Below are positions 1 to 35,176 of a stretch of 35,176 nt of DNA, piece after piece. A program made the translations under genes and the position numbers. The DNA comes from Candidatus Taylorbacteria bacterium RIFCSPLOWO2_01_FULL_45_34b (GTDB lineage: Bacteria > Patescibacteriota > Minisyncoccia > Phycocordibacterales > DSPV01). The DNA lies in assembly GCA_001822675.1 (NCBI GenBank), contig MHRY01000032.1, positions 1-35,176 on the forward strand, written 5' to 3'. The notes under the pieces were generated by a model. The model searched no databases. It had not been told where the DNA came from and worked only from the letters and a program-made list of their open reading frames with translations. Within the stretch, counting starts at the first letter, position 1. Every line of letters starts with the position of its first letter.

Positions 1-31
1 TTTCAATACAAAATCTTTCTTCATCAGAAAG

Positions 32-643
32 GTGTTTTCTTTTGTTCGCCATTTGGATTCATTGTATCCAAAGTTCGTATTTAAAGGTTCCGAGAGGGTT
101 GCCTCTGTCCAAAATCAAAACTCGTTTATTGCCGCAGTTGTCGATTGGGTAGGAGACTCAATTCAAGCGGTCAAAGGAGTTTTCGGCAGAGTGGAAACAA
201 AAGAGTTGTGTGTTGATGATGTGTGCGTAACAAGAGACCAGTTCAAGGCAGTTTTTGATAATGTAGGTTCGACAGCATCCTCCTCTCCCCAAGGTTCGAC
301 CTTGGATCCGGAGAAAGGTCGAACCTTAGAAATTACCGATTCCGTTCCTCCTGTTATTATGATTATTGGTAACAACCCAGCTTTAATAGAGCAAGACACT
401 TCCTATATTGATCTTGGCGCCACAGTTGACGATAACGTTGACCACAACCTCGGCATTCACGTTACAGGAGATCAAATTGACACCTCAATTTCTGGCTCCT
501 ACACCGTTACTTACATCGCGACTGACCAAGCGGGGAATGTCGCGACTTCAACAAGAGAAGTGATAGTTTCTAGCGGAGGGGAGGAAAGCGTTACCGTTGA
601 AGAGACACCTTCTTTTGATATTTCCACGAGTACCGAGCAATAA
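32..643 (+). CDS. Protein with a DUF5011/Ig-like (HYR-type) domain; upstream part may lie outside the window
   Basis: ORF track; PPVIMIIGNNPALIEQDTSYIDLGATVDDNVD...SGSYTVTYIATDQAGNVAT is typical of DUF5011 domains. Confidence 0.7.
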   Translation: MFSFVRHLDSLYPKFVFKGSERVASVQNQNSFIAAVVDWVGDSIQAVKGVFGRVETKELCVDDVCVTRDQFKAVFDNVGSTASSSPQGSTLDPEKGRTLEITDSVPPVIMIIGNNPALIEQDTSYIDLGATVDDNVDHNLGIHVTGDQIDTSISGSYTVTYIATDQAGNVATSTREVIVSSGGEESVTVEETPSFDISTSTEQ

Positions 644-879
644 AGAGACAGGAAGACTTTTACAAGCTCCAATAACCAAGAAACAATAACCAAACAAATT
701 CCAAACATCAATATCCAATAAACAAACAAATTCTTTTGGGTATTGGAATTTGGTTATTCCGTATTTCTTGATGTTTGTTTCTTGCCCGCCCGACTGAACG
801 ATAGTAATCGTTCGGGTGGGGTGGTTGATTATCATCCCGTTATTTGCGCGCTCTTTGGAGTTATGTTAGTCTAGCCTGT

Positions 880-1380
880 ATGGAAATTCAGTTAAAAGAA
901 GATGTCATCCTTAAGATCTACGAGGTCGGCTATCTTCTCCTGTCTCCTCTTTCGGATGAAAAACTCGCTGAAGAAGTCGCTTTTATAAAAGGTCAGATTC
1001 AATCATCCGGTGTTATTGTGACAGAAGAAGTTCCGCGCCTGCGGCCGCTCGCGTACTTTGTCATCAAAGCTTTGGCGGGTCAGAACAAAAAATACGACAA
1101 TGCTTATTTTGGTTGGATTAAATTTGAAATGGACGCTCCAGCTGTGCTTTTACTTAAAGAAGCACTCGAAAAAAGAGAAAATGTTATTCGTTTTTTGATT
1201 ATAAAAACAGTGCGAGAAAACACACTTCTTGTTCCAAAGCTGTCTTATACTCCTCGGACTGACACGGGTAAGCTTGTTCGGAAGGTTGCTGGTGTGGGAG
1301 AGCAAAAGTCGGGAGAAATCAAGACTCCTATTTCTGAAGAGGAACTTGATAAAACTATTGCCGAGCTTGTTATCGAATAA
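880..1380 (+). CDS. rpsF: 30S ribosomal protein S6
   Basis: MEIQLKEDVILKIYEVGYLLLSPLSDEKL...RPLAYFVIKALAGQNKKYDNAYFGWIKFEMD..ALEKRENVIRFLIIKT; ATG at 880 preferred to the TTG at 844; followed by ssb and rpsR. Confidence 0.92.
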   Translation: MEIQLKEDVILKIYEVGYLLLSPLSDEKLAEEVAFIKGQIQSSGVIVTEEVPRLRPLAYFVIKALAGQNKKYDNAYFGWIKFEMDAPAVLLLKEALEKRENVIRFLIIKTVRENTLLVPKLSYTPRTDTGKLVRKVAGVGEQKSGEIKTPISEEELDKTIAELVIE

Positions 1381-1388
1381 TTTTTGTT

Positions 1389-1853
1389 ATGTATCTCAAC
1401 AAAGCATTAGTTATTGGCAATCTGACGCGAGATCCGGAGCTCCGCTCACTGCCGTCGGGTATTAAAGTGGCAACATTTAGTTTGGCCACTAACCGCGTTT
1501 GGAAAGACCAAAGCGGCCAGAAGAAAGAAAACACCGATTACCACAACATCGTGGTTTTTGGACGGCAGGCCGAAACAGTCGCGCAGTATTTGAAAAAGGG
1601 GAGTTCAGCTTTAGTTGAAGGCAGAATGCAGACCAGAAGCTGGGATGATAAAACGAGCGGTCAGAAAAAATATCGCATGGAAATTGTGGCCGATCGCGTC
1701 CAGTTTGGGCCAAGGCCATTCGGTGGTGGTACCTCATCGAGCGGAGCTTCTACCTCGGCACCTTCCGAAAAAACTCCTGATTCAAATATAGGTGAGGCCG
1801 ATTCAATCGAATATCCAGAAGAAGAAATTAAAGCTGATGATATTCCATTCTAA
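1389..1853 (+). CDS. ssb: Single-stranded DNA-binding protein
   Basis: MYLNKALVIGNLTRDPELRSLPSGIKVATFSLATNRVW...acidic C-terminus DDIPF. Confidence 0.96.
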   Translation: MYLNKALVIGNLTRDPELRSLPSGIKVATFSLATNRVWKDQSGQKKENTDYHNIVVFGRQAETVAQYLKKGSSALVEGRMQTRSWDDKTSGQKKYRMEIVADRVQFGPRPFGGGTSSSGASTSAPSEKTPDSNIGEADSIEYPEEEIKADDIPF

Positions 1854-1882
1854 TATCATTTTACTAAAATCTCATTATTTTT

Positions 1883-2086
1883 ATGACGGAGAAAAGTTAC
1901 GAATTACAAAATACAGTCAAATACATTGACTACAAGGATGTGGAACTTCTAAAAAAGTTTTTGAATCCCCATGGCCGGATGCTGTCTCGCAAAAAAACCG
2001 GTGTCTCTGCCAAACACCAGCGAAAAATCGCCACCGCGGTCAAACGCGCGCGTTTCATGGCTCTTTTGCCATACGTGGCGAGATAA
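1883..2086 (+). CDS. rpsR: 30S ribosomal protein S18
   Basis: [52 protein letters not shown]. Confidence 0.95.
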
Positions 2087-2159
2087 GTGTAAGTTGAAAG
2101 ATTCAGGTTGTAAGTAAGAGAAAACCGGACTTGAGGTCTCGGTTTTTGTCAGCATGCAT

Positions 2160-2444
2160 CTATGGATGCTCGGGTGGTTTATAAGGACAGGCGGGCACCT
2201 TTTCAACTATTAAATGTTTGCATTTCCAGTTAAGACATTGGTAGGAGTTTTCTACGACCAAATCTAGCCTGCCGTCGGCTCTCTCGTAAACATCTACATA
2301 TTTTTTTGTTTTCATTACAAGTTTTCTCCCACATTTCTTACAGGAATTTTGGTCAATGTAGTCAGACCAAAACCAAGAAATTACACCACTTATGAAAACG
2401 CAAAACATACTAAAGAGATATAAGTAAGGCAAAAAAGCTTTCAT
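2160..2444 (-). CDS. Small membrane protein with zinc-ribbon-like CxxC/CxxxxC motifs
   Basis: 94 aa ORF; N-terminal hydrophobic segment, NSCKKCGRK and CLNWKCKH motifs. Confidence 0.55.
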   Translation of the reverse strand: MKAFLPYLYLFSMFCVFISGVISWFWSDYIDQNSCKKCGRKLVMKTKKYVDVYERADGRLDLVVENSYQCLNWKCKHLIVEKVPACPYKPPEHP

Positions 2445-2576
2445 CCGCGTTCCTTTCGAGCGTTCTTCTAAAGTTAGTATACACTAAAATATAAAATAAA
2501 ACTCCAGGTCTAAAAAATTCATGGTTGGTTGAACGAACCTTGAATTTTTTTGCCACTCGACTTTCAACTCCAACTT

Positions 2577-2618
2577 CAAAATAGCAAATAGCTGCGATCG
2601 CAGCTATTTGCTATTTTG
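2577..2618. terminator. Perfect 42-bp palindrome, candidate bidirectional terminator
   Basis: caaaatagcaaatagctgcgatcgcagctatttgctattttg is its own reverse complement; lies between genes. Confidence 0.6.
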
Positions 2619-2754
2619 TGGTTTTCTTTGTGACTGTGAGTAAAATCAAAAATCCAGAGACCACTCCAAACTTGAGTTTTTTTTTGGGGGGGGGATTTCT
2701 TGCTTAAATCTTTAATCTTTTCCGCCTGAGGCGGATCCGTCCTTTGGCGGACAA

Positions 2755-3324
2755 CTAGTTTACCCTCTCCACATAGTCCCCAGTTTCTGTGTTGATTCTG
2801 ACTATCTCACCTTCATTTATGAACAGGGGAGCGTTCACGGTCGCGCCGTTTTCGAGCGTAACGATTTTTGAGCCACCTTTTGCGGTGTCTCCTTTAACTG
2901 CCGGTGGGGCTTCAGTTACTTTTAGTTCAACTTTAATTGGAAGTTTCAATCCGACGAGACGGCCATTAAAGGTTAAGATGTCGACGACGGTGTTACCTTT
3001 CAGGTACTTGCCACGATCACCGACCAAATCTTCTTTCATGGAGAAACGTTTTGATGGGTCATTCTTTTCACAGAACCAGTACTCGCCTTTATTGTGGTAG
3101 AGAAATTTTATCTCACGGCTCTCAATTTCCGCTTCGTCTACTTTATCGGAAACCCCGAAAGAATGTTCGACGACGCTTCCGGTAATAAGATTCCGTAGTT
3201 TGGTGGCGTTGACTGGTTTCCGCTGTTGTTTGCGGAACACGTGGGAGGTTAGAACTTCGTACGGTTCGCCATCTAAAACAATATAGCGGCGTTCTTTTAC
3301 TTCATTGTATTCAAGCATTGCCAT
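2755..3324 (-). CDS. efp: Elongation factor P
   Basis: MAMLEYNEVKERRYIVLDGEPYEVLTSHVFRKQQRKPVNATKLRNLITGSVVEHSF...C-terminal TGDYVERVN. Confidence 0.92.
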   Translation of the reverse strand: MAMLEYNEVKERRYIVLDGEPYEVLTSHVFRKQQRKPVNATKLRNLITGSVVEHSFGVSDKVDEAEIESREIKFLYHNKGEYWFCEKNDPSKRFSMKEDLVGDRGKYLKGNTVVDILTFNGRLVGLKLPIKVELKVTEAPPAVKGDTAKGGSKIVTLENGATVNAPLFINEGEIVRINTETGDYVERVN

Positions 3325-3502
3325 AGTAATGGAATTACCCTGTCCGGATAACCAAATCGTTTATTAGGTGGGGAATTGTGAATAATTAATTATGATAATA
3401 GACAGCGGTTATAGTAGCCTATCTTTTTCCCAAAGGCAAATTAAAGTTTATAGGTTTAGTTTTAATTACTATTTTTATCAAAATATTAAGCACACAAGAG
3501 TC

Positions 3503-3542
3503 TTGTAACACAACTCAAGCGTACGCTTGAGTTGTGTTACAA
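3503..3542. terminator. Perfect 40-bp palindrome in the efp-recA intergenic region
   Basis: ttgtaacacaactcaagcgtacgcttgagttgtgttacaa is self-complementary. Confidence 0.5.
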
Positions 3543-3632
3543 AGGTGTTTGTACCTGATATAAAATTTTGTACCCCATATAAAATAGCGTTATGAAATAT
3601 ATTACAAAGTCAACACGACGGGGTCACTGGCG

Positions 3633-4721
3633 CTAATTATCTTTTCCCGCTTCGGTTGCACCCGCACTGGCAAAAACACCTTCCTTTAGATGCTTGCGGA
3701 TTTCTTTGAGAATTTCATCAGCGATTTTTTTGTTTTCCTTGAGGAATTGCCTCGTGGCATCATAACCGCGGCCGAGTTTCACATTTTCGGTTTTTTTATC
3801 TTTGTCGGCAGGCAGGTATTCGTAGGAAGTGCCGGATTTTTTAACGATGCCCATTTTCTCGCCAAGGGCGATAATCTCACCTTCACGGGAGATGCCTTCG
3901 TTATACATTAGGTCGAATTCCGTTTGTTTGAATGGCGCGGCGACTTTATTTTTGACTACCTTGACGCGGACGCGGCCACCCATGACTTCATCGCCTTTTT
4001 TAATTTGAGCGATGCGGCGAATGTCGAGGCGCACCGAGGTGTAAAATTTAAGAGCCTTACCGCCCGGAGTTGTTTCCGGATTGCCAAACATGACCCCGAT
4101 CTGCATTCTGATTTGGTTGATAAAAATGACGATTGTTTTTGATCGCGCCACAATCGCCGTTAATTTTCGGAGCGCTTGGGACATGAGCCTTGCTTGCTTG
4201 CCGACATGTTGAGCGCCCATATCACCCTCTATCTCGTCTTTCGGAGTGAGTGCCGCGACAGAGTCAATGACAATAACATCAATCTTGCCGCTTCGGACTA
4301 GCGACTCAACAATTTCAAGAGCTTGCTCACCAGTGTCTGGCTGGGAAATCAAGAGCTCGTCAATTTTGACGCCGATTTTTTTTGAATATTCCGGGTCCAT
4401 GGCATGCTCGGCATCAATGAACGCGCAGATGCCGCCCTTTTTTTGCGCTTCGGCGACGACATGAAGGCTCAAAGTTGTTTTTCCGGAAGATTCAGGACCA
4501 AAAATTTCAATAATTCGTCCACGAGGAAGTCCGCCAACGCCAAGCGCGGCGTCGAGGCCGATTGAGCCGGTTGAAATGGCGTTTACGTCAACATGCGGTT
4601 TGTCCCCCAATTTCATGATGGAATCTTCGCCGAACTTTGTCTTGATCGCGTTTAACGTGTCCTCGATGTTTGCGCCGATCACTTTCGCTTCCTTTTCTTT
4701 TTTTGGTTTGCCGAAGGCCAT
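3633..4721 (-). CDS. recA: Recombinase RecA
   Basis: [49 protein letters not shown]... Confidence 0.98.
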
Positions 4722-4751
4722 ATGAATAGTTTATAGCTTTTATGTGTTAGC

Positions 4752-5018
4752 TTAAAGATTAGTAATAATTTTCTTTTGATTTTTAAATTTGCCGTAAAGG
4801 TAGCTAATTACACATCCAAGCACTGTTGCTGGTATCAAATAAACGATCGCAACGATATAATCACTTGAAATAAAATTTTCCCACGGAGTCGGACAATGAG
4901 TTCCCATACTGCAAATGACACCGAATAATCTGTCAAAATTAAGCCATACGAAAAGGAGCCAGCAGACAAATCCTATTACCCCTCCTCTCACCCAATACGG
5001 CCACAATTTCCAGTTCAT
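4752..5018 (-). CDS. Small membrane protein, unknown function
   Basis: 88 aa with two hydrophobic segments; same strand as neighbours. Confidence 0.55.
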   Translation of the reverse strand: MNWKLWPYWVRGGVIGFVCWLLFVWLNFDRLFGVICSMGTHCPTPWENFISSDYIVAIVYLIPATVLGCVISYLYGKFKNQKKIITNL

Positions 5019-5024
5019 ATATAG

Positions 5025-5396
5025 TTACTTAATACCCGCGTGATGCTCCAACTTGGTAACACGCGAATTGAGATCGCGGATCTCTTTTTGCATGACTGAA
5101 GACACCTGTACCAAAGGACCGAGCGTTTTCTCTATTGCATCCAGACGTTGATCAACGGTTTGTAGCTTGCTGTCCATATTGAAAAGCGTAAGAGCAGTTT
5201 TTTGAGCGAATTCTGTCATATCATCCTTGAATTCAGTAAACTCATCCTTGAACTCGGTAAATTTTGTCTCTGCGACGGTCGTATCGAAACCGTGCGCGGT
5301 AATCACCCCCAGCTTTTCGAGGTCATTTTTAGTTGCCAACTGCTCGATGGACTTTGAGATTGAGGCGAGTGTCACTTTTTTTGAGACTTTTTTCAT
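5025..5396 (-). CDS. Coiled-coil protein, unknown function
   Basis: 123 aa with heptad-like repeats (ETKFTEFKDEFTEFKDDMTEF). Confidence 0.65.
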   Translation of the reverse strand: MKKVSKKVTLASISKSIEQLATKNDLEKLGVITAHGFDTTVAETKFTEFKDEFTEFKDDMTEFAQKTALTLFNMDSKLQTVDQRLDAIEKTLGPLVQVSSVMQKEIRDLNSRVTKLEHHAGIK

Positions 5397-5406
5397 GGAA
5401 ACTTAA

Positions 5407-5790
5407 TTATAGCATATTTAGGGTGGTTGTTGCCGTAGGGTTTGGCTTCCGATATATAAGCTCGAGACTCTTTTTTGTTTCCCTGCCAAAGCGGTCTTTT
5501 GCCCTAAGCGTAAGTATATTATAGCCTTCCGCGAGCAGTAATTTGTCGAGAAGGACGCCGTTTTCGTCTACAAAGGTCTGGCGATCATTTAGGTAAATAA
5601 ACGCGACATTTTTAGCTGTTGCTTGGATTGTTACGAGGGGATCGTCAAAAACCGCGCCATTTTTCGGAGAGATAATAATGAGTTCTGGCCCGAGAATTAA
5701 ATTTCTGGATTGGTAGAGAGCATAGAGAACGAGTATTACCACAAAAATAACTCCGAGGACAAAGGTGATGTAAAAGCGGCCCCGCTGCAT
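5407..5790 (-). CDS. Membrane-anchored Ig-like domain protein
   Basis: N-terminal TM helix; LIIISPKNGAVFDDPLVTIQATAKNVAFIYLNDRQTFVDENGVLLDKLLLAEGYNILTLRAKDRFGRE. Confidence 0.65.
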   Translation of the reverse strand: MQRGRFYITFVLGVIFVVILVLYALYQSRNLILGPELIIISPKNGAVFDDPLVTIQATAKNVAFIYLNDRQTFVDENGVLLDKLLLAEGYNILTLRAKDRFGRETKKSLELIYRKPNPTATTTLNML

Positions 5791-5796
5791 GATTTT

Positions 5797-8013
5797 TTAC
5801 ATAACTCCTTCTCCCTCCGGTGGCGGAGTTTCCGGGGTGGGGTTTGCCCCAAAAACTTCGCGCGGTTTCGCTCCCTCACCCTTGCCGATTAACCCTTTTT
5901 TCTCAAGAAGGTCAATCAATCTTGCCGCTCTAGCATATCCGATCCGAAGACGCCGTTGAAGATAGGAAGTTGACGCTTTGCCCGCTTTCAGAATCTCTTC
6001 TTTAGCTTCTTCGTAGAGATCATCGTCGTCACCTGGATCTTCGTCAAAAGACGATTCGAAAATAGAATTTTTCTCCGGAGTGTCTCCCAGGGTGATTTCA
6101 CTCGGTAGTTCATCTCTATACGCATCGTGCAGAAATTTCACCACTTTCTTAACTTCCGTTTCTGAAATAAAAGCGGATTGGATTCGGCTCGGCTGGGACA
6201 TTTCTCCAGAAAGATAGAGCATGTCGCCCGCGCCGAGCAGTTTTTCGGCGCCGCTGCCATCCAAAATAGTTCGTGAGTCTATTTGCGACGCTACCTGAAG
6301 GGCAAGACGGGCAGGAATGTTAGCCTTGATAAGGCCGGTGATGACGTTCACGCTCGGCCGCTGGGTTGAGAGGATGAGATGGATACCAACCGCTCGGCTC
6401 ATCTGCGCGAGACGGACGATTGCCGCTTCCAGTTCTCGCGGGTAAGTGGCCATAATGTCCGCCAACTCATCAATAATAATGACAATGTACGGCATTGTTT
6501 CAGGGAGTTTGCTTGCTTCTTCCCGCATCATTTTTCCTTCGAACCGTTTTCGCGCGGGCGTAGCGATATTTTTGTGGTATGACTCGATGTCACGTACGGA
6601 TTCACTCTCGAGAATGTCATAGCGCCGGTCCATTTCTTTAGCGGCCCATTTGAGAGCCATGATGACTTTCTTAGCGTCGGTGATAACAGGGGTAAGGAGA
6701 TGGGGGATTTTGTTGTAGAGGGTCAATTCAACGCGCTTCGGATCGATCATGATGAAGCGAAGATCTTCTGGGGAGTTTCGATAGAGAAGGGAAGTTATGA
6801 TGGCATGAATAGTTACCGATTTTCCGGAGCCCGTTGCTCCCGCGATAAGCAGGTGGGGCATTTTTGCTAAATTGCCGAAATATGATTTTCCCGAAACTCC
6901 TTTTCCAAGCGATACAAGTAAGGATTTTTCAGAGTTCTGGAATTCGTCAGAAGAGAGGAGAGTTGCTAATCCAACTGTGGTTTTAATACTGTTTGGAATT
7001 TCAATGCCAACGAGTGACTTTCCCGGTATCGGCGCTTCGATGCGAATTGGGTGGGCGGCCAAAGCTAGAGCTAAATCATTCTGAAGTCCGACAATTCGCG
7101 AAAGTTTCACCCCTTCAGCGGGCTTTAGTGCGTAACGAGTTACTGATGGTCCGATTGAAACTTCATCCATTTCGACTTCAATGCCGAAGTTTTGGAGCGT
7201 CCTTTTTATAATGTTAAGGTTGGCTTTGATATCGCCAACTCCCGGTTTGCCACGGTCTCCTTCAAGAATTGAGAGCGGAATTGGAACAAAAGGCAAAAGA
7301 CTTGCTGATTTTCTGGTTAGAAACGCGAAATTCCCCTCATCGGCTCCAGCTTGTTTAAGAGACGACATACCTTTTATTTTCGGCGGAATTTCTTCCGACT
7401 CTTCTTTAGGAGTTTCCGCTCCTGCATCTTCTTCAGAGCCGCCTTCTTCTATGAGAGAGGAATCTTTCTCGTCTATGAGTGTCGTTTCTACTACACCCGC
7501 CTCTTTTTTACCAGAAATTAATTTTTGCCAAAGAATTTTGAAAGGACGGAGGGTAAGAGGACTATCCAATATGACCAAAAGTGAGATCACAATGGTTGCG
7601 AAAAGGAATATAAGCGAAGCTTCTTTGTCAAAAAGTCGGACGAGAGGAAAAGAGATCCATTTACCAACAACACCCCCTCTTTCGTCGGAGAGCATATTGA
7701 TAACACCTAAACTGGAAAGGAAAAAGGCGATTGCACCAATTGCTCGAGCGATGGAAAATTTCTTCCCCAAAGATTTAAAAGATGAGATGCCAAGAATCGC
7801 GAAAAGAAAGGGAAGGACGAAGTATCCAATTCCCATAAAATACTTCAAAACGGTATAAACCCTATCACCAACGACCCCCGCTTTTCCCAACGAGGAAAGA
7901 ATAAAAAAGAATGTGAGTACAAAAAAAACGATTCCTAAAATACCCTGAAGAGTTTCTTCTTTGAGGTAGCGTGACAATGTTTTTTCTTTTGTTTTTTTAA
8001 AACGTTTGGCCAT
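5797..8013 (-). CDS. ftsK: DNA translocase FtsK/SpoIIIE
   Basis: Four TM segments, Walker A GATGSGKSV, C-terminal gamma winged helix STSYLQRRLRIGYARAARLIDLLEKKGLIG. Confidence 0.96.
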   Translation of the reverse strand: MAKRFKKTKEKTLSRYLKEETLQGILGIVFFVLTFFFILSSLGKAGVVGDRVYTVLKYFMGIGYFVLPFLFAILGISSFKSLGKKFSIARAIGAIAFFLSSLGVINMLSDERGGVVGKWISFPLVRLFDKEASLIFLFATIVISLLVILDSPLTLRPFKILWQKLISGKKEAGVVETTLIDEKDSSLIEEGGSEEDAGAETPKEESEEIPPKIKGMSSLKQAGADEGNFAFLTRKSASLLPFVPIPLSILEGDRGKPGVGDIKANLNIIKRTLQNFGIEVEMDEVSIGPSVTRYALKPAEGVKLSRIVGLQNDLALALAAHPIRIEAPIPGKSLVGIEIPNSIKTTVGLATLLSSDEFQNSEKSLLVSLGKGVSGKSYFGNLAKMPHLLIAGATGSGKSVTIHAIITSLLYRNSPEDLRFIMIDPKRVELTLYNKIPHLLTPVITDAKKVIMALKWAAKEMDRRYDILESESVRDIESYHKNIATPARKRFEGKMMREEASKLPETMPYIVIIIDELADIMATYPRELEAAIVRLAQMSRAVGIHLILSTQRPSVNVITGLIKANIPARLALQVASQIDSRTILDGSGAEKLLGAGDMLYLSGEMSQPSRIQSAFISETEVKKVVKFLHDAYRDELPSEITLGDTPEKNSIFESSFDEDPGDDDDLYEEAKEEILKAGKASTSYLQRRLRIGYARAARLIDLLEKKGLIGKGEGAKPREVFGANPTPETPPPEGEGVM

Positions 8014-8128
8014 TCTTTCCTTGCTTCACAAAACAAAGCATCACAGCAGTAAAAGCTTCGCTGAGACGTCTTCTTCGCTAACTGTCAAATGATAACAGAG
8101 ATATCCACAAATTAAAAACAGAGATTTA

Positions 8129-8291
8129 GAGCATGTTCCAAAACCACAACCCTCCCTGCGAAAGCCGTGTTCTCCTTACGAAGCCTAGTCTCGACCTCAC
8201 TGTAGCGAGGCTACACTTCGGTCTTCGACTCGGCTTCCGACCAACGAACCCGACTTTCTCGGCTCGGGAACTCTGGTTTTGGAACATACTC
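8129..8291. repeat. Long inverted-repeat element downstream of ftsK
   Basis: Arms agagcatgttccaaaacca / tggttttggaacatactct with one mismatch, GC-rich interior. Confidence 0.6.
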
Positions 8292-8410
8292 TAGTGAGTA
8301 TGCAGGACTTTTTAAAGATAAGGATAGGTCTATTCCAAAGTTCTTGTACGTGTTTCCCAGTAAGAACGAGAGATTGCTACTTCGAGTGAGGAGGACTATA
8401 ATACTCTCTA

Positions 8411-9300
8411 TAAAGGACAATTTAAATAAACTATTCCTTTAATCTTTATACATAAAGGACAGTATAAAACTATAAAAATAAGTAAATGGTAGGAAAAGAG
8501 ACAAAAGACATTATGTCCTTTAGAAAAGGACAAGTCGGAGAGATGCTCGCCCTGGGTAATTTTTTTGAAGAAGACCCTACTTTAATATATAGTTTTAGGA
8601 AATGTGAAAAAATTTCATCAGCAATATATTTAGTTACAAATTTATTACCAGAGAATGATCCCATACGTCAGTCCTTAAGAGATTTGTCTCTTAAGATTAT
8701 ATCTGTATTTTTGGATATTAAAAAAAATACCCCACGGGAGTTTCTTGTTGGGCATTTCGTGTCTCTTATCGTCGAAATTCGTTCACTTCTAACGATTGCT
8801 TACACAGGGGGGCTTTTTTCAGAGATGAACTTTTCTATTTTGAGAAGAGAGTTAACTACTATTGCCCAAATATTTGAAAAGGTCGCCCTATCGGGAGGGA
8901 ATGGATCAAAGAGATATGAGCTGACCCCAGAAAATCTAGCTGTACCCATGGAGACCGCTCCTGCAAGAAAAAAAGAAATTCGAAAAGAGGAAGATGCCCA
9001 TAAAGGACATGTTGCAAAGGACAATGAGGCAGATAAAGATAAGGACAGACACACCGGTAATATAAAGGACAGTCGGAAGAACATCATACTGAACTTGCTA
9101 AAAAGCGGCAGTAAGCTCACAGTGAAGGATTTCTCCAAAATCATTACTGGTTGCAGTGAAAAGACAATTCAACGGGAGTTACTTTCCTTGGTTTCTCTTA
9201 ATGTCCTTAAGAAAGATGGAGAAAAACGCTGGAGTCGTTATTTTCTAATATTAGAAAATCAGGCTTAATTAAGGTTAACGAAACATTGGTAATGTCCTTT
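8411..9300. promoter_or_regulatory. Cluster of AAGGACA / TGTCCTT motifs (candidate operators)
   Basis: Copies at about 8412, 8453, 8514-8532 (inverted pair tgtccttt-aga-aaaggaca), 9001, 9016, 9039, 9063, 9202 (reverse), 9292 (reverse). Confidence 0.6.
8486..9268 (+). CDS. Putative transcriptional regulator: helical N-terminal domain, charged linker, C-terminal HTH
   Basis: C-terminal NIILNLLKSGSKLTVKDFSKIITGCSEKTIQRELLSLVSLNVLKKDGEKRWSRYF resembles a DeoR-type winged helix. Confidence 0.75.
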   Translation: MVGKETKDIMSFRKGQVGEMLALGNFFEEDPTLIYSFRKCEKISSAIYLVTNLLPENDPIRQSLRDLSLKIISVFLDIKKNTPREFLVGHFVSLIVEIRSLLTIAYTGGLFSEMNFSILRRELTTIAQIFEKVALSGGNGSKRYELTPENLAVPMETAPARKKEIRKEEDAHKGHVAKDNEADKDKDRHTGNIKDSRKNIILNLLKSGSKLTVKDFSKIITGCSEKTIQRELLSLVSLNVLKKDGEKRWSRYFLILENQA

Positions 9301-10233
9301 AGAAGGAATTTTATCTTGGCTTTTGACGATCTGCCACGTTTGGTATACAGAAGCCTCTTTAACTCGGTCTGAAACTCACATTTTGTGTTTTTGTTGATAA
9401 ATTAGGAGTAAAAATGGGGTACTGTTGTCTAGATACAGCCAAGTTACAAGCTTAATTGACTTTTTATGGACGCTATGCGAGTATGGCCACGGGGGTAATT
9501 TTTATAGAGGAATCAAAGAATTAGAAAAGGTAAATTTCCTTTGCTGGACAATGGTTTTTATGAGAGTTATCCACACGTTTTCTTTTACAGAGTATTTCGT
9601 TATGGTCTATAATGACCTTGTTGGTAGTGCTTTCGGAGCATTTTTCTTTGTTGTGCTACCTACAAAAACAAACTTATTCTGAATCGCTGTTTAGCGTTAC
9701 CGTTGTCTGTAAAAGAAAAAGCCCTTTGAAAATTAAATATCGGTTTGTATTTTTTATCACCGGATTTTTTCTGCCTCGTTATTAAGTTTGAAATCATGTA
9801 TGTTTATACATTAATGTAGAACAGAAATGATTCCATTTTTGTTAAGATTCTTCTGGAAAGAAAAAGTGGAGGTGTACGTCTTCTGTATTTGGTTGTTGGT
9901 AGCAATGAATAGTGATAAAAATTAAAAGTATAGAATCAAAAATTTTCTGTTTATCTTTTTCCTAACTTTGTCCGCCGCGCAGAACTTCGGATCAAATTTT
10001 ATCAGCTAATCCCGTTATCTTTGTGTCGATTAAAATAAAGTGGCGGGAATAGTGGTATTCATAATCGAGAAAGTAAAACTTTCAGATTATATGATTAATA
10101 ACCGTGAGCGAATTATTTTTACGTCGTGTAAATTAATTTGCTCATACAAATAATTTTTGTCTCGTCATTATTAAAAATGATTATTAATTAATTTTAAGCG
10201 AAGCAAAAATTATTAAAAAATTAGAAATTAGTT

Positions 10234-13200
10234 ATGAGTATTTCAAAAAAATCTAAGACAATACGAGTTGTCGCAGGTTTGTTGGGATTCGCGATGGCGT
10301 TTAGCCTTTCGTTCGGAGTAGTTACTCCAAGTGCATCGGCCGCCACCATTGAAGAGCTTACCGCTCAAATCAACAGCTTGCTTTCAACTATTGCTTCATT
10401 GCAAGCCCAACTTAGCGGAATGCAAGGAGGTTCATCCTCTGTCGGAGCGTACGTTTTTGCTGCCAACCTTACCGTTGGAAGCAAAGGCCAAGATGTTATG
10501 AACCTTCAAAAGGTTTTGAACATGAGCGCTGACACACAAGTTGCCTCGGGCGGATCCGCTGGTTCACCGGGAAATGAAACTTCATTCTTCGGTCCAGCCA
10601 CCAAGGCCGCTGTGATTAAATTCCAAATAAAAAATGGAATTTCTCCAGTCGCTGGATATGTTGGCCCAATCACCAGAGCTAAACTAAATAGCATGGGTGG
10701 CACAGTTGTTGTTCCTCCAGGGGTAACTCCTCCTCCAGCCCCAGCCGGTACTGGTCTCACTGTGTCTTCACCGACCCAGCCAGCGGGATCGCTCGCACCG
10801 CAAAGCGCGGCACGGGTTCCATTCACTAAAATTACCGTGACTGCTGGAAGCGATGGCGATGTCATCTTAAACAGTGTTACGGTTCAACGCGGTGGTTTGG
10901 CCCAAGACGCGGTCTTTGGCGGTATCGTCCTCTTGAACGAAAATGGTCTTCAACTTGGTATTGCAAAGACGCTTAATTCCAATCACCAAGCAGTGATCGG
11001 CGAGGCCGTCACGATTCCTCGCGGCACTTCCAAGACCTTTACGGTTGCTGGCAACATGGCCGCATCGCTCTCGGCTTACGCTGGCCAGGTAGCAAACATT
11101 TCAGTTGTTGGAGTCAATACTGCGGCAGTGGTTTCCGGTTCGCTTCCGATTGTCGGCGCGTCGCATACCATCAACTCTTCGCTCTCTATCGGTTCAGTTA
11201 CGACCGAAAGAGCATCACTTCAACCGACTACGGCTGTGAACAAGGAAGTTGGAACTACTGGTTTCACCTTCTCTCAATTCAAAGTAACAGCTGGTTCAGT
11301 AGAAAATGTTCGCGTTCATTCAGTTCGTTGGAATCAGGCTTCTTCAGCTGGCTCCGCCGATCTTGCGAATGTCGTGACAGTTGTTAGCGGTGTTGAGTAT
11401 CCGACGACCATTTCGGCCGACGGCAAATACTACAGCACTGTTTTCCCAGGAGGGCTTCTTATTGAGAAAGGACTCTTTAAGGAAATTTCCATCAAAGCCG
11501 ACGTGGCAGGTGGTTCAGGCCGCACCATTAACTTTGGTGTTGAGAAAACGACCGACCTCTATATTATCGGCGAGACCTATGGTTATGGTATAACTCCGCC
11601 TTCAACTGGCACTGGTTTCACTTCTGGCACCATCTGGTATCCAGCGCAAACCATTACCGTTGCCAACGGTTCTATTACTGTAGAGAAAGCTCTAGCCGTT
11701 CCAGCCCAAAACATCGCTCCGAACCTTGGGAATCAAGTGCTCGGTGGCTACACGGTTGAGATCAAGGGTGAGCCGATTACCGTGGCATCTCATGTATTCT
11801 CATTCGCTACGACTGGCACCAAAACTGCTGGCTCTAGCGCTCAAATCACGCAAGTAACGATTGTTGATGAAAATGGTTCAGTGATAGCCGGTCCGGTTGA
11901 CGAGGTTGATACCACCGGAGATGTTACCTTCACCGACACCGTTCTCTATCCAATCGGTAAAAAGACATATACATTCAAAGGTAAAGTTGGTCCGGGTTTC
12001 GGCGCCGATGGCACAGTTATTCTTTCCACCACTCCGTCAACAAACTGGACGACTGTTACCGGCCAAGTGACCGGCAAAACCATCACTCCGAGTTCGGCGG
12101 CGGTTACCATGAGCACCATCACGGTTAAGAGCGCAGCTCTTACCATTAGCGTCTCTTCCAACCCGGCGGCTCAAACCATCGTCGCTGGCGCGCAAGATTT
12201 CATCTTCGCTAACGTTCTCCTGGACGCGACTGCTTCCGGCGAGGATATGACGATGAGTTCCGTTCCGCTTGATTACGAACTCGTGACTGGTTCAACCGAC
12301 CTTACTTCCTGCAACCTATTCAACGGTTCCACCCAACTTACTTCTGGCACAAACACTGTCAATCCTTCGGGAGACGACAATAGTTTGAACTTCACGCTTG
12401 ATTCGACTCTGACCATTCCAAAGGGCACAGTTACAACTCTTACGGTCAAGTGTAATATCCCATCTTCAATCACTTCCGGCGCGCATTCATTCGGTTACAA
12501 CAGCGCTTCCACTCCGACCATAACCGGCAAGACTTCTGGTCAATCGGTTACACCAACGGAGAATACTGGCGCGGGTCAGACAATTACAGAAACGACTGGC
12601 GGAACGATTGCTGTAGCTCTTGATTCATCCAGTCCGTCTTACAGCATTGCCGCGGCTGGCACGGCTGGAAATGTCGCTTCAGTTCTTCGCTTTACTACGA
12701 CCAACGAAGCGATTAAGTTGACCGAAGTGGCGTTGGTACTTACTCAAGTTGCTGGTAATGCTTCCAGCTCTCCGGACGATGTTACCAAAGTTACTCTTTG
12801 GGACGGCGTGACGAAAGTTGGCGAGAGCATTTTCACCGGTGGAAGCTACTACGCTTCAACCACGATCGGTTCTTGCGCGGGCTGCTCTGACTTTATTGTG
12901 CCGAAAGATGCCGACAAAGTTATGACTGTCAAAGTTGATCTTGGTGAGCAGGGCATTTCGCAAGTTGGTACTCCAGGCGCCTTTATTAGGGTTGACTGGG
13001 ACGGTGGCAACAACGGCGCGCCGAATAACATAGGAGGCGTTAAGGGTGTTGGCCAATCAAGCGGTACCACTATCTCCGCTAACGGCACTGACACCGCTTC
13101 CTCTGGTTTCCGAGTCTTCAAGTCTTACCCAACAGTGGAAATTGTTCCGCTTTCAGATACGAAGCTCGTAGCCGGCAGGAGAGACCTCTTCAAGTTTAAG

Positions 13201-13803
13201 GTTACAGCGTCAACTAAAGGCGATGTCGGTATTCACCGATTGTCATTCACGATCGCGACCTCATCCGCCACCCAGCAAATTGACATGATTGACGCTCTTA
13301 ACGTCTATGGCTTTACCGATTCGGCTTACTCGACTCCGGTTTCTGGAGTGCAGACAGACGGAGCCCTCGGCTACGTTAACAAGGATCTCACTCTGGCTTG
13401 GGCAAGCGCGTCTTCAATTCTCCGAATTCACGCGGAAACCACAGGCAACGCTTCTACGACCCTTGTGATTCCCGCCGGCACCACCCGATACTTCACGCTT
13501 AGAGGTGATGTAACGCTTGCAGGTACGACCTACAGCGTGTCCTCTGCCCTCCAAGGTGACCAGAAGTTTGAATCAGGTGTTAGCCCGATTCCCCACAATG
13601 TTGCCGGCGCATCCACGTCTTACCTCTCGTCAACAACCTACTTCTTGACGGTAAGTAATGTGGCCAGCGACTTTATCTGGAGACCTTATTCAACGACTAC
13701 AACCAACTCTGCCGCAACACTTGACTACGATGACTTCGCGAACGGTTACGGCGTGCCAGGGTTGCCGTCAACGAATACTAACAGTCAGATTCTTAGCAAC
13801 TAA
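10234..13803 (+). CDS. Large secreted protein with signal peptide, peptidoglycan-binding domain and repeated beta-sandwich-like regions (S-layer-like)
   Basis: N-terminal hydrophobic signal, LTVGSKGQDVMNLQKVLN...FFGPATKAAVIKFQIKNGISPVAGYVGPITRAKLN (PG_binding_1-like), Thr/Ser-rich remainder. Confidence 0.8.
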   Translation: MSISKKSKTIRVVAGLLGFAMAFSLSFGVVTPSASAATIEELTAQINSLLSTIASLQAQLSGMQGGSSSVGAYVFAANLTVGSKGQDVMNLQKVLNMSADTQVASGGSAGSPGNETSFFGPATKAAVIKFQIKNGISPVAGYVGPITRAKLNSMGGTVVVPPGVTPPPAPAGTGLTVSSPTQPAGSLAPQSAARVPFTKITVTAGSDGDVILNSVTVQRGGLAQDAVFGGIVLLNENGLQLGIAKTLNSNHQAVIGEAVTIPRGTSKTFTVAGNMAASLSAYAGQVANISVVGVNTAAVVSGSLPIVGASHTINSSLSIGSVTTERASLQPTTAVNKEVGTTGFTFSQFKVTAGSVENVRVHSVRWNQASSAGSADLANVVTVVSGVEYPTTISADGKYYSTVFPGGLLIEKGLFKEISIKADVAGGSGRTINFGVEKTTDLYIIGETYGYGITPPSTGTGFTSGTIWYPAQTITVANGSITVEKALAVPAQNIAPNLGNQVLGGYTVEIKGEPITVASHVFSFATTGTKTAGSSAQITQVTIVDENGSVIAGPVDEVDTTGDVTFTDTVLYPIGKKTYTFKGKVGPGFGADGTVILSTTPSTNWTTVTGQVTGKTITPSSAAVTMSTITVKSAALTISVSSNPAAQTIVAGAQDFIFANVLLDATASGEDMTMSSVPLDYELVTGSTDLTSCNLFNGSTQLTSGTNTVNPSGDDNSLNFTLDSTLTIPKGTVTTLTVKCNIPSSITSGAHSFGYNSASTPTITGKTSGQSVTPTENTGAGQTITETTGGTIAVALDSSSPSYSIAAAGTAGNVASVLRFTTTNEAIKLTEVALVLTQVAGNASSSPDDVTKVTLWDGVTKVGESIFTGGSYYASTTIGSCAGCSDFIVPKDADKVMTVKVDLGEQGISQVGTPGAFIRVDWDGGNNGAPNNIGGVKGVGQSSGTTISANGTDTASSGFRVFKSYPTVEIVPLSDTKLVAGRRDLFKFKVTASTKGDVGIHRLSFTIATSSATQQIDMIDALNVYGFTDSAYSTPVSGVQTDGALGYVNKDLTLAWASASSILRIHAETTGNASTTLVIPAGTTRYFTLRGDVTLAGTTYSVSSALQGDQKFESGVSPIPHNVAGASTSYLSSTTYFLTVSNVASDFIWRPYSTTTTNSAATLDYDDFANGYGVPGLPSTNTNSQILSN

Positions 13804-13861
13804 TTAACCACTTGTGCTCCGACGCTCTGTTTTAAGGCAGAGATCGGAGGGTTAGAAACAA

Positions 13862-13890
13862 CCCCGCCTTTACGGCGGGGTTGTTTTTTA
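13862..13890 (+). terminator. Rho-independent terminator
   Basis: ccccgcctttacggcgggg followed by ttgtttttta. Confidence 0.85.
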
Positions 13891-13919
13891 TTAGTTGGTC
13901 GGGTAAAATTGCTTTTGCT

Positions 13920-14708
13920 ATGGGGAAAAATAAAAAAATGGTTTTTGTCGGTATCGTTCTTGCGATTTTATTACTAGCTGGTTACGGCTTTTTTTTCAAA
14001 AAACAATCGTCACGCCTTGTCGCGCCGATAACCGCGACCTCTACTCCCGCTATCAGCCCGCTTAATGTCCAAGGCGAAGGAGATTTTACCGTGGAGAGAG
14101 TGCCTCTTGAGGAAGAAATCAAAGCTCCTGATTTGAGTCGCCCGATTGTTTTTTCAGATGGAGTTCCAGCAGAATTTAGACGAATAATGACCGAAAGAAT
14201 TGAAAAAGATTCAATAGAGTTACGAAAGACACCTGACAATTTCGATGCGTGGCTTGATTTGGCAATACAGCGAAAGACGATAGATGATTACAAAGGCGCG
14301 GCGGAAATTTGGGAATATGTTTTGGAATTTCAGCCGAATAATTCTGTGGTACTCGGCAATTTAGGGGAGCTTCATCACTTGTATCTCAAGGATTATCCAA
14401 AGTCGGAAAGTTACTACAAGGCCGCTATTTCTTTAGACCCAAGCCGTGTCACTCTCTATCGCGCTCTTCATGAACTCTATAAATATTCATACAAACAAAA
14501 CACCAGCGCGGCGGCGGATATTTTGAAAGAAGGTCTTGTTAAAAACCCCGATAACACCGACCTGCTTATTCTGCTCGGCGCTTATTATCGAGACAATGGT
14601 GACAAACAATCGGCTCGAGTTTATTTTGAGCAGGCATTGTCTATTGCCAAAAAGAATCAAAATCAAGTTTTGGTGGATGCGCTGGAGAGAGATATAAGCA
14701 AGTTATAA
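13920..14708 (+). CDS. Membrane-anchored TPR protein
   Basis: N-terminal TM helix then TPR-like segments (FDAWLDLAIQRKTIDDYKGAAEIWEYVLEFQPNNSVVLGNLGELHHLY); ATG at 13920 preferred. Confidence 0.8.
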   Translation: MGKNKKMVFVGIVLAILLLAGYGFFFKKQSSRLVAPITATSTPAISPLNVQGEGDFTVERVPLEEEIKAPDLSRPIVFSDGVPAEFRRIMTERIEKDSIELRKTPDNFDAWLDLAIQRKTIDDYKGAAEIWEYVLEFQPNNSVVLGNLGELHHLYLKDYPKSESYYKAAISLDPSRVTLYRALHELYKYSYKQNTSAAADILKEGLVKNPDNTDLLILLGAYYRDNGDKQSARVYFEQALSIAKKNQNQVLVDALERDISKL

Positions 14709-14729
14709 AATTCATGATATAGTACTTTC

Positions 14730-17099
14730 GTGACGCTTCAAAAGGTTTTGCACAAAATAGCCCTCTTTGGCGTTATGGCCGTCCCGCTTATACCGCTTGT
14801 TTGGAGCAACGAACTCTTTTTCCCGTTTATCAGCGCGCGCGGGTTTTTTTTCAGGATTGTTGTTGAAACAGTTTTTGCCGCTTGGGTTATATTAGCCTTG
14901 AAAGACAATCATTTTCGTCCTAAAGGCAGTCTAGTATTATGGACGCTTGTTATTTTTACAGGGGTGATTTTCCTGGCTGATATTTTTGGCATTTCGCCTT
15001 ACAAGAGCTTATGGTCAAATTTCGAGCGGATGGAGGGTTTCATAACGTTAGCTCACCTCTTTCTGTACTTTCTGGTTTCTGGCGCGGTCTTAAAAGAGGT
15101 TGATTGGGGGCGATTCTTTCGAATTTCCATCGGTGTGAGTTTTTTTGTGTCGTTATACGCCATTTTACAACTTTTTCATGAACTTTCTATAAATCAGGGG
15201 TCTGTTAGAGTTGACGGCACGTTAGGCAACGCTCTTTATCTTGCCGCCTACCTCCTTCTTCATATTTTTCTGATTTTGTTTTTGGTTTTTGGACGGCGTT
15301 TCAAAGATGGTAGAGGTTTGTTTTTATCAGCTGGGACTGGGCTTGTTTTTTTTGGAGCATTTTACCTTTACAAATTAACTGGAGAAAATTTCAACCTCCA
15401 CCTGGAAGGCGGTCTTTTGGCTTTGGTAGTCGGTCTTTTACTTATCGGACTTGCATATTTGTACAAACAAAAGAGTTGGCTTTTAGCCGAGAGAATTGAA
15501 AGGTATTTTCTTTTTGGTTTGGTTATTCTTGAAACGGTGATTTTGTTTTATACCGCGACCCGCGGCGCGGCACTCGGACTTATCGGTGGCGCGGTTGTGG
15601 CATCGGGTTTCATGATCATGTCTTCCCTCAAAAATGGCGACAGGGTTGCCAAAAGGGTGTCAGTTGCCGTGTTGGCTCTAGTTGGACTTTTGCTGGCCTT
15701 GTTTTTTGTTTTTAAAGATACTCCAGCAATTCGTAATAACCCTGTATTCGGCCGTTTGGCTTCGATCTCGATTCAAAATGAAGATGCGCAAGCTCGATTT
15801 GTGGTCTGGAACATAGCTCTCAAAGGTTTTAAAGATCGATCAGTGCTTGGTTTCGGACAGGACAATTTCAATTACGTTTTCAACACACATTACGATCCAA
15901 ACCTTTACAAAAGGGAACCATGGTTTGATCGCGCTCACAATACGTATCTAGACTGGCTTGTCGCGGGCGGAGCGGCTGGTTTTCTAGCGTACCTCGCTGT
16001 TGTTTTTGCTTTGCTCCTGTCTATTTTCCGTTTGTCTCGAGGCGGCAAAAACGTCGCTTTGAATGACAAGGAAAAAGCTGTTTTGCTTGGTTTGTTTGCC
16101 GGTTATGCCATACATAATTTTTTCGCGTTTGATATTTTGCCGACGTATTTCGTGATTTTTTCTCTCATGGCATATCTTCATTTTAAGACCACAGAGCAAA
16201 CGTCCGCGCCTATTTTTTCTGGTAAGACTTTTCGTTTAAATAGCGGAGTGGTTAGTGGTGTTTTTGTCGCCCTTGTTTTTATTGTTTATTTTTTGAACGG
16301 ACGACCAATATTAGCGGGATTGAATTTAATCAACGCACTTCATTTGCAGCCGGAAGGTCCGGTTCGGAATTACGAATATTTTATTAAAGCATTAAGTTAT
16401 AAAAGTTTTGCCGATTCAGAAATTAGAGAACAATTAAGCGCGGCGGCGGTAAGTATGAAAAAAGTGGGAAATGTGCCTGACAACATCAGGAATGATTTTT
16501 TAGATCTCACTCTATCCGAATTCAAGAAACAAATCGATGAACGGCCGGCAGACGCGCGATACTATCTTATGCTCGCGGTATTTTTAGATGAATACAGCCA
16601 ATTCCCCGAAGCCTTGCCGTATCTTTTGAAAGCCGAAGAGTTGTCGCCGAATAAGCAGGAAATTATTATTGAAATAGGCACGAACTATCTCAACCAGCAA
16701 AAGTTTGAAGACGCGCTTTTGTATTTCAAAAAAGCTTTTGAGCTCGCACCAGACTTTGAAGATATCCGAATCATCTATGCCGTCGGAGCGATTTACGCTG
16801 ATAAAAATGATTTAGTCGAAGAATTGCTGATACCTAAATATGGCACCACACTTATTCCTGACCACAGAATTGCGCGAGCGTATTTTAACCGCGGCGAGCT
16901 TTCCAAAGTTATTGCTCTTTGGGAGCGGGCGATAAAAGATCGGCCGGATGATGGTAGCCGATATCTTTATTTGGCAGGCGCGTATCTTGAAGCCGGCAGG
17001 AAGACTGAGGCGATTGCCGCTATAAAAAAAGCCGCTGACGTGTCGCCGGAGCTCAAGACCCAAGTTGAATTTTATTTAAAGGAGTTGGGAGTCAAGTAA
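14730..17099 (+). CDS. O-antigen ligase/polymerase-like (Wzy family) membrane protein with C-terminal TPRs
   Basis: Multiple TM segments, WFDRAHNTYLDWLVAGGAAGFLAYLAVVFALL ligase motif, C-terminal TPRs. Confidence 0.85.
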   Translation: MTLQKVLHKIALFGVMAVPLIPLVWSNELFFPFISARGFFFRIVVETVFAAWVILALKDNHFRPKGSLVLWTLVIFTGVIFLADIFGISPYKSLWSNFERMEGFITLAHLFLYFLVSGAVLKEVDWGRFFRISIGVSFFVSLYAILQLFHELSINQGSVRVDGTLGNALYLAAYLLLHIFLILFLVFGRRFKDGRGLFLSAGTGLVFFGAFYLYKLTGENFNLHLEGGLLALVVGLLLIGLAYLYKQKSWLLAERIERYFLFGLVILETVILFYTATRGAALGLIGGAVVASGFMIMSSLKNGDRVAKRVSVAVLALVGLLLALFFVFKDTPAIRNNPVFGRLASISIQNEDAQARFVVWNIALKGFKDRSVLGFGQDNFNYVFNTHYDPNLYKREPWFDRAHNTYLDWLVAGGAAGFLAYLAVVFALLLSIFRLSRGGKNVALNDKEKAVLLGLFAGYAIHNFFAFDILPTYFVIFSLMAYLHFKTTEQTSAPIFSGKTFRLNSGVVSGVFVALVFIVYFLNGRPILAGLNLINALHLQPEGPVRNYEYFIKALSYKSFADSEIREQLSAAAVSMKKVGNVPDNIRNDFLDLTLSEFKKQIDERPADARYYLMLAVFLDEYSQFPEALPYLLKAEELSPNKQEIIIEIGTNYLNQQKFEDALLYFKKAFELAPDFEDIRIIYAVGAIYADKNDLVEELLIPKYGTTLIPDHRIARAYFNRGELSKVIALWERAIKDRPDDGSRYLYLAGAYLEAGRKTEAIAAIKKAADVSPELKTQVEFYLKELGVK

Positions 17100-17103
17100 T
17101 TCC

Positions 17104-17259
17104 ATGTATTCTTTTTTTAATAAACATTTCTTTAAAGTTCTGCTCGGTTTTCTGTGGATTATGGCTTTTAGTTTCATCGTGCTCTTTGTCGTAGGGTATT
17201 ACGAATCTTCTTTAGAAGAAAACAGCCGTCCAGCTTCTTTGGGAGATGGAATAAAGTAG
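17104..17259 (+). CDS. 51-aa single-TM protein (not in the ORF track)
   Basis: MYSFFNKHFFKVLLGFLWIMAFSFIVLFVVGYYESSLEENSRPASLGDGIK*, 4 nt after the upstream stop, same strand. Confidence 0.6.
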   Translation: MYSFFNKHFFKVLLGFLWIMAFSFIVLFVVGYYESSLEENSRPASLGDGIK

Positions 17260-17337
17260 GTTTTGATTTTCGTTTTTTCTAAGAGAGGGTGTTTTTTGTA
17301 AAACTGTAGCAGTCCAACTCTTTATCCTTTGAGCGAG

Positions 17338-17428
17338 CATATGTTTTTGAAAGACCTTGGGAGCCTCGACTGGAGGCGGACAGAGAAAATGTCTAGCAGG
17401 AGATTTTCGTGTCTTTCAAAAACATATG
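17338..17428. repeat. Inverted-repeat element with 18-bp perfect arms
   Basis: catatgtttttgaaagac (17338-17355) and gtctttcaaaaacatatg (17411-17428). Confidence 0.7.
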
Positions 17429-17439
17429 CGAGCGGCCAT

Positions 17440-17467
17440 TTGACAGAAAACTCTATTTTGCTATAGT
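17440..17467 (+). promoter_or_regulatory. Sigma70-type promoter for rplJ-rplL
   Basis: TTGACA - 16 nt - TATAGT. Confidence 0.7.
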
Positions 17468-17476
17468 GTTTTCGTA

Positions 17477-17555
17477 GCCCAGAGAAGACAGGCCGTGCAT
17501 ACACGTAAGTCCTGCGGAGGGTCGAGTCGCTTTCGCGACTTCCGATGGGCCTATT
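17477..17555 (+). ncRNA. Ribosomal protein L10 leader-like structure
   Basis: agaagacaggccgtgc...gtaagtcctgcggaggg directly upstream of rplJ; agccca/tgggcct closing pairs and hairpin agtcgctttcgcgact. Confidence 0.7.
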
Positions 17556-17584
17556 GTATAGATAGGTTTTTTATTTTAGAAAAA

Positions 17585-18073
17585 ATGCCCTTAACAAAGC
17601 AAAAAAAGAAAGAAATATTAGAGAATGTCAGCACGATCACCAAAGATTTTGGTTCGGTTGTCATGCTTTCATATAGCGGTTTGACGGTTGCGGAAGTAAG
17701 CGCTATGCGCCGAAAGATGAGGGAATCTGAGGTAGGGTATCGTGTTGCTAAAAAGTCCATCGTTAAAAAAGTCCTCGAAGGAGTGAATATCCCGGGCGAG
17801 GTCCCCGCACTTTCCGGGCAAGTGGCTTTTGCGTATGGCCAAGACCCTATTGCGCCGGCCAGGGAGGTCTTCGAAGCAGGAAAAAAATACGACGGCAAAA
17901 TTACTATTCTTGGGGGTATTTTCGAGAAGCATTATATTGATAAGGATTTCACAACGATGCTCGCGACTATTCCACCACTTCAAACTCTCTACGCGCAGTT
18001 TGTGAATCTCATCAACTCGCCGATTCAAGGGTTAGTACTTGCGCTTGATGCTGTTGCCAAGAAGAAATTATAA
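17585..18073 (+). CDS. rplJ: 50S ribosomal protein L10
   Basis: [48 protein letters not shown]...; followed by L7/L12. Confidence 0.93.
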
Positions 18074-18225
18074 GAATAATTAACACGGCACGAATTACGA
18101 ATGAGGAACGAATAACACGAATTAAGAAAAAAGTTTTCCCTATTCACGTTATTCGTCTCAATTCGCCCGCCTGCCAAAGCCTGAGCCTCGTGATGGCGGG
18201 CAGGTGGATTAGTGTCGCACTATAT

Positions 18226-18636
18226 ATGTCAGACGAAACAAAAAATGGAGATACGACTGTCGCTATTCCAGAAAAATTCAAATCGCTCGTCGAGAGCGTC
18301 GAGAAGATGTCAGTTATGGAACTGAACGAATTAGTAAAAGTACTCGAGAAACGCTTTGGTGTCTCGGCCGCGGCTGTCGCGGTCGCTGGCCCCGCCGCGG
18401 GAGCTGCTCCCGCCAGTGAAGAAAAAACCAGCTTCAACGCAGAACTCAAAGATGGCGGAGCCAACAAAATTGCGGTTATTAAGATTGTGAAAGAAGTGCT
18501 CGGTCTTGGTCTTAAAGAAGCAAAGGATCTTGTTGATGGAGCGCCAAAGATGCTCAAAGAAGGGATGAAGAAAGAAGATGCCGAAGCCTTGAAGAAAAGA
18601 GTTGAAGAGGCTGGCGGAAAAGTAGAATTAAAATAA
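18226..18636 (+). CDS. rplL: 50S ribosomal protein L7/L12
   Basis: [74 protein letters not shown] at 18226. Confidence 0.96.
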
Positions 18637-18674
18637 GCAGAGCTTATTTTAATTCTACTTTTCCGAAGGTGCAG

Positions 18675-18706
18675 ATTTTGCCGCATTACGGCAAAATCTG
18701 CCCGGA
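18675..18706 (+). terminator. Hairpin downstream of rplL, candidate terminator
   Basis: gcagattttgccgcattacggcaaaatctgc. Confidence 0.55.
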
Positions 18707-18813
18707 GGAAAATAAAAAGAATTCACACAAAAACCTTACGATGTGTCGTAAGGTTTTTGTAAAAATGGCAAGGTTCAACCTTGCCATGGGTGGTCGTATA
18801 CATTTCCTAGCAT

Positions 18814-19056
18814 TCACTTCATAACGGCAATCAGGCCAGCAAATATTTCTGTTGCAGCTTTCTTTCGGACGGCAGTCCCAAGGTTCTCTGCGGTGTAGAA
18901 TCTTCCTTGGGGGTCGTGGAAACTGAGCAAAAGAGTTTTTGCCTCATTAATCGCATTCCGTATAGAGGCGATTTGTTTATCGCTCGTCACTGTGATTTGG
19001 AAGGAGATGGAGTCACCGATTTTGGTTAATTTTGCGGGAGCTAGTAGTGTATTCAT
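18814..19056 (-). CDS. Hypothetical protein, 80 aa
   Basis: ORF with plausible composition; no recognised family. Confidence 0.45.
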   Translation of the reverse strand: MNTLLAPAKLTKIGDSISFQITVTSDKQIASIRNAINEAKTLLLSFHDPQGRFYTAENLGTAVRKKAATEIFAGLIAVMK

Positions 19057-19163
19057 TCTGAATATGATATTAATTATTATTTTACTTTTGTCAACTTTTA
19101 CAAAATTTCGCGAGTCTTCTCTAAAAGTTGCGCTCCGTTGGGCGGCTCTATATACTCCACGGT

Positions 19164-19757
19164 ATGGAAATTCTCGGTAAAATTTTTGGAAGTACTGGAA
19201 GGGTGAAATTGATGCGGATGTTTCTATTTAATCCTGATCAGTCATACACGCGGGCGGATATCCGGAAACGCATTCATGCGGGAGACAGAACATTAAACCG
19301 CGAACTTTCTTTACTGTTGCGCGCTGGATTGGTCAAAAGAAAAGTTTCTGCTTCGCCGCGTTCTGTGCATAAAATTGTCTTATGGAGTTTAAACAATCGG
19401 TTTTCTTATTTAACACAGCTTCAAAATCTTCTGGTCGGTACCATTTTTTTGGATAACATGGAAGTTGTCCGAAGATTCAGCAAGGCAGGGCATCTCAAGC
19501 TTCTTATTGTAGCCGGCGTCTTCATCCGTGATCCAGATAGCCGAGCCGATATCTTGATTGTCGGCGATCGTCTCCGTAAGAATTTAATTGAGAGTGTCAT
19601 TAGGAGAATGGAAGGGGAGATTGGCAAAGAATTGCGGTATGCTTTTTTGGAAACACCCGATTTTCAGTATCGCTTGAGTATTTCTGACAAACTTATTCGG
19701 GATATTTTAGAGTACCCGCACCAAAAACTGCTCGATAGACTGGGTTTGCGGCCGTAG
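19164..19757 (+). CDS. Winged-helix transcriptional regulator
   Basis: GRVKLMRMFLFNPDQSYTRADIRKRIHAGDRTLNRELSLLLRAGLVKRKVS; ATG at 19164 preferred. Confidence 0.75.
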   Translation: MEILGKIFGSTGRVKLMRMFLFNPDQSYTRADIRKRIHAGDRTLNRELSLLLRAGLVKRKVSASPRSVHKIVLWSLNNRFSYLTQLQNLLVGTIFLDNMEVVRRFSKAGHLKLLIVAGVFIRDPDSRADILIVGDRLRKNLIESVIRRMEGEIGKELRYAFLETPDFQYRLSISDKLIRDILEYPHQKLLDRLGLRP

Positions 19758-19887
19758 CATGCCTTGACGGACTTATCCACAAAGGTCAAAAAAAAGCCTT
19801 GAGAAATGGTATTATTATAGGTAGAAATTGCCAGGGTAATTGTCGTTTAACCTGGTTTTACTAGTGTTACTAATTGTTTTATCACGT

Positions 19888-20577
19888 ATGACTCTTACAA
19901 CGTGGAGTGAGGTGCTCCAAGGATCGTTTCAAGACATCTGGCTTGGAGTAGCGGGCTTTTTGCCTAAGCTGGTAATTGCTCTCATCATTTTCATTATTGG
20001 CTGGGTGGTGGCTATGGTCATTGACAAAGCCGTCTCTCAAATTATTAAGTCGGTTAAACTTGATAGTCTTCTTAAAACTGCCAAAGTCGAAGACGCTCTT
20101 AACAAAGCGGGTTTTGAGCTTGACTCCGGCGCTTTTGTGGGAGGACTGGTCAAATGGTTTATCGTTATCGTTTTCTTGGTAGCTTCACTTGATGTGCTTG
20201 GTTTGACGCAAGTCAATATCTTTCTCCAGCAAGTGGTGCTTCTCTACTTGCCGCAAGTGATTATCGCGGTGCTCATGCTTCTTGTGGCAGTAGTTATTGC
20301 CGATGCCATGCAAAAGTTGGTTGTCGGCGCGGCCAAGGCGGCTGGGATTACTTCAGCCAATTTCCTCGGTTCCGTTACCAAGTGGGCTATTTGGATCTTT
20401 GCCTTGCTCGCCGCCCTTTTACAGCTTGGTATCGCAACACAATTCATTCAGACCTTCTTCACGGGTGTTATTGTGGCTCTTTCTTTGGCTTTCGGCCTCT
20501 CATTTGGTCTTGGTGGTCAAGATGCCGCCGCCCGCTATATCGAAAAATTTCGAGGTGAAATCAAAAGGAACGACTAA
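19888..20577 (+). CDS. Small-conductance mechanosensitive channel-like membrane protein (conserved TM-helix repeat type)
   Basis: MTLTTWSEVLQGSFQDIWLGVAGFLPKLVIALIIFIIGWVVAMVIDKAVSQIIKSVKLDSLL... Confidence 0.75.
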   Translation: MTLTTWSEVLQGSFQDIWLGVAGFLPKLVIALIIFIIGWVVAMVIDKAVSQIIKSVKLDSLLKTAKVEDALNKAGFELDSGAFVGGLVKWFIVIVFLVASLDVLGLTQVNIFLQQVVLLYLPQVIIAVLMLLVAVVIADAMQKLVVGAAKAAGITSANFLGSVTKWAIWIFALLAALLQLGIATQFIQTFFTGVIVALSLAFGLSFGLGGQDAAARYIEKFRGEIKRND

Positions 20578-20603
20578 TTTCCCTGTATTTGAGACTCTCA
20601 AAA

Positions 20604-20640
20604 CACCACCCCGCTTTTTTGCGGGGCGGTGTTTTTGTGA
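20604..20640 (+). terminator. Rho-independent terminator
   Basis: caccaccccgcttttttgcggggcggtgtttttgtg. Confidence 0.75.
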
Positions 20641-20668
20641 GAAGAATGCAAAAACGGGTTCCTTCTTG

Positions 20669-20696
20669 TTGACATCTTTTTGGATATGCATATACT
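20669..20696 (+). promoter_or_regulatory. Candidate promoter for the 23S transcript
   Basis: TTGACA - 16 nt - TATACT. Confidence 0.6.
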
Positions 20697-20735
20697 TATC
20701 CGTACATCTGAATATGTTGATTACTAACCTAAATT

Positions 20736-20800
20736 CAAAGCGGAAAAGATAGCTGGCCTTTCGCTATTATCTTAATTGCCGCTTTGAAAAGCGGTTTTTA
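20736..20800 (+). promoter_or_regulatory. Attenuator-like leader before 23S
   Basis: ccgctttg (20779-20786) can pair with caaagcgg (20736-20743), while ccgctt...aagcgg forms a terminator hairpin followed by ttttta. Confidence 0.45.
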
Positions 20801-20923
20801 TTTATCCGGACGATTGTCACTTTGACAATGAAATTCCATCCCGACAGAAAACCCAATCATAGGGTCTTTTCGATTGTCGGAGATGGGGCGGATGTACGTT
20901 AGATCGTACATCTGCAAATCCGT

Positions 20924-21080
20924 CCGCATCACATTGAGTACAATGTGAATTTTCAATTTAAAATTTTTAATTTTCAAATAATTTTCAATTTCTTAATGTT
21001 TAAAAATTAAGTCATTGAATCATTCATTGAAAATTGGAAATTGATAATTTTAAATTTGCATCGCGCTTAGCGTGATGCGG
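20924..21080. repeat. Repeat element copy 1 (pre-23S); paralogue of IVS3
   Basis: gcatcacattgagtacaatgtga...gcatcgcgcttagcgtgatgc; almost the same ~140 nt recurs at 21914-22068. Confidence 0.9.
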
Positions 21081-21299
21081 GCGGAATGACAGGTAAGTTA
21101 AAGTAAAAAAGTAAGAAAAAACATGTGTGGTTTTCAAATTTCCTAATAGGAATTTGAAGGGCGTATGGTGGATGCCTTGACTCCAAAAGGCGATGAAGGA
21201 CGCGAGCTGGCGGCGATACGCTTCGGGGAGGTGCCTAGCAACCTTTGATCCGGAGATGTCCGAATGGGGAAACCCCTCGTGCTTTGCACGAGACGTGCG

Positions 21300-21420
21300 C
21301 AGCACAGAGTGCGACACCAATCCACGAATTCATGCGAATGACGCGAATGGAAGAAGTTTATTCGTGTTATTCGTCCCCAATTCGTAATTAGTGTCGTGTT
21401 CCGCGCTGCGCGCGAGCGCA
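21300..21420 (+). repeat. IVS1: insertion in 23S domain I, related to the 18082-18123 intergenic repeat (opposite strand)
   Basis: ttcgtgttattcgtccccaattcgtaattagtgtcgtgt versus the reverse complement of acacggcacgaattacgaatgaggaacgaataacacgaa. Confidence 0.65.
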
Positions 21421-21510
21421 CCCAGGGAAGTAAAACATTTCAGTACCTGGTGGAAAATAGAACAATAGTTATTTCCTAAGTAGCGGCGAGCGAAAAGGAA
21501 AGAGCCCAAA

Positions 21511-21603
21511 CCGAACTCTAAATTTTAATTTCAAGGATCCCAAGGTTCGACCTTGGATCTGAAGAAAGGTCGAACCTTGTTGAAATTAAAATTTAGAGTT
21601 CGG
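21511..21603 (+). repeat. IVS2: long stem carrying the AAGGTTCGACCTTGGATC hairpin repeat
   Basis: Stem ccgaactctaaattttaatttcaa / ttgaaattaaaatttagagttcgg around aaggttcgaccttggatctgaagaaaggtcgaacctt. Confidence 0.9.
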
Positions 21604-21817
21604 GGTTGTAAGGTAGCAACGTCGTTTTTTATTAAACGAGAAGAGTTACAAAATATGTTGTTAACTGAAAGAGCTGGAAAGCTCTACCCAAGGAGGTAAT
21701 AGTCCTGTAAGTGAAAATAACATATCTCTTTTGTTGCTATTCTTGAGTACCTCGAGACACGAATGGCTCGGGGGAATCTGCCGGAACTAACCGGTAAGGC
21801 TAAATACTTTTGGAGAT

Positions 21818-21854
<37 letters not shown>

Positions 21855-21913
21855 CAGCCCGGTAAGGGCGGTGAAATAGACCTGAAACCATATGCCTACA
21901 AGGAGTCAGAGCG

Positions 21914-22068
21914 GGCAGCACATTGAGTACAATGTGAGTTTTCAATTTACAATTTTTAATTTTCAAATAATTTTCAATTTCTTAATGTTTAAAAATTAAG
22001 TCATTGATACATTCATTGAAAATTGGAAATTGATAATTTTAAATTTGCATCGCGCTTAGCGTGCTGTC
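21914..22068 (+). repeat. IVS3: copy 2 of the 20924-21080 element inserted in 23S
   Basis: ggcagcacattgagtacaatgtgag...gcatcgcgcttagcgtgctgtc; end stem GCAGCAC/GTGCTGT. Confidence 0.9.
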
Positions 22069-22178
22069 CGTCATGGCGTGCCTATTGAAGAATGAGCCAA
22101 CGAGTTGATCTAGACGGCGCAGGCTAAGCCCCAATAAAGGGTGGAGCCATAGGGAAACCGAGTGTGAATAGCGCGCCT

Positions 22179-22283
22179 GCCCGCCCAACTTTATCCCAGA
22201 ACACTTGAGCAGTGATAAATGAAATTTTTAAGTACAAAACTTCTTTTAACATAATCAGATTTTCGGTGATAAAGTTGGGCGGG
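22179..22283 (+). repeat. IVS4: ~105-nt element, paralogue of IVS5
   Basis: gcccgcccaactttat...gataaagttgggcgggt; roughly 90% identical to 22560-22664 by eye. Confidence 0.9.
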
Positions 22284-22559
22284 TGAAGTCGTATAGATCA
22301 GACCCGAAGCCAAGTGAGCTTGCCCTGGGCAGGGTGAACTCTCGAGAAATCGAGAGGAAGGCCCGAACTGGTTAGCCGTGCAATACTATCGGATGACCTG
22401 GGGTAAGAAGTGAAAAGCTAATCGAACTTGGTAATAGCTGGTTCTCTCCGAAATAGCTTTTGGGCTAGCGTCGTGTGTTTCTTCTGGGGGTAGAGCACTG
22501 GAAGGTCTCGACAGGTCGAAAGATCGCGAAACCTATCAAACTCCGAATACCAGAAGCTT

Positions 22560-22664
22560 GCCCGCTCAACTTTATTCCCGAACATTTGAGAAGTGATAAA
22601 TGAAAATTTTATGTACAAAACTTCTTTTAACACAATCAGATTTTCGGTGATAAAGTTGGGCGGG
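22560..22664 (+). repeat. IVS5: ~105-nt element, at the helix 38 (A-site finger) region
   Basis: gcccgctcaactttatt...gataaagttgggcgggt inserted after gaataccagaagctt. Confidence 0.88.
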
Positions 22665-22904
22665 TGAATAGCGCGGCAGTTAGACGGTGGGGGCTAAGCT
22701 CCACTCGTCAAAAGGGAAACAGCCCTTGATCTCCAGTTAAGGTCCCTAAATCTATGCTAAGTGCATCACAAGGTGGTGGAGTTTCGAAGACAATGAGGAG
22801 GTAGGCTTAGAAGCAGCCATCCTTTAAAGATAGCGTAACAGCTCACTTATTAAGAAATTCTGCGCCGAAGATAATCGGGGCTAAGCATAGTACCGAAACT
22901 GAGG

Positions 22905-23045
22905 GCTTGAAAACTTCATTGAGGATTTGTTCTTTAATTATTTTTGGTGACAATCTAATAGCATAATGGAAATGCGTCTCATGTAAGTGGGGAGAAGTGG
23001 GATCGAAACCCACGTGATTGTCACCTCCTCAATGAAGTTTTCAAG
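22905..23045 (+). other. IVS6: 20-bp perfect stem enclosing a tRNA-like fold
   Basis: cttgaaaacttcattgagga / tcctcaatgaagttttcaag; interior 22946-23025 has D-arm-like and T-arm-like hairpins. Confidence 0.75.
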
Positions 23046-23718
23046 CGGTAGGAGAGTATTCCAATCTGCTGTGAAGGAGAAGGGGTGACCCACTCTGGAG
23101 CGTTTGGAAGTAAGAATGTTGGCACAAGTAACCACAATTCCAGTGAGAAACTGGAACACCGAAAGACCAAGGTTTCCCTCTCAATGATTGTCAGAGAGGG
23201 GTTAGTCGGGCCTAAGCCGATGGTGAAAACCGTAGGCGATGGACACACGGTTAATATTCCGTGACTTTTGTAAAATGCGATGGGAGGACGGAGTCTAGTA
23301 TACGAAGCGCATTATTGGATTTGCGTTTGTAGCGTGAGGACGGATCCTAGGTAAATCCGGGGTCCTGCATTTAATTGCGATTCCAAGCGAAGCGAAAATT
23401 CGGAGATTCGTCGAAGGAAATTTCGTAAAGCGGGCTTCCAAGAAAATTCTCTAAGCATAATTTTACAAAAACCGTACCGCACACCGACACAGGTGGTCAG
23501 CTCGAGTAGAGCAAGGTGAACGAGTGAAGGTTCTCCAAGGAACTCGGCAAAAAAGTGGCCGTACCTTCGGTATAAGGCCTGCCCCGCCGCAAGGCTGGGG
23601 CCGCAGCTAAAGTATGCCTGGCGACTGTTTATCAAAAACACAGCTCCCTGCGAACTCGTAAGAGGATGTATAGGGGGTGACACTTGACCAATGCCAGAAG
23701 GTCAAACAACGATGTTGT

Positions 23719-23802
23719 GAGCATCACTTTGATTTCAAGAATTTAAGGTTCGACCTTGGATCTTAAAAAAGATCGAACCTTGTTGAAATTAAAGTGATGC
23801 TC
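23719..23802 (+). repeat. IVS7: second hairpin-repeat insertion, at the helix 68 tip
   Basis: Stem gagcatcacttt / aaagtgatgctc around aaggttcgaccttggatcttaaaaaagatcgaacctt. Confidence 0.9.
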
Positions 23803-23824
23803 ATGGTGATTGTTGTAAGCCCTG

Positions 23825-23859
<35 letters not shown>

Positions 23860-24067
23860 TCGCAACATTTTATTTTAAAGTGTTGCGGATGATTAGGACT
23901 GTTACGTTCGGAGTTTATGATAAACGTTAAATCAATACACTAATAAAAAAGCTACCTCTCCATGCCGTAAGGCGTGGATGATCAAGTAACACGGCTCATA
24001 TGAGAGGCCATACGCCGTGATTCCATTTGCGTGGAATAAGATATGGTCCTTCTTCGGGGAATAGAAG
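23860..24067 (+). other. Intron A, ORF-less group I-like intron at ~L1931
   Basis: ggtcctaaggt|...gaatagaag|agcgaaattcc; U before the 5' site, G at the 3' end, S-like aagatatggtcc. Confidence 0.7.
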
Positions 24068-24396
24068 AGCGAAATTCCTTGTCGGGTAAGTTCCGACGCG
24101 CACGAATAGTGTAACGACTGGGCAACTGTCTCGGAGAACAGCTCGGTGAAAATACAATACCGGTGAAGATGCCGGTTACCTGCAGTTAGACGAAAAGACC
24201 CTAGAAGCTTTACTACAACTTGATAGTGAAACTATGTTTTGTCTGCGTAGCGTAGACGGTAGACTTTGAAGTTTATCTTTCGGGATAGATGGAGTCGACG
24301 ATGAAACACCGTTCTTTCGAAATATATTTTCTAACCCCGACGGCAAAAACGACGGGGGACACTATCTGGCGGGTAGTTTTAGTGGGGCGCTATCCT

Positions 24397-25021
24397 TGGG
24401 GACGCAGAACTATGCGGAACGAACGCGGAACACGCGGAAGTCCGAATTGTTTGTGTCTCCAAACTATGGCGCCTCCGGAAGTTTTATCCACTTCAAAACA
24501 AATAAATTATAGGGGGACTTTCGCGAGTAATCGCGATCGAAAAGTTAACTATATGCTGGAAAATCTGGTGTAGCCAGAACTACTTGGTTTTGATATAATA
24601 GTTTTTGTTATAAATTAACCTAATTATTATGCCAAATCCAAGTGAAAAAGTTCATGGTGCAGACAACCAGCAGGAAGATCTTGAAACTATAAAATCAAAA
24701 ATGTTAGAACACATAGGTGTTCTAGAAAACTATCTATTACTTCTAAAAGATGAAGTGAGTATAGGTAAATCAGATAAGCATATGGATAGACATCAGATGA
24801 AGGAAGTTGATCAAAAATTATTACAGTTCAAGAGTGATTTAGATAGTACAATGGAACAAATTCTCAATGAATCAAAAAGAGAAAGATCTTCCTCAGAGAC
24901 TAAACGTTAACCGTCCATGAAAATGGATGATGATATAGTCCGATCTTCACGGCGACGTGAAGAGACAAGCAGAAATGACTTGTCCACTTGGAGGCGAGGC
25001 CTCCAAGTTGCAACAGACTTG
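24397..25021 (+). other. Intron B, group I-like intron at ~L2262 with a 93-aa ORF
   Basis: ggggcgctatcct|...acttg|cctaaagagtaacgg; S-like gatgatatagtcc. Confidence 0.72.
24629..24910 (+). CDS. Intron-encoded helical protein, unknown function, no homing-endonuclease motif
   Basis: 93 aa MPNPSEKVHGADNQQEDLETIKSKMLEHIG...; gatataat box about 30 nt upstream. Confidence 0.6.
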   Translation: MPNPSEKVHGADNQQEDLETIKSKMLEHIGVLENYLLLLKDEVSIGKSDKHMDRHQMKEVDQKLLQFKSDLDSTMEQILNESKRERSSSETKR

Positions 25022-25262
25022 CCTAAAGAGTAACGGAGGAGTCCATTAAGGTTCTCTAGGCGCGAATGGAAACCGTGCCGATAGTGCAATGGCATAAGAG
25101 AGCTTAACTGTGAGGCGTACGTGCCAAACAGACGCGAAAGCGGGGCATAGTGAACCGACGGTCCGTGTTAGAGGCGGCCGGAGATTATCGGATAAAAGCT
25201 ACTCTAGGGATAACAGGCTAGTTCCGCCTAAGAGTCCATATCGACGGCGGAGTTCGGCACCT

Positions 25263-25678
25263 CAATTCGGGGCGCCATGCGAGAAATCGCATTAGCACTT
25301 TTGGCACAAACATAGGAGTTGAACCCTTTGTGTCAGAATTAAAATATTGGCTTATAACGGTGGAACCCGTACTAGTAAAGTACGTGCGGGCAATACCGTG
25401 GGAAGTTTTTCTTGCACTGAAAGAAGGTAGACAAAGAGCTCTTTGAGAAGTACAGCCACCTTGGCAGTGGTTCTGGTGCAACTCCAGGCATGTCTACCAA
25501 GCGAATTTGTTAGTTCAGATTCGCGCCTTCTTTCAGTGCAGGATAAACCCTGTAGAGACTTGACCATTTTGGTCGGAGTCCAGAATACATTTCTGGGCTA
25601 ACACGCCAACTCCTCATCCGCCTTAGGCGGGAAGGAAGAAGATATAGTCCATACCATTAGTAATAATGGAGAAGTATA
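25263..25678 (+). other. Intron C, group I-like intron at ~L2500 (peptidyl-transferase centre)
   Basis: ggcacct|caattcgg...aagtata|cgatgtcggctc; gaagatatagtcc and tgtagagact. Confidence 0.75.
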
Positions 25679-25712
25679 CGATGTCGGCTCAACATATCCT
25701 GGAGGTGGAGAA

Positions 25713-26568
25713 AACATACCTTCTCTCTCCGACGGAAACGTCGGAGTAACCTGCCCGCTATTGCCATATTTTTGTAATACGCGGTGTAAGGGACTCGTTT
25801 GCCTAAGACAAAATTATTTCATTTTGAAATCAATAGCTTTGGCAGGCGGGTTAAACAAGCTCAATACGGTGGAGGCTTATTCATGTGACCTACGAAGTTT
25901 CTCGCAGGTCCCAGGTGTAGTATAATTACACACATGAAGGCTAGCGCCGTAGGAAAGATATGTGTTGAAGCAAAGCGAGCATATCTCGCGGGTTTCGTTG
26001 ACGGCGATGGTTGCATAATGGCAACAATTGAGCGTCACAGCGAGAAAAAATTCGGTTTTCGAGTACGGGTTGAAATAAAAATCACTCAGAAAGAAAATCG
26101 GGTACTAAAAGATCTTGCTCGAGAGTTAAAGGTGGGCTGTGTAAGCTCGAATAGGGCTGGCACAGAGTACACAACGCATGATTGGATTATTAGAGATAAA
26201 AATCATGCGAAATATATTCTCGAGTACATTCAGCCTTATAGTAGACTGAAAAAAAATCAAATTACGATTGCGCTTAAAATTTTAAAAAGAGCAATCATAA
26301 CAAAACAAGATCTTCTAAAAAATGCTTATCTTGCGGATACATTGTCTCGGTTTAACGTTAGATCCAAAAATCGGCGTAAAAACTTTGTGACAATGATCAA
26401 AACACATGTCTCCTCTAACGACTGATTGCTATAATTTTGGTATAGCATGAGATATGTCCGCTTCGGCGGAGTATCACACGGCTTGCACCTAATTCTTCTT
26501 TGGCGACAAGGAACGAAACGGTGATGGAATAGTCTGATCCTCGCGGTAACGCGAGATAACAAATAAGA
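25713..26568 (+). other. Intron D, group I-like intron at ~L2533/2534 with a LAGLIDADG ORF
   Basis: ctggaggtggagaa|...|gcttccaaggg (junction may shift by 1 nt); ggaatagtctgatcc; homing-endonuclease ORF inside. Confidence 0.72.
25934..26425 (+). CDS. LAGLIDADG homing endonuclease, single motif
   Basis: RAYLAGFVDGDGCIMATIERHSEKKFGFRVRVEIKITQKENRVLKDLARELKVG... Confidence 0.92.
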   Translation: MKASAVGKICVEAKRAYLAGFVDGDGCIMATIERHSEKKFGFRVRVEIKITQKENRVLKDLARELKVGCVSSNRAGTEYTTHDWIIRDKNHAKYILEYIQPYSRLKKNQITIALKILKRAIITKQDLLKNAYLADTLSRFNVRSKNRRKNFVTMIKTHVSSND

Positions 26569-26800
26569 GCTTCCAAGGGTTTGGCTGTTCGCCAATTAAA
26601 ATGTTACGTGAGCTGGGTTCAGACCGTACTACGACAGATAAGATTTATTTTATCAATATCGGTCGGAGTACAGTCTGAATCCAGACAATGAATAGTATCG
26701 AGTTTTCGTTTATAAAAAAATAATTAGTTCCGATTCGCCTAAAGCGAATCGAGAATCCCAACCGAAAAGTTGGGAATAGGAATAATCATATCGCGGCGGT

Positions 26801-26885
26801 CCAGCGTCACTTTTTGGTTGGGAGTTAAGGTTCGACCTTTCTCCTGATCCAAGGTCGAACCTTGTAACCAAAAAGTGACGCTGGA
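26801..26885 (+). repeat. Hairpin repeat (opposite orientation) inside intron E with its own extended stem
   Basis: ccagcgtcactttttggtt / aaccaaaaagtgacgctgg around aaggttcgacctttctcctgatccaaggtcgaacctt. Confidence 0.9.
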
Positions 26886-26993
26886 ACAAGTTGACTTATA
26901 TCGGTGGAATCCTAAAGACGCGGAACAAACGCAGAAAAACGCGGAAGGGACAATACCGAGATATTTCACGAATCTTGTTAGAAGGGATTAAAA

Positions 26994-27122
26994 ATGAAAA
27001 CAAAAAAACAGAAAAAGTTTCGTAAATCCAAAAAACCAACCACGGGTATCGTTTTCGATTCAACGTGGGTTGATGTTTTGCTGGGTTACATGGCTGCTCG
27101 TAAACGAGTCGCCAATGCTTGA
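26994..27122 (+). CDS. Intron-encoded 42-aa basic peptide (not in the ORF track)
   Basis: MKTKKQKKFRKSKKPTTGIVFDSTWVDVLLGYMAARKRVANA*; agaaggg upstream. Confidence 0.45.
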   Translation: MKTKKQKKFRKSKKPTTGIVFDSTWVDVLLGYMAARKRVANA

Positions 27123-27322
27123 GTTCTTTTTGGTTACAAGGGAACGCAAGTTCCCCCTTTCTAACAAGGTTCGTGGAAATTGTAGAGACTACACGTCAAC
27201 AATCCTAAATTTTAGGATTAAGATATAGTCCAATGCACTTAGTAATAAGTGGTATCATGCGCGAGACAGGTTGGTCTCCTATCTACTGCAGGCGTTGATT
27301 CTTGAGGGGAGTTAATTCTAGT

Positions 27323-27801
27323 AAAATTTTGCTACTCCCGCGAGTAATCGCGGGTGACAATGTGGCTAATAACGGTGGAGGCTTTAATGCTCGAAAGGCT
27401 GTGCGGTCCACAGCGTTCGACAAATGTGTTGAAGTTAATACCGTGGGAAGTTGTTGTCGGTGCAAAGCCACCGACACGCGGACAGTCGCGGATTTTACGC
27501 AGACCAACGCGGAAAGAAGAAATTCTTTTCTGCGAGGTCAGCGTTCGTTCTGCGTAAGTCAGCGTGCCCATTCTGATGGGCAATTAACCCCGTAACGACT
27601 GAGTCCGAAAGGACGAGATGAGAGATGCTTTAGTGCGAGACATTAAGATCACACTTTCATAATACGCCAACGTCCCACTCTCTTACGATATATCGTAAGA
27701 GAAGGATGAAGATATAGTCTACACCTTTAGCGATAGAGGAAAATTGTTTCCGCGTAGGTCTGCGTCAAGTCGGCGTAGTTCCGCGTTTGCGAAGCAAGGT
27801 G
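27323..27801 (+). other. Intron F, group I-like intron inside the sarcin-ricin loop (~L2656)
   Basis: ttctagt|aaaatttt...gcaaggtg|acgagaggacc; gaagatatagtct. Confidence 0.78.
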
Positions 27802-28137
27802 ACGAGAGGACCGAGTTGAACGGACCACTGGTGTGTCTGCTGTCCTGCCAAGGGCATCGCAGAGTAGCTAAGTCCGGAACGGATAATCTCTGAAAGCATC
27901 TAAGAGAGAAGCCGTCCCCAAGATAAGGAATCGTTATAGACTCGTAGTAGACTACTACGTTGATAGGCTCTAGGTGTACAGAGAGTAATCTCTTTAGCCG
28001 AGGAGTACTAATTGTCGATGTTCCTATTAGGAAATTTGAAAATCACGTGTTTGTTTCTTGTACTTTTACTTGTCATAAAAAATTTATTGAAAATTAGATT
28101 CTGGGTATTGGTGAGTATCGTGACTTCCCAATCCAGA

Positions 28138-28195
28138 GTGCCGGGGGGTGGTTTGGTTTGGTTACCCAACCCCTCGGCACAGCTCTTTTTTCTAG
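28138..28195 (+). terminator. Terminator-like hairpin after 23S
   Basis: gtgccggggggtgg...cccctcggcac followed by agctcttttttct. Confidence 0.55.
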
Positions 28196-28205
28196 ACTTT
28201 TTGGT

Positions 28206-28277
28206 ACCAGAGTAGCTCAACGGTAAAGCAACCGATAATTAATCGGTTAGTTGCAGGTTCGAGTCCTTGCCTCTGGT
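28206..28277 (+). tRNA. tRNA-Asn-like gene with abnormal anticodon loop (TAATTAA); possible pseudogene
   Basis: accagagtagctcaacggtaaagcaaccgataattaatcggttagttgcaggttcgagtccttgcctctggt; acceptor, D, anticodon and T arms recognisable. Confidence 0.65.
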
Positions 28278-28346
28278 TACAACTCCAACATTTTTTTGTT
28301 GGAGCCCAGTATCTAGTCTTCAATACACTCAAATTGAACTTTGTGA

Positions 28347-28387
28347 TCTGGTGGTTTGACGGTAGGGAAACATCTCTTCCCATTCTT
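28347..28387 (+). pseudogene. Truncated 5S rRNA-like fragment
   Basis: ctggtggtttgacggtagggaaacatctcttcccatt versus ctggtgctttggcgagagggcaacacctcttcccatt in the full 5S. Confidence 0.65.
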
Positions 28388-28413
28388 CACCCGCCAAAAA
28401 TTTTGAACATAAA

Positions 28414-28529
<116 letters not shown>

Positions 28530-28671
28530 TTTGTGTTCAAGTTCAAAATTTAGACGGGCGGGCAGAGAAGCCTGCCCGTACCGAAACGGTACGTTTCGGG
28601 CCAAGAAGAAAATGGGTCGGGACCTCGACTTCTTGCGGCAAAAACGTCGGGGCTTTATACTTATACTCTGT

Positions 28672-29445
28672 ATGGCATCATGGGCGACAAAAAGAAAATT
28701 AACATATCTCGGTGGATTTTTGGCTTGCGTCATTATTCTTGTTGCCGTTCCTCTTTTTTTTATTTTTTATCACAAACCAACCTGTTTTGACGGTATAAAG
28801 AACGGCGGGGAAGCGGGGATTGATTGCGGTGGCAAATGTCCGCTCTTGTGTCAGACTGATACGCTACCACCCCTCTCACTTTGGCAACGTTTCTTTCGCG
28901 TCGGATTGGGAATATACAATGTTGTGGCGTACGTCGAGAATCCAAATCTGTATTCTGGATCAGAAAACCTTTCTTATGTTTTTCGATTGTATGACGAAAA
29001 AAATGTCATGATTGCCGAGAGGAAGGGCAGTACTTTTTTCCCGCCCAAAAAAGTAACCCCGATTTTCGAGACGGGCATTATGACAGGGGAAAGGGTGCCG
29101 ATTCGCGTGACGTTTAACATAACCGAAGCTTTGAAGTGGAAAAGCTATAAAGGTAAGGAGGAACCACTTATTAAAGTAAAGAGTCAAAGACTTGATATTG
29201 AAAGCAAGACCCCACGACTTTTTGTAACCCTAGAAAACACCTCTCGGGTCTCTCTTTCGAATGTCGAGGTGGTTGCGATTTTGTTTGGTTTTGATGGTAA
29301 CGCTCTCGCGGCTTCAAAGACAGTGCTCGACACACTCGGACGAGAATCTCTCGGAGATCTTGCGTTCACGTGGCGGGAGGCTTTCGAGAGTCCAGTGGCT
29401 CGAATTGATATTATCCCAAAACTCTACCCCGGAATTCACTTCTAG
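28672..29445 (+). CDS. Membrane-anchored protein, unknown function, DGIKNGGEAGIDCGGKCP motif
   Basis: TM helix then Cys-rich motif; ATG at 28672 preferred to the track start at 28519, which overlaps 5S. Confidence 0.75.
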   Translation: MASWATKRKLTYLGGFLACVIILVAVPLFFIFYHKPTCFDGIKNGGEAGIDCGGKCPLLCQTDTLPPLSLWQRFFRVGLGIYNVVAYVENPNLYSGSENLSYVFRLYDEKNVMIAERKGSTFFPPKKVTPIFETGIMTGERVPIRVTFNITEALKWKSYKGKEEPLIKVKSQRLDIESKTPRLFVTLENTSRVSLSNVEVVAILFGFDGNALAASKTVLDTLGRESLGDLAFTWREAFESPVARIDIIPKLYPGIHF

Positions 29446-29630
29446 AACCCATCTCAAAATAAATCAATAAAAACATGAGAAAATCATTTGGCTATCAAAC
29501 AACAGAATATCGGTCAAAAACAGAGTTTCGTCAGTCGCTCAGACGGGTAGTACGTCTTCTTCCTCGTCCTCTGTTTTTGCCTCGAAATTCTGTTGTTTGT
29601 TTTAGCCATTTATTTTAAGATGGGTTCTAG
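29442..29630. repeat. ~190-nt nested inverted-repeat element overlapping the stop codon of the upstream gene
   Basis: ctagaacccatct...agatgggttctag; inner pairs ggct..aacaacagaat / attctgttgtt..agcc and caaaaacagag / ctctgtttttg. Confidence 0.75.
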
Positions 29631-29654
29631 ACTCTTTTCGGCTAAATTCCTTTA

Positions 29655-30824
29655 ATGAGTACAAAGTTTTTTCCACGTCTTTTCGAAATAGTAAGCGCTC
29701 TTTTTTTCGAACTCCGATCTGGCATCGATTGGATTCTTTTTGTCGCGGTTGTGCCGATTGTGTTTGCCGGATTGGCGACGATGAATTCGTTCCGGGGCGA
29801 CAGTCAATTGTTTGAAAAACAGTTTCTCTGGTTCTGTATCTCGCTCGTAGTTTTTTTTGTTTTGAGTTTTGTCGATTTCAGATTTTTTCGAAGGACAAAA
29901 GTTATTACGTCACTTTTTATCTTCACTTGTCTTATTCTCGGACTTCTTTTCATTGCCGGTGCGGTTGTTAAGGGCGCGCAGAGCCGGTTTGATTTTGGCC
30001 AGTTTTCTTTTCAACCTGTTGATGGCGCGAAATTAGTGCTCATCTTACTTTTGTCAAAATATTTTTCTAGGCGGCACATTGAAATTGCTCACTTTCGGCA
30101 TATTTTCATTTCCGCTCTCTACACCGGCATTTTGGCTTTTTTGGTTTTACTCCAGCCGGATTTTGGTTCAGCAATAATTCTCATTTCTATCTGGTTTGGC
30201 ATGGTGCTTGTCTCCGGTATTTCTAAGAAACACCTCCTCGGGGTTTTGTGCGTCATACTTTTTTCCTCGCTCTTTCTGTGGTCTTTTGTTTTTAAAGATT
30301 ATCAGAAACAGCGTATTTTGAATTTCATCCACCCGCTCGCGGATATTCAAGGGACTGGTTATAACGCGTATCAATCAACGATCGCGGTCGGTTCGGGACA
30401 GTTTTTTGGTAAGGGAGTGGGTTATGGCACGCAATCGCGGCTTAAATTCTTACCGGAATATGAAACCGATTTTATATTTGCCGCTTTTGCCGAAGAGTGG
30501 GGGTTTGTCGGTGTGCTCTTACTTTTTGCTTTATATGGCGTAGTTTTTTGGCGAATTCTCGATAACGCGCTTCACGGTTCAACAAATTTCGAGATTCTCT
30601 TTGGAGTTGGTGTGGCTTGTTTTTTTATGAGTCACTTTCTCATCCACATCGGCATGAATATCGGTCTTTTGCCGGTTACAGGTACGACTGTGCCTTTCAT
30701 GAGTTACGGTGGATCGCATCTCCTTGCCGAATGGAGCGCGCTCGGCATTCTTATGGGTATGCGAAAATATCGAAAAACTTTTCACAAAGATGCCATCCGA
30801 AACGAGTTTGTGGGGGTGGAGTGA
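29655..30824 (+). CDS. rodA: RodA/FtsW/SpoVE family shape protein
   Basis: Multiple TM segments; IHPLADIQGTGYNAYQSTIAVGSGQFFGKGVGYGTQSRLKFLPEYETDFIFAAFAEEWGFVG. Confidence 0.93.
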   Translation: MSTKFFPRLFEIVSALFFELRSGIDWILFVAVVPIVFAGLATMNSFRGDSQLFEKQFLWFCISLVVFFVLSFVDFRFFRRTKVITSLFIFTCLILGLLFIAGAVVKGAQSRFDFGQFSFQPVDGAKLVLILLLSKYFSRRHIEIAHFRHIFISALYTGILAFLVLLQPDFGSAIILISIWFGMVLVSGISKKHLLGVLCVILFSSLFLWSFVFKDYQKQRILNFIHPLADIQGTGYNAYQSTIAVGSGQFFGKGVGYGTQSRLKFLPEYETDFIFAAFAEEWGFVGVLLLFALYGVVFWRILDNALHGSTNFEILFGVGVACFFMSHFLIHIGMNIGLLPVTGTTVPFMSYGGSHLLAEWSALGILMGMRKYRKTFHKDAIRNEFVGVE

Positions 30825-30965
30825 AAATTAGGAATTACAAATTAAGAATTATGAATTAGGAATAAAGAAGCCCCGAAATTTTGCAACAAGGTTTCATGGC
30901 TAAGCAGTTTGACATTCAGGAAGTGAAGTAGTAGATTTTAGCTCAGAAAGTAGGAAGGAGGAGAG

Positions 30966-31523
30966 ATGGTTGTGTCAAATCTTAGGAAAATTGAAATACG
31001 AAAAGGGACAAGCCGAATTATTTTAATTTCCAGTTTGTTTCCCAATCTAGTCGTGAAGGTTCCGATTGTGAGGTTACGAGTTGGTGTTAAAACCATATTC
31101 ACAGAGAGAAAGAGGCTACACAACAAAGAAACTTGGGATGAAGAAGTGTGGTGGGGTATTGGCTGGTGCTTGTATAAGGGTATACTTGATAACTGGCGAG
31201 AATACCGCTTTTATAAAAACACAAAACATCAATTTCTTCAGCCGACATTCTTTTCTTTGCTTGGTCTCATCAACTTTCAGAAACGGGGGGAATTGATTCA
31301 GTGTGATTATGTAAAGTTTTGGCGTTGTATCCATAACGCTACCGATAGAGGGGCTATGAGTGATAGTCATCATTTTTCCGAAACCCGCAACTTTTGCTTA
31401 AATAGTGGGGTTAAAATTCTCGATTACGGTTCTCCCAGGACTCAGCTTATCATCAAAAAGTTTGGGGTAAAAATTATGGAGGATTTGGATTTGAATTTTC
31501 CCGAACTAAACCGTGTCACTTAA
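30966..31523 (+). CDS. Hypothetical protein, 185 aa
   Basis: Strong Shine-Dalgarno aaggaggagag before ATG; no recognised domain. Confidence 0.6.
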   Translation: MVVSNLRKIEIRKGTSRIILISSLFPNLVVKVPIVRLRVGVKTIFTERKRLHNKETWDEEVWWGIGWCLYKGILDNWREYRFYKNTKHQFLQPTFFSLLGLINFQKRGELIQCDYVKFWRCIHNATDRGAMSDSHHFSETRNFCLNSGVKILDYGSPRTQLIIKKFGVKIMEDLDLNFPELNRVT

Positions 31524-31539
31524 GCGGCGCGGTTTTCTT

Positions 31540-32535
31540 TTAAGTCATATTTTTACTTTGGTAGAGAGAAATAGTTTCTCGAATCATTTTATCTAAAGAA
31601 AATTCTTTCAAATCTTTATCTTCTATTTCACCGACACCGCCTACGCGATTCGCCACGATAGGTAGTCCTGCCATTTTTGCTTCAAGCAGAACGTAGGGCA
31701 GACCCTCTTTCTTAGATGGCAGGGCAAACACATCGAATCCGCGAAGCACTTCGCTCGCGGGTATAAAGCCGAAGAGTTTGACGCGATCACCCAGATTATA
31801 TTTTTTGATTTTTGCTTCTAATGCCCCGCGTTTCTCTCCCTCGCCAACGATTGCCACATACATGTTAGGATTATTTTTTGCTTGTTCGATAAGAGCTTGT
31901 TGATTTTTGTTTTTATTAAGTTCACCTATTGTGCCTGTGATAGCAACGCCGTTTGGAAAAGCGTTTCGGATTTTTTCTCCCGAACCGAGTGTTAGTGGAG
32001 CTATGCCGTTATAAATAAGATAGCTTCCACGCACACGAGCGTGATTATCTTTTGTGATGGTAATAACCGCATGACACAATATACAAGTGATCCAGGTGCC
32101 TGCAAATGCCGCTTTGCGCCACAGCAGACCCCTTTTTTCATCATAGGGAAGTCCGTGAATTGTAAAAATAATTTTAGGCACTCGCGCGATGCGAGCGGCG
32201 AGTGCGCCGATGCCGCCAGCTTTTGAACTATTCAAATGCACGATATCCGGCTTCTCTTTGCGAAAAAGCGTAATTAATTCAGAGAGTGCCGCGAATTCTT
32301 TGAATACAGAAATATCGCGCATAAACGAACGCACAAAAATGGTGCGGATATTTTTTTCTTTCAGGCGACTGTCGAGCGTGCCGGTTGGGGCATTTTTTTC
32401 TCCCGTTCCGCCAAGTGCAACCGCCACGTCAAACTCGTCTTTTGGCAGGGAAGTGGCCAGATCAAAGACATACCGCTGTGCTCCGCCCCAGTTGCTTTTG
32501 GTGACGACGTACAAGATTTTTGTTTTTTTCAGCAT
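31540..32535 (-). CDS. Glycosyltransferase family 4
   Basis: KSNWGGAQRYVFDLATSL...PDIVHLNSSKAGGIGALAARI...FALPSKKEGLPYVLLEAKMAGLPIVANRVGGVGEI. Confidence 0.93.
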   Translation of the reverse strand: MLKKTKILYVVTKSNWGGAQRYVFDLATSLPKDEFDVAVALGGTGEKNAPTGTLDSRLKEKNIRTIFVRSFMRDISVFKEFAALSELITLFRKEKPDIVHLNSSKAGGIGALAARIARVPKIIFTIHGLPYDEKRGLLWRKAAFAGTWITCILCHAVITITKDNHARVRGSYLIYNGIAPLTLGSGEKIRNAFPNGVAITGTIGELNKNKNQQALIEQAKNNPNMYVAIVGEGEKRGALEAKIKKYNLGDRVKLFGFIPASEVLRGFDVFALPSKKEGLPYVLLEAKMAGLPIVANRVGGVGEIEDKDLKEFSLDKMIRETISLYQSKNMT

Positions 32536-32671
32536 TATTGCGTAGATTCTTAAGGAAACATTCCTTTTTGGCCAGTTGTTACAAGTAACGATACCATACT
32601 CTGTGAGAAAGGATATGGGTCAGAGAGGCGAGTTGAAATAAGGTCTTTTTAGTGTAGTATAAAGCTATTCT

Positions 32672-34021
32672 ATGCATTTTTTGAATAGAAAAGAACGGCT
32701 GATTCTGCTTGTCGGAGACATGCTTTTTTTCATGTTGTCTTTGTGGATTACACTTGTTGTCCGCTATGGCGCACTGCCCTCATTAGACCTATTTTCTTTA
32801 CACTGGGTACCTTTCTTTTTCTTGACCCTTCTTTTTATCGCAGTTTTTTTCATTGCTGGCCTCTACGAGAAGCACACACTTCTTCTGCAAAATCATCTTC
32901 CAAAGACGATATTAAAAGCCGAACTCGTGGGGAGCGCACTCGCAGTGTCTTTTTTCTATTTAGCGCCGTGGACGGGCATCGCGCCGAAGCGAAATCTTTT
33001 TATCTACCTCCTCATTTCTTTTGTGCTTATTACGCTCTGGCGTATGTATGGTTACGCTTTTGTCGGTACGCGTAAAAAACAAAAGGCGGCACTTATCGGT
33101 AGCGGTAATGAAATGCAAGAACTTCTTGATGAGGTAAATAATAATTCTCGTTACGATTTGAAATTTGTTTCATCAATTGATTTAAACCACATAAGCCAAG
33201 TTGATCTTAAGGAAGAAGTGACGAATCGAATTTACAGCAAAGATATTTCTATCATTGCTATCGATCTTCGAAATGAAAAAGTTCTGCCACTCTTGCCCCA
33301 CCTCTATACCCTTATCTTTTCGAGCATCCGTTTCATTGAAATGCATAAAATATACGAGGACATTTTTGACCGGATTCCGCTTTCGCTTGTCGGTTACAGC
33401 TGGTTTCTGGAAAATATTTCGCTGGCTCCAAAATCTGCGTATGATTTTCTGAAACGTGTTATGGATATTTCGATTTCGTTTCTGCTCGGAGTAGTGTCGC
33501 TCATTGTCTACCCATTTGTGTACGTTGCTATCAAACTTGATGATGGAGGAAAGGTCTTTAGCATTCAAGAGCGAGTTGGTAGGAATAACAAACTCATAAA
33601 ATTGTATAAATTTAGGACGATGCAGATTGCCAACGATGGCGGGCGATGGCAAGAGGGGGTTGTAAATCAAACAACGCGAGTCGGAAGTTTTCTCCGTCAA
33701 TCCCGCATTGATGAACTGCCGCAGTTATGGAACGTGCTTTTCGGCGACATTTCCCTTATCGGTCCGCGGCCGGAATTTCCGGAGCCGGTTTCTCTATACG
33801 AAAAACAAGTTCCGTACTACGGTATTCGTCACTTGATCAAACCGGGGCTGTCCGGCTGGGCGCAGATTTATGGTGAACACCCGCATCATGGCACTGATGT
33901 CGCCAAAACAAAAAACAAACTTTCCTACGACTTGTATTACATAAAAAACCGCTCGGTCTTCTTGGATTTAAAAATCGCGCTCCAGACGATAAAGACGCTG
34001 TTACTTCGGAGTGGTATTTAA
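32672..34021 (+). CDS. Polyprenyl glycosylphosphotransferase (WcaJ/sugar transferase family)
   Basis: KRVMDISISFLLGVVSLIVYPFVYVAIKLDDGGKVFSIQERVGRNNKLIKLYKFRTMQ...LRQSRIDELPQLWNVLFGDISLIGPRPEFPE. Confidence 0.95.
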   Translation: MHFLNRKERLILLVGDMLFFMLSLWITLVVRYGALPSLDLFSLHWVPFFFLTLLFIAVFFIAGLYEKHTLLLQNHLPKTILKAELVGSALAVSFFYLAPWTGIAPKRNLFIYLLISFVLITLWRMYGYAFVGTRKKQKAALIGSGNEMQELLDEVNNNSRYDLKFVSSIDLNHISQVDLKEEVTNRIYSKDISIIAIDLRNEKVLPLLPHLYTLIFSSIRFIEMHKIYEDIFDRIPLSLVGYSWFLENISLAPKSAYDFLKRVMDISISFLLGVVSLIVYPFVYVAIKLDDGGKVFSIQERVGRNNKLIKLYKFRTMQIANDGGRWQEGVVNQTTRVGSFLRQSRIDELPQLWNVLFGDISLIGPRPEFPEPVSLYEKQVPYYGIRHLIKPGLSGWAQIYGEHPHHGTDVAKTKNKLSYDLYYIKNRSVFLDLKIALQTIKTLLLRSGI

Positions 34022-34059
34022 GACGCGGATCTACGCAGAACGAACGCGGACAAAAAAGA

Positions 34060-34095
34060 AAAAACCGCTGGGCGAACCATGCGGTTTTTTGTGGG
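34060..34095 (+). terminator. Rho-independent terminator
   Basis: aaaaaaccgctgggcgaaccatgcggttttttg. Confidence 0.75.
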
Positions 34096-34107
34096 GTTGA
34101 AGTTTGT

Positions 34108-34473
34108 TTACAGAGAAAGGACTAAGTTGCAATCATAGCCGCGGAAACCATGGTCATGAGTTTTCGACCGTACACGTAAGTTTAACCGAGACTTCAGCAC
34201 AGAGAGGAGCGCAGAAATCATTTTTTCGTGAGTTTCGAATACTTTCGGATATTTTTCACGAATCGTTGAGGCTAAAGTGTCCAGCCTTCCTTCTTCGACG
34301 CAGTACTCGATGAGTGCTAGTGCATCCTTTTCCTCCTTGTGTCCAGGATACACTTCAACCGATGGGCATCTAATCCTCAATTCTCCGCGTTGAGTATCTG
34401 TGGCAAAGTTTATCATAGTGTAGTGGCCTTTCTTTTTTCTGCAGCAGCTACAGCAGCCATAATCTATAACCAT
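34108..34473 (-). CDS. Hypothetical protein, 121 aa
   Basis: ORF with plausible composition, Cys-rich N-terminus. Confidence 0.5.
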   Translation of the reverse strand: MVIDYGCCSCCRKKKGHYTMINFATDTQRGELRIRCPSVEVYPGHKEEKDALALIEYCVEEGRLDTLASTIREKYPKVFETHEKMISALLSVLKSRLNLRVRSKTHDHGFRGYDCNLVLSL

Positions 34474-34545
34474 TGTAGGAGCGAAACATTTCCGTTTTTG
34501 AGATTTGTTGAAAATTTAAAATTTTGGTGCTTGGCGACCCGACCG

Positions 34546-34628
34546 CCATAAAACCGCTCTGTCTTTTTGGATTTAAAAATCGCGCTCCAGACGATAAAGA
34601 CGCTGTTACTGCGGAGTGGAATCTAAAA
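34546..34628 (+). pseudogene. Duplicated 3'-terminal fragment of the sugar transferase gene
   Basis: ataaaaccgctctgtctttttggatttaaaaatcgcgctccagacgataaagacgctgttactgcggagtgg nearly identical to ~33938-34013. Confidence 0.88.
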
Positions 34629-34707
34629 GTGGATGCAGGGTTCAAGATTCAAGAGTCATGATTTAGAAACTTAGCGATCTGACTGCCACGTCTTTTATCT
34701 ATAAACT

Positions 34708-34743
34708 TTCCATCTCTTACGATATATCGTAAGAGATGGAAAA
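34708..34743. repeat. Palindrome sharing its core with intron F
   Basis: tttccatctcttacgatatatcgtaagagatggaaa; tctcttacgatatatcgtaagaga also at 27679-27702. Confidence 0.85.
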
Positions 34744-34816
34744 AGAAAAAACCGCTAGGCGAACCAAGCGGTTTTTTGTGGGGTTGAAGGTAACGACGCT
34801 TGCCAGTTTCAGATTA

Positions 34817-34954
34817 TTAGGAAGATCCTCGGCCTAATATTCTGGAGCGACGAAGTCGTTCTTTGGTAAATGCCACAGCCTCGCCCGTTAATTTTTGGAT
34901 TTCAGCTTTCGACAGTACCAGTGGTCGCAATTGGCGTTTTCTAGCTTTTTTCAT
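34817..34954 (-). CDS. Small basic protein, 45 aa (not in the ORF track)
   Basis: MKKARKRQLRPLVLSKAEIQKLTGEAVAFTKERLRRSRILGRGSS*. Confidence 0.45.
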   Translation of the reverse strand: MKKARKRQLRPLVLSKAEIQKLTGEAVAFTKERLRRSRILGRGSS

Positions 34955-35176
34955 ATTTTCTCTTTTTGTGCAGAGTAACCTTATTTGTCTGGATTTTTAC
35001 CATGGTTGATTCCCTCTTCAGTCTATATAAAATTCCGCTTACGTCAATTTTTTCAAAGTTTTTGAGGTGTTTCAAGATTCAATTAAGGCTTGTTAGACAA
35101 TAATTAAGTGTTACCGAAATCAGTATTCATATCGTATCACTTCTTGTGAATTTTGCTCCGCGAAAAAGCTCTTTTC

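Follow-up and report, generated by a model that had tools for sequence, protein, structure and literature searches.

A motif array shared by a conserved regulator gene and the predicted chromosomal origin in an order of Patescibacteria: evidence for a putative origin regulator

Motif copies in and around the regulator gene

The locus described here raises the question of why a short DNA motif is repeated so densely within and around a single gene, and which protein reads it. The window (i.e. the whole stretch of 35,176 nucleotides that was analysed) is one contig, C32, of a 777,556-base genome in 50 contigs. Twelve exact copies of AAGGACA were found in this 35-kb window and 10 of these fall between positions 8411 and 9300, seven starting on the forward strand (8413, 8455, 8526, 9003, 9017, 9041, and 9065) and three on the reverse strand (8514, 9202, and 9293). 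The initial annotation had put the number at about ten in 0.9 kb on both strands; 10 were counted, against a chance level of 0.18 for this 890-bp stretch (sd 0.43, maximum 3, from 2,000 dinucleotide-preserving local shuffles).

The copies lie in and around an open reading frame for a 260-aa protein, the putative origin regulator (8486..9268, forward strand), which is taken to be real because orthologues were detected in 58 of 60 relatives. Upstream of its start codon, two copies have the form TAAAGGACA (8411..8419 and 8453..8461, both forward, with PWM scores of 17.2 and 15.4 bits). The gene start carries an inverted pair, TGTCCTTT-AGA-AAAGGACA (8514..8532; 18.0 and 11.7 bits), exactly as it had been described from the sequence. 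The four direct forward copies from 9003 to 9065 occupy 9001..9071, in DNA coding for a disordered linker, a reverse-strand AAGGACA (9202..9208; 15.4 bits) lies within the winged-helix coding region, and a last TAAAGGACA, also on the reverse strand, is located immediately 3′ of the gene (9293..9301; 18.3 bits). The two reading frames claimed for the motif were both recovered: AAA-GGA-CAA at 8525 and AAA-GGA-CAT at 9002 encode KGQ and KGH, and KDN, KDR, and KDS come from the copies at 9017, 9041, and 9065, in which the codons are AAG-GAC. The palindrome at 8514-8532 was also considered as the key conserved operator; support was lacking, in that divergent pairs with starts 10-11 bp apart are rare among the orthologues.

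Absence of the motif around orthologues had been named as an outcome that would refute the initial interpretation, and this outcome did not occur, the motif being present at all 30 orthologues. In an enrichment run without a preselected motif, AAAGGACA emerged as the most enriched 8-mer of the 30 orthologue loci (107 copies vs 3.3 expected) and was found in exact form in 27 of them. A PWM with the consensus T(A/C)TAAA(G/A)GACA detected 8-19 sites in every one of the 30 orthologue genes with 200 bp on either side (~1.2 kb); in the whole genome of one relative (G006, 981,549 bp) it detected 398 sites, i.e. 0.4 per kb. As a caveat, the PWM was trained on the orthologue and cca loci (see below), the loci in which sites were afterwards counted.

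Could the copies be due to chance, or to a codon-driven KGH/KD peptide repeat in a low-complexity linker? The in-frame copies are indeed concentrated in the disordered linker, which is tolerant of repeats. Synonymous-codon shuffles of the 30 orthologues, however, yielded only 17.2 ± 3.7 copies (27 at most in 300 shuffles), whereas 83 were seen, and the same excess was evident for the cca genes (42 copies vs 9.4 ± 2.7) and for the window gene taken alone (5 vs 0.9). Because the shuffles yield far fewer copies than seen, selection acts on the DNA, in line with the earlier proposal that conservation is at the DNA and not at the peptide level. Copies in the orthologue genes were spread over KGH/KGQ (32), xKD (36), and RT (4) frames and the reverse strand (11). 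Copies are also found outside coding DNA and on either strand, and each of the 30 orthologues has them, as does cca. The shuffles rule out a codon or peptide artefact, and we give this explanation practically no credence.

A second array at cca, the predicted chromosomal origin

In the window's genome, AAAGGACA occurs 45 times vs 37 times for the reversed control, and 20 of the 45 copies lie in two clusters, one at the regulator gene and the other at 8813-11668 of contig C40, a region that carries cca (PolyA_pol, tRNA-nucleotidyltransferase) and yraN/UPF0102. With these counts, a DNA uptake sequence, i.e. hundreds of dispersed copies, was rejected. Pairs of AAAGGACA at most 30 nt apart were found in 39 of 60 relatives (more than 100 pairs, compared with 7 when the control was the reversed motif); most of the pairs lie in the regulator gene or in or near cca. 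At the cca loci, too, AAAGGACA is the top 8-mer (105 vs 2.6 expected); it is absent from the dnaA (10 loci) and parB control loci. Pooled over the 26 genomes with mapped cca, motif density ranged from 0.55 to 1.8 per kb in the 1-kb bins between -2 and +3 kb, counted from the cca polymerase domain, and was ~0.05-0.1 per kb in most bins beyond 4 kb. Clusters of at least three PWM sites occur at only four places in G006: two at the regulator gene, one at cca, and one 5 kb from cca.

The cca region is predicted to be the chromosomal origin on the basis of GC skew, DnaA boxes, and parS. In G006, which is complete in a single contig, cumulative GC skew calculated around the circle reaches a minimum at 82 kb, shallow across 70-98 kb, and a maximum at 492 kb; cca is at 83.1 kb. 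Of the 18 TTATCCACA boxes in this genome, four are located at 82.9-84.8 kb, and just two parS-like sites in the genome have at most two mismatches, at 84.0 and 85.2 kb. The skew of G052 displays a clear minimum at cca, that of G007 is consistent with such a minimum, that of G053 weakly so, and that of G018 uninformative; in G039, no skew flip was detected within the 80 kb examined around cca. Throughout the 26 genomes, motif copies are concentrated within ~2-3 kb of cca, as are DnaA boxes and sites resembling parS. All 26 genomes contain dnaA, at a distance of about 7-52 kb from cca where both share a contig. A survey of Patescibacteria takes dnaA as origin marker (PMC12102498); with the predicted origin at cca, this marker would be off by tens of kilobases here.

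As to the G039 stretch (contig C2, 81001-161000), the skew is positive on both sides of cca even though none of the three kinds of site (motif, DnaA box, parS-like) is missing; an inversion or misassembly is possible. Palindromes resembling parS (TGTTTCACGTGAAACA and relatives) were noted in or near yraN and cca, both on contig C40 (locus L063, 6263-6655) and at the cca loci, where CGTGAAAC occurs 48 times vs 0.5 expected. Replacement of ParB by the 260-aa protein was considered and discarded, a separate ParB being found in 24 of the 26 genomes. Nor does the protein qualify as a member of a ParB-parS system, since no ParB_N domain was matched in the 260-aa protein and the separate ParB has its own parS-like sites at cca.

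Motif copies and DnaA boxes are arranged in recurrent ways around cca. Downstream of the gene, composites have the form AAAGGACA-tgt-AAAGGACA-(2-4 nt)-TGTGGATAA-TGTCCTTT. Relative to the DnaA box, motif starts peak at -12/-11/-10 and -23/-22 on one strand and at +10 on the other, which amounts to helical phasing, and at 13 of the 44 DnaA boxes near cca AAAGGACA ends 2-5 nt ahead of the box. Direct repeats are spaced 9-13 bp and ~21-24 bp start-to-start. Upstream of cca lies a 35-bp element, TGTGGATAAcTcTGTGgATATGTGTATAAARGACA (in G052, TGTGGATAACTCAGTGGATATGTGTATAAAGGACA), in which the motif overlaps the DnaA-like TGTGTATAA. The arrangement TGTGGATAA-N(4-14)-TGTGTATAAARGACA was detected in 25 of 117 genomes of the order, once in each and with gaps of 11 or 12 only; the corresponding control had no match in the 117 genomes. 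The predicted origin thus laid out looks bipartite, with cca between its two parts.

From the array in the window, the initial annotation had suggested either a regulator acting on its own gene or a site of nucleoprotein nucleation. The presence of the motif at the orthologues supports this suggestion, and the array at cca requires its purely local scope to be revised: with a second array at the predicted origin, the sites point to a regulator that binds there as well as at its own gene.

The protein, its neighbours, and its link to the motif

The 29 orthologues that were aligned share 27-36% identity with the 260-aa protein over the aligned full length. Conservation is strongest in the C-terminal winged helix (CSEKTIQRELLSLV...GERRWSxYSL) and in the N-terminal helical domain, and the linker between them is variable. 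An AlphaFold2 model of the single chain (mean pLDDT 80.9) predicts a four-helix bundle (residues ~31-136), a disordered linker (~137-188, with pLDDT below 50 at residues 166-170 and 175-188), and a winged helix (~189-254). The latter is predicted to be DeoR-like: 15 of 30 members match HTH_DeoR at E≤0.01 (best 1.1e-7), the window protein itself not passing the cut-off. The likeness to DeoR-type and Penicillinase_R winged helices concerns this C-terminal DNA-binding domain; unlike in DeoR, no sugar-phosphate sensor domain was detected, and the winged helix is C-terminal instead of N-terminal. The N-terminal domain has its fold in common with S23/Avd proteins (PDB 2gsc, 2rld, 4dwl, 8ub7; Foldseek prob 1.00, TM(target) ~0.8), but identity is ~8-16%, the best E only 1.8e-3, and the solved chains, of ~107-122 residues, are without a winged helix. 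S23/Avd proteins form pentamers, and we know of no origin-binding role for them. The PHROG 'replication initiation protein' was weakly matched by 3 of the 30 members only (best E 7e-4).

In the window, the regulator gene has two conserved neighbours: the divergent ftsK upstream (5797..8013, reverse; Pfam FtsK_SpoIIIE 1.5e-63) and, downstream, a gene for an S-layer-like surface protein with a peptidoglycan-binding domain (10234..13803, forward; Pfam PG_binding_1 1.6e-6). The ten orthologue loci for which ORFs were listed likewise have an ftsK-like ORF divergent upstream and a secreted-looking surface-protein ORF downstream, as judged from translations inspected by eye, Pfam being applied to the window's neighbours only. 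Some 300 bp beyond the 3′ end of the regulator gene comes a DnaA box with the gene's orientation, GTTATCCACA (9566..9575, forward), which is kept 3′ of most orthologues. It is followed by a TATAAT -10-like element (9608..9613, forward) which, from the anchored orthologue listing, is the putative promoter of the surface-protein gene at 10234. At most orthologue loci, this box precedes a TTTTGC-like plus TATAAT promoter ahead of the S-layer-like gene, and DnaA may control that gene through the box. Elsewhere in the window, in the region 21149-26425, the 23S rRNA match covers 4180 bp vs a 2925-position model, and a LAGLIDADG endonuclease ORF is located at 25934-26425; insertions or introns are probably present in this rRNA.

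When 290 genomes from across the phylum were sampled, each of the 12 genomes of the order, the window's own included, had a full-length orthologue. Outside the order, protein matches were weak and mostly restricted to the winged helix, except for one strong match (G253). Motif pairs were detected in 9 of the 11 relatives from the order, in none of 11 genomes from other orders of the class, and in 14 of 278 genomes outside the order, which is not above the reversed control. Full-length protein and arrays have a common taxonomic range, a single order. The two arrays are also related in composition: in a comparison of 26 genomes, the proportion of A-type sites (AAAAGACA) in the regulator-gene array correlates with that in the cca array (r=0.60, permutation P=0.0008), also when GC is taken into account (partial r=0.61, P=0.0012, n=23). 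These values are uncorrected for shared ancestry, so that independence is overstated by related species. That two unlinked arrays covary in variant preference suggests one reader.

The strong match in G253 (contig C65, locus L235), a genome listed outside the order and 86% complete, is full-length and accompanied by sites of AACGGACA type; possibly, it reflects a contaminating contig or a transfer. Among named relatives, a contig search with the single protein gave matches only in Giovannonibacteria MFHL01000026.1 and Sungiibacteriota JACPBG010000001.1, where the gene regions contain 4.3 and 2.9 PWM sites per kb, respectively.

Motif pairs were additionally found before large secreted-looking surface-protein genes in eight genomes (G016, G018, G020, G035, G041, G051, G053, and G057; loci L257, L259, L261, L262, L266, L267, L270, and L272), several of them adjoining a valyl-tRNA-synthetase-like gene. 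Both gene names rest on inspected translations only, and no cluster of at least three PWM sites was seen at a surface-protein gene in G006. These pairs at surface-protein promoters point to a role that is not purely replicative.

A proposed limiter of initiation and its alternatives

The arrays, their conservation, the selection on DNA, the co-location with the predicted origin, the geometry relative to DnaA boxes, and the co-variation of the arrays are established as properties of the sequences. What they mean has to be inferred. We consider it quite probable that the 260-aa protein binds T(A/C)TAAA(G/A)GACA at its own gene and at the predicted cca origin and limits initiation, although no binding data are at hand. 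The gene would then probably encode a previously undescribed protein controlling both itself and the start of chromosome replication. In that case it would be the 260-aa protein itself that recognises the motif, with TATAAAGGACAT and TATAAAAGACA as its predicted DNA targets. The four-helix bundle would probably oligomerise, and several winged helices, on long and flexible linkers, could reach sites that are irregular in spacing and mixed in orientation. Bound to the array of its own gene, the protein may bring about autoregulation and possibly titration of spare protein; bound to the cca array, where sites are next to DnaA boxes at helical spacing and in one element overlap a DnaA-like box, it may modulate how DnaA assembles there. 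Competition with DnaA is favoured by the upstream element, in which the motif and that DnaA-like box overlap, and most likely initiation would be limited by competition at the overlapped box, the protein level being held constant through autoregulation. The adjacent composite downstream of cca could equally be cooperative with DnaA. Whether the protein activates or represses cannot be read from sequence, and its role as a limiter is an inference.

Proteins of this functional kind are known from other bacteria. CtrA of Caulobacter, Spo0A of Bacillus subtilis, AdpA of Streptomyces, and HP1021 of Helicobacter pylori have origin sites that overlap or adjoin DnaA sites, compete with DnaA, and also control other genes (PMC4285127). 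Here, likewise, one motif copy and a DnaA-like box overlap, and surface-protein promoters carry sites in some of the genomes; conserved motif sites in a predicted origin and their adjoining or overlapping of DnaA boxes, two features of origin-binding regulators, are both present. In contrast to these four proteins, the 260-aa protein combines a four-helix bundle with a winged helix, no receiver or AraC-type domain was detected in it, the motif is different, and the predicted origin flanks cca, in Patescibacteria.

A parallel in layout is offered by RctB of Vibrio chromosome 2 and by iteron plasmid Rep proteins, whose origins combine short repeats about one helical turn apart with a DnaA box and parS, and which have sites at their own gene (PMC6090056). 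The 260-aa protein might accordingly be an iteron-type initiator or a positive co-initiator, as RctB or plasmid Rep are, instead of a limiter of DnaA. The direct repeats at the predicted origin, with both spacings, the inverted pair at the protein's own gene, and the single-gene autoregulatory layout agree with such a role. RctB, however, initiates a secondary chromosome, whereas the main chromosome is concerned here, with dnaA in all 26 genomes and an origin that contains multiple DnaA boxes of consensus sequence; nor was any RctB or Rep similarity in sequence or fold seen among the listed matches of the PDB sequence and fold searches. We regard this role as rather unlikely. Still less likely, in our estimation, is that another DNA-binding protein, with a function in segregation, nucleoid organisation, or SMC loading, reads the motif and that the window gene is merely a target. 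The array does occur together with parS sites near the origin, and motif pairs are found at surface-protein promoters as well, but the densest and most conserved array sits in the gene for a predicted DNA-binding protein, protein and arrays are common to one order, the variants at cca covary with those in the gene's own array, and the ParB that is present has sites of its own.

We attach similarly little weight to an ordinary transcription factor that represses itself, cca/yraN, and surface-protein genes, its closeness to the origin being incidental and due to cca. A DeoR-like winged helix, sites upstream of the protein's own start codon, and the third class of sites at surface-protein promoters would suit such a factor. 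It would not account for the fixed helical spacing to DnaA boxes and the overlap with them, nor for sites that lie within both coding regions and on both sides of cca without a focus on promoters.

A limiter of initiation that binds at its own gene and at the cca origin therefore remains our preferred reading. A wider role is conceivable, in which the protein would act as a clade-specific master regulator of the patescibacterial life cycle that ties together initiation at the bipartite origin, its own level, and large surface proteins, with feedback from DnaA on the S-layer-like gene by way of a promoter with a DnaA box; we put this forward tentatively and hold it to be more doubtful than not. 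If true, the surface proteins under its control may serve host contact. No description of this motif, this protein, or this origin was found in the open-access literature searched, and neither the architecture of the protein nor an origin laid out around cca came up there; the functional kind, i.e. origin-binding regulators, is already known. Replication control in CPR/Patescibacteria is essentially unstudied. The present analysis defines, at the sequence level, the predicted origin for a large CPR order, at a distance from dnaA that amounts to tens of kilobases in the majority of the genomes checked, and it provides a candidate new family of origin regulators with a predicted binding site.
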